This document shows, in pieces, positions 1 to 36,104 of a stretch of 36,104 bases of DNA. The notes under the pieces were generated by a model, which saw only the letters and a program-made list of their open reading frames with translations, was not told where the DNA came from and made no database searches. The stretch is from a virus. Made by a program: the position numbers and the translations under genes. Location of the stretch: the IMG/VR virus record IMGVR_UViG_3300046167_000163, positions 1-36,104 of that record; one strand, 5' to 3'. Positions within the stretch are counted from its first letter, which is position 1. The number at the start of each line of letters is the position of its first letter.

Positions 1-248
1 ACACACGCACACCCCCGTCGAAACGCTGACCGGGGGGGATATTTGGTCATCGTTTAACAGAAAAATGTTATAATCAGTCATATGTAAAGTCACGACCTCA
101 ATGTTTACAATGACTTGGCTCGTTTCGGCGTTATTGTTAACTGCGCCAGCACCATCAAACACAACATGTAGTATTGAGGACTTGTAATTGAACGCTTGTT
201 CAATTAAGCGAGCGCACCCAGCGCGGCGCTGCCAACCAGTGTCGCGGA
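1..248. repeat. Left copy of the direct terminal repeat
   Basis: This stretch recurs at 35856-36104 with a single difference: the right copy has one extra G after CACCA (about position 154 here). It begins with ACACACGC and ends inside the palindrome GGAGCGCTCC at 246-255. Both ends being present implies either a physical direct terminal repeat, as in T7-like podoviruses, or a circular or circularly permuted genome whose overlap was left untrimmed. The one-base difference argues against a simple k-mer assembly overlap, which would be identical. I see no convincing gene in it. Confidence 0.93.
185..206. other. 9-bp perfect hairpin/palindrome in the terminal repeat
   Basis: TAATTGAAC and GTTCAATTA flank a 4-base GCTT loop. 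The core GAAC-N4-GTTC has the shape of a Gram-positive LexA box, but alphaproteobacterial LexA is known for GTTC-N7-GTTC, so I do not call it an SOS box. Neither side has a T-run, so it is not a typical terminator. It lies 81 bases past the stop codon of the last leftward gene and inside the terminal repeat, so a role in packaging, replication or regulation is possible. Confidence 0.6.
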
Positions 249-255
249 GCGCTCC
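219..255. other. Two GC-rich palindromes at the repeat boundary
   Basis: CAGCGC-G-GCGCTG lies at 219-231 and GGAGCGCTCC at 246-255. The inner boundary of the left terminal repeat (base 248) falls inside the second palindrome. This makes it a candidate recognition or cut site for terminase at that end of the repeat. The dyads are visible directly; the function is inferred. Confidence 0.5.
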
Positions 256-286
256 AACACCCGCTCACACGCAAGCACAGCCTCTC

Positions 287-496
287 TCAGTGTATGATAT
301 CATCTGGCCCAGCCATCATGCATTCAGCGTCACCAAGCTCAATGAGCGCCTCCACCATTGCTTGTACGATACGCTGTACGTCAGCGCCATCCTCTAACCT
401 ATCGCCAACGTAGTTTGCCAGCCAGTCCATCTCATCCTCAGCGTCACTGCTGTCTTCGCACGCCACGTCGAGGCTAAGTTTAATTCGATACGTCAT
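287..496 (-). CDS. Small acidic phage protein, last gene of the leftward block
   Basis: A 69-residue acidic protein, MTYRIKLSLDV near the start and rich in Asp, Glu, Ala and Ile, predicted mostly helical after a short beta strand. I do not recognise a family. The start is supported by a GAGAG purine stretch 8 bases upstream. It lies just beyond a strong terminator (513-557), so it is expressed by read-through or from its own promoter, and it is the last gene before the non-coding genome junction. The rightward reading frame at 188-397 is its antisense shadow. Confidence 0.7.
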   Translation of the reverse strand: MTYRIKLSLDVACEDSSDAEDEMDWLANYVGDRLEDGADVQRIVQAMVEALIELGDAECMMAGPDDIIH

Positions 497-512
497 GCCA
501 ACGCTCTCTCAT

Positions 513-586
513 AAAAAGACCCCCGACGGACAAACTGGATGAAAACCGTCGAGGGTCAGTTGGGCAGCGCGGGAGGATGCGCTGCC
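513..586 (-). terminator. Double-hairpin intrinsic terminator after the 598-897 gene
   Basis: Read leftward, CCGTCG-type arms at 546-557 and 518-529 form a 12-bp stem with one G-U pair, followed by five Us (513-517). Just before it, GGCAGCGC and GCGCTGCC (563-570 and 579-586) make a perfect 8-bp hairpin with an 8-base loop. Together they should end the transcript carrying 1495-598. Confidence 0.85.
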
Positions 587-597
587 TGATGCTCACG

Positions 598-897
598 TTA
601 AGGCTGCTGCACTGGCACGTCAAGCATGCCCTCATCAAGCTCACAGCCCAGCGCCATGTACGCAGCGCCATCGCAGCTGCTATCGTGATGCGGGCCATTC
701 CGTAGCCTTGCCAGCTTCAATAGAGCCATTAGCCTGCACACGTCTCCCGGCGATACCTTGATGCCCAGATATGCTGACCACATATGCGACGTTGTTCCAA
801 AGTTCTCCTGCGGCGTACCGTAGTGCGCTTGGCGCGGCCCGTTGATTAGCCCGATGGCTTCCTCTAGCACCGCTGTGCGTACATTCTTCTGCGTCAT
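598..897 (-). CDS. DUF6378-like phage protein
   Basis: 99 residues from the ATG at 897, which follows GGAGAG closely and lies one base after the stop of the upstream gene. The frame stays open upstream to 969, but that part overlaps the preceding gene and has no ribosome site. The body contains EEAIGLINGPRQAHYG, then ENFG, a conserved Trp-Ser-Ala-Tyr-Leu, then MALLKLARL and an Asp-rich turn before AAYMALGCEL. This is the pattern of the small helical phage family DUF6378, of unknown function, common in phage early regions. A role in nucleotide or DNA metabolism is only a guess. Confidence 0.82.
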   Translation of the reverse strand: MTQKNVRTAVLEEAIGLINGPRQAHYGTPQENFGTTSHMWSAYLGIKVSPGDVCRLMALLKLARLRNGPHHDSSCDGAAYMALGCELDEGMLDVPVQQP

Positions 898-898
898 A

Positions 899-1495
899 TC
901 ACTCTCCATTAGGTTCAAAGTTAATTTCATCATCAAACGCCCGGACGTCAATAATTCTTGCCCCGGCAAACTCTTTTGTCACAGCCGCCACCATTTCATC
1001 TGTGCGCACGCTCATGACCGCGCAGACTTCGCTGATATGATACACGGCCCACGTTGGGTACTTGCGCCTGACAGCTGCCAGATCACCGCTGGCGAGGAAG
1101 CAATACGTCTTCCCCTTGAACTCGGCTATATGCCCGTCAACCTTTGGCGGTTCATGGCCATCCTGCCGAGCTTTCACGTTCATCACCTTGAGCGCCTTAA
1201 TCAAGCTCGTGGCTAGCTGTGCGCACAGTGTGTAATCGTCTGCAACCATCGCTGCGTCCAGCTCACCTTTCAGCTCACGATAGCGCAGCGCATATGCCGG
1301 CGGCACACAATTAACCAGCGTATCGCCCCACACTTTGCTGGCCGCTGCTGACGCGAAGGTAAACGGCTCGACCGCTGCCTGCGACCTTGTAGTGGATCGG
1401 CTTGTCCATAGTTTGTATGCTTGCTCTCAAACGTGCCACGATTGGCCATCGCCGCTTTAGCCTTATCCGACTTTGGCTTTTGCTTTTTTAGCCAT
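899..1495 (-). CDS. Conserved phage protein, interrupted by two apparent frameshifts
   Basis: Starting at ATG 1495 the frame gives MAKKAKAKVG and stops. Dropping one A from the A6 run near 1487 gives MAKKQKPKSDKAKAAMANRG, continuing through FESKHTNYGQADPLQGR. Adding one C near 1405 then joins QAAVEPFTFASAAASKVWGD and the long frame that starts with GTG at 1333 and ends at 899. The total span (597 nt) is an exact multiple of three, as expected for one excess and one missing base. The product would be about 198 residues with a basic N-terminus. No family is recognised with certainty. GGGAG lies about 11 bases before ATG 1495. It overlaps nothing upstream and is followed one base later by the 598-897 gene. 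Confidence 0.7.
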
Positions 1496-1499
1496 TGTG

Positions 1500-1612
1500 G
1501 ACCAGCTCCCGTAAACCCTGATAACCCTGCCAGCAGGAGTTAGGACGCAAAGCTGCGCCTCTGGCCCGACTTCGCGCCAGCGAAGGAAGGCGGGACAGTG
1601 GAGCTGCTGGTC
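1500..1612. promoter_or_regulatory. Structured leader or small RNA element, four-stem fold
   Basis: GACCAG (1500-1505) plus CTCC pair with GGAG plus CTGGTC (1600-1612), leaving a 3-base bulge. Inside are three hairpins: CCTGC/GCAGG (1526-1537), AGG-A-CGCA/TGCG-CCT (1542-1560), and CCCG-A-CTTCGC/GCGAAG-GAAGG-CGGG (1565-1594). This predicts a compact multi-branch RNA. On the minus strand it would be the 5' leader of the gene starting at 1495 and its closing stem would sequester the ribosome site. On the plus strand it would be a small RNA ending at the terminator at 1618-1653. I match it to no known riboswitch or tRNA. Confidence 0.55.
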
Positions 1613-1617
1613 GTCTC

Positions 1618-1653
1618 AAAAAAAGAGAGTGTTCGCAAAAGCGAACTCTTTTT
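1618..1653. terminator. Two-way intrinsic terminator
   Basis: GTTCGC-AAAA-GCGAAC (1631-1646) is a perfect 6-bp hairpin. Rightward it is followed by TCTTTTT; leftward it is followed by ACTCTC and seven Ts (1618-1624). It should stop the leftward transcript of the replication block after the gene ending at 1840, and also any rightward transcript crossing 1500-1612. Confidence 0.82.
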
Positions 1654-1674
1654 AAGACCTGCGCCTTGACAAAG

Positions 1675-1839
1675 TGCGTCACTGGAGGTAAATTTTCCGT
1701 AGGAAAATTCAGCAAATCCACTGACGCACTATATAAATAAGGGGTTTGCTCGATTTCCGAATCACCCATAAATTGACCGAATTTCAGCAATGCGTCACTA
1801 CGCGTCACACATGCGTCACTGAAATTTTCCACTGACGCA
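1675..1839. repeat. Cluster of six TGCGTCA(C) repeats, candidate origin (iterons)
   Basis: TGCGTCAC occurs forward at 1675, 1791, 1812 and, with one mismatch (CGCGTCAC), at 1801. Its reverse TGACGCA occurs at 1722 and 1833. Copies 1 and 2 are arms of a 13-base inverted repeat with one mismatch, enclosing the perfect palindrome AATTTTCC-GTA-GGAAAATT. TTCAGCAA and AAATTTTCC also recur. The stop codon of the upstream gene lies at the edge of the last copy. Spacing and strand mix suggest binding sites for a replication or regulatory protein. Apart from these repeats I see no gene between 1654 and 1839. Confidence 0.7.
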
Positions 1840-2205
1840 CTACTCGATAACATCGAAATCATCCTCGTCTTGATCGTCGTTGGCGAAGAACACTGAGTTT
1901 ATCAGCATATGAATTTCCATCCATCCCTCAGTCACCTTTTGATAGCTGATCTGTGCCTTTGCCTTGTGTGGCCAGAAGTTCATCTCCGTTGGCCTGCCAT
2001 TGATTGTGATTGCGCATTGCAGGTGCCACGGCGCTTTCTCGTAGTTTGGCCAATACAGCGGCGTTTCGCCTCCACATAGGTCATACAAATGGTCGGCTAT
2101 GTTTGCGAACATCTGCACGTTGTCATACTGCTCGTAATCGTCATCTCGGTAGAAGCAATCGCTCCAATCTCCCGTCCACTCACGTCGTGTGCTTTTCACT
2201 TCCAT
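1840..2205 (-). CDS. Phage protein of unknown function, early block
   Basis: 121 residues. The ATG shares its first base with the stop of the primase-helicase gene (TGATG), so translation is coupled. The protein is rich in Trp, Tyr and acidic residues, with a DDDYEQYD segment near residue 22, a mixed central part containing YWPNYEKAPWHLQC, and an acidic tail ending DDQDEDDFDVIE. The central part could be a small alpha/beta fold. I do not recognise a family. The position suggests a helper in DNA replication. It is the last gene before the repeat cluster and the two-way terminator. Confidence 0.75.
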   Translation of the reverse strand: MEVKSTRREWTGDWSDCFYRDDDYEQYDNVQMFANIADHLYDLCGGETPLYWPNYEKAPWHLQCAITINGRPTEMNFWPHKAKAQISYQKVTEGWMEIHMLINSVFFANDDQDEDDFDVIE

Positions 2206-4509
2206 CAGTTCATCTCCCCTACTCTGCCCGTCGATACGACGCCCTTGCGCTCCCTGCGCTGGCTTGGGCTGTGATAGACAATTTCCTCCAGCAGACCTTC
2301 GTCATTCCACTGGCGCAGGATTGCCTTTGCCTGCCCTGCTGACTTTGTGTGGTCTAGGTCTGAGAACCTGTAGTTTGTGATGACCGAGCCGACCCAGCGC
2401 TGCTTGTCCTGCGGCCTGATAGAATACTTCTCGCCGTCCTCTGGGCCTTTGTCGATCAGATCAAGCATATTGTTGACCACACGGGTTGTCATACCCGCCC
2501 ACTGATCGGGTAACTTGAACTCAACGGCCACGCCAACATATTCGCCGTTGTCTAGCTTTGTGCTGACCATGCGCCGGTAGATTGCCTTATCCGCTGGCAG
2601 AGGTGCCGAAAGATTGGCTTTCCCGTCATCTACCCGGAAGACACCTGTCGCGCTGGCCTCTGGCACACCGAGCGCCACGGCGTCCTCAAACTTAACTTTA
2701 TTGATAACTCTGGCTGCGCGAGCTGCGCCGATCAGTGAGCCTGCGCCGCGCACGCTGTCAATATCAGCGTCCTCTCCGTTGCCTTTGCGCACATGGTGAA
2801 CCACATGCACAGCGCAGCCAGCCTCTCTAGCCAGCTGGCGCAACATTGCGACCACCTTCTGCACACTCATATTTGAGTTTTCGTTGACTTCGTGCGTCGA
2901 GATGAATGGATCAATTATCACAAGGCCGATGTCGTTGGCTTTTATCTTGTCTCGCATGTGGCTCAGGAAAGCGTCATTGGTCTCGATGCCGTCTCTGGTT
3001 TCCGCAGCCAGCGTGATGCCGATTGTGTCTTCCGCATCCATGAATAGTTTGCCTGCTATCTCTGGGTGCGTGACGTTGTGTTGCTTCATGGCGGCGGCCA
3101 GTCTAATCTGCATCTCTGCCATGTCATCTTCTAGGTTGACGATCCAAACATTTGTTGGCTCATGCACCTTCTCACCCAGCAGCGGCCGACCAGTGACCAC
3201 AGCCAGCGCCTCAACCATTGTGAGCGAGGTTTTACCGATGCCACCAGCTGACGCCGTGACGCTGACAAAGCCGCGAATGTGGTGATGCCCGTAAATCCAC
3301 CGCCTGCGAGGTAAACTTGCCTCATCAATAGTTCCGACCGGCGTTGGCCATTCAAGCCTCTGTACAGGCTCAGGTTGGCTCTCAGGCTCAATCTCGGGGT
3401 CGGGTATGGTGTCAAAGTCATCCAGCCCGTCATCTGGCTCAGGTAACTGTTGGTTGACCTCATCAAACTTACTGGGCCGCAGCTCGGCGGCGTAAGTTCG
3501 CACGGCGGCTCGCATGTCGTTGTCATGTTCGAAGTAGCAGTAAAGATCGAAGGCATCACCCCAGCAAAACTCAGCGCTGGTCTGGCCAATGCCAGCCGCC
3601 CGGTCTGAGCCTGACAGGCTGACCCAGTGCGTGCCGAAATCTTTGGTGGCGTGTGAGCCAGACGTTTGCATTGGGGAGCGGTAGCTGTCTGATCGGCCAA
3701 GTTTCTCGTAACCGTGGCGCAGCATCATGTCGGCTATTGTATTATTACGGTTGAACTCGGCAACTGGATCAACGTCATCGAAATCTTTTCGCTGTTGCGC
3801 ACGATTTTGCGCACGAATTTGACGCTCGGCGGCGGCGCGTTCAGCTGCGATGGCTTCATTCTTGCGGCGAAACTCTAAGTTTGCCCAGACTTTGCTTTCG
3901 GTTGGGATCAGCTAGACCCTCACCGCGATTGCGCAGGCCATGATAAAACTGTGGCTGGCCTAAGTTGTCCCTGCGCGCAGGCGGTACGTTTGGCAGGTAG
4001 ATTGGCTGACCCGTGCGTGAGAGTGCAGCGTCGCATGTGATGCCTTCCTGCTGCATAAGGTCAAACAGAGCGAGCTGTGCGTCAACGTAGTCTTCACCGC
4101 TGATCGGCTCTGACAGCGGGATGAGTGCGCGCCACTTGCGGTTGTCTTCGCTGGCCCCGGATGACGAATAGATCAGTGCGGATGCGTTGCCTGTGACACG
4201 CTCAACGGCGGTCTTCACTTCTGTCAGCGATAAATCACCTTCGTCAACGTCAATGGCCAGCATCCAATACTCGCCGCGTTCACGCTGGGCGGCGTGGCTT
4301 CTGCCGTCATGCTCGCGGTAAGTTGACGGAATGAAAAACTTTGCGTCGGCCTTTTCGGTCGCCTGCGGTTCGCTGACTAGCTTGGCAATTTCGGCTATGG
4401 TGATGCCGTCATATTGTGACCCAGCTTCATTAATGCGAGTGTCGCGCGCACCAGCTGCAATCAGCATGTGTTTCTTGCCAACTTCGCTTGTCTTTGTTAG
4501 TCTGTGCAT
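2205..4509 (-). CDS. Phage primase-helicase, with one apparent frameshift
   Basis: Removing one base from GATCCCAAC (3901-3909) joins the N-terminal frame (ATG 4509, AAAGG eight bases upstream) to the C-terminal frame through PTESKVWANLEFRRKNEA, giving about 767 residues. The N-terminal 200 resemble an archaeo-eukaryotic primase domain: LAIDVDEGD (residues 84-92) holds the acidic metal-binding pair, followed by IYSSSGA and KWRALIPL. A charged linker leads to a RepA/AAA_25-like helicase with Walker A GGIGKTS, Walker B LVIIDPF, a HVVHHVRKG sensor and a GAGSL motif. It would unwind and prime phage DNA. No DNA polymerase is recognised in the genome, so it probably recruits the host enzyme. The separate reading of two genes (2205-3728, 3856-4527) is less likely because coding sequence continues between them. 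Confidence 0.85.
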
Positions 4510-4554
4510 GTTCGGACCTTTCTCCATCCAATCGTGGGTTCGCTTTCATGTTAC

Positions 4555-4592
4555 CCCCCGGCAGCGTCCCAACTGCCGGGGGTTTTCTTTTG
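4555..4592 (+). terminator. Strong rightward terminator inside the leftward block
   Basis: CCCCCGGCAG (4555-4564) and CTGCCGGGGG (4573-4582) form a perfect 10-bp stem with an 8-base loop, followed by TTTTCTTTT. This is an excellent intrinsic terminator on the plus strand, opposite to the genes on both sides. Read leftward the same hairpin lacks a U-tract, so it would let the SSB to primase transcript pass. Confidence 0.8.
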
Positions 4593-4593
4593 C

Positions 4594-5232
4594 CTAAAAG
4601 GGTATTTCGTCCTCTAGCTCAGCTGGCGCTGATGATGCCTGTGGTGCTGACGCAGCGGCCGGACCAAAGTCATCCAGCGATGCGTCCACGCCGCCAGACA
4701 TTGTGGTTGCGACTTCATCGAAGTCATCTAGGCCACCGCCACCGTACACTGCGTGCGTGACTTGTACGGTGTCAATGAGCAGGCTGACGCCGCCGTTGCC
4801 GTCGGGATCTGTCACCGGATACGCAGTGACCTTGATGCTTCCCTTCGAGCCACCCCAGAAGGCCGTGTCTGCCAGCGGTTGCTTCGATCCGTCGATGACG
4901 CGCGGCTTTTCGTTCTGTTGGCCTTGGCTGTTGGTGCCATTGCGCTTAGCGCGGAACTCATAATTGCCGCTATCAAGTTTCTTCATGCCGAAGACCTTGC
5001 TGAACGGAGCTTTGGTTTGACACGTCTCATAGTGCGCCTTCAGCTCTGCGTGCAGCGTCTTTGCTTCCTCAGCGGTCATCTCCCATGCGATTGAGTAAGC
5101 CGCGTTTGACGCTGTTGGCGCGCACTCTTCGCTTTTCTTCTCGGATGTGTTGTAGCGATACGTCCCGTTCAGCCGGGGATATTTAAATTCCACGTTGCGG
5201 ATCATTACTGGTTTGAAGTCTGTTTTAGCCAT
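4594..5232 (-). CDS. Single-stranded DNA-binding protein
   Basis: 212 residues. The N-terminal two thirds (MAKTDFKPVMIRNVEFKYPRL onward) look like an OB-fold of the T7 gp2.5/DUF2815 type, with beta-rich segments SGNYEFRAKR and KGSIKVTAYPV. The C-terminal third is low-complexity Gly, Asp and Ala and ends in the acidic/aromatic tip EDEIPF, the hallmark partner-binding tail of bacterial and phage SSBs. It would coat single strands and recruit the replication proteins. It lies immediately before the primase-helicase and after the nucleases, which fits a recombination-linked replication module. Confidence 0.85.
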   Translation of the reverse strand: MAKTDFKPVMIRNVEFKYPRLNGTYRYNTSEKKSEECAPTASNAAYSIAWEMTAEEAKTLHAELKAHYETCQTKAPFSKVFGMKKLDSGNYEFRAKRNGTNSQGQQNEKPRVIDGSKQPLADTAFWGGSKGSIKVTAYPVTDPDGNGGVSLLIDTVQVTHAVYGGGGLDDFDEVATTMSGGVDASLDDFGPAAASAPQASSAPAELEDEIPF

Positions 5233-5251
5233 CTGTTTTTCTCCAAGCTAA

Positions 5252-6047
5252 TTAAAGTTCGACTGCATCTAAACGCAGCCATCGTGGCAGATCAATCACA
5301 TTAGTTTGATCTGACCAACCAGTGTCCCACTTCTGGGCCTCGTTGGCTTTTGCAATCTTGCGCAGGGTCATGTGCATTTCGCCCTTGGCCCAGTCAAGAT
5401 ATTCCTCATGGATGATGTTTGTCGAGACCGCGTGTGCGCCGGTTTTTTCGACGTGAACAAATACAAACTGTGACGCCTCATAGCCAGCCTGCTCTAAGCA
5501 GTGCATATAGAAGGCTTGCTGTATTGCGTAGTTGTACGCAATCATGTCCTTTGCCACTCCGCGTGGTGAAGCATCCTGACACGTCTTGAGATCATACAGG
5601 ACACCTTTTGCATCCCAATAGCTGTCTGGGCGGCATTTGATCTTCAGCCCAGTCTCAGGGTCAGTGGCAAAGAAGCTGGCCTCGTTAACCGTTGTCGGCC
5701 CAGCCATGCGCTGACCCACTGGATGAAACAACACGCTATCGGCAATATTCCGCGCAAGGTCATAGTCAGCGGCGGTCAACAAGGTTTGATCGTTTGCCTG
5801 TGCTTCCTCGTATGCTTCCGTCCAAGCCTTGCCTCGGCGCGTCTCTGGCCCGCGCACGACGCCTTTGCCGTCTTCTAGGACCATTGCATGTACGGCGGTT
5901 CCCATGTCAAACACTGGGCTTGGGCTGTATGTCTTCGCCTTCCAATGCGCCAGCGACTTGCTGTGAACCATCTTAACGTCAGATGAGCTGATCGCGTCAT
6001 CTGGCGTGGTATCCTGTGTTGGATAACTTGTCGGCTGGTATCATCAT
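5252..6047 (-). CDS. PD-(D/E)XK exonuclease (DUF3799/RecE-like), one apparent frameshift
   Basis: From ATG 6047 (overlapping the upstream stop as ATGA, GGAGG nearby) the frame reads MMIPADKLSNTGYHAR and stops. Removing one C near 5998 gives YHADDAISSSDVKMVHSKSL, the usual opening of this family, and joins the 239-residue frame ending at 5252, about 264 residues in all. The catalytic core is visible as CRPDSYWDAKGVLYDLKTC (Asp, then Asp-Leu-Lys), with FDMGTAVHAMVLE and a late YAIQQAFYMHCLEQAG helix. The family degrades one strand of duplex ends for single-strand annealing recombination, consistent with the adjacent SSB. Starting at 5971 would delete the N-terminal part. Confidence 0.85.
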
Positions 6048-6487
6048 TTTGCATCCTCCGCTTTGATCACGTCTTTAAACTCGCTGATTGGTATGTGAGT
6101 TACTGGCTCAATGTCTTGCCAATCGTTACGGTCCTTTCTGCCCCCGACTCTAACGCTCCAGTCCTCATTGCTCATTTGCACCCAGCCCATGCCATCAGCC
6201 CATTGCACCAGTAAAATGCAGTTAATGCCGATGTTGCGATAACCAGCGGCAGCAACCAGTTTTGACATAGAGATCATGTAAGTCGGATATGCGTGCTTGT
6301 TATTTTTACGGCACTTAACTTCAACCAATGCCGTGATGACGCCGTTGCGTGTGAGGGCAAAGTCCATTTTGTATTGCAGGGGCAGCTTGATAAAATCAAC
6401 CTCACCGCCAAAGCTCTTAATGAATTTTTGCACAGCCACAGTTTCGGCGCTGCGGTCGCTTGCGTTTTCATAGGTTGGCCTTGTCAT
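6044..6487 (-). CDS. PD-(D/E)XK nuclease-like protein
   Basis: 147 residues. DFALTRNGVITALVEVKCR (residues 42-60) contains the signature Asp...Glu-Val-Lys of the PD-(D/E)XK fold, preceded by the helix AETVAVQKFIKSFGGEVDF and followed by YPTYMISMSKLVAAAGY, a typical second helix. It may be a resolvase-like or structure-specific endonuclease, or an inactive relative. It overlaps the upstream nuclease gene by 4 bases (ATGA) and the downstream exonuclease by 4 bases, so the three form one coupled set. Confidence 0.75.
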   Translation of the reverse strand: MTRPTYENASDRSAETVAVQKFIKSFGGEVDFIKLPLQYKMDFALTRNGVITALVEVKCRKNNKHAYPTYMISMSKLVAAAGYRNIGINCILLVQWADGMGWVQMSNEDWSVRVGGRKDRNDWQDIEPVTHIPISEFKDVIKAEDAK

Positions 6488-6873
6488 TGCATTGCCTCCC
6501 TAGCAATATAGCAGAAGGTCTCGAAATCGACCTCCACTGTGTAATCGTGATCGCATTCAGTCAGCGCAGCCAGCGGGATCACACATCGCATTGGCTTGCG
6601 GTCGTACTTGTAAATTAGGCACGGCATTTTTTGCTCACGCTCGGCAGCGACTTTGACTTGCTCCCACCATGCAGGCGCACCGCCGATAGGGCCGTCTTTG
6701 TATCGCTTCAGCTCAAGCGTAAACGGAAACGCCGGATCATCTGGTATCAGGTCTGCGTGAGCGCCAGCGCGGTATTGTTCTAGGTCACGCTTAAAGCCTA
6801 TGCCAAGCTCGTCGCGTAGCATGTTGGCAACTTCACGCTCAAACGATGCGCCCTTGTTGCGCCCGTTGACCAT
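6484..6873 (-). CDS. Holliday-junction-resolvase-like PD-(D/E)XK nuclease
   Basis: 129 residues. GRNKGASFEREVANMLRDEL opens the fold (Glu12/Glu14), then ADLIPDDPAFPF (Asp41) and TLELKRYK (Glu54-x-Lys56) give the full active site. APAWWEQVKVAAEREQKMP and KPMRCVIPL complete a small resolvase-like phage nuclease of the Hjc type. It would resolve recombination or replication intermediates. The start shares bases with the stop of the RHH-like gene (TGATG). Confidence 0.83.
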   Translation of the reverse strand: MVNGRNKGASFEREVANMLRDELGIGFKRDLEQYRAGAHADLIPDDPAFPFTLELKRYKDGPIGGAPAWWEQVKVAAEREQKMPCLIYKYDRKPMRCVIPLAALTECDHDYTVEVDFETFCYIAREAMQ

Positions 6874-7034
6874 CAGTCAGCTCGCGGCTGTTCTGGCTGA
6901 ATGCCAGAGCTGAATGCTGCGGTTAAAGCTGCCGATCTAATAAACGTGGCCAGCGCCATGCCCTTTTGCTCTGCCGCTAGTGTCAGCACAACATGCTGCG
7001 ACTCGGTCAATACGATCCGACTTTCCTTTTTCAT
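6873..7034 (-). CDS. Small RHH-like DNA-binding protein, first gene of the early block
   Basis: 53 residues, MKKESRIVLTESQHVVLTLA at the start, then AEQKGMALATFIRSAAL. A short beta strand followed by two helices is the ribbon-helix-helix layout, and the length fits. GGAGG lies 6 bases before the ATG, the best ribosome site of the block. As the first gene beside the divergent control region it may be the autoregulator of this operon, an inference from position. It overlaps the next gene as TGATG. Confidence 0.72.
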   Translation of the reverse strand: MKKESRIVLTESQHVVLTLAAEQKGMALATFIRSAALTAAFSSGIQPEQPRAD

Positions 7035-7166
7035 GTCACCCTCCAAGGTTAATTTGATAGGACGTTACATCCTAAAAAAAGTTAGTGCAAGTGCAAATTA
7101 GGTATTTACATAGGATGATTTACGGATTAGTCTGATTGTATAAACACAAACTAAGGGAACACGGGC
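7035..7166. promoter_or_regulatory. Divergent control region with 17-bp dyad operator
   Basis: TAGGA-c-GT-t-AC-a-TCCTA at 7048-7064 is a palindrome matching at 7 of 8 pairs, upstream of the leftward RHH-like gene. A TAGGAT half-site recurs at 7111, and TGCAAGTGCAA at 7086-7096 is a tandem repeat. Leftward, TTGCAC with a 16-base gap to TAGGAT is a possible promoter overlapping the dyad. Rightward, TATAAA at 7139-7144 may be a -10 element but I see no good -35. The region separates the early leftward and the rightward accessory transcripts. Confidence 0.6.
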
Positions 7167-7523
7167 ATGACAATTATCGCAACATTTAGCAACGGCTTTA
7201 CTGATACATATAAAGGCCATCGCAACGTAAAAGCCGCATGGGCAATCACGCGCAATGTAGATGGCAAAATCATTGCGAGCGGCCATAGCCTCGACCGCAC
7301 AAGAGCGGCCAAGACGGCGAGGGGCGCGATGAGCGACAAGGTTTATGGGTTTGGAGGGTATCTGCCGACCCGCGCATATCCCGGCGTTCATAAGTGGTTG
7401 ATTGAACAGGGATACGATGGGCCTCGCGGGACATCACCAATGATGGCATGGGCGCGTAAAAAGAATGCCGAGCGCCTTGCTCGGATTGAAGCAGCCCACA
7501 CAATCGAAATTGTTGACATATAA
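7167..7523 (+). CDS. Unknown phage protein, first rightward gene
   Basis: 118 residues beginning MTIIATFSNGFTDTYKG, then VKAAWAITRNVDGKIIASGHSL, which looks like a small beta-meander, followed by a basic segment RTRAAKTARGAMSDK and a helical C-terminus KKNAERLARIEAAHTIEI. I do not recognise the family. AAGGGA lies 10 bases before the start. It opens a short operon of accessory genes transcribed away from the control region. Confidence 0.75.
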   Translation: MTIIATFSNGFTDTYKGHRNVKAAWAITRNVDGKIIASGHSLDRTRAAKTARGAMSDKVYGFGGYLPTRAYPGVHKWLIEQGYDGPRGTSPMMAWARKKNAERLARIEAAHTIEIVDI

Positions 7524-7570
7524 CGCAACACGGGGAGCTGCGGCTCCCCACTCAAACTGGGAGAAACAAA

Positions 7571-7660
7571 ATGAAACGTAAATTTGAAATCGCTGGCGAA
7601 ATCTTATTTCTCTTGGCATTATTTGCCATGCCATTATTCATCAAGAGTGCCATGCTATGA
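7571..7660 (+). CDS. One-helix membrane peptide
   Basis: 29 residues: MKRKFEIAGEI, then a hydrophobic run LFLLALFAMPLFI, then KSAML. The ATG follows GGGAG with 7 bases between, and its stop overlaps the next start (ATGA). A positively charged N-terminus and a single transmembrane helix suggest an inner-membrane peptide. Function is unknown. Confidence 0.6.
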   Translation: MKRKFEIAGEILFLLALFAMPLFIKSAML

Positions 7661-7824
7661 GCAATATAATTAACTGCCCTGAGTGCGACGGCGACGGCCA
7701 AGTTGAGCGTGACGTGTGGGTTCGCCAAAGCTCAACTTGGCATGGCGACTTTGAGTCTGTTATGGAAGATTGCGATAACTGTGGCGGCGTTGGACAGATT
7801 GAAGCGCTGGAGGAAGACGAATGA
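7657..7824 (+). CDS. DnaJ-type zinc-finger miniprotein
   Basis: 55 residues. Two CxxCxGxG motifs, CPECDGDG (residues 7-14) and CDNCGGVG (39-46), are the metal-binding repeats of the DnaJ/HSP40 central domain, here alone without a J domain. The middle holds Trp-rich RDVWVRQSSTWHGDF. Such free zinc-ribbon proteins occur in phages and may bind nucleic acid or a host chaperone partner; the role here is not shown. Start and stop overlap both neighbours as ATGA. Confidence 0.8.
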   Translation: MSNIINCPECDGDGQVERDVWVRQSSTWHGDFESVMEDCDNCGGVGQIEALEEDE

Positions 7825-8597
7825 AATACGACCCAGAAGCCCTCACCCGTCACGTCCTTACCTGCGCAGATCAAGGCATGTCACAGGCTGACGTGGCAGA
7901 TCTGTTAAATGTGTCTCGCTCGACGATACACCGCATCACTAGCAAACTTAATATAACCCTTGAAAGGAAAAAGCGTGAGTACGGACCAAACTCAGATTAT
8001 TATAAAAAGGTTGGAGCGCAACAACAGCATAATGCTGACGGAGCAGAAGACTCAAATGAGGCCAAACTTGAAGCAGCGGCTGGAAGAGCAGCAAGCGCTA
8101 ATCGACGTGCTAAAGCGCGAGATGCAAAAGACGCAGCAGAGCGATTGAAGGCAAAGCTAGAAGGCGTTACCGATAAGCACGAGCGCTACGAGATCACATA
8201 CGGCCACTGCCTGTGGGAGTTTGAGACGCTCATGTACAGGCAGCGCAAACGTGACCCGCTGCCGTCTGGCCCGCGTAGGCCACTGACAGCCTCACCGTCA
8301 ATGTTGATTGCCGCTGAGAAGATGAAACAGCACAGCATCGACCAAGGCAACCGCCTGTTCTCTCTCATACCTTACGACCAGCGTGTGACAGCAGCAGAGG
8401 CCGCAGAGCTTCTAGGCGATAGCGTGCCGCGCACGTCAAGCTATCTCAAAAAGATGTGGGAGGCTGACAAGATCTACCGAGTGCGTGACTTTGTTGAAGT
8501 GCCGGGCTACACCAAGCGCCAATGGCGCTGGGTATTCAGCAAGCAACCGATCCAACCGTTGAATAATTGTTTTGAGGATGGTGGCGATGAGGACTAG
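7821..8597 (+). CDS. HTH protein; possibly two genes merged by an indel
   Basis: As read it is one 258-residue frame. Residues 1-50 (CADQGMSQADVADLLNVSRS, then TIHRITSKL) are a clear helix-turn-helix. The part from about residue 110 (HERYEITYGHCLWEFETL onward) includes RVTAAEAAELLG and a winged-helix-like C-terminus ending FEDGGDED. The middle, residues 52-108, has poor codon use: few codons end in G or C, while the +1 frame there does. So the frame may join an HTH gene and a separate C-terminal gene starting at TTG 8145, with the overlapping gene 7975-8148 between them. One extra A in the AAAAA run at 7968 would end the HTH gene at TGA 7976 and produce a GTGA junction. Confidence 0.65.
   Translation: MKYDPEALTRHVLTCADQGMSQADVADLLNVSRSTIHRITSKLNITLERKKREYGPNSDYYKKVGAQQQHNADGAEDSNEAKLEAAAGRAASANRRAKARDAKDAAERLKAKLEGVTDKHERYEITYGHCLWEFETLMYRQRKRDPLPSGPRRPLTASPSMLIAAEKMKQHSIDQGNRLFSLIPYDQRVTAAEAAELLGDSVPRTSSYLKKMWEADKIYRVRDFVEVPGYTKRQWRWVFSKQPIQPLNNCFEDGGDED
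7975..8148 (+). CDS. Overlapping coiled-coil protein in the +1 frame
   Basis: 57 residues from GTG 7975, with AAAGGA six bases upstream: MSTDQTQIIIKRLERNNSIM, then a helix LKQRLEEQQALIDVLKREM with heptad-like Leu spacing. By hand count over 35 codons at 8044-8148, about three quarters end in G or C, against about one quarter in the frame of the long ORF; the surrounding genes favour G/C endings. This supports it as a real gene of unknown function. The stop TGA overlaps a possible TTG start (8145). Confidence 0.55.
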   Translation: MSTDQTQIIIKRLERNNSIMLTEQKTQMRPNLKQRLEEQQALIDVLKREMQKTQQSD

Positions 8598-8892
8598 GCA
8601 AAGGCAACTGGAGGTGGTCAGAGTGGCACTGGCAAAAGCGCATGTGGACAACTACAAAATGAACAAGGGTTGCGCTCGCTGCGGATTTAATGAGCATCCA
8701 GTTGCCCTTGAGTTTGACCACATTGACCCATCCAAAAAGAGCAAAACTGTGTCTCAGCTTGTTAAAAAGGGTGTGATGAAAAACATTATTGCTGAGATAG
8801 AAAAGTGTCAGGTTTTATGCTCGAATTGTCACCGAATACACACCTACGCAAACAAGCATCACATGAATACCTCGGAGAGTTTAGATGAATGA
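8587..8892 (+). CDS. HNH homing-type endonuclease
   Basis: About 101 residues. CARCGFNEHP provides a first Cys pair, ALEFDHIDP the His-containing catalytic strand, and CQVLCSNCHRIHT the second Cys pair and final His of the HNH/beta-beta-alpha-metal fold. The start is placed at ATG 8587, overlapping the previous stop. ATG 8578 in the same frame is an alternative. It is a free-standing small phage HNH protein that may nick DNA. It ends overlapping the next small gene. Confidence 0.85.
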   Translation: MRTRQRQLEVVRVALAKAHVDNYKMNKGCARCGFNEHPVALEFDHIDPSKKSKTVSQLVKKGVMKNIIAEIEKCQVLCSNCHRIHTYANKHHMNTSESLDE

Positions 8893-8995
8893 CAAAGATA
8901 TAGAACGCAAAATCCACATCGCTGGCTTGGTCGGAGCTGTCTTCGGCTTTGCAAGCGGCGCTGGCATGATGATGCTGGTTGCGATAATATTTTAA
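8885..8995 (+). CDS. One-helix membrane peptide
   Basis: 36 residues: charged MNDKDIERKIH, then a hydrophobic Gly/Ala-rich helix from IAGLVGAVFG to LVAIIF at the very C-terminus. The start overlaps the stop of the HNH gene by 8 bases. It is probably an inner-membrane peptide of unknown role and the last gene of the rightward cluster. Confidence 0.6.
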   Translation: MNDKDIERKIHIAGLVGAVFGFASGAGMMMLVAIIF

Positions 8996-9158
8996 TATCG
9001 TGCGGGTGGCCGTTGATAGTGTAAAAAGTTTGGCGCTTTTTGGTAGCAACGTCATCCTAGGCTAAACAACCACCATTCCCGTGGTGAAGTCGATTTTACT
9101 TGCGATGATAGCCACCCACTCAGACTTTGTAATCAAACCCACGCCGACCCGCAAGATA
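8996..9158. other. Convergent intergenic region with weak two-way hairpin
   Basis: Rightward and leftward transcription meet here. AAAAAG at 9023-9028 and CTTTTT at 9036-9041 form a 6-bp AT-rich hairpin that could end transcripts in both directions, but its stem is weak. CACCA/TGGTG near 9070-9085 makes another short stem. GGGTGGC near 9004 and GCCACCC near 9111 are distant inverted arms. I see no gene. Confidence 0.4.
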
Positions 9159-9542
9159 CTATTTAAAGCTGTCCAGAGTTTTTTGCATCGACCGGCTTTC
9201 GTTTAGAAATTCCGCCTCAGACACATATGTTGTTGTCTTGGAGATTTCGTCGCCCCGGCGGAAGACTACAGCATCAAGATCCACCGCGACAAAGGCGTAA
9301 ACGTCTGACCGCTGCCCGCTCTTTTTAGCTGTGTAGAATTTGTACCTTCTGCCCACCCCATGCGTCTTGCTGGCGCTCTTTACCTGCAACGTGAGAGTGC
9401 GTTCATACATTTGTATATACGCGTCGTGGTCCCTGATCTGGCACAAGGTGCAGAGATAACCAGCAAGCGAAAGACGGGCGAGTGCTAAATGCTCGCCCGC
9501 TCTGCCCACCGCCGCGCTGGCCTTCTGATCTTGGACGCGCAA
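9159..9542 (-). CDS. PD-(D/E)XK endonuclease-like protein, end of the late block
   Basis: About 127 residues from TTG 9542, 20 bases after the endolysin stop. The frame is open to 9632, but that part overlaps the endolysin gene and reads unlike protein. VGRAGEHLALARLSLAGY is the N-terminal helix of the group-I-intron-associated PD-(D/E)XK family, followed by YERTLTLQVKSASKT, where Gln-Val-Lys stands at the Glu-x-Lys position, then DVYAFVAVDLDAVVFRRGDE, the usual core strands. The Gln substitution could lower or alter activity. The start is uncertain. Confidence 0.65.
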   Translation of the reverse strand: MRVQDQKASAAVGRAGEHLALARLSLAGYLCTLCQIRDHDAYIQMYERTLTLQVKSASKTHGVGRRYKFYTAKKSGQRSDVYAFVAVDLDAVVFRRGDEISKTTTYVSEAEFLNESRSMQKTLDSFK

Positions 9543-9561
9543 CTTAGCTAACCTAGCTAGA

Positions 9562-10182
9562 CTAAAACATAAGCCAAGTGTGGATTTTCTTGCTCTGGTT
9601 GCTTCGATCATCCAGCCCGTGATAACCGCCATTCACGCGGCGCGTGATGCGCTTGATCGCGTCATCTGTCACGCCCTCATCGGCAATCTTAAACAAGCCA
9701 TTCTTCTCAAAAAACCACAGCGCAGTCTCAAATGCGTAATCGTCTGCCACCAAGTCTGGGTCAGTCATAACCTTTGGCACGCCCATGTCAGATGCAAATG
9801 AGCGGTAGTTGTTGCGCCCGGTAAGCTGGAGAAATCCACGTCCAATGTATAGGCTCGCCTGCGCTTCATTCTCGTTTCCCATGCGGCCGGCGTAGACCTT
9901 GCCAGCAAGCCCGGTTGGGTTCTTGGCGTAAGGTTCAGCATCCTCAACCGTTGGGAAGCGCGACGGCCACACAGCCTGTATGCGCTCTGGTGAGCTATAG
10001 TACAGGCTCTCACGGGTTCGCTTGAAGCCACCACTTTCGTGTGACGCCTGCCCCATCAAGTGCGCGCCGCGTGCCGGGGACAGGTTGAAATACTTTGCGA
10101 TTGCGCGCGCTGTATTAGGCCCAAACTCACCATCAGGCGTTGACCCGATTTTAGTTTGGAGGATAGCCATTGCCTTGCTCAT
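9562..10182 (-). CDS. GH19-family endolysin with N-terminal peptidoglycan-binding segment
   Basis: 206 residues. Residues 5-33 (ILQTKIGSTPDGEFGPNTAR and following) match a short PG_binding_1-like repeat. The GH19 lysozyme/chitinase domain follows: GQASHESGGF carries catalytic Glu49, GRGFLQLTGR (115-123) is the substrate-cleft loop, and RRVNGGYHGLDDR closes the fold. It would cut cell-wall glycan strands at lysis. There is no signal peptide, so it needs the holin-like proteins encoded upstream. Its ATG overlaps the previous stop (ATGA). Confidence 0.93.
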   Translation of the reverse strand: MSKAMAILQTKIGSTPDGEFGPNTARAIAKYFNLSPARGAHLMGQASHESGGFKRTRESLYYSSPERIQAVWPSRFPTVEDAEPYAKNPTGLAGKVYAGRMGNENEAQASLYIGRGFLQLTGRNNYRSFASDMGVPKVMTDPDLVADDYAFETALWFFEKNGLFKIADEGVTDDAIKRITRRVNGGYHGLDDRSNQSKKIHTWLMF

Positions 10183-10328
10183 TTTTTAGCCTTTTTCTTT
10201 GCCGTCTTGGCAGCCGCTTTAAATGCACTGGCCGTTGGCGCTCCCTTTGTGCCGGGCTTGCGCATTTTCTCGCCACTTCCGGCCTTAATGCGCGCACGCT
10301 TTTTAGCAATGTTTGAATATAGTCCCAT
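10179..10328 (-). CDS. Small basic protein conserved in marine podoviruses
   Basis: 49 residues, MGLYSNIAKKRARIKAGSGE at the start, then KMRKPGTKGAPTASAFK and a Lys-rich end. From memory, similar very basic proteins with the SGEKMRKPGTKGAPT core occur in many marine podoviruses. It may bind DNA or be packaged in the head. A GAGAGA purine run stands directly before the ATG. It overlaps the endolysin start by 4 bases. Confidence 0.72.
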   Translation of the reverse strand: MGLYSNIAKKRARIKAGSGEKMRKPGTKGAPTASAFKAAAKTAKKKAKK

Positions 10329-10332
10329 TCTC

Positions 10333-10593
10333 TCACCATTTAACCTTATCAGCCCAGTAGGCCGCTGACATTTTACCCTTTGCAATATTCTTTGCGTGGC
10401 GGGCCTTGAATGATTTGTTGCGAGCTGTGCCTTCCTTTGATCCAGACACGCCTTGCTGGCCAAACCGAATTGTCTTTGTCTGGTCGCCAGACTTGGCCAC
10501 CACAACATGAGATTTGGTTTTATGACCGGGTGTGCGTTTTGGCTTGTTGTAGCCAGATACACCAGCTCTTGCTAATCTTGGGTCTTTTGCCAT
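10333..10593 (-). CDS. DUF6321-like basic protein
   Basis: 86 residues beginning MAKDPRLARAGVSGYNKPKR and ending SFKARHAKNIAKGKMSAAYW-ADKVKW. The Lys/Arg-rich sequence with VVVAKSGDQTKTIRFGQQG matches the phage family DUF6321, of unknown function, often placed among late head or lysis genes. The start at 10593 shares bases with the stop of the holin-like gene (TGATG). The longer frame to 10767 overlaps that gene and is not used. Confidence 0.8.
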   Translation of the reverse strand: MAKDPRLARAGVSGYNKPKRTPGHKTKSHVVVAKSGDQTKTIRFGQQGVSGSKEGTARNKSFKARHAKNIAKGKMSAAYWADKVKW

Positions 10594-10937
10594 CACTTTT
10601 TCAATCCTCTCACTGTGCGGATGCCGAAGCTCGCCGCTATGCTTGCATACATCGCCCACTGAAACCACTGCGGCGCAGCATCCAGATTGGCGAAACCCTG
10701 AGCCATGTAAGGCTGTATGCCCGGTATGAAGCTGCCCAGCACAATGGCTATGAAGGCCACTGTCCAAGCCTCATCCTTCCACGAATTATTGCTGGCCTCA
10801 ATAGCAGCTTGCTCCCAGCTGATTTCGCCAGTGGCGATTTTCATCTTGGTTTCAGCTTCGGCCTTTTTCACGGCAGTCTTGCCGTCAATGTAGCTTGCCG
10901 CAAGGCCGCCGAGTGATCCTATAATTTGACCAATCAT
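10593..10937 (-). CDS. Holin-like membrane protein
   Basis: 114 residues. MIGQIIGSLGGLAASYIDGK is a mildly hydrophobic start, followed by an amphipathic helix KKAEAETKMKIATGEISWEQ, then two hydrophobic segments, AWTVAFIAIVLGSFIPGI and WFQWAMYASIAASFGI, and a basic tail RTVRGLKK. Arrangement and place in the lysis region suggest a holin or holin-like protein. Start and stop overlap both neighbours. Confidence 0.65.
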   Translation of the reverse strand: MIGQIIGSLGGLAASYIDGKTAVKKAEAETKMKIATGEISWEQAAIEASNNSWKDEAWTVAFIAIVLGSFIPGIQPYMAQGFANLDAAPQWFQWAMYASIAASFGIRTVRGLKK

Positions 10938-11134
10938 TTTGCCTGCTCCTTACCCATCCAGATGCCAAAGCACCCCGTGAGAGCGCCCATACAGACGCTT
11001 ACAAGCCCTGACTGTGCAACGCTGGGGTCAGATAGCCCCATGAACCAATGCACAGCCTGATAGGTCAGCACAGTGACCGCCAGCATCATCAAGCGCGGCA
11101 GAACCTTCCAGTCATCTAATATTGTGTGTGCCAT
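10934..11134 (-). CDS. Small two-helix membrane protein, holin candidate
   Basis: 66 residues from the ATG sharing its first base with the previous stop (TAATG), GGGGA upstream. MAHTILDDWKVLPRL precedes a first helix MMLAVTVLTYQAVHWFMGL, then a second, SGLVSVCMGALTGCFGIW, and a short charged end GKEQAK. Size and two transmembrane segments fit a class II holin. Which of this and the neighbouring 114-residue protein is the true holin cannot be decided from sequence. Confidence 0.65.
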   Translation of the reverse strand: MAHTILDDWKVLPRLMMLAVTVLTYQAVHWFMGLSDPSVAQSGLVSVCMGALTGCFGIWMGKEQAK

Positions 11135-11601
11135 TACCATTTCCCCTGCTGTTTGCCGATAAAATATAACACGGCCCCAAGGCCAGCAATTCCAGCCAGC
11201 ACGATGATGCCGCCGACCACCCACATTACGATGGCCTCCTTGATCTCAGCCTGACGATACGCAGTCTTCTTGCGTTGCGCTCTGATCTTGCGGAGCGTGT
11301 CCTTATATTCTTCCAGACCCTTCGGCCCGTGCTGGTACATTATGATTGTTTCGATTTCTTTTTTCATCGCCTGCAAGCGTTTTTGCGCAGAGAATGCGTC
11401 AATCGCAGCCTGTTCTGCTGAGCCGGTCAGAGACGCGAACACACCCGGATTCTTCGCCTTTTCAGCCGCGTAATTTACGTCTGACACTGCACCAGCGAAT
11501 TTGCTCAGAGCTGACGAAGCATCTCTGCCAGCGGCTATCAACGACTTGGCATTGTTCACCGCCCCGGCGGCAATGGCTATAGCGGAAATTGGATCAATCA
11601 T
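11134..11601 (-). CDS. Phage membrane-anchored protein, lysis region
   Basis: 155 residues. An Ala-rich N-terminus (MIDPISAIAIAAGAVNNAKS) is followed by a long charged helical region (AQKRLQAMKKEIETIIMYQH to RAQRKKTAYRQAEIK) and a single C-terminal transmembrane helix VVGGIIVLAGIAGLGAVLYF. The architecture is soluble coiled helix plus tail anchor. The family is not recognised. It lies between the spanin-like and holin-like genes with 4-base or shorter overlaps. Confidence 0.7.
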   Translation of the reverse strand: MIDPISAIAIAAGAVNNAKSLIAAGRDASSALSKFAGAVSDVNYAAEKAKNPGVFASLTGSAEQAAIDAFSAQKRLQAMKKEIETIIMYQHGPKGLEEYKDTLRKIRAQRKKTAYRQAEIKEAIVMWVVGGIIVLAGIAGLGAVLYFIGKQQGKW

Positions 11602-11780
11602 GCTTCTGCGAACCTCACTGGGCAGATATAGCGCGGCGGCACGCTGTACTTGCGGTCATACCACTGACCCTTGCTGATCTTTTTCTGGCCGCACTCGTAA
11701 TAGCAAGATTTGACCAAAACATTGCCTGCGCCCTGCACCCATGCGTGTCCGAAGCTCACAAAGACCAGCGCGCAAAGCAT
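11598..11780 (-). CDS. Small exported Cys-containing protein
   Basis: 60 residues. MLCALVFVSFGHAWVQGAG looks like a short signal peptide with cleavage near AWVQGAG. The mature part has CYYECG and a late Cys (ICPV), suggesting a periplasmic disulfide-bonded or metal-binding peptide. It does not show a lipobox, so an outer spanin role is not supported, though the place beside the coiled-coil membrane protein makes a lysis role possible. The stop overlaps the next start as ATGA. Confidence 0.65.
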   Translation of the reverse strand: MLCALVFVSFGHAWVQGAGNVLVKSCYYECGQKKISKGQWYDRKYSVPPRYICPVRFAEA

Positions 11781-11781
11781 T

Positions 11782-12015
11782 TTATCTATCCATCAGCCTG
11801 TCAATTTTCTCTTCAAGCCGATCAAACTTGTTCATAATCTGAGAGAGAACCTCAGAGCTGTCTGACTTCGTGACATATTCCTTGGCCATTTCCTCGCGGG
11901 TGCGGTTAAGTAAAATGCGGAGGCGATCCAGTTCTTCGCGCTGTGTTTTTAACCACCAGCCAATTCCAGCGATTACAACTCCAAAAAGTATATTCAAGAT
12001 CGCGTCCATTTCCAT
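11782..12015 (-). CDS. Inner-spanin-like protein: N-terminal helix plus coiled coil
   Basis: 77 residues from ATG 12015. MEMDAILNILFGVVIAGIGW is a single N-terminal transmembrane helix, followed by a long charged coiled coil LKTQREELDRLRILLNRTRE to FDRLEEKIDRLMDR. This is the layout of i-spanins (Rz-like), which span the periplasm and fuse membranes at lysis. Other phage coiled-coil membrane proteins look alike, so the role is inferred. Confidence 0.6.
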   Translation of the reverse strand: MEMDAILNILFGVVIAGIGWWLKTQREELDRLRILLNRTREEMAKEYVTKSDSSEVLSQIMNKFDRLEEKIDRLMDR

Positions 12016-12016
12016 T

Positions 12017-12322
12017 TTAGTAACTGCCTTCCCAGACCCGAAGGGCGCTAAACTCATTGCTTGCTAACTTACGTTTTAACACATCTTTGACGGCCTGTGT
12101 ATCCGTCCAAGCAACTCCAGCCTCTTTCAGCCATACTGCCAGCAAAGCCATGTCAACATTGCCAACGTGCTTGTAATCAGAGCCAAAGCTGTTCTTCGTT
12201 ACCTCACGGGCCTGCGCCGCATCCTTGAGCATGTGGGACGCGTCGAAGGTGCGCTTGATAACCATGTTATCTTCGCCATCAAACGTAATCTTTTCAGATA
12301 TTTTGGTCGATGTATTAATCAT
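12017..12322 (-). CDS. Conserved small phage protein near the capsid gene
   Basis: 101 residues, MINTSTKISEKITFDGEDNM at the start, then KRTFDASHMLKDAAQAREV, DYKHVGNVDMALLAVWLKEAG and ASNEFSALRVWEG at the end. The D-A-S-H-M-L and VGNVDMALL blocks resemble a marine-podovirus protein of unknown function found between capsid and lysis genes. GAGG lies 9 bases upstream. It overlaps the previous gene by 8 bases. Confidence 0.75.
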   Translation of the reverse strand: MINTSTKISEKITFDGEDNMVIKRTFDASHMLKDAAQAREVTKNSFGSDYKHVGNVDMALLAVWLKEAGVAWTDTQAVKDVLKRKLASNEFSALRVWEGSY

Positions 12323-12578
12323 TGACCCAAGCCTCATTGATATGGATTGTGGACGGATTGTCAGCGCGCAGAGTGCCATTTTCGTTGCGCGCACGCTTTT
12401 TCTTTGCCGGGGCTTTAGCCTTTTTGGCAAACATTGGCTTCTTTTCAGCCTCAAGCGCACCAGCGCGGATTTCGTTGATTGATTTTATTTCGTCAGCGGG
12501 AAGGTCAACCACGTCGCCTTTGAGAAACTTTCCGGCAGATGTAAATACATTTGCAACGGTCACTGTAGCTTTTGTCAT
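12315..12578 (-). CDS. Small DUF7210-like protein downstream of the capsid
   Basis: 87 residues from ATG 12578 with GGAG upstream. VTVANVFTSAGKFLKGDVVD and LPADEIKSINEIRAGALEAE resemble the small beta-rich phage family DUF7210, which often follows major capsid genes. A Lys/Ala-rich linker (KKAKAPAKKKRAR) and a polar end complete it. It may be a head-decoration or head-completion protein, but that is inferred from position only. It lies just after the terminator that follows the capsid gene. Confidence 0.7.
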   Translation of the reverse strand: MTKATVTVANVFTSAGKFLKGDVVDLPADEIKSINEIRAGALEAEKKPMFAKKAKAPAKKKRARNENGTLRADNPSTIHINEAWVND

Positions 12579-12596
12579 ATTGGTCTCCACTTAAAG

Positions 12597-12624
12597 TAAA
12601 ATGGGGGCAGTCTCCCGCCCCCAT
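12597..12624 (-). terminator. Intrinsic terminator after the capsid gene
   Basis: Leftward, ATGGGGGC and GCCCCCAT (12617-12624 and 12601-12608) form a perfect 8-bp stem with an 8-base loop, followed by TTTACTTTAA. It begins 9 bases past the stop of the major capsid gene. It would let abundant capsid mRNA end here while some read-through reaches the lysis genes. Confidence 0.85.
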
Positions 12625-12632
12625 CTGTTAGA

Positions 12633-13580
12633 TTATGAAGTTGTACAGTCGGCAATGATGCCGTTTGCAGCTTCATTTTTGGCGCACAAAGTAAGCTCGG
12701 TTACAACTTGGCGAGTAGTGTTGTCGCCAGTTTTGGCCAAAGCCACGTTCTTCGTGCCACGCAGGGAAGCAACTTCCCACATGTTGTCTTGCATGATGAA
12801 CACGTCACGCGAGCGGTTCTCACGGCTTGGCATAAATTCTACGCTTCCCCAAGGGGTTACATATACTGCCAAGGATTTAACAACGCGCTCGTCGCCAGCT
12901 TGTACGCTGGAACGCTGGTTGTTGTTACCAGTGAAGCCCAGAGCTACATTCATTTGGAATGCAGAAAGGTACACTGTGTCTGGCTTACCACCAGCAACCC
13001 AGATTGACTGCATAACAGTGTCAAAGTTGGCTTGTGAGAAAGCAGCTTGTGTGCCGTCTGTACGGGCGTCTGTGCCGTCGCCGGTTGGGTCTGCACCGCC
13101 GGAGCCAGCAACAGTGTTTGTTGTCAACCAAGCTGGTGCGCCAGCAAGTTCACGGGCTGTTGTGGAGTTACCAGCTGCGCGTGCGTTGTTTGCAAACAAA
13201 GCCTTTTCGATGTCCAATTTTTGCTCTTTGGCAATCTTCAAGGTCTGATATGCAATCTCTTTTGCGCGACCTGCATTGTCAACATTATCGTCGGAGTCGG
13301 ATACGACAACGGCGTTTTTGAAGATTTGCGTGTAGTTGCCCAAACGAGTTGTTGCTGCGCGAGCTTCGGCAGTAGTTGTGTCACCCTCAATGTGAGCATT
13401 GGCAGCGGAAGCACGAAGGCTATCTGTTTGCCACTCTACGAGAGTATTCTTTGCGGCCTTTTTAGCAGCTTTGCTGTAAAATGGCGTTTCCTCTGGCGAA
13501 ATGTTGTGGATAACATTGCTGAGGTCTTCACGGATACCGACGGAATCATAGGTATCAAATGTGTTGGTTGGCTGTGCCAT
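12633..13580 (-). CDS. Major capsid protein, SU10/DUF5309-like (HK97 fold)
   Basis: 315 residues. NTFDTYDSVGIREDLSNVIH and ISPEETPFYSK at the start, TRLGNYTQIFKNAVVVSDSD, and a beta-rich end NVALAKTGDNTTRQVVTELT match the SU10-type major capsid family (DUF5309). The central GNNNQRSSVQAGDERVVKSL belongs to the peripheral domain. It forms the icosahedral shell. The scaffold gene lies directly upstream and a strong terminator directly downstream, as expected for the most abundant virion protein. Codon use is regular. Confidence 0.94.
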   Translation of the reverse strand: MAQPTNTFDTYDSVGIREDLSNVIHNISPEETPFYSKAAKKAAKNTLVEWQTDSLRASAANAHIEGDTTTAEARAATTRLGNYTQIFKNAVVVSDSDDNVDNAGRAKEIAYQTLKIAKEQKLDIEKALFANNARAAGNSTTARELAGAPAWLTTNTVAGSGGADPTGDGTDARTDGTQAAFSQANFDTVMQSIWVAGGKPDTVYLSAFQMNVALGFTGNNNQRSSVQAGDERVVKSLAVYVTPWGSVEFMPSRENRSRDVFIMQDNMWEVASLRGTKNVALAKTGDNTTRQVVTELTLCAKNEAANGIIADCTTS

Positions 13581-13600
13581 TAGTGTGTCCTTTCAAAGAC

Positions 13601-14578
13601 TTACTGATTTAAGATCAGGCTCAATGCGTCTTCCATAGAGCCAGTTTTCTGCAAGCGCTGTTGCGCTTTTTTACGAGTTGCAGCGTTACTATCAACACGC
13701 TTCTTTGCACCGGGTTTCACCACAGGCCGGGCTTTCTCACCCTTGGACTGTGCTGATTTGCGCTTTGCCACCAGCTCACGATATTTGCGCGCATCATTTA
13801 ACGCCCGCACATATCTAGCATCGGTCACTGCCTGCATTTCCTCAGCCGTAAAGCCATAAGAAACGCCTGTATCAACCAATGCGTTTTTGATTGCCTCTCC
13901 CTTCTCAGGGTCAGCAATCTCAGGGATGTGTTGCGTCAGCACTTGTGCCTGCTCTGCAAGGTAGGTCTGGTGTGCCTCTTGCTGGGCCTGCATGCGCTGC
14001 TTTTGCACATTCTGAAGCTGGAACATATTTTGGTCGTATTGCGTTTTCGCCTCGTCATACTTGAGCTTTTCTTCCATGTACCCGATTGGGTCACTTTCAA
14101 ACAACTCGCGTGTTGGCGGGGTTGGAGCTTGCAAACCACCGTTTTGCGCCTGTTGGTACAAAGCAGCGACTTGTTGTTGCTGCTGTTGCAATACGGCTGC
14201 CTGCTGTTCGATTCGCTTGCGCGCCTCGGCAGCTTCTTGGAACCGCTTGTTAATTGCCGCTTGTCCCGCAGCAGATTGCTTTAACTGATCCAGTGTCCAC
14301 TGCTCTTCCTTGCCGTCAACTTTAACGGAGAAAACATTGGTGTCTTCAGCTGGTGCTTCTACTAGGTCTTCGTCGTCAATTTCGACATCATCATATTCGT
14401 CTTCGCTGGATGCCTCAACGTCATCTTGCTCTTCGTCTGCAACCTCAACTTCTTCAGTCTGATCGTCATCAGGCTCAATCATTGCGTCCACAGCTTCGTC
14501 AAAATTATTGTCCTCAGAAGTCTCCTCTGAGGGTGCGAGTAGGCTTTCTACTGCGTCATCTAGGGTAGTCGATTCCAT
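13601..14578 (-). CDS. Capsid scaffolding protein
   Basis: 325 residues. The first 90 are extremely acidic (EEVEVADEEQDDVEASSEDE and similar). A small SVKVDGKEEQWTLDQLKQSA module follows, then a long coiled coil rich in Gln (about residues 115-205) and a basic C-terminus (ARPVVKPGAKKRVDSNAATR). Acidic-helical-basic layout is typical of phage scaffolds, whose basic end binds the capsid protein. The gene lies between portal and capsid. Minus-strand CAG/CAA repeats at 14160-14210 encode the poly-Gln. Confidence 0.9.
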   Translation of the reverse strand: MESTTLDDAVESLLAPSEETSEDNNFDEAVDAMIEPDDDQTEEVEVADEEQDDVEASSEDEYDDVEIDDEDLVEAPAEDTNVFSVKVDGKEEQWTLDQLKQSAAGQAAINKRFQEAAEARKRIEQQAAVLQQQQQQVAALYQQAQNGGLQAPTPPTRELFESDPIGYMEEKLKYDEAKTQYDQNMFQLQNVQKQRMQAQQEAHQTYLAEQAQVLTQHIPEIADPEKGEAIKNALVDTGVSYGFTAEEMQAVTDARYVRALNDARKYRELVAKRKSAQSKGEKARPVVKPGAKKRVDSNAATRKKAQQRLQKTGSMEDALSLILNQ

Positions 14579-14583
14579 CGGTG

Positions 14584-14826
14584 CTACTTCCTTTGTTTGC
14601 GATCCAAAAGCGCCTCTGCTGCAAGTGCAGCGTCGAGTGTCACTTCGATCTGGTTAAGCGCACGGATCATCGCATGCGCCTCTTCACGGGCAGCTACGTC
14701 AGCCGCCCCACTGCTTGCGAAAACCTGCATTTGGTTTTCGCGCACACCCTGCATGAACTGCTGAAATGCAGTATCGTTTTTCAAACGACGGGCCTCTTCG
14801 GCCTCTATGCGTATTTCTGTTGTCAT
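14584..14826 (-). CDS. Small helical head-region protein
   Basis: 80 residues, MTTEIRIEAEEARRLKNDTA at the start, then FQQFMQGVRENQMQVFASSG and a helical end ALAAEALLDRKQRK. Predicted all-helical; small proteins of this type lie between portal and scaffold in many podoviruses and may help head assembly. The start overlaps the portal stop as ATGA. The family is not named with certainty. Confidence 0.75.
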   Translation of the reverse strand: MTTEIRIEAEEARRLKNDTAFQQFMQGVRENQMQVFASSGAADVAAREEAHAMIRALNQIEVTLDAALAAEALLDRKQRK

Positions 14827-16904
14827 TGCTGCACCCCTTGGGCCATGCCGCCAATCATGCGCATTTTATCCTGCTCGGCTTTCACGCGGGCCACATCAAC
14901 GGCTGTGCCGTATTCGCCATAAATCTTTGCCGCGTCTACCATCAGGTCTTGCGCCATCTGATCTCGCTTGAGGTCGTCATTGGCCGCTGCCTTCTGCATT
15001 TCAAGCTGCAACTTGGCCATGTCAGTTTGAGCCTTTGTTTGCGCTTTCATTTGCTCTGCCTGCAAGAACGCAGCGTTTGGATCAGCCGCCTGACCTTGCT
15101 GCGCTTGAGCTTGCTGCTGCATCTGCAACATTTGCATTTCGATCTCAGGTGTAATTGGCGCAAAGTAACGGTCAGCATTGCGTATGCCTGAAACAGCCAG
15201 CTGATCCGCCAGCGTGTTGCGAATGTTGGTCAGGCTAACCAAGCCGTTCATCGGCCCGTAGTTCTGGTAAACCATCGTTTGCATTTGCAGCGCTTGGTTT
15301 AGGGCTATAGCCTTCTCTTCCTCGCGGCCAGTGCCGAGGCCCACATTGATGCTAACGTCAAAACCTGAGTCCCAGACCCGTGGATCAACAGGCACAAACG
15401 TACCGTTCATCCGCATCATTTGCTCTTCGTCTACGTTCTTGCTCATCAAGCGCAGCATAATGCCAAATAAGTCACGCATGCCGTCGGCAAGGTTGCGAAC
15501 CATAACTTCAACCTGACCTGCTGCGGCCTGCACAGTGGCCTGCACAGCGGCCTTTGTGGTTGACTGCATTGCATCAGGGTCTAGGCCCATTGAGGCTCTG
15601 GAAACGCCTGTCTTGCTCTCTACGAGGCCATCTAGGTATGTCAGCGCGCCAAGTGTCTGGCCTGCGGTGAATGGGACAGATAACTCCTGCACAGCGCCAG
15701 CCTGACGCATGCGCACGATTGCTCCGATTTCGTTGTTTAGCACGTCATCAATGTTGACTGCGCCCTCAACAATGCCGAGGCGTGGGTTGTTTGTCATCGC
15801 CACGTTGTCAAGGATGGAGCGCAGGACCGATGTGGCTGCGTCTTGGTCGTCCATAACAATCTCGGCCAGCGAACGGCCATAGAATGTGTGTGGCTCTGGG
15901 TCTATTTCAAACTTGGCAAACGGCAGCTCGTCGCATGGCTCAAAGTCAAGCATTTCGTATGCCGTGCCACCGCATGTGATTTTGTGCAGGATGGGTACGC
16001 CAGTGCCTTCAGCGTCAATGCGCATATACGCTTCTGTCACGGCAACATTGCGCATGGATGGGTCTTGCACGTCCTCATCTGAGGTATCCATATCGTAACC
16101 GCGCCGCTCATATATCTCGGCTTCAGTCATGTCTGAGCCGCTCTCAAAGCTGTCCAAGTTAAGAACCACGTCTGGGTCGTAGCCCATTGCAATCAAATCG
16201 CCTGCGCGCATGTCAGTGCGGTGAGCCACAACGTAGGCGTCGGCAAGGCTGCGAGCGTCACGGTTAATGAAAAACTCTTCAGGCGGAACGCTCTCAATGC
16301 ACAGCTCGCCCATTTCTTTCTGGCGGCTGAGTTTAACGCTGTGAATTGGCAGCTCAATCTCCATGCCCATTGGATCAATCTCAATGGTCATTTCAGCCGT
16401 ATGCTCAAGCACAGTCACGCTGTCATCGTCCAGCAGGTAGGTATATTCGTCGTCAGACAGATCTGTGAACGTGTAAATCTCTGCCTCTGGATATGTCATC
16501 CAGTATGCTTTCACGATGCCTTGCTTTTTAACCAGCGCGTCTTGGAAGGCGTCATTCATCACGCGGTAGCCGTTTAGCCGGGTAAACTCATGGTGCATAA
16601 ACTCAGTGGCCTGCTCGGCCATTGCCACGTCTTCTGGGCCGTGAGGCACAAACTCAACGGGCTTGGCTGTGCTGAGGAATATGCGCATTAGGCTTGGCTT
16701 CACAGAACGCACGGTATCCCGTACCTTTGTGGCTACAACCTTGCTGCGGCCTTCCTCGTAACCAAGGTCAACCTCGCCATCGTAGTAGCGCTGGGCTTTG
16801 ATCCGATCATCGCTGATCTCGCCCTCAACAAAGTCCACCGCGTCCGATATTGCGTCTTGGACAATGCTTTCGATTTCGCTGCGTGATTTTGGTTTAAGTT
16901 CCAT
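14823..16904 (-). CDS. Portal protein, P22-like
   Basis: 693 residues, close to the 725 of P22 gp1. The N-terminal part (RSEIESIVQDAISDAVDFVE, AQRYYDGEVDLGYEEGRSKV, KVRDTVRSVKPSLMRIF) is typical of large podovirus portals. A wing domain with VVAHRTDMRAGDLIAMGYDP and a crown/stem region with YGRSLAEIVMDDQDAATSVL follow. The C-terminal 120 residues form a Gln-rich helical barrel (QMLQMQQQAQAQQGQA). Twelve copies would form the DNA entry ring. The preceding gene in transcription is an injected-protein candidate, unusual for a portal gene. Confidence 0.95.
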   Translation of the reverse strand: MELKPKSRSEIESIVQDAISDAVDFVEGEISDDRIKAQRYYDGEVDLGYEEGRSKVVATKVRDTVRSVKPSLMRIFLSTAKPVEFVPHGPEDVAMAEQATEFMHHEFTRLNGYRVMNDAFQDALVKKQGIVKAYWMTYPEAEIYTFTDLSDDEYTYLLDDDSVTVLEHTAEMTIEIDPMGMEIELPIHSVKLSRQKEMGELCIESVPPEEFFINRDARSLADAYVVAHRTDMRAGDLIAMGYDPDVVLNLDSFESGSDMTEAEIYERRGYDMDTSDEDVQDPSMRNVAVTEAYMRIDAEGTGVPILHKITCGGTAYEMLDFEPCDELPFAKFEIDPEPHTFYGRSLAEIVMDDQDAATSVLRSILDNVAMTNNPRLGIVEGAVNIDDVLNNEIGAIVRMRQAGAVQELSVPFTAGQTLGALTYLDGLVESKTGVSRASMGLDPDAMQSTTKAAVQATVQAAAGQVEVMVRNLADGMRDLFGIMLRLMSKNVDEEQMMRMNGTFVPVDPRVWDSGFDVSINVGLGTGREEEKAIALNQALQMQTMVYQNYGPMNGLVSLTNIRNTLADQLAVSGIRNADRYFAPITPEIEMQMLQMQQQAQAQQGQAADPNAAFLQAEQMKAQTKAQTDMAKLQLEMQKAAANDDLKRDQMAQDLMVDAAKIYGEYGTAVDVARVKAEQDKMRMIGGMAQGVQQ

Positions 16905-16916
16905 TAATCGTGTCCT

Positions 16917-18863
16917 TTATTCGCTTGTAACCGCTGGTGTAGTAGCCATCAAGCCAACTTGCGCCAGCATGTCTGTCAGACGTTGCAGCTTTGTTTTGTC
17001 TTGCAAGCGTGAAGCCTCGCCCAACAGCTGACGAACCACTGCGTCACGCTCGGCACCTTGCAACGTGAGTATTTCGCCAATTTCACGGCGGATGTCGCCC
17101 GTGCCGTACATGATTTCGTCCATGATTTTATTGACAGGTGCAGCTATGGCAGTCTTAACACGCTGCCCAACGCTGGGTGCATTGAAGCTCTCAGGGTCAC
17201 GAAGGTCTCGCAATGCAGACTGCGCCTCTGTGCGGAAGCCTGTTTGCGAACCAGCAAGAACGTCAGATGAGGTTTTGGCAAACTCTTTTTCAGCAAGCAA
17301 GCGCTGGGTAATGGCCGCCGCACTTTCGTCGCCAACAAGCATCCTGAGCTTCTCAGCGTTCCAGCTTTTGCCAAACTCACCCCAAGCGGCGGCTGCATCG
17401 TTGCGAGACGTTCCCATAAGGGAGCCAATGTAGTCCCGTGCGCCCTTCTGGAAGGCAGCTCGTTCCATGTCAGACATGCCTGCAAGTTTTGCTTCCAATT
17501 CACGCGGAGACAATGCAGATGTTTTGCCGCCAGTAAATACCTTTTCGCCGTCCTCAACAGCGCGCTGGATAGCGGAAGCCTCAGAGTATCCGGACCGAGC
17601 CGCTGCGTAACTTGGCAGCTCGTCCAGCTTATCGTCAATTTTATGCAAGAATGGCTTGAGGTTTACAGCAACGCTCCCACCCTCCCTGAATATAACGTCG
17701 CTCAACGCTGATCTGACGTTGTGCAGCTTCTCGGCGCTAACGTCGCCTTTTGTGCCTAAATCTTTCAACACAGCATTCATTTGAGAGCGAACCGAGCGTG
17801 AAGCATCCTTGCCGTACAAAACCAGTGCGCTGCGCAGTGTGTTTACATCAAACATTTTATCGCTTTGAGTGGCAGCCTCATACATTGGGCCAAGCACGCC
17901 AGACTTGCGCTCCTGCTGAGCCAATGTTTCCTCAAACCCTACGTTTGGCCGGTCAATGCGCTGCGTCATAACATCTTCAACACGCTGACCTGCGCCTGCA
18001 CCGCGAGCGCCTATTTCGCGGGTCAAAACCTCTTGACCTTGGCCGGGGATGGTCGCCAAGCCCTGAGCTAATGTGCGTGGGCGGCCCGGCACGTCGGCCA
18101 GCATAGCTTCTGGCCCAAGGCTTCTGAGATATGACTGAATATCCTGAGCTGTCGCTTGAGGGCCAGACAGTTGACCAGCCACCCTGCGTGATGCTGCGCC
18201 ACTGTAGCCATCGACGCCGCGTCTAGTTAACTCCTGTGCGCCGCGTGTAGCTGCGCCAGCCACTCGACCAGCTACAGGTGAAACCATGCCGATTGTGCCG
18301 CCGACAGCAGTGGACAAAGGGTCAATTTCTGAAACTCTTTCAGTGAAGCCGCCTTCGCCGCGACCGAATTGTGGCAGAGCTGTGGCCGCTGCGCCAACGC
18401 CGCCAGACGTAGCCATTTGGCCTAACACGGGCAACTTTGATCCAGCTTTGAACGCCACGCCGCCGGGGGCAACCATGCCCGTGACTGCGCCAGAGGTTTG
18501 GCCTCTAGCGTATTCTTCGGGGGCTAGAAGCTGCAATGCTTCGTCAATCTGGCGCTGAAGGTCGCGGTACTTCGCGTAAGCTGCCTTTGCGCCCTCCATG
18601 TCTCCTGACTTTAAAAGCTCATTAGCAAAGTTGTAAGCGCCGCGAGCCTCGTCGTTCAAATTCATCATCGCACCAGCTGTAAAGCCGCCGTATGTAGCGC
18701 GAGTCTCAAGCTCGGCTTGCTTGGCAGGCTTGCGCTTCTCACGAGCGCGGTCCAATGCGGCCTGCTCGCTTGCTGTAATTGTACCGTTAGCCTCTAGTTT
18801 CTCCAAAACCTTGATGGCTTGAAGGATTTGTGAGGACTCAGCCGATGTCATCGTTTCCGCCAT
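16917..18863 (-). CDS. Internal virion (ejection) protein candidate
   Basis: 648 residues. Helical, Ala/Lys-rich N-terminus (ILQAIKVLEKLEANGTITA, AREKRKPAKQAELE), then a Gly/Ala-rich mildly hydrophobic stretch of about residues 125-210 (GAVTGMVAPGGVAFKAG, STAVGGTIGMVSPVAGRVAG) that could insert into a membrane, then a long helical C-terminal half. Such large proteins next to portal genes are often packaged and injected to form a DNA channel. Strong ribosome site AAGGAG. The family is not recognised, so the role is inferred from place and composition. Confidence 0.75.
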   Translation of the reverse strand: MAETMTSAESSQILQAIKVLEKLEANGTITASEQAALDRAREKRKPAKQAELETRATYGGFTAGAMMNLNDEARGAYNFANELLKSGDMEGAKAAYAKYRDLQRQIDEALQLLAPEEYARGQTSGAVTGMVAPGGVAFKAGSKLPVLGQMATSGGVGAAATALPQFGRGEGGFTERVSEIDPLSTAVGGTIGMVSPVAGRVAGAATRGAQELTRRGVDGYSGAASRRVAGQLSGPQATAQDIQSYLRSLGPEAMLADVPGRPRTLAQGLATIPGQGQEVLTREIGARGAGAGQRVEDVMTQRIDRPNVGFEETLAQQERKSGVLGPMYEAATQSDKMFDVNTLRSALVLYGKDASRSVRSQMNAVLKDLGTKGDVSAEKLHNVRSALSDVIFREGGSVAVNLKPFLHKIDDKLDELPSYAAARSGYSEASAIQRAVEDGEKVFTGGKTSALSPRELEAKLAGMSDMERAAFQKGARDYIGSLMGTSRNDAAAAWGEFGKSWNAEKLRMLVGDESAAAITQRLLAEKEFAKTSSDVLAGSQTGFRTEAQSALRDLRDPESFNAPSVGQRVKTAIAAPVNKIMDEIMYGTGDIRREIGEILTLQGAERDAVVRQLLGEASRLQDKTKLQRLTDMLAQVGLMATTPAVTSE

Positions 18864-18873
18864 GATCGGCTCC

Positions 18874-20484
18874 TTACTTAATTGCTTCTAGAAGTTTTCT
18901 AGCCGCTTCGCGTTCTGCGTCGCCAGTGGGCGCTGCGCCTACTGGCGGCCTAAACGCTGCAAACGGGTCTGCGCGGTTATTCAGCAGCTCAAATGCTTCA
19001 GGCTGCGTGATGTCTTTGTTACGCAAGCGCTGCACAATTCTAGCACCTTCTGCATCATACTCAGCCAAACCGCGCATAGTGTTGATGATGATTTGGTTGC
19101 CGCCGGGAGAGTTAATTATGCGAGGCAATGATTGCTTGAAAAGTTCCAAGTCGGCGTCGGACATCGGACCAGATCCCGGAGGACGCTGCGCTGGGACAAG
19201 GGCGTTTATAAGTGCCGCTGCCGCTTGAATGTCATCAAGTCCTTCAGTTTGGATGCCAAAGTTACCTGCAAACTGTTGTATGTTTGCGCCCATGCCGCTG
19301 TCAATATTGCTTAACAATGCCTCAAGTCGATTGATCTGTGCGAGGCTTCTGGTCGCCGTTGAGCCAACTTTCGCAACATCAGCCAGAGCCGCTGCGTCCA
19401 GTTTTGCAAACTCTTCTTCAAATCTTTTCTCGCCAGCGGCCTCAATGGTTGTAGAGATATTTGGGGCAGAAGCCTTTTGAAGCGCAGTTTTATACTCAAG
19501 GAATGTTCCCTTGAACCCTTGGTTAACGGCTTGCTGATATTCCTTGATGCCGGCAGTTCTGTCATCCTTCGGCGTGGCAAGCAACTGGCCGGCCGCATCG
19601 GTTGGAGAAATCATGCCGCGCTCAACCATGTCAGCCAAGTCATCACGCTTCCTGAGCCGCAACATCTCAATGGTTTTATTTCGGTTGCTTGCCGCAATCC
19701 GCTGCGCACCAGCCTTACGAATAGCCTCGCCACCGCCGCGCAGTTCCGGCAAAATGAGGGGATCAAGCGCAGCCGCAAAAGTCTGAAACCCTGTCAGCCC
19801 AGTATTCGGGTCAACGGCTGTTGCTGCGTCTTTCAGTGTTGACAGAAGCCCACGCATACCGCCCTGCTGCTGCTGCGCTGCCTGACCCATGTTGGGTGCG
19901 TTGTAAGTCTGCTCGCCGCCCATCATGTATGGAGGCTGCTTTCGATTGGCCATGTCTTGACCCCCTTGATTGCTTGTAAGTAAACCGCCCTTGGCAGTGG
20001 TCGCTGGCAGTGATGTAATGTCATCCACGTCAACGCCTGCAAAGTTCGCCAAATCATTCATACGGCTGCCACGCCACTGCGCAATACCATATGTACCTTT
20101 ACCGCCAGCAAGTGTGTTGCGAGCATCTGGGTTCATATCCTCATAGCTCTCAGCCATCAGGCGACCAGTGATGCCAGCGGCCTGCTGCGGAGTGAGACCC
20201 TTTTCAGTCAGGTATCCGTAAGCAAACTTTGCGTTTGGAGAAATTACGCCGGGGTTGGATGTACCATCGTGCATTGCCGCGTAAACGCTGTTGGCATAGT
20301 TGCGAGCCTTCTCGTCCCCTGCGCCACCTGAGCGCTCATAGTATTTATCCCACAGCGTTGCATAGTCTTCTGGCGTTGAGGCGTTGGCCGCACGGAACTT
20401 CTCAAAGCCAGACTTTTCCTTTCCCTGCACTTCATTCCAGAGAAAGTCCATTTGCTTTGCGAGAGGGATAAAACCTTTTGGCAT
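18874..20484 (-). CDS. Internal virion protein with permuted tail-lysozyme domain
   Basis: 536 residues. Residues 83-152 (NAKFAYGYLTEKGLTPQQAA, then GITGRLMAES with Glu112, then GTYGIAQW and RGSRMNDLANFAG) are the first half of the phage tail lysozyme family (PF18013). Residues 5-72 (FIPLAKQMDFLWNEVQGKEK, then TPEDYATLWDKYYERSGG) look like the second half of the same family but come first. The rest is helical and Gln/Ala-rich with TGLTGFQTFAAALDPL. It probably enters the cell envelope and locally cuts peptidoglycan during DNA entry. Start shares bases with the previous stop (TAATG). Confidence 0.85.
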   Translation of the reverse strand: MPKGFIPLAKQMDFLWNEVQGKEKSGFEKFRAANASTPEDYATLWDKYYERSGGAGDEKARNYANSVYAAMHDGTSNPGVISPNAKFAYGYLTEKGLTPQQAAGITGRLMAESYEDMNPDARNTLAGGKGTYGIAQWRGSRMNDLANFAGVDVDDITSLPATTAKGGLLTSNQGGQDMANRKQPPYMMGGEQTYNAPNMGQAAQQQQGGMRGLLSTLKDAATAVDPNTGLTGFQTFAAALDPLILPELRGGGEAIRKAGAQRIAASNRNKTIEMLRLRKRDDLADMVERGMISPTDAAGQLLATPKDDRTAGIKEYQQAVNQGFKGTFLEYKTALQKASAPNISTTIEAAGEKRFEEEFAKLDAAALADVAKVGSTATRSLAQINRLEALLSNIDSGMGANIQQFAGNFGIQTEGLDDIQAAAALINALVPAQRPPGSGPMSDADLELFKQSLPRIINSPGGNQIIINTMRGLAEYDAEGARIVQRLRNKDITQPEAFELLNNRADPFAAFRPPVGAAPTGDAEREAARKLLEAIK

Positions 20485-21191
20485 TACATCAGGCCCGCGC
20501 CAAGCTGCAAGTAATTAAACAGGCCGGGTTGCATGGAACTTGTTGTACTTTGCGGCGCTGGCGTAACCCCAAGAGCAGCCAGAGGTGCCTGCAATGCCTG
20601 CGTTGGTGCGCCTGTGTAGCCAGCGTATTGGCCTTTGGCTGCATCAATTAGCGCCTGCTGAATACCTTGCTGCAAGAGGCCTTGCTGCGCTTGCTGCTGC
20701 TGGATTGTTTGGCCTGTCTGAAACGCTTGCTGTCCAAGTCCACCGAGCTGGGACGCGGCACCGAGGCGAGCCTGACGGTCGGCCATCGCGGCCTGCAATG
20801 CTTGGCTGTAGTTTTGCTGACGTTGCTGCGCTGCCATATCGCCAGCCATGCGACCATATTCGCCAGCCATGACACCTTCAGCAACACCCTGACGCGACCC
20901 GCCAAATGCTCTGGCAGCAGTAGCCTGCGCGCCAAGCTGGTTCTGCGCCATTTCTTGCTGACGCGCAATGTCCTGCTGAGTGCGGTCAATTACTGCGCTG
21001 GTGTATGGGTTAGCATATGCGCCGATATTCAGCGGGCCTTGCATCGCTTGCTGAGTGCCTTGCATCGCTTGTTGCAATCCACTTGCCGCAGCTTGGTTTA
21101 CGTTAAAACCCGGCCGAGGTTGACCCGCTTTCATCGCTCCAGTTTGAGGTGGTATTGATTGTACTGCTGCTGGTTGTGCTGCGCCTGCCAT
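20484..21191 (-). CDS. Gln/Ala-rich internal virion protein candidate
   Basis: 235 residues. The middle (IDRTQQDIARQQEMAQNQLG, then ATAARAFGGSRQGVAEGVMA) is a conserved block seen in podovirus genes beside ejection proteins. The rest is long Gln/Ala helices (QTGQTIQQQQAQQG). No membrane segment. GAGGGG precedes the ATG. It lies between two larger injected-protein candidates, so it is likely packaged with them; the biochemical role is unknown. Confidence 0.75.
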   Translation of the reverse strand: MAGAAQPAAVQSIPPQTGAMKAGQPRPGFNVNQAAASGLQQAMQGTQQAMQGPLNIGAYANPYTSAVIDRTQQDIARQQEMAQNQLGAQATAARAFGGSRQGVAEGVMAGEYGRMAGDMAAQQRQQNYSQALQAAMADRQARLGAASQLGGLGQQAFQTGQTIQQQQAQQGLLQQGIQQALIDAAKGQYAGYTGAPTQALQAPLAALGVTPAPQSTTSSMQPGLFNYLQLGAGLM

Positions 21192-21236
21192 TTTACGCGC
21201 CCCTCTTGGTTTTAGATGTTAAGTTGCAAATCATTA

Positions 21237-22700
21237 TCAATATCCCCTTGCTTGAGCGCGTGCTAGAATTTCCCGAGCCTCCTCAGCGCCTTTGGGGTTT
21301 GCTATCATTTTGCCATTGAACCAAACTTCTCGGCGGTCATCTTTGTATATAATGCCAGTGCTGCCACCCTGAAGGCTTGCCAAAAGCTGAGCTTGCTCGT
21401 AACCAGTGTCGCCCGGTCCAGCGGGTCTATCATTGTCTGTTGCGTGAGCAGGGCGGCTTTCAAAGCCGCCATCGTATGTATTAACAATTGTGGAACCAGT
21501 TGGAAGGGTTGTTCCGGTCGGGAGCGGGCCTTCAAAAACTTGAGGCGCTGGGGTAGTGTAACCGGGTATAGCGGTCATGCTTGTGTCCGGCATGTCTGAG
21601 GCTGCACTGCTAAATGCGTCGTAAGTTGGTACAGGGGTCGCTGGGGAAACGCCAACGGGTATTTCGCCCGTGAGATAGTCCGAGCTAAACGCTGTCGGGT
21701 CAAAGTCATACCCACCAGTTGATGTCGCGCCTGAGATTGGATTTACAATAGACATGTTTGGATCGTAAGTTGATCCACCAGACTCGGCAAAGTTTTGGCC
21801 TTGCAGCTCCATTGCGTATTCCGGCGCGACGCTGCTCAATACGCTATCAGCTATGTTTCCGGCAATACCGGGAATTCCGGTGAGATTGCCGCTCAACCCA
21901 CCAGTAACGAGAGAGCCGCCATAAGAGCCTGAGCTAGAGGGGCTTTCAAAAGAAGGCTCAATATTCAGTAAGCCCTTGCCTGCATCAATGATGTTGCTGT
22001 TCGCATTGCCCAACTGGTTCATGTAAAGATCGTCTTGCGCAAGTTGCGCCTGCGGGTTGTTTTGAATCATAACCTGCTGCTCTGGCGTCAAGACATCAAT
22101 TCTCGGGTCGTAACTCGTGTCGTTTATGGCCTCCTGAATAGAGGTGACATATGTGTTGTACTGAGGCGCAGATAAAGCCGAACCTTGCATCCGCATCTGT
22201 TCGGTCATCAACTGAGCCTCGCGGTCCAGCGCCTCTCGCTCACGTTGGCCTTGAGCCGCCGTGCCATAACTGGTATAATCAATCGGATCGAAGTTGCCAG
22301 CAGCAGCGCCGCCTGCGTATGGGTCAATAAAAAAGCTGTCGATGTAATCCTTCTGGCCGGGACGGCGCTCGCCCAAAGCCTGCAATGATTCCTCATAGAT
22401 TGGCGCGGAAGAGTAACCCCGCACGCCGCCAGCGTATGTCGTTGGCTCGGGCATGCCGCCCATAATGTCTTGCTGGGACATATCACCACCCGGCACGCCA
22501 AAAGCACTCGCTGTTTGAGCGGTGCCTTGAAACGCAGCCTGCTGCATTGGTGTGAACGCAGCAACGTCTGGACCGTAATACGGCGTATAGCCGATCTGCG
22601 AAATGCGCTCGGCTTTGTTTAGGTTGCGCTGTGCAGCGGCCTCAATGTATTCTGGGATTGTCACCGATGAGGTTGTTGATCCACCTTTTCCGCCAGACAT
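21237..22700 (-). CDS. Large Gly/Ser-rich virion protein
   Basis: 487 residues beginning MSGGKGGSTTSSVTIPEYIE, then AAQRNLNKAERISQIGYTPY and YGPDVAAFTPMQQAAFQGTA, an N-terminal block common in marine phage structural proteins near the ejection genes. The middle is low-complexity and Tyr/Pro/Ser-rich, likely unstructured. The end (REVWFNGKMIANPKGAEEAR) is a small charged domain. It may be an internal or tail-associated protein. The ATG overlaps the preceding stop (TAATG). Confidence 0.75.
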   Translation of the reverse strand: MSGGKGGSTTSSVTIPEYIEAAAQRNLNKAERISQIGYTPYYGPDVAAFTPMQQAAFQGTAQTASAFGVPGGDMSQQDIMGGMPEPTTYAGGVRGYSSAPIYEESLQALGERRPGQKDYIDSFFIDPYAGGAAAGNFDPIDYTSYGTAAQGQREREALDREAQLMTEQMRMQGSALSAPQYNTYVTSIQEAINDTSYDPRIDVLTPEQQVMIQNNPQAQLAQDDLYMNQLGNANSNIIDAGKGLLNIEPSFESPSSSGSYGGSLVTGGLSGNLTGIPGIAGNIADSVLSSVAPEYAMELQGQNFAESGGSTYDPNMSIVNPISGATSTGGYDFDPTAFSSDYLTGEIPVGVSPATPVPTYDAFSSAASDMPDTSMTAIPGYTTPAPQVFEGPLPTGTTLPTGSTIVNTYDGGFESRPAHATDNDRPAGPGDTGYEQAQLLASLQGGSTGIIYKDDRREVWFNGKMIANPKGAEEAREILARAQARGY

Positions 22701-23062
22701 TATTCAAACTCCTTAACATAGGACGTGTGCAGTGGCTTCCAGCCGTGCTTCGCCAATGGTTTTTTCCAGCCAAAACGTCCCGTCATAGTCAATGCTGTGC
22801 ATCCTTGCGCTTTGGCCCACTCTATCACATCGTTGTGCATATCCAAAATCTGATCCAATTCACCGCCGCCAAGGAACACGTTTAACAACTTCTTTCGTGG
22901 ATATACCACGATTTCAGTTACTATGCACCCCTTTGGCGTTGGCCACAACTGCATCGTACCTTTGTAGATACCTTCGGCTACGTCAATGAAGTCATGCGTG
23001 CCGCCAGAATAGCCCAGCGCCGCTTCGATCCAAGGCCGACATCTTTCAAGCTCTTTATCCAT
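22700..23062 (-). CDS. GNAT-like acetyltransferase-fold protein
   Basis: 120 residues. The C-terminal half (LDQILDMHNDVIEWAKAQGC, TALTMTGRFGWKKPLAKHGW) has the helix-strand-helix end of the GNAT N-acyltransferase fold, and the N-terminal strands (IVTEIVVYPRKKLLNVFLGG) fit. Small proteins of this kind lie among tail genes of many podoviruses. The substrate is unknown and the acetyl-CoA loop is not clear, so it may be structural. Overlaps the next gene by one base and the previous by 8. Confidence 0.72.
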   Translation of the reverse strand: MDKELERCRPWIEAALGYSGGTHDFIDVAEGIYKGTMQLWPTPKGCIVTEIVVYPRKKLLNVFLGGGELDQILDMHNDVIEWAKAQGCTALTMTGRFGWKKPLAKHGWKPLHTSYVKEFE

Positions 23063-23714
23063 GTAGCCTCGTAATAGCTATAGTTGAGGCAGGCGCGGCA
23101 GGCGCAAACGCAGTTGCGACTGTTGCGTCAAGAAAGCCGCTGGTGTTGTCCACTGCCCACATAGCCTCAAGGTAGTCCCCAGCGTTTAGCTCAAATATGG
23201 CCGAGCGAGACACAACCAAAACAGACCCGTTTTGATGCAGTGCGTTTTTCATTGTTGACCCAGCAACGTCAGAGCCATTGACGCGAGGCCAGAACCAAAA
23301 GTTTACGGTCGAGCTTGATGTTGATGCAATCTGCGCCGAAAAACTAATCATGTACTGACCAGCCTCATCAAACACAATGCGCGAAGCTGGCGTGCCGTTG
23401 GCAATGCCGTCAGAGGTGCTAGAGGTGTAGGTCAAGGCGTAAGCTGTGTTTATAACCGCAGCCGTTTGGTCAGTTGTCACTGCTCCCGAGTATTTGCCGT
23501 CCTCCAGAACAACCTGCACCCACGCGCCGTTTTTGCTTACAACTGGATACTGATTGGCTCGATCCCACATAAGCGTGCCATCGTCAGCCGCACTTTCTCC
23601 ACCAGTCTGCTGGACCAGCGGTGAGCGCGTTTGAGACAAGTAAGACATAAGGCGTCGGCCCCAAGTCTGCCAATCCTTATCTCTTGGCTCTGGTGGACGG
23701 TTCTGCTGCGTCAT
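23055..23714 (-). CDS. Tail-associated protein with jelly-roll (C1q/TNF-like) end
   Basis: 219 residues. A short helical head (PEPRDKDWQTWGRRLMSYLS) is followed by a small beta segment LMWDRANQYPVVSKNGAW and, from about residue 90, a beta-sandwich with FDEAGQYMISFSAQIAS, TVNFWFWPRVNG, and FELNAGDYLEAMWAVDN. These spacings match C1q/TNF-like jelly rolls used by phages as receptor- or glycan-binding or trimerising domains. It overlaps the nozzle gene by 4 bases (ATGA). Confidence 0.75.
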   Translation of the reverse strand: MTQQNRPPEPRDKDWQTWGRRLMSYLSQTRSPLVQQTGGESAADDGTLMWDRANQYPVVSKNGAWVQVVLEDGKYSGAVTTDQTAAVINTAYALTYTSSTSDGIANGTPASRIVFDEAGQYMISFSAQIASTSSSTVNFWFWPRVNGSDVAGSTMKNALHQNGSVLVVSRSAIFELNAGDYLEAMWAVDNTSGFLDATVATAFAPAAPASTIAITRLHG

Positions 23715-25192
23715 CGACGGCCCCCGGCAACAGCATCAACTCGGTTAATGCCAACTCGCCAATCAGCCAAGCGCTCGCCCTCAATGCGCATACGAACTTG
23801 ACGCCCGGTAAACCTGACCGAAGTTGGGTTACTCATAGAGTAAGGCCCGTATGACCTCTCAGTGCCATTGGGATAAAAGCGTGTTTTAAACGTAGCGCTT
23901 ACATCGCCCTGCGATTTCTCATCCGGCAGCATTTCAGTCACGCTCATAACTTGGTCGCCAGCTCCAATGCGGAACGGGCCAGTTTCAGCAAACGGCGTCA
24001 GTGTGCCATAGTTAAAGCCAATCTCATGCTCGTATATTTTGTAATCTGCTGGGTCAGCCATCATTGGTTGACGGAACGCACCTCGGTCAATGCCAGCAGT
24101 GCGGGCCAAATTGCCGATGGTCCATGTGTTCTCAACGTAGTTATATGAAACGTAGCGGTCATTTTCCGTTGACGCTGCGCTTGGGTAAAACCAAGTTACC
24201 TCGCTAAACATTGAGTTTGACATGCCAAACGCCTTACTAATCTGGCCCTTGTTGATGTCATTAAACACATAGTCAGCTACATCACACGGCAGCTCTTGCA
24301 CAGCGCCGCCCGTGTAGACGTAAAACGAATTAACGCCCATCCAGAACGCGCCACGATCAACTACAACCGCAGCTTGTTTTGCAGCCAAGCCGCAGCTCGT
24401 TCCAACGCGCTCAATGCCGTAAACATATGGAGGGCCAATGTAGTTGGCAACGTGAGCATCGCGCGTGGTTAAAAGCAATGTCTGGCCTGCAACGGTCATG
24501 CCCTTCATCAACGCGCCTGACGTGTTTAGCTCAAGGTCACCTGCCTCGTTTGTTGCGGCTGGCGTCCATAGGTTATTGTCCTCACGGTCTGACCAGCTCA
24601 CCAAGCGCGGGTTGCCGCCTGCGCCAAGCGCAAAAACAAAGCGCTCCTCAGTTACGACTATGCCAAGATTATTTACTGGCGCATTAGACAAAACCGCTGC
24701 GGGCGTGCCTGTGCCAAGCTGCCATTCGTAAATCTTGCCGTCGTCTTCGTTGCAAGCCAACAGGTATTCGCCCCACGACTGCAAGTCCCAGCTTGTTGCG
24801 GGCTGGATGCGAACTGTGTCAGGCCGCGCAATGCCGTATGCGTAAGCGCCATATTCAGCGCCGCCATAACCTGTAAATGAAATTGCGTCCTCACGGCCTG
24901 CCGTTAAACCTACGGGTGTAATATCGTATATTGCGTTGGTATCAGCCCAAACATATAGTTTGTTATATGTGCCGGAGGAAATCCAACGGCTGTTGTCGTT
25001 TGTGATCCAAGTCAGCATCCCGCGCAAAGTTGCGTCGGCTGCATTTCCGCTACGCGTGCGCCAACCGCCTACCGGGCGCATAACGCCGTCATTCCAGCGA
25101 ACAAGGCTGGCATCACGCCAACGACCCATGCTCTGCAAGTCAGTCCCGTTGCGATAAACGCCAGCGGGAATGTTTAGATCAATTAAAGCCAT
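23711..25192 (-). CDS. Tail nozzle/stabilisation protein (P22 gp10-like)
   Basis: 493 residues from ATG 25192 (MALIDLNIPAGVYRNGTDLQ) with GAGAGG upstream; the longer frame to 25249 lacks a ribosome site. WISSGTYNKLYVWADTNAIY, VTEERFVFALGAGGNPRLVS, WSDREDNNLWTP and repeated Trp/Tyr beta strands form the beta-propeller-like body typical of P22 gp10 and related podovirus nozzle proteins. DRGAFWMGVNSFYVYTG and DVADYVFNDIN are strongly conserved in that family. It extends the portal/adaptor to make the tail tube. Confidence 0.85.
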   Translation of the reverse strand: MALIDLNIPAGVYRNGTDLQSMGRWRDASLVRWNDGVMRPVGGWRTRSGNAADATLRGMLTWITNDNSRWISSGTYNKLYVWADTNAIYDITPVGLTAGREDAISFTGYGGAEYGAYAYGIARPDTVRIQPATSWDLQSWGEYLLACNEDDGKIYEWQLGTGTPAAVLSNAPVNNLGIVVTEERFVFALGAGGNPRLVSWSDREDNNLWTPAATNEAGDLELNTSGALMKGMTVAGQTLLLTTRDAHVANYIGPPYVYGIERVGTSCGLAAKQAAVVVDRGAFWMGVNSFYVYTGGAVQELPCDVADYVFNDINKGQISKAFGMSNSMFSEVTWFYPSAASTENDRYVSYNYVENTWTIGNLARTAGIDRGAFRQPMMADPADYKIYEHEIGFNYGTLTPFAETGPFRIGAGDQVMSVTEMLPDEKSQGDVSATFKTRFYPNGTERSYGPYSMSNPTSVRFTGRQVRMRIEGERLADWRVGINRVDAVAGGRR

Positions 25193-25247
25193 TATCGCCT
25201 CTCGCAAACGGAATTGAGGCCAATATAACACATTGTGCCAAATATGC

Positions 25248-25270
25248 AAAAGGCCAGCATGTAGCTGGCC
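25248..25270 (-). terminator. Intrinsic terminator between fibre and nozzle genes
   Basis: Leftward, GGCCAGC-TACAT-GCTGGCC is a perfect 7-bp stem with a 5-base loop (25252-25270), followed by TTTT then GC. It ends the fibre transcript just after the 72-residue gene and separates it from the nozzle gene. Confidence 0.75.
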
Positions 25271-25291
25271 AATTGCGTTATGTTTGCCGGG

Positions 25292-25510
25292 CTACTCAGC
25301 GTCATCTTCCGCTGGCGCTTCCAAAGATGCCGTGAGCATATTTACAAACGCATCTTTGCCGACCATCAACTGATCCATATTAAACTGCGCAGAGTTGATT
25401 TTCTGCTGCAAAGAGTTGATGTGATTAATCATCACCTTTTGCTGATCTGTCAGTTGGTCTTCAGTGTATTCAACGTCGTTGATCGTGATTACCTTTTTGT
25501 CTTCGGCCAT
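25292..25510 (-). CDS. DUF6447-like small protein
   Basis: 72 residues, MAEDKKVITINDVEYTEDQL at the start, then TDQQKVMINHINSLQQKINS and a helical end. The small strand plus helical coil, with ITINDVEYTEDQLTDQQK, matches the phage family DUF6447, usually encoded beside tail fibre genes. It could be a fibre chaperone or assembly helper; that is inferred from place. AAGGAGATCACG precedes the ATG. Confidence 0.8.
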   Translation of the reverse strand: MAEDKKVITINDVEYTEDQLTDQQKVMINHINSLQQKINSAQFNMDQLMVGKDAFVNMLTASLEAPAEDDAE

Positions 25511-25531
25511 CGTGATCTCCTTTAAGTTAAG

Positions 25532-25840
25532 TTAAGCAGCCCAAGGTGTTCCGGAGGCTTCGGTTGGGTTTGCCATTGCGTCAATATTAGCAGCAATAGC
25601 GGCTTCAGTGTCATCTTGCGATACACTATCCCACACCCAGCCTTGAGCCATTGCTTCAGTAACGTCAGCGTAAGCAACAAAGTCAGATGAGGATGGGTCA
25701 GGTGTTAGACCAACAGTACCATAAGATGACGCAGAGTTGTCACCGTCAACGCCTTCGCAGCGCCAGTGAATTACGTTAATCCCACCTGTTGCGATGTCAT
25801 GTTCGCAGGTGGGGATAGTCCAAGTGTAAGTTACGGCCAT
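25532..25840 (-). CDS. DUF7936-like tail-region protein
   Basis: 102 residues: MAVTYTWTIPTCEHDIATGG, then NVIHWRCEGVDGDNSASSYG, ending in an Ala/Asp-rich helix and NPTEASGTPWAA. This W-x-I-P-x-C-E and HWRCEG pattern is a small family frequent in marine phage tail regions (DUF7936-like). Two Cys may pair. Likely a structural or fibre-associated protein; function unknown. Confidence 0.75.
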   Translation of the reverse strand: MAVTYTWTIPTCEHDIATGGINVIHWRCEGVDGDNSASSYGTVGLTPDPSSSDFVAYADVTEAMAQGWVWDSVSQDDTEAAIAANIDAMANPTEASGTPWAA

Positions 25841-25843
25841 AGG

Positions 25844-26095
25844 TTAAACCTCCTGTTCGGCTAGATGGGCGGCATAAGCATCCTTAACCGCTTGTGTGTG
25901 TACGGCTGCACAGATGGCTTGAACCTCTGAGCTTTCGCTTGTGATGTCATCGTTAGGTGCAACGACATGGCGGCTGAAGGATCGGCTGATCTCTACACCG
26001 TCACGCTTGATGACCGTGGCTGTTCTGACCTGTATCATTTTGTGTTCTGATACGATCTCGATTTTGTCTTGGATTGTTTCTTCTGTTAGCGCCAT
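25844..26095 (-). CDS. Small tail-region protein
   Basis: 83 residues. LTEETIQDKIEIVSEHKMIQ, then VRTATVIKRDGVEISRSFSR, then HVVAPNDDITSESSEVQAIC and a helical end. Two short beta strands with a conserved F-S-R-H-V-V-x-P motif recur in marine phage fibre regions. AAGGAGATAAAACATG gives a strong ribosome site. Function unknown. Confidence 0.75.
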   Translation of the reverse strand: MALTEETIQDKIEIVSEHKMIQVRTATVIKRDGVEISRSFSRHVVAPNDDITSESSEVQAICAAVHTQAVKDAYAAHLAEQEV

Positions 26096-26151
26096 GTTTT
26101 ATCTCCTTATGGCTGGACTGTCCGACCCAAAGCTATGCAGTGGGCTATGAT

Positions 26152-28887
26152 TTACACCTTATAGGTTAGTGAAATTGCAAGAGCGACTATCTCACTATCT
26201 GTTGAGGCCGCTGTTGAGTTTAAGTCAGTGGCAGATCCGTAAATGCTCATGGCTGTATCGCTAGCAGACATAATTGGATTTAATTGCGTCATGCCGGAAG
26301 GCCAAGTAAAGCCTAGCAAAGGAACAATAGTGCCACTAGCAAAGTAGTTAGAGGCGCTAGAAGACGTAAACGGCAACCCACCTATTCGCAAATTGCCAGT
26401 GCCAGTCATCGCAGTCCAAGAGATGTAAATGTCTACATTAACCGTATCGCCAACTTTGGTGTAAGACCCGGTTTGGGTTGCATAGGTAGTAGTCCCAGCG
26501 GTTGAGGCTCCGTATGCCGTAGGAGTAAACGTCCCCTCCTCATAGTCGTCCAGCTTATTAGCCGACCCAGTGCCGCCAAGGTGTACACCGCCAGACAGGT
26601 AGAGGTCTTTGAATGTTCTACTACTGGTACCAATATCAATAGAGGCAGATCGTGCCGCATTAGTTGATGTATTGTGGGGTGTTATTGCATCTGCAGAACT
26701 GATAAATAAAATACCAGTATCAGATGACCCTATGTACGCCTGACCGCCAGAAGCTCCAATACTCCCCACAATGGAGCCGTCTTTGCGGAACTGCACAATT
26801 TCGCCGTCAGATGTTAGTCTATTTAAAACTAAAACAGTATTAGCATTTCTAGTAGCGGCAGTGAACCCTGTTTTTTTCGCTTCAAAGCCAACAGTAGCAC
26901 TTGATGCACTCGTCTTACCCACCAGCAAGTTACCGCTGCTGGTGATGCGCATGGCTTCCGTTGGGGTTCCGGCTCCTGCCGCAGCAGTATTAAACGTAAT
27001 CACGCCATCCGAGCTACGACCTAAACTTATAGATGCCGAACCTTTAGTTGCATCACTAACCTGAGAAGTCCCTGAGAAATAATTGTTATACCTGAGAAAT
27101 ACCTGAGTAGTTGCGGAACCAAGACTAAAGCCAGCAGAAGATTGTGTAGCCCCTACTGAAAAATTCTCTACTGGATCAGTCGTAGCAATGCCTACGTTAC
27201 CGCTGCTGTCGATGCGCATGGCTTCGGAGCTTGAACCATTGTTAAACGCTATAGCGGCCGCTGAGCTATCGCTGTCTGTGTAAGCCTTAAATATTACACG
27301 GTCACCACCAGTAGCTACCTCAAGGCGCTTATTGTTAGCTCCGCCGCCGCTTGGAACACGGAAGGTTGCTATAGTGCTTGCGCTGGATGATACGTCTAAA
27401 CTGGTGCTAGGCGAACTCGTCCCAATGCCTACCGATCCGCTGCTACGTTCAATAAACATTGCAACGCCATTATAAACTCCAGCATCAGTGTATTTTGAAA
27501 TAGTTAAGTTGGAGCCAGAATTAGAGCCGCTTTCTGCCGTAGAGTTTGCATAAATATTCCATCGGGTTGAACCTGACGTACTAAAGTTTAAGTTTCGGTT
27601 AATACCAGCAGGCCCGTCAATGCGAACATGATTTAAACTGGAAGTGTTATAAACATGCAAAGCATCATCAGGCGAACTCGTTCCAATGCCTACCCGTCCA
27701 GATGCGTCGATGCGCATGGCTTCGGAGCCGTCGGTATTAAACCTAATTGTTTGGTCGCCATTGAGAAACAAAGCTCCGACATTATAACTAACTGCACCAT
27801 AGGTAGAGTCGTTAGTGTCTGTTAGCCTTATAGTAGGGGAAGATGACGCAATCTCAAGCTCTTCACTAGGAGACGCTGTCCCAATGCCTACGTTTCCTGA
27901 ATCTCTTACAGTAAACTGGGGCGTAGGAAGCTGACTGTTGTAAAAGTTCAAGTCTCCATCGACATCAACGCCAATTTGCCAAGTTTCTGCCCCTGCATTT
28001 TCCTCAATGCTAATTGCAAATCCACTTGTGTTTGTTTCAAGACTAATCGCAGCTAGGGCTGCGGCATCACCAATAGTCAACGCTTCCGCACTCGCATCCC
28101 AGAAGAACTTTGCAGTGGTGCCTGTGTCCTCGTAGAAGGAGATGTCGCCGTTGTAGTCTACTTTAAGTCTATCAGGGACAGTTCCACCAGAACCATTCTC
28201 AGTCGCAAACACTAATGCGCCACGGTTTGTTCCTTCTGATATATGCTTGATATGCGATGACCCAATAGAACCAGAAAAAATGCTATCTAAGCGAATAACA
28301 AACTCTGAGTCCGATGCGTTATCTAAAAGTAAGTTATAGTCTGTATGGGGTGTTGTTACTGTTTTACTAGAAGCTAACTCGATTGCGGATGAACCATCCA
28401 CAGTCAGCCCATCAGCCGTGACAGTGCCAGTTACGTCAATACCTGTGGCGGTGGTGGCGAACTTCTGGTCGTTGTCGTAGAATAGATTGACAGGGCCATC
28501 AGCATTGAAGACGCCTAAAGTTTCACCTGTGTACTTTTGAAGGCTTACTGCGGAATTACCTCTCAGAACGAGGTTCCCTGTGCCAGTATCGTCAACATAG
28601 CTATTAACCCCATTATGGTAAATCTGTAGGTCAGACCCAGCGCCGAAGATGGCTTTGTCGTTGTCGCCGAAGGTTGCGTTGCCGGTCACGTCCACACCCG
28701 TGGCAGTCGTCGCCAATTTCGCGCTATCTGCGTAGGACAACGTACCAGCAGCAGTCTTACCGCCAATTGCATTTACAACCGTGTCAAGCGTATCAAGATC
28801 AGTGTTGATCTTTTCGCCCCAAGTATCCTCAGATGCACCGATTTCTGGCTTCGTTAAGCCATATGCTGTGGTCGTTGTATCAGCCAT
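26152..28887 (-). CDS. Tail fibre protein with repeated GIGT modules
   Basis: 911 residues. The N-terminus ([36 protein letters not shown]) is a podovirus/cyanophage fibre attachment domain. The shaft has [15 protein letters not shown] and at least five copies of an [23 protein letters not shown] type module (about residues 333, 390, 485, 560 and 650). The C-terminal domain starts at [20 protein letters not shown] and is a beta-rich receptor-binding tip. It should trimerise and bind the host surface. Matching ATGCGCATGGCTTC DNA repeats near 26947, 27214 and 27709 lie within the modules. Confidence 0.92.
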
Positions 28888-28927
28888 GATATTCTCCTAT
28901 GCGGCGTTAGCCTGTACGGCGTCAGCC

Positions 28928-29647
28928 TTATGCGGCGTCAGCCCAAGTTTCGCTTGAAGCCGAGGCGGGTGTCCAGTCCGTTGATGTGGGGGGAACAGCC
29001 GACCAGCTTTCTGGCGTGCTGCCTGCATCTTGCCACACTTTGCTAGACGGATCAACACCAGTCCAAACTTCAGGCGTATCAGGGATCGGCTCCCACTTTT
29101 TAAAAGCGTTGCACGTCGTACTCAAAAGAGTGCTAATCAAAGCACCGCCCGATTGAACGCGATTGCACGTTGCTACAGATGTTAGAACGCAAGCAATGTC
29201 AGCGCTGCTAATGTATATTGCCTCAGCCGTAGCCGACGTGCTGCACGCGGAAGATGTTGAAGCCGAAGTCGGCCTAACGCGTACTATGTCAGCGCTAGTA
29301 GTTGACGTAGCGGCAATTGAGCTATCTGCCGTGCGAACGCAATTATAATCAGCTGACGTAGTTGAGGCGCAGGTTGATGCTGCATCGCTCTCACGCACGC
29401 GCTGGGCGGCGGAAGTTGTCGTTGTGGATGTTGTGCTAGACGCAGACGCTTCACGCACTCTAACGGCCTCTGATGAGGTCGTAGACACGCTCACAACGAT
29501 AGATGCGTCTAACCTGACACGAACCGAAGCCGCAGCAGTCGTTGTCGTGACAATAATCGTGCCAGCGCCGTCAGTGACAAAGCCATCAAGCCCGTAGTTA
29601 TACGAGCCGTATGTAGCCCTGCCGTAGCCAGAACGATACTCAGCCAT
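28928..29647 (-). CDS. Low-complexity repeat protein of the fibre region
   Basis: 239 residues. The start MAEYRSGYGRATYGSYNYGL is Tyr/Gly-rich. Residues about 40-170 consist of about six units of 18-21 residues with RVR or CVR followed by Ser/Thr/Ala runs. The last 50 residues hold five Trp about every ten residues (EVW, KVW, ESW, TDW, ETW). Such regular spacing suggests a beta-solenoid followed by a Trp-repeat cap. Many phages have proteins with similar VWT repeats in the tail region, role unknown. It overlaps the upstream gene by one base. Confidence 0.75.
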   Translation of the reverse strand: MAEYRSGYGRATYGSYNYGLDGFVTDGAGTIIVTTTTAAASVRVRLDASIVVSVSTTSSEAVRVREASASSTTSTTTTSAAQRVRESDAASTCASTTSADYNCVRTADSSIAATSTTSADIVRVRPTSASTSSACSTSATAEAIYISSADIACVLTSVATCNRVQSGGALISTLLSTTCNAFKKWEPIPDTPEVWTGVDPSSKVWQDAGSTPESWSAVPPTSTDWTPASASSETWADAA

Positions 29648-30027
29648 TAGTCAAGCGTAACGTCAAGATCACCCGCCGGGAGTCTAAACACATCGCCCGT
29701 GTCAATCGCCTTGCTTGTGGTCAGCGCCGCGTAAGCAATCAAATTGCCGCCAGACGCCGCGTCGAACACGCCAACGTCAGTCACCGTGCCGTAGCCAGCC
29801 GTGGCAACTGGCCACTCAATCGCAGCAGTGTTTGAGGCAGTGTTGCCGGAAACAGTAAACGTAACAGACTGACGCGCATAACCGCCGCCAGATACTTCAG
29901 TTCCGCCGCCGGGATCAGATGGCGATGCAGTGTAAAGTGCAATATGCCACTCAGTCGGGCGTGTTGCGCTGCTCGTCGTGAAGACCCAAGTTAAAACTGT
30001 GGTCTCGAATGTGTCTGAAAAACTCAT
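29647..30027 (-). CDS. Tail fibre or receptor-binding associated protein
   Basis: 126 residues. MSFSDTFETTVLTWVFTTSS, RPTEWHIALYTASPSDPGGG, EVSGGGYARQSVTFT and FDAASGGNLIAYAALTT form a beta-sandwich seen in many phage fibre proteins, where the ALYT-x(5)PGGGTEVSGGGYAR motif is characteristic. It likely forms a base or trimer for the fibre. It lies just after the adaptor gene. Confidence 0.82.
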   Translation of the reverse strand: MSFSDTFETTVLTWVFTTSSATRPTEWHIALYTASPSDPGGGTEVSGGGYARQSVTFTVSGNTASNTAAIEWPVATAGYGTVTDVGVFDAASGGNLIAYAALTTSKAIDTGDVFRLPAGDLDVTLD

Positions 30028-30028
30028 T

Positions 30029-30648
30029 TTAGTAAGCCCTTATTTTCATGCGACGGCCTGATCCGCCAAATTTAGCTTTCTCGCTTTCTGCGTTTATAGC
30101 ATCAATCGCGCTTTGATACAAAGCAGCCCAGACCTGCAAGCGCGCATCATCCTTCAGATACGGAGCGGAATGTATGAGCGAGCCATACAAATACGCGTCA
30201 GGATAATGCTCAAGCAACCAGTTGCTTGTGTTGCTGTCACTCAACGCAGGCAATTCAGATATATAATACAACTCCGCAGTGTAAGTGCCAGCTGGCGCAG
30301 GAAAGATCTCAATCTCACCAGCAGTAATCGCATAGTAAGCTGGCTCTCCGCTGGTGTTGGCTCTGTTGTACTTGCGGTCAAGTAATTGAAACTGGCTAAT
30401 TAATTCAAGCGGGCGTGACTCGCCTGACGTAATGTAAAACCGAATGGCCTCAACAAAGTCAGCAGGTATTGCGCTGTACTGCGTGTCAAGTTCCGCAGTG
30501 CTGCGCTTTCCTGCCGCCAGTGACGAATGTCGCGAGACAAGTTTGATTCAGCAAGCGATATAAATGTTGGAGCTACAGTATCTAAATCATCACGGTTCAA
30601 AAAGTCCGTGATATTAGATTTTAGCTCTGCGTAAGTTGTGATTGCCAT
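30029..30648 (-). CDS. Neck/adaptor protein (P22 gp4-like, DUF6682), one apparent frameshift
   Basis: From ATG 30648 the frame gives MAITTYAELKSNITDFLNRD, DTVAPTFISLAESNLSRDIR, HWRQESAAL and TAQY, then shifts out. Adding one C near 30470 gives TAQYPADFVEAIRFYITSG, the usual continuation (...LPADFLE...), and runs on through GEIEIFPAPAGTYTAELYYI to the end at 30029, about 206 residues. The 82-residue and 80-residue frames are its two halves. The family joins portal to nozzle in podoviruses. The span (620 nt) is one base short of a codon multiple. TTGCCA at its start also serves as the -35 of the opposite small gene. Confidence 0.88.
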
Positions 30649-30670
30649 TAGGTGGAACCTCGATTATAAT
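30642..30670 (+). promoter_or_regulatory. Consensus-like sigma70 promoter, rightward
   Basis: TTGCCA (30642-30647) and TATAAT (30665-30670) are separated by exactly 17 bases. The -10 is perfect and the -35 matches 5 of 6. It points rightward, against the late genes. The start point would be near 30677, giving a leader of about 20 bases before the small gene at 30697. I saw no equally good promoter elsewhere in the window. The -35 element overlaps the start codon of the adaptor gene on the other strand. Confidence 0.78.
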
Positions 30671-30696
30671 CTGGCCTACATTTGGGAGAGAATAGC

Positions 30697-30843
30697 ATGA
30701 TTGATGCAGATTTGGCTAGGGAGCTGATAATACTCAAGGCCAAGGACTTGGGTATGGACGAAAACAAACTTGACGCATTGGATGAATTAGTTTGCAAAAT
30801 GCTAGAAATTGATGACGCCGATCCACTCATTTTTCCATCCTAG
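30697..30843 (+). CDS. Small acidic gene running against the late block (moron-like)
   Basis: 48 residues: MIDADLARELIILKAKDLGM, then DENKLDALDELVCKMLEIDD and ADPLIFPS. Acidic and amphipathic helical, coding-like. GGGAGAG stands 6 bases before the ATG, and a near-consensus promoter lies upstream, so this is an independently transcribed gene. Its end overlaps the 3' end of the ART-like gene on the other strand by 17 bases. AACC-TCTGG-GGTT followed by ATTTTTT (about 30869-30888) is a possible weak terminator. The 60-residue leftward frame at 30648-30830 is its shadow. Function unknown. Confidence 0.72.
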   Translation: MIDADLARELIILKAKDLGMDENKLDALDELVCKMLEIDDADPLIFPS

Positions 30844-32866
30844 ACAAGTAGCTTAAAATACCCTCTAAAACCTCTGGGGTTATTTTTTGTGCTGGCATCT
30901 TTGTTTTTATAGCGTGAGTCTTGTGAGCCTCATTTAACGGCTGACCACTTTTTGTGACCTTGCCTTCCATAGCGTCATAAACGTCTCGGAAAAGCAAACC
31001 CTGCGGCACAGGCGGTAATGAGCCAAGATATTCCCCAGCAATTTGCGTATTATATGTCGAGTGAGGAACGCTTGCTCGAGGCAGGTTTCCTTTGGGGCTA
31101 TTGAACATTAAGGGCGAAGATGTATCAACTCTCGCTGCACCAAGGCCAAACATGCCAGCAGGCATGTCACGTTGTGTGGGGTCTGTAACGCTGTAGCGAG
31201 CCTCCGCCGGGCTTGGAAAGCCTTTAGCTTGCATAGGCGCACTGTCCATCAAGCGAATAAAAGATTTTCTTTTAGGAGATGTTGTAGTTTCAGCCCACTC
31301 CCTAATCTTCGGAGACAAGACGCCTACAAAGTCAGGGTCAATTGACTTCATAATGTCGTCAAATTCTTTGGCTGATTTTTTAGTTATCTTTGCGCTCTTA
31401 ACCAATTCAGCCATTGCCGCGCCAGTCATCGTAGCAAAGTCGTTGGCGTCAGGTGCCATACTTCCGGTAAGTCCAAGAATGTCAGCGCCGTCAAATTGCT
31501 CAGCGGCTTTTGCGGCCTCTTTATCAATACGGGTAATGATGTTTTGGTTGGATGCCCATATAGAGTTATCTGCTTGAGCTGCTGGCCCAACCATAAAATC
31601 AACTCCGCCTTCAGTATAAACGGGCTGGTCAAAATTTACATCATTAACACCCTCAACAAGCAGCCCGCGTGATGTTCTGTCGCCGTAAAACGGAAGAACA
31701 ACTTTACCCTCAGTCTCCTCCCAAGACATAGGCCGTCGAGAAAGATTTTCACCAGTGTCTGTTGACCTTACGTCTGTGTCGGAAACCCTGCGGTCCCTCA
31801 TGCGCGTCTTTTGATAACCAAGCGGGTCTAAATCAATTTTGTTCGCTTTGCGCAGATCTTCCGCAATCGCAGAAGATAAAAGACTTGCAGAACCGGACCT
31901 ATTAGCCGCCATTATGCTCGGGCTGTATTCATCTTCAAACGCAGCAAAACGGCTGCGAAGTACCGCAGGATCTCCAGCCGACCTATCGGTCAACATAATG
32001 TTACTAATTGAACCTCTATCTTCAATGGCGTTTACATATGGGACGTGCGTAAACCCGCTATCAGTTAAATCTTTTCTGAACGATACCAGCGCTTCTTCAA
32101 GGTCAGAAAAATTATTTTGATCTGCATAATTATTCAATGCCTCAATTATTTCTGACTCTTGGAACGGGCTACCATCTTGATTTAAAAATGGTTTATCCAT
32201 TCTTGCTTTTAGAGGAATGGTGGCCGACGATTTGAAATCATTTGCCTCCTCTAAAGACATATTCAGCAACCTATCTTGAGAAGTTTTTAAATCCTGCCCA
32301 CTATAAGTATTAACTCTATCCTCGGCAGCCTCTCGAGTTCCAACGTGAACCCCAAGCCGATCTAGCCTTGACGCGCCACTGCCAACGGGGCCAAGTTTGT
32401 AATCAAACACATCACCCTGCAAAACAGCATCGCTACCCGGCTGGCCGCGTAGCGAATGATAAACATCTTCTGAAAACAAACTTTGCGCGTTTGGATTTGA
32501 CCTCACACTGCCAGATCTCAAGGCTCCAGTCGGGCTGGGCAGAACGGCGCCGCCTCCCATCGCCAATCCAGCAGTTCCAAGCGCTTCTGGGATAATGTCC
32601 TGTTCAGAAATTAAACCTTGAGATGCTGAATATGGAGCATCAATAGCCTTAGCCAACGGGGCTAAGAGGCCAGCCAACATATTACCAATTCCTTCATACT
32701 GAACAGTGTCAGTACCATAGACTGGCTCTTTAGAAAGAAGCCCGCCCATAATCGGCCTTCGACCCGCAGCTGAAAGCTCTGCTTCATTTTTACGAACAAT
32801 ATCGTAAAGAAAGGAAAATGGACTAGCTTGCTCTCGGTAATACCTTAGCTCGTTAGGATCAGCCAA
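30827..32866 (-). CDS. Large protein with ADP-ribosyltransferase-like (polyvalent) domain
   Basis: 679 residues. Residues about 134-320 follow the ART-like pattern of phage/plasmid polyvalent proteins: VYHSLRG (135-141), GVHVGTREAAEDRV (172-185), TIPLKARMDKPF (217-228), GFTHVPYVNAIEDRGSISNI (271-290) with a candidate catalytic Glu, and AVLRSRFAAFEDE (301-313). The N-terminus has MGGLLSKEPVYGTDTVQYEG and a Gly-rich hydrophobic patch (GNMLAGLLAPLAKAI, LGTAGLAMGGGAVL). The C-terminal half has no family I know. Placed between terminase and adaptor genes, it may be packaged and injected to modify host proteins or RNA. ART activity is inferred and the catalytic triad is not certain. Confidence 0.7.
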   Translation of the reverse strand: MADPNELRYYREQASPFSFLYDIVRKNEAELSAAGRRPIMGGLLSKEPVYGTDTVQYEGIGNMLAGLLAPLAKAIDAPYSASQGLISEQDIIPEALGTAGLAMGGGAVLPSPTGALRSGSVRSNPNAQSLFSEDVYHSLRGQPGSDAVLQGDVFDYKLGPVGSGASRLDRLGVHVGTREAAEDRVNTYSGQDLKTSQDRLLNMSLEEANDFKSSATIPLKARMDKPFLNQDGSPFQESEIIEALNNYADQNNFSDLEEALVSFRKDLTDSGFTHVPYVNAIEDRGSISNIMLTDRSAGDPAVLRSRFAAFEDEYSPSIMAANRSGSASLLSSAIAEDLRKANKIDLDPLGYQKTRMRDRRVSDTDVRSTDTGENLSRRPMSWEETEGKVVLPFYGDRTSRGLLVEGVNDVNFDQPVYTEGGVDFMVGPAAQADNSIWASNQNIITRIDKEAAKAAEQFDGADILGLTGSMAPDANDFATMTGAAMAELVKSAKITKKSAKEFDDIMKSIDPDFVGVLSPKIREWAETTTSPKRKSFIRLMDSAPMQAKGFPSPAEARYSVTDPTQRDMPAGMFGLGAARVDTSSPLMFNSPKGNLPRASVPHSTYNTQIAGEYLGSLPPVPQGLLFRDVYDAMEGKVTKSGQPLNEAHKTHAIKTKMPAQKITPEVLEGILSYLSRMEK

Positions 32867-32869
32867 AAC

Positions 32870-32950
32870 TTACTTCCCGTATTTCTTCGCAAGGCAAGTG
32901 CCTGCACGCTTACATGCTGCGGGGGTGGGGCAACCTTTACATGGCTTCAT
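32870..32950 (-). CDS. Tiny Cys-rich protein
   Basis: 26 residues: MKPCKGCPTPAACKRAGTCL then AKKYGK. Four Cys (CxxC, C, C) with a basic end suggest a zinc knuckle. I recall closely similar tiny CPTPAxC-containing ORFs in several phage genomes. AGAGGA lies 8 bases upstream. Its stop is 4 bases before the next gene (32866). Too short for most gene finders. Function unknown. Confidence 0.65.
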   Translation of the reverse strand: MKPCKGCPTPAACKRAGTCLAKKYGK

Positions 32951-33017
32951 GTCATCATCCTCTCAATTTTCTGCACATTAGCACATTTATCTCGCAATGA
33001 CCATCTAACCCGCAATA

Positions 33018-33206
33018 TCACAGTTCGCCTAAATCATCCATAATCTTTTCCATGCGGGAAGACAGCTTCCAATGGCCGGCGCGCCAGCGAGCCGCAAATT
33101 GCGCTTCCTCTAAACTCAAGCCTTTGCCGATGTATGTCTTAATCCATTGATTCATACGGATATTTTTCATCTTGGGCGACAGCTTGTGAAACGGAACCTG
33201 CTTCAT
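33018..33206 (-). CDS. Small basic protein after the large terminase
   Basis: 62 residues, MKQVPFHKLSPKMKNIRMNQ, then WIKTYIGKGLSLEEAQFAAR and WRAGHWKLSSRMEKIMDDLG. Basic N-terminus and two amphipathic helices. The start overlaps the terminase stop (ATGA), so it is made with terminase. It could help packaging or bind DNA, but I recognise no family. Confidence 0.7.
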   Translation of the reverse strand: MKQVPFHKLSPKMKNIRMNQWIKTYIGKGLSLEEAQFAARWRAGHWKLSSRMEKIMDDLGEL

Positions 33207-34603
33207 GCGATACCTTTTAAATTACGCTTGAGACTTTGCGTCCAGCTGGACATAGAGCCTGACAGTGCAGTCGCAGCATCGCTGGCCATTGTCAGGCATA
33301 AAGCATCTGCAAGGTCAGGTGACTTCAAACCGCGCTTGCGCATCTCATCCTTGCTCTCAGCCTTCATCTTGCCCGATGACGTGAAGCTATACCGGATCGC
33401 CGTCAATTCAGCCAACAGCTGGTCATCCTTCGGCAACTTGCACGAACGATCCTCAAGCCAACCCTTCGTCTTAAACCAAAGCTCACTGCGCAAGTTCATA
33501 TGCGTCTTACCCATGGCCGGTGCCTCGCCAACATTAATCCCTCTGACAGGCGCACCAAGCTCACGCAATCTATCAACAACGCCGCCGCCAACGCCAATGC
33601 TGTCAACAAGTATTTCCTTCGGACGAGCGCTGGGAGGCAAACCCTCAAACTCAGCCATCACCCGGCCGACAGTCTGCATCAGATCCAACCCCTGCCAGCT
33701 AGTAATCTCAGTCACCACATTGCCATACCGCTTGCACAGCGCAGTCTTATCCGTACCAAAGCGCGCAACGTCCAAACCCCAGATAGGCTTCTCATCCGGC
33801 GTCACCTCAATGTCACGATGAATTGCACTCTCAGCCAAGTGAAACGGAATGATCGTGTCATCGTCCGCCATCGGGAACTCACCAAGCACGCGAATCCTAA
33901 ACGCGTTTGACTCCTCCCCATATCTAGCACGCATCTCGTCAACAAACTCATCGCTGACCAGCGGACTGTCGATGCAGGACCAACGCCGCGTCCACCAGCT
34001 GTCTGCCATCCGCGTCTGACTCTCATAAAACGTACCAGACGAGCGCGTTGGGTTGCTCAGCAAAATCGTAGTCGCAGCGTGGCCAGACATCGAGCCAGCA
34101 GCAGCCTCAAACACCTTCTCAGGCACACCAGAAGCCTCGTCCACAACCAACAGCACATTCTCCGAGTGAACCCCAGCCAGCGCCTCCGGCGTCTCTGCCC
34201 GGCTCGTCCGAGCCGAAATAAACGCCTCACTCGGCGCTGCATTCAACTCAACTCGATCAGACTTAACCGTAAGCAACACCTTCAACTGCGGGGGCAGCTC
34301 GTTAATCCAACGCTTCAACTCCGCAAACAACGCATCAAACAACTGACCACTGGTCGGCGCTGTCACAACAACCTTATTCGGAAAGCGCAACAAAACAAAC
34401 CACAGCATAATCCAACTAGCCGACGTGGACTTACCCGTGCCGTGGCCGCTGCGAATGCTAACCTTGCGCTCACCGTCTGCAACAGCCCGCAGAAACTCAG
34501 CCTGATAATCGTGCGGAGTAGCGCCCAGCACTTCCTGCACAAACAACGCAGGGTCGTCGCGGTAACGCAGCACAAACTCCTCAAGCGGATTATCATTGCT
34601 CAT
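33203..34603 (-). CDS. Terminase large subunit
   Basis: 466 residues from ATG 34603, which overlaps the TerS stop with GAGG nine bases upstream. Walker A RSGHGTGKST (residues 51-60), Walker B LLVVDEASG, the coupling motif ILLSNPTRSSGTFY, and the RNase-H-like nuclease residues WGLDVARFGTDKT, EILVDSIGVGGGVVDRL and SPDLADAL are all present. It pumps DNA into the head and cuts concatemers. Complete domain set and usual length. The longer frame to 34684 lies inside TerS. Confidence 0.96.
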   Translation of the reverse strand: MSNDNPLEEFVLRYRDDPALFVQEVLGATPHDYQAEFLRAVADGERKVSIRSGHGTGKSTSASWIMLWFVLLRFPNKVVVTAPTSGQLFDALFAELKRWINELPPQLKVLLTVKSDRVELNAAPSEAFISARTSRAETPEALAGVHSENVLLVVDEASGVPEKVFEAAAGSMSGHAATTILLSNPTRSSGTFYESQTRMADSWWTRRWSCIDSPLVSDEFVDEMRARYGEESNAFRIRVLGEFPMADDDTIIPFHLAESAIHRDIEVTPDEKPIWGLDVARFGTDKTALCKRYGNVVTEITSWQGLDLMQTVGRVMAEFEGLPPSARPKEILVDSIGVGGGVVDRLRELGAPVRGINVGEAPAMGKTHMNLRSELWFKTKGWLEDRSCKLPKDDQLLAELTAIRYSFTSSGKMKAESKDEMRKRGLKSPDLADALCLTMASDAATALSGSMSSWTQSLKRNLKGIA

Positions 34604-35096
34604 CGGTGACATCCTCGTAATCCGCGTCAATAGCCATTGCCTCACGCTGGCGGTCCTCAGCATCAATCTGAGCCAAGTCAGCATTAACCTTGCGTAACGC
34701 GTCCAAGTGCATATCGCTCACACTAATCGTAACATTGGTCTGCGGCCGGTTGCCGTAGCGCTCCTGATTATACGAGCCAGCCATAAATTTGCGCCACTGA
34801 ACCTTCTCGCGCGTCGCAGCAATCTCTTGCGTTGAGCTGCCGCCGTCCAGCGCGTCAACCATCTCCAAACCCTGCTCAACCAACGCATCAGCAGCCGTCA
34901 GCTTCGCGCTCTCCATCGCCGCCTTGTACTCCGGCACAGTATGCAAACTGTTTCGCAAATACTCCCGGCTACACTCAAACTCTTTCGCCATCGCCGTCAC
35001 CGTGGTGCCAGATGACAGCCGATCAAATATATATTCAGCGCCGCCATTCTTGGCGACCTCAGCTAAAATGCGTTTGCGTAAAGCCTTCCCGGCCAT
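34593..35096 (-). CDS. Terminase small subunit
   Basis: 167 residues from ATG 35096 with GGGAG eight bases before it. The N-terminal KRILAEVAKNGGAEYIFDRL, GTTVTAMAKEFECSREYL is a helix-turn-helix, followed by the central helical oligomerisation region (ADALVEQGLEMVDALDG, TREKVQWRKFMAGSYNQERY) and an acidic end DADYEDVTDEQ. This is the layout of small terminases that recognise the packaging site. Overlaps TerL by 11 bases. The 279-residue frame starting further upstream crosses the HNH gene and is not used. Confidence 0.9.
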   Translation of the reverse strand: MAGKALRKRILAEVAKNGGAEYIFDRLSSGTTVTAMAKEFECSREYLRNSLHTVPEYKAAMESAKLTAADALVEQGLEMVDALDGGSSTQEIAATREKVQWRKFMAGSYNQERYGNRPQTNVTISVSDMHLDALRKVNADLAQIDAEDRQREAMAIDADYEDVTDEQ

Positions 35097-35166
35097 CGTG
35101 GTAACTCCCGTTTTTTTAAATTTTACTCTGAGTGAGCATCGGTTGGCAAGAGGGGGCCGGGGGGGG

Positions 35167-35763
35167 CTACCTATAACCAAAGCCGGCAACGCCGTCGCGG
35201 CACTTGCGCTGGATCGTGCCAGCAGCAACGCCATGCTCATCGGCAGCCAACGCAGCAGAGGCAAACTCGCCCAGCGGCGTAAAGACTGCACGCGCACGAG
35301 GGTGACTCGACCGATCCCGCAAGTGGTCAGCTCGTCCGGGCCGACGCCGACCCTTCGCATCCATGTCAGCCATGTTGTCCTTGTGACTGCCGCCGCGAAG
35401 GTGAGCGACATTGCAGCAACTCGGGTTGTCACAAGTGTGCATCACGACGTCATGCAGGCCATTGCCGGCAAGGCGGTAAACCATACGGTGAGCCAAGATT
35501 GAGCGGTCCAAAGCATTAAACATACCATAGCCACCCTTAGTCTTACCCCCCGTCCACTCGTGGCAGCCGTCGCCAGTCGCGTCAATCTTGCTCGTAAACC
35601 TGTGAAGCCAGAGGTGCTTGTTAGCCAGCGCTAGAGCCTCGCCCTCACCTCGCGGGCGGCGGAACTCCAAGCCGCCCTTCTGCTGGATGCGGCGCGCACG
35701 CATATAACACGCTGGACACAAGCCACGCGCCATGATGTCTTCTCGTTCACAAGATCTGCACAT
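35167..35763 (-). CDS. HNH endonuclease beside terminase
   Basis: 198 residues. An N-terminal Cys4 zinc ribbon (CRSCEREDIMARGLCPAC) precedes an HNH_3-type core: CHEWTGGKTKGGYGMF, AHRMVYRLAGNGLHD, VVMHTCDNPSCCNVAHLRGG and SHKDNMADM. The end (ASAALAADEHGVAAGTIQRK) is a NUMOD/IENR-like HTH DNA-binding motif. Either a terminase-associated nuclease needed for packaging, as in HK97-like phages, or a homing endonuclease. GGAGGG lies 9 bases upstream. It is the first gene of the late block, adjacent to the junction. Confidence 0.9.
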   Translation of the reverse strand: MCRSCEREDIMARGLCPACYMRARRIQQKGGLEFRRPRGEGEALALANKHLWLHRFTSKIDATGDGCHEWTGGKTKGGYGMFNALDRSILAHRMVYRLAGNGLHDVVMHTCDNPSCCNVAHLRGGSHKDNMADMDAKGRRRPGRADHLRDRSSHPRARAVFTPLGEFASAALAADEHGVAAGTIQRKCRDGVAGFGYR

Positions 35764-35837
35764 TTTGACATTCCCTCCATCTGGTGTCGCTTAACAGTTA
35801 ATTGTTTTGGAGTAGGTGGTCAACATTTTTTTTGCGA

Positions 35838-35863
35838 GCGTGTGTGCGGAAAACTACACACGC
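35838..35863. other. 8-bp hairpin at the left boundary of the right terminal repeat
   Basis: GCGTGTGT (35838-35845) and ACACACGC (35856-35863) are perfect inverted arms around GCGGAAAACT. The terminal repeat starts exactly at the right arm, so the left arm is unique sequence. This is where a terminase cut or processing hairpin would be expected. Structure seen directly; role inferred. Confidence 0.6.
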
Positions 35864-36104
35864 ACACCCCCGTCGAAACGCTGACCGGGGGGGATATTTG
35901 GTCATCGTTTAACAGAAAAATGTTATAATCAGTCATATGTAAAGTCACGACCTCAATGTTTACAATGACTTGGCTCGTTTCGGCGTTATTGTTAACTGCG
36001 CCAGCACCAGTCAAACACAACATGTAGTATTGAGGACTTGTAATTGAACGCTTGTTCAATTAAGCGAGCGCACCCAGCGCGGCGCTGCCAACCAGTGTCG
36101 CGGA
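35856..36104. repeat. Right copy of the direct terminal repeat
   Basis: Repeats positions 1-248 with one inserted G (CACCAGTCAAAC here, CACCATCAAAC in the left copy). Length 249 bases is in the range of podovirus terminal repeats. The sequence ends inside what is the GGAGCGCTCC palindrome in the left copy. Confidence 0.93.

Follow-up and report, generated by a model that had tools for sequence, protein, structure and literature searches.

A nearly invariant hairpin block beside a putative iteron-type replication origin in marine phages

Phage lambda makes a small RNA, OOP, beside its replication origin. In SaPI and SCCmec, an iteron origin lies downstream of the initiator, and the SaPI Rep protein binds iterons directly downstream of its own gene (PMC7581432). 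In RSF1010, RepB' primes at ssi hairpins that stand beside iterons (PMC4434180, PMC4234260). pRN1 requires a 100-nt stem-loop, beside a terminator and downstream of the primase-helicase gene, and phages with pRN1-like stem-loops have been reported (PMC4234260).

The locus described here lies in a virus record of 36,104 bases (the whole stretch analyzed, hereafter the window), whose minus strand holds nearly all large genes. The window's major capsid protein shares 66% identity with its counterpart in Octadecabacter Antarctic DB virus 2, and the order of the replication genes is common to the window and Roseobacter phage CRP-811. Thus, the host is likely a member of the marine Roseobacter group. 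The region of interest is flanked by a small gene at 1840-2205 and by a gene with its start codon at 1495, and comprises the following features:

899-1495, minus strand: downstream gene (MAKKAKPKSDKAKAAMANRGTF...), with two frameshifts in the window and intact in relatives
1498-1539, minus strand: variable spacer of 42 bases with the ribosome site GGGAG (1510-1506)
1540-1617, plus strand: rod, an imperfect 78-base hairpin, nearly invariant in the clade
1617-1656, both strands: two-way terminator hairpin, GTTCGC-NNNN-GCGAAC, with A/T runs on either flank
1655-1744: large inverted repeat with arms at 1666-1686 and 1717-1737, containing two opposed iterons
1666-1694, plus strand: sigma-70-like promoter, TTGACA-17-TAAATT, with an iteron in its spacer, pointing away from the rod
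1745-1844: further TGACGCA iterons (1812-1818, 1791-1797, and inverted at 1833-1839) and an A/T-rich spacer
1840-2205, minus strand: small gene between the repeats of the putative origin and the helicase gene
2205-4527, minus strand: primase-helicase gene (AAA_25/RepA-type helicase), split by a frameshift

The frameshifts in the window, one of them at an A6 run, are probably sequencing or assembly indels. In relatives, the primase-helicase is a single 779-residue frame. Owing to frameshifts, the window's frame from the ATG at 1495 ends after 10 codons. Gene starts taken from the window alone are therefore unreliable. The downstream gene (899-1495) has no family match, and Pfam identifies no primase domain type in the primase-helicase, the C-terminus of which gives a sub-threshold match to a MerR HTH. 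An AlphaFold model of this C-terminus (order H-H-H-E-E) was set aside for its low confidence (pLDDT 41).

Close relatives of the region were found in more than 40 IMG/VR contigs. A blastn search against phage and plasmid records returned chance matches only and no homologues, the exact core pattern had no match in bacterial and archaeal genomes, and a search of genome contigs for the primase-helicase confirmed none. One contig, IMGVR_UViG_3300046167_000283 (40.9 kb; L087, L090, L105, L106), has the element near both ends in slightly different sequences and is probably a mixed or over-long assembly.

We aligned 28 distinct sequences and counted variable columns with the window itself excluded. 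Outside the terminator loop, only 2 of the 111 columns of 1540-1654 vary, both in the rod (1577 in the apical loop and 1569 in an internal loop). By comparison, the adjacent spacer has 16 variable columns out of 40 (Fisher p 4e-9), and 27 of the 39 four-fold degenerate sites of the downstream gene vary (p 3e-18); alignment columns are not phylogenetically independent, and these values are indications. Noncoding phage DNA that is about 20-fold less variable per column than the neighboring spacer is unusual. The spacer (1498-1539) shows 10.7% pairwise difference and carries 9-base insertions in some relatives. On the other side, near-invariance continues unbroken from 1540-1654 into the inverted repeat at 1655-1744 (3 of 90 columns variable), beyond which constraint is looser through the further TGACGCA repeats to 1844. 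Within the block, A, C, and T alleles of the terminator loop occur on a stem, bulge, and A/T runs that are invariant, which favors selection over a recent sweep. A sweep is also an unlikely cause of the invariance given that both flanks vary. A block that stays near-identical while its surroundings vary argues for an important function, and such invariance points to one that is essential and sequence-specific.

The constrained unit is thus 1540-1654 joined to 1655-1744, and not the stretch at 1500-1617 that was first proposed as an element with a closing stem and three hairpins. The original prediction had picked out a real, strongly constrained element, but its boundaries and structure were wrong. 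On the minus strand, RNAfold does predict the three hairpins and their closing stem within 1500-1617; however, this minimum-energy fold is limited to the window and near-identical copies. Each closing-stem pair fails in 1-5 of 20 homologues, two inner pairs fail in 2-4, and a pair in the third hairpin is lost in 16. The closing stem has its 3' arm in the variable spacer, where most of the third hairpin also lies. The proposed check by covariation gave no compensatory double change in any pair among 20 distinct homologues. This is formally the outcome named beforehand as refuting the proposal, but it arises only because the constrained part hardly varies. When compared with shuffled sequence, the folding energy of 1500-1617 is ordinary on the minus strand (z -0.89) and better on the plus strand (z -2.80); for 1500-1653 the plus-strand value reaches z -4.3, which includes the terminator.

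Folded alone, the invariant part gives an imperfect rod on both strands in which no pair fails, yet it has hardly any variation. As RNA, the rod reaches -36.2 kcal/mol on the plus strand versus -31.8 kcal/mol on the minus strand. As single-stranded DNA, its z is -3.7 versus -1.1, and no shuffle equals the plus-strand value. The change at 1569, seen in L095, would extend the inner helix of the rod. The neighboring hairpin at 1617-1656 satisfies the terminator pattern on both strands, in agreement with the two-way terminator originally placed beside the element.

The view that the element belongs to no known class also held: Rfam gave no match at the gathering threshold and only chance eukaryotic and Chlorobi-1 scraps at E <= 10, and a tRNA/tmRNA search found none. 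The stretch GGACGCAAAGC resembles the core of the c-di-GMP-I riboswitch. We regard this likeness as chance, given that no c-di-GMP family appeared at E <= 10 and that the upstream part is unconserved.

Given its position, the element might be read leftward from a promoter within the origin region and serve as a 5' leader or attenuator for the gene whose start is at 1495. Its placement before this gene stands in that an ATG lies downstream with GGGAG 10 nt ahead of it, although the frame is broken in the window. The element is directly upstream of the ribosome site, whose GGAG could pair with CTCC at 1600-1603 (both are invariant in the alignment), and the leftward terminator could serve as an attenuator. 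However, only this CTCC:GGAG core is kept; the closing stem over the ribosome site is not maintained, and the 42-base stretch that holds the site is variable. The ordinary minus-strand fold and the failure to find a good leftward promoter further weaken this reading. On the minus strand the rod comes after the terminator and thus cannot control it. In addition, relatives lack such a leader and begin the same gene 10-20 bases past the origin dyad. The idea that the element hides a ribosome site is therefore poorly backed by the comparison with homologues, and a leader of any such kind appears improbable.

We also considered whether the block might be constrained as a hidden protein-coding stretch, given that a minus-strand frame of 124 codons (1862-1488) is without internal stop in all 28 sequences and that the 9-base insertions keep this frame. 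Variable sites are not enriched at third codon positions, many of them alter the protein, silent sites are equally invariant, and there is no Pfam or phage protein match. We consequently rejected coding through the block, which we regard as a very improbable source of the constraint.

A rightward small RNA was the other function originally suggested. Such an RNA, about 115 nt long, would consist of the rod and end at the intrinsic terminator (1620-1653), and would work in trans, with a protein or a target in the phage or host as its partner. Several observations are consistent with it. The plus strand folds better (for 1540-1653, z -3.84 versus -2.72 on the minus strand), its order is rod, A-run, hairpin, U-run, and the U-run follows closely behind the G/C stem, as in an intrinsic terminator at a 3' end. 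In addition, the constrained block consists of exactly rod and terminator, with a varying loop on a constant stem. However, 24 distinct regions upstream of 1540 contain nothing that resembles a promoter (mean score 4.47 versus 4.64 for control random segments), and their best sigma-70-like sites differ among relatives. The scan used the Escherichia coli sigma-70 consensus only, so the absence of a promoter is evidence rather than proof. The stretch before 1540 is itself variable, with 9-base insertions, the strong rightward promoter at 1666 points away from the rod, and the constraint runs past the terminator into 1655-1744. The fold and the order of the parts thus stand without a visible start site, and a trans-acting small RNA, although on the whole less likely than not, is the chief alternative to the reading we favor below. 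Alternatively, the block might be an undescribed, nearly invariant structured RNA of marine Roseobacter-type phages, located at the origin's edge, oriented head-on to the replication operon, and made from a non-canonical promoter; we consider this doubtful. If it were true, such an RNA might regulate or prime replication. Between the block and the remainder of the window, no complementary stretch exceeds 11 bases.

The sequence beyond the terminator has features of a replication origin. The inverted repeat at 1655-1744 is strongly structured as DNA (z -6.6 to -7.7), and the TGACGCA 7-mer occurs in five copies overall compared with about two in shuffles. We infer that 1655-1844 is a probable replication origin. 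The promoter-like site at 1666-1694, which has the third-best score in the window, would drive rightward through the iterons and antisense to the replication genes; it could yield an antisense or an origin-activating transcript.

Repeats downstream of the helicase gene, a feature of iteron-type origins (SaPI/SCCmec/P4-like), were found in 12 lineages including CRP-811: a 7-mer specific to each lineage, in alternating orientation, recurs 5-11 times downstream of the same primase-helicase gene, where shuffles have about two copies. In the eleven other origin regions, which span L015, L033, and CRP-811 to L155-L160 (helicase end only ~53% identical), the repeats end in an inverted repeat just ahead of the next gene. 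The iteron sequence differs among groups of related phages. In this clade, one small gene separates the helicase from the repeats. L015, L033, L038, L040, L044, L122, and L155-L160 share the layout but differ in their iteron 7-mers. It is as if origin specificity had been swapped among lineages, here together with the helicase C-terminus. In the distant relative L058 (2900-3400), a homologue of the small gene at 1840-2205 sits after the origin and not before it.

The rod-terminator block is confined to this clade, always with the TGACGCA iteron type, and is absent from all other lineages examined that have the same kind of primase-helicase. Such a module is therefore not a general requirement of this type of origin. 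Two rod patterns each match 32 IMG/VR contigs and the iteron pattern matches 34, and these are essentially the same contigs. The rod was never found without TGACGCA iterons; the iterons occur alone in two contigs, where the matches lie near contig ends.

Taken together, we tentatively favor an interpretation of 1540-1654 as a clade-specific accessory hairpin module of the origin that acts as folded plus-strand DNA. The extreme constraint, its unbroken continuation into the iteron dyad, and the strict co-occurrence with one iteron type support this, as do the origin-like layout in twelve lineages and the better folding of the plus strand. Counting against it, a small RNA gene on the plus strand would end in exactly this succession of rod, A-run, hairpin, and U-run. 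In the mechanism we envisage, the primase-helicase probably attaches to the iterons at 1675-1840 by its C-terminal domain and would open the A/T-rich part of the origin. The rod and the neighboring dyad could then be extruded from the plus strand as a hairpin of single-stranded DNA, which may be the place of priming or helicase loading, while the two-way terminator would block transcription into or out of the origin. If so, the locus points to a family of small marine-phage origins built on iterons, in which iteron types are swapped and a hairpin module can be added.

The described systems resemble this locus in different parts. The likeness to lambda OOP RNA would be that of a small terminated RNA beside an origin and against the direction of the operon; in the phage described here, however, the strong promoter and the terminator face apart, and the terminator precedes the promoter. 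Origins of the SaPI/SCCmec type share with the phage a helicase gene followed by intergenic short repeats, whereas the 115-bp rod-terminator module is an addition of the phage. Iteron binding by the phage protein is presumed, and the likeness implies no staphylococcal homology. The oriV of RSF1010 (ssiA/ssiB) combines a RepA-type helicase, iterons, and adjacent hairpins as the phage does, and a hairpin on one exposed strand beside iterons, the ssi feature, is present here as the plus-strand rod. The likeness is one of layout; the rod is 78 nt long, whereas ssi is a 40-nt site with one simple hairpin. Finally, pRN1 and the phage both place a terminator and a large stem-loop downstream of a replication gene; pRN1 has no iterons and its stem-loop is poorly conserved in sequence, whereas the phage block is nearly invariant.

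Follow-up and report, generated by a model that had tools for sequence, protein, structure and literature searches.

Between the terminase and neck genes of a small (~36 kb), probably marine phage lies a gene whose product was proposed, in a first-pass annotation of the DNA, to be an ADP-ribosyltransferase (ART) injected into the host. The locus raises the question of whether the protein contains an ART, whether this ART could be active and whether it would travel with the virion. The gene is found in IMG/VR record IMGVR_UViG_3300046167_000163, whose 36,104 nucleotides were analysed as a whole and are here called the window. A 249-bp direct repeat (99.6% identity) occurs at both record ends, at ~1-248 and 35856-36104, so that the phage genome is probably complete, as a circularly closed assembly of ~35.9 kb; the circular junction is spanned by the contig of a relative (L034). 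The gene and its genomic neighbours are:

30827..32866, minus strand: gene of the carrier (polyvalent) protein, 679 aa, TTG start, open frame
33203..34684, minus strand: terminase large subunit (TerL), upstream neighbour, PHROG 2 terminase, E 6.5e-43
34593-35432: terminase small subunit, upstream
30029..30648, minus strand: gene for a neck/virion structural protein, downstream neighbour, with PHROG 2941 matched in two frames
14823-16904: portal gene, farther downstream of the 679-aa gene
12633-13580: capsid gene, farther downstream of the 679-aa gene

The proposed location between terminase and neck genes was borne out, with TerL upstream and the PHROG 2941 neck gene followed by a PHROG 240 head protein downstream; a scaffold gene also lies farther on, together with portal and capsid. 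Compared with L003 and L006, the neck gene has lost 1 nt and is frame-shifted, which may be a sequencing error. The upstream portion of the frame for the terminase small subunit is overlapped by an HNH endonuclease gene (window 35167-35763, minus strand).

The four sequence motifs and the Gly-rich patch on which the ART proposal was based are all present on the minus strand of 30827-32866, in the order given for them. What that annotation missed is that the ART makes up the middle third of the protein only, as a module that is exchanged on a carrier. The protein is divided as follows:

32531..32866, minus strand: N-terminal segment of type N1, residues 1-112, RExxSPF..GRRPxxGGL
32540..32578, minus strand: hydrophobic Gly-rich segment GTAGLAMGGGAVL, residues 97-109, at the 5' edge of the module slot
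31916..32494, minus strand: ART module of type A, residues 125-317, from hhalign and fold matches of the AF2 model
32453..32464, minus strand: strand-1 motif VYHS, residues 135-138, with H137
32315..32353, minus strand: strand-2 motif GVHVGTREAAEDR, residues 172-184, with H174, G176 and T177
31997..32050, minus strand: THVPYVNAIEDRGSISNI, residues 273-290, with Y277, N279, E282 (candidate catalytic) and S288
31934..31963, minus strand: VLRSRFAAFE, residues 302-311, end of the ART module
31877..31909, minus strand: junction AANRSGSASLL, at the 3' edge of the module slot
30830..31831, minus strand: C-terminal domain of the carrier, conserved, residues 346-679, without a Pfam name

The N1 segment is 55-68% identical in L012, L013, L024 and L028, other carriers having unrelated N-termini, and a similar Gly-rich segment precedes the slot in carriers of the N1 and N4 types. 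Most type-A carriers keep VLRSRFAAFE in the form V(L/I)RS(R/K)FA.F, and L058 keeps part of it; modules of types A-F are followed by a junction resembling AN[RAK]S....[LV]L. The C-terminal domain is 63-96% identical among the IMG/VR relatives listed. The AF2 model of the full-length protein (pLDDT 50) is too poor for any claim on the carrier fold.

The window protein gave no match in Pfam (even at E 10), PHROG or PDB sequence searches. With the module, tblastn against phages and plasmids returned nothing or chance-level matches; a scan of genome contigs gave no confirmed relative, and PDB profile searches with module and with carrier gave chance matches only. The window member falls below the curated cut-off of the Pfam family ART-PolyVal (PF18760), homologous modules in L043, L050 and L051 lying above it. 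A pattern scan with GxH[VF]GT..AA..R identified two ART-like proteins, L039 and L043, and others were obtained by alignment and pattern searches. With an HMM built from eight other phage ARTs, the window protein reached 52.7 bits, whereas the highest-scoring of 2000 shuffles reached 11.8. Because these eight had partly been picked by the window's own motifs, the comparison of profile with profile, using Pfam-validated domains, is the cleaner test: the type-A carrier modules matched three such ART-PolyVal domains at 97.5% (E 7e-12, 141 columns, hhalign) and a wider ART set at 99.2% (E 2.6e-19). The motifs are therefore ART-like beyond chance, as had been suggested; of the ART-family search envisaged as a check, the part run with the window sequence alone was silent in Pfam, and the part run with a profile of the protein and its relatives succeeded.

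A structure prediction was also envisaged as a check; the AF2 model of residues 125-335, built from a 14-sequence alignment, has a pLDDT of 72.6 (>90 across much of the core) and a pTM of 0.72. Its leading PDB fold matches, modest in strength (best E 0.018, TM <0.5), are the RES toxins MbcT and Xre-RES, NatT, tankyrase and ParT, all members of the ART superfamily, and among the predicted viral proteins of BFVD it matches several named ART-PolyVal phage proteins. The module is thus predicted by modelling to have the ART fold, and residues ~125-315 are almost certainly a divergent ART-PolyVal domain. That the motifs arose by chance in a middle region that is no ART would agree with the lack of a direct Pfam match; it is hardly credible, being already contradicted by the profile comparison (E 7e-12) and opposed by the fold search and by conservation in independent phage genes.

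In IMG/VR, the full-length protein and its C-terminal domain, used as queries, yielded 101 loci, corresponding to 54 distinct usable relatives in addition to the window. Residues 346-679 are common to all 55 distinct carriers and the preceding part varies. The slot holds the window-type ART (A) in 14 distinct carriers, the window included, ART-like modules of types C-F or a type B with an HGT motif in others, and no module in 29 of the 55, which makes the ART dispensable for the carrier. ART-PolyVal was the best sub-threshold Pfam match of the C, D, E and F modules; hhalign aligned type E to ART at 85% and type F weakly (35%), with no ART support for types C, D or B, and on account of this mixed outcome types B-F are termed ART-like only. 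Modules with VYHGG... were seen in the same slot at L098:3536-3913 and L102:789-1217, in genes whose C-terminal domain is ~99% identical to that of type-A carriers. Several ART-less carriers (L002:987-1376, L023, L029, L120) have hydrophobic N-termini of the form xPIIGDxxxxxExY ... GLxPxIGDAA, pre-toxin or membrane-like by eye, for which weak DUF4112 matches were the only ones obtained.

Slot content differs between carriers with nearly the same C-terminus: type A in L095 and E in L098 (99.4% identical), A in L105 and F in L102 (98.8%), none in L013 and B in L007 (99.1%), C in L012 and D in L024 (97%). In nucleotide comparison, L097 and L098 share 98.3% identity over 5 kb past the slot and 95% upstream of the gene, the 5' half between being almost wholly unrelated, and homology of the window with L034 runs through the start codon (window-rc 3245), stops, and restarts 20 nt ahead of the C-terminal domain. 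On a quick tree of the C-terminal domain, in which several forks are weak, the module state changes at least 14 times. Type A was found behind two N-terminus types as well as in an unrelated gene of ~1000 aa adjoining a portal gene (L058-L062), and in a 197-kb virus record a match to this ART lies within a 6.5-kb gene after the terminase. The frequent exchange of the module suggests that the phages adapt in this way to differing hosts or defences.

Published polyvalent ARTs use a His in strand 1, a Tyr in strand 2 and an Asp in strand 5 (PMC5512222). The residues invariant in both ART alignments, across carriers and unrelated phage proteins, are H137, H174, G176, T177, P226, Y277, N279, E282 and S288; D283 is not invariant, being Gly in L043 and L111/L112. 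The conserved set H137, H174 and E282 therefore differs from the H-Y-D triad: of the features of the HYD2/polyvalent clade the strand-1 His is present (H137), the strand-2 Tyr is replaced by H174, and the invariant acid is E282, not D283. E282 is the best candidate for the catalytic acid. In five of the seven usable module pairs dN/dS is 0.02-0.07, the other two giving 0.15 and 0.71 (the latter for L111/L112), both at low dS; the ART module is under purifying selection. Along with the profile comparison, the fold search and the conservation of H137, H174 and E282, this upholds the suggestion that the ART is of the polyvalent-protein kind.

The module would probably be catalytically active. A dead ART fold with a binding or structural function would be in line with the departure from H-Y-D (H174 in strand 2), with the position of E282, which falls in a loop between strands of the AF2 model, and with the abundance of module-less carriers; the invariance of H137, H174, Y277, N279 and E282 across unrelated carriers and the strong selection on the module make it improbable.

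Delivery with the virion is suggested by genomic context, by a pattern in the literature and by a gene fusion. In 52 of the 54 relatives the carrier gene is preceded by TerL, followed by a portal or neck gene, or both, and in some lineages it lies 46 nt before the portal. In the distant homologue MW202675 the carrier domain is fused to InPase PF18823 (E 2.4e-47), a domain of polyvalent proteins (PMC5512222). Phage ARTs have been placed in terminase/portal contexts from which head packaging was inferred (PMC9503650, PMC5512222), and ~44% of them occur in contexts suggesting it (PMC9503650). As in polyvalent proteins, at least two domains, the ART module and the carrier domain, are joined in one polypeptide beside virion genes. 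A search for virion proteomics of any carrier relative found none (CRP-902 was looked up). Delivery of the ART with the virion is hence favoured, though not by much, so that of the proposed injected ADP-ribosyltransferase the ART assignment was substantiated and the injection is argued circumstantially from the 52 of 54 neighbourhoods, the two publications and the InPase fusion.

The ART may instead be real and active in a late role within the infected cell, acting, for example, on host proteins or the packaging machinery or shielding packaging proteins from host immunity. The late-gene position fits synthesis during assembly, and countering of immunity against portal or terminase has been raised as an alternative (PMC9503650), yet packaging is favoured by the polyvalent InPase fusion and by what has been published on genes of this sort, which leaves this role unlikely, if the most serious of the competitors. 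Far less probable is an action against competing phages or on behalf of a lysogen rather than at entry: module exchange resembles that of polymorphic toxins, HYD2-type ARTs are common to phages and polymorphic toxins (PMC9503650) and the hydrophobic N-termini of some carriers (IIGDxxxAxExY) resemble pre-toxin segments by eye, but no immunity gene was recognised beside the carrier, no secretion signal was identified and the location is the packaging/head region.

The preferred reading, with a probability of roughly 0.6, is that of a virion-associated small polyvalent protein with an exchangeable effector, a packaged, injected and NAD+-using ART. The carrier, composed of a conserved C-terminal domain of head/packaging context and a middle slot for an ADP-ribosyltransferase of the ART-PolyVal kind, would be made late alongside the head genes, would be packaged or portal-associated and would then enter the host along with the DNA, where the ART may modify a macromolecule by means of NAD+ and H137, H174 and E282; host transcription, translation or defences had been put forward as possible targets.

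Packaging is proven for Alt of phage T4, whereas the window protein is placed in the virion by inference. To our knowledge, ARTs injected from the head, T4 Alt apart, have hardly been tested, although they are expected to be common. The mode of action considered here resembles the one proposed for Alt, an ART that would enter the cell from the virion together with the DNA (PMC5512222); Alt falls in the R-S-E clade, unlike the window module, whose conserved residues are H, H and E, with no R-S-E triad. ART-PolyVal (PF18760; Iyer et al. 2017, PMC5512222) shares with the window module the order YH[GS]..GxH[FV]GT..AA..R..P..Y.N..ED.GS.S, the fold, the occurrence in phage genes near head genes and an alignment along the domain with Pfam-validated members; the window member differs in the strand-2 His in place of Tyr and in the invariant acid, E282 and not Asp, and its 679-aa protein has a single effector, unlike very large multi-effector proteins.

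Among the remaining systems, the RES-domain and ParT toxins (MbcT, Xre-RES, ParT, NatT) are the leading PDB fold matches to the module, at an identity of ~10%. These toxins belong to toxin-antitoxin pairs, whereas no partner gene was recognised beside the window ART. In Roseobacter phage CRP-902 (gp72), phage C72C1 and MW202675 the C-terminal carrier domain is 25-30% identical and its genes lie near terminase, portal or head, but Pfam recognises no ART in them and MW202675 has InPase instead. Polymorphic toxins also combine a conserved carrier with swapped effector modules; here, in contrast, the slot is mid-gene in a phage packaging region and the recognisable modules are ART-like.

Polyvalent ARTs are known, and what is new is a divergent H-H-E subgroup and, in small phages, the exchange of modules in a single slot of an unnamed carrier. 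It is put forward tentatively, at somewhat less than even odds, that small (~36 kb), probably marine phages possess a virion protein dedicated to delivery, whose single slot takes exchangeable effectors; H-H-E and other ART types would be swapped in and out of it between close relatives, on a carrier domain that had no name before. Some phages that are nearly identical are distinguished in a single packaging-region gene by the ART module in it or by the lack of one, and they form natural pairs for isolating what a single putative injected effector does; the unnamed carrier domain offers a handle for finding more such effectors. One further phage protein, of 1288 aa (L071), contains a type-A-like ART and a second region, VFHGGP..., that looks like another ART.
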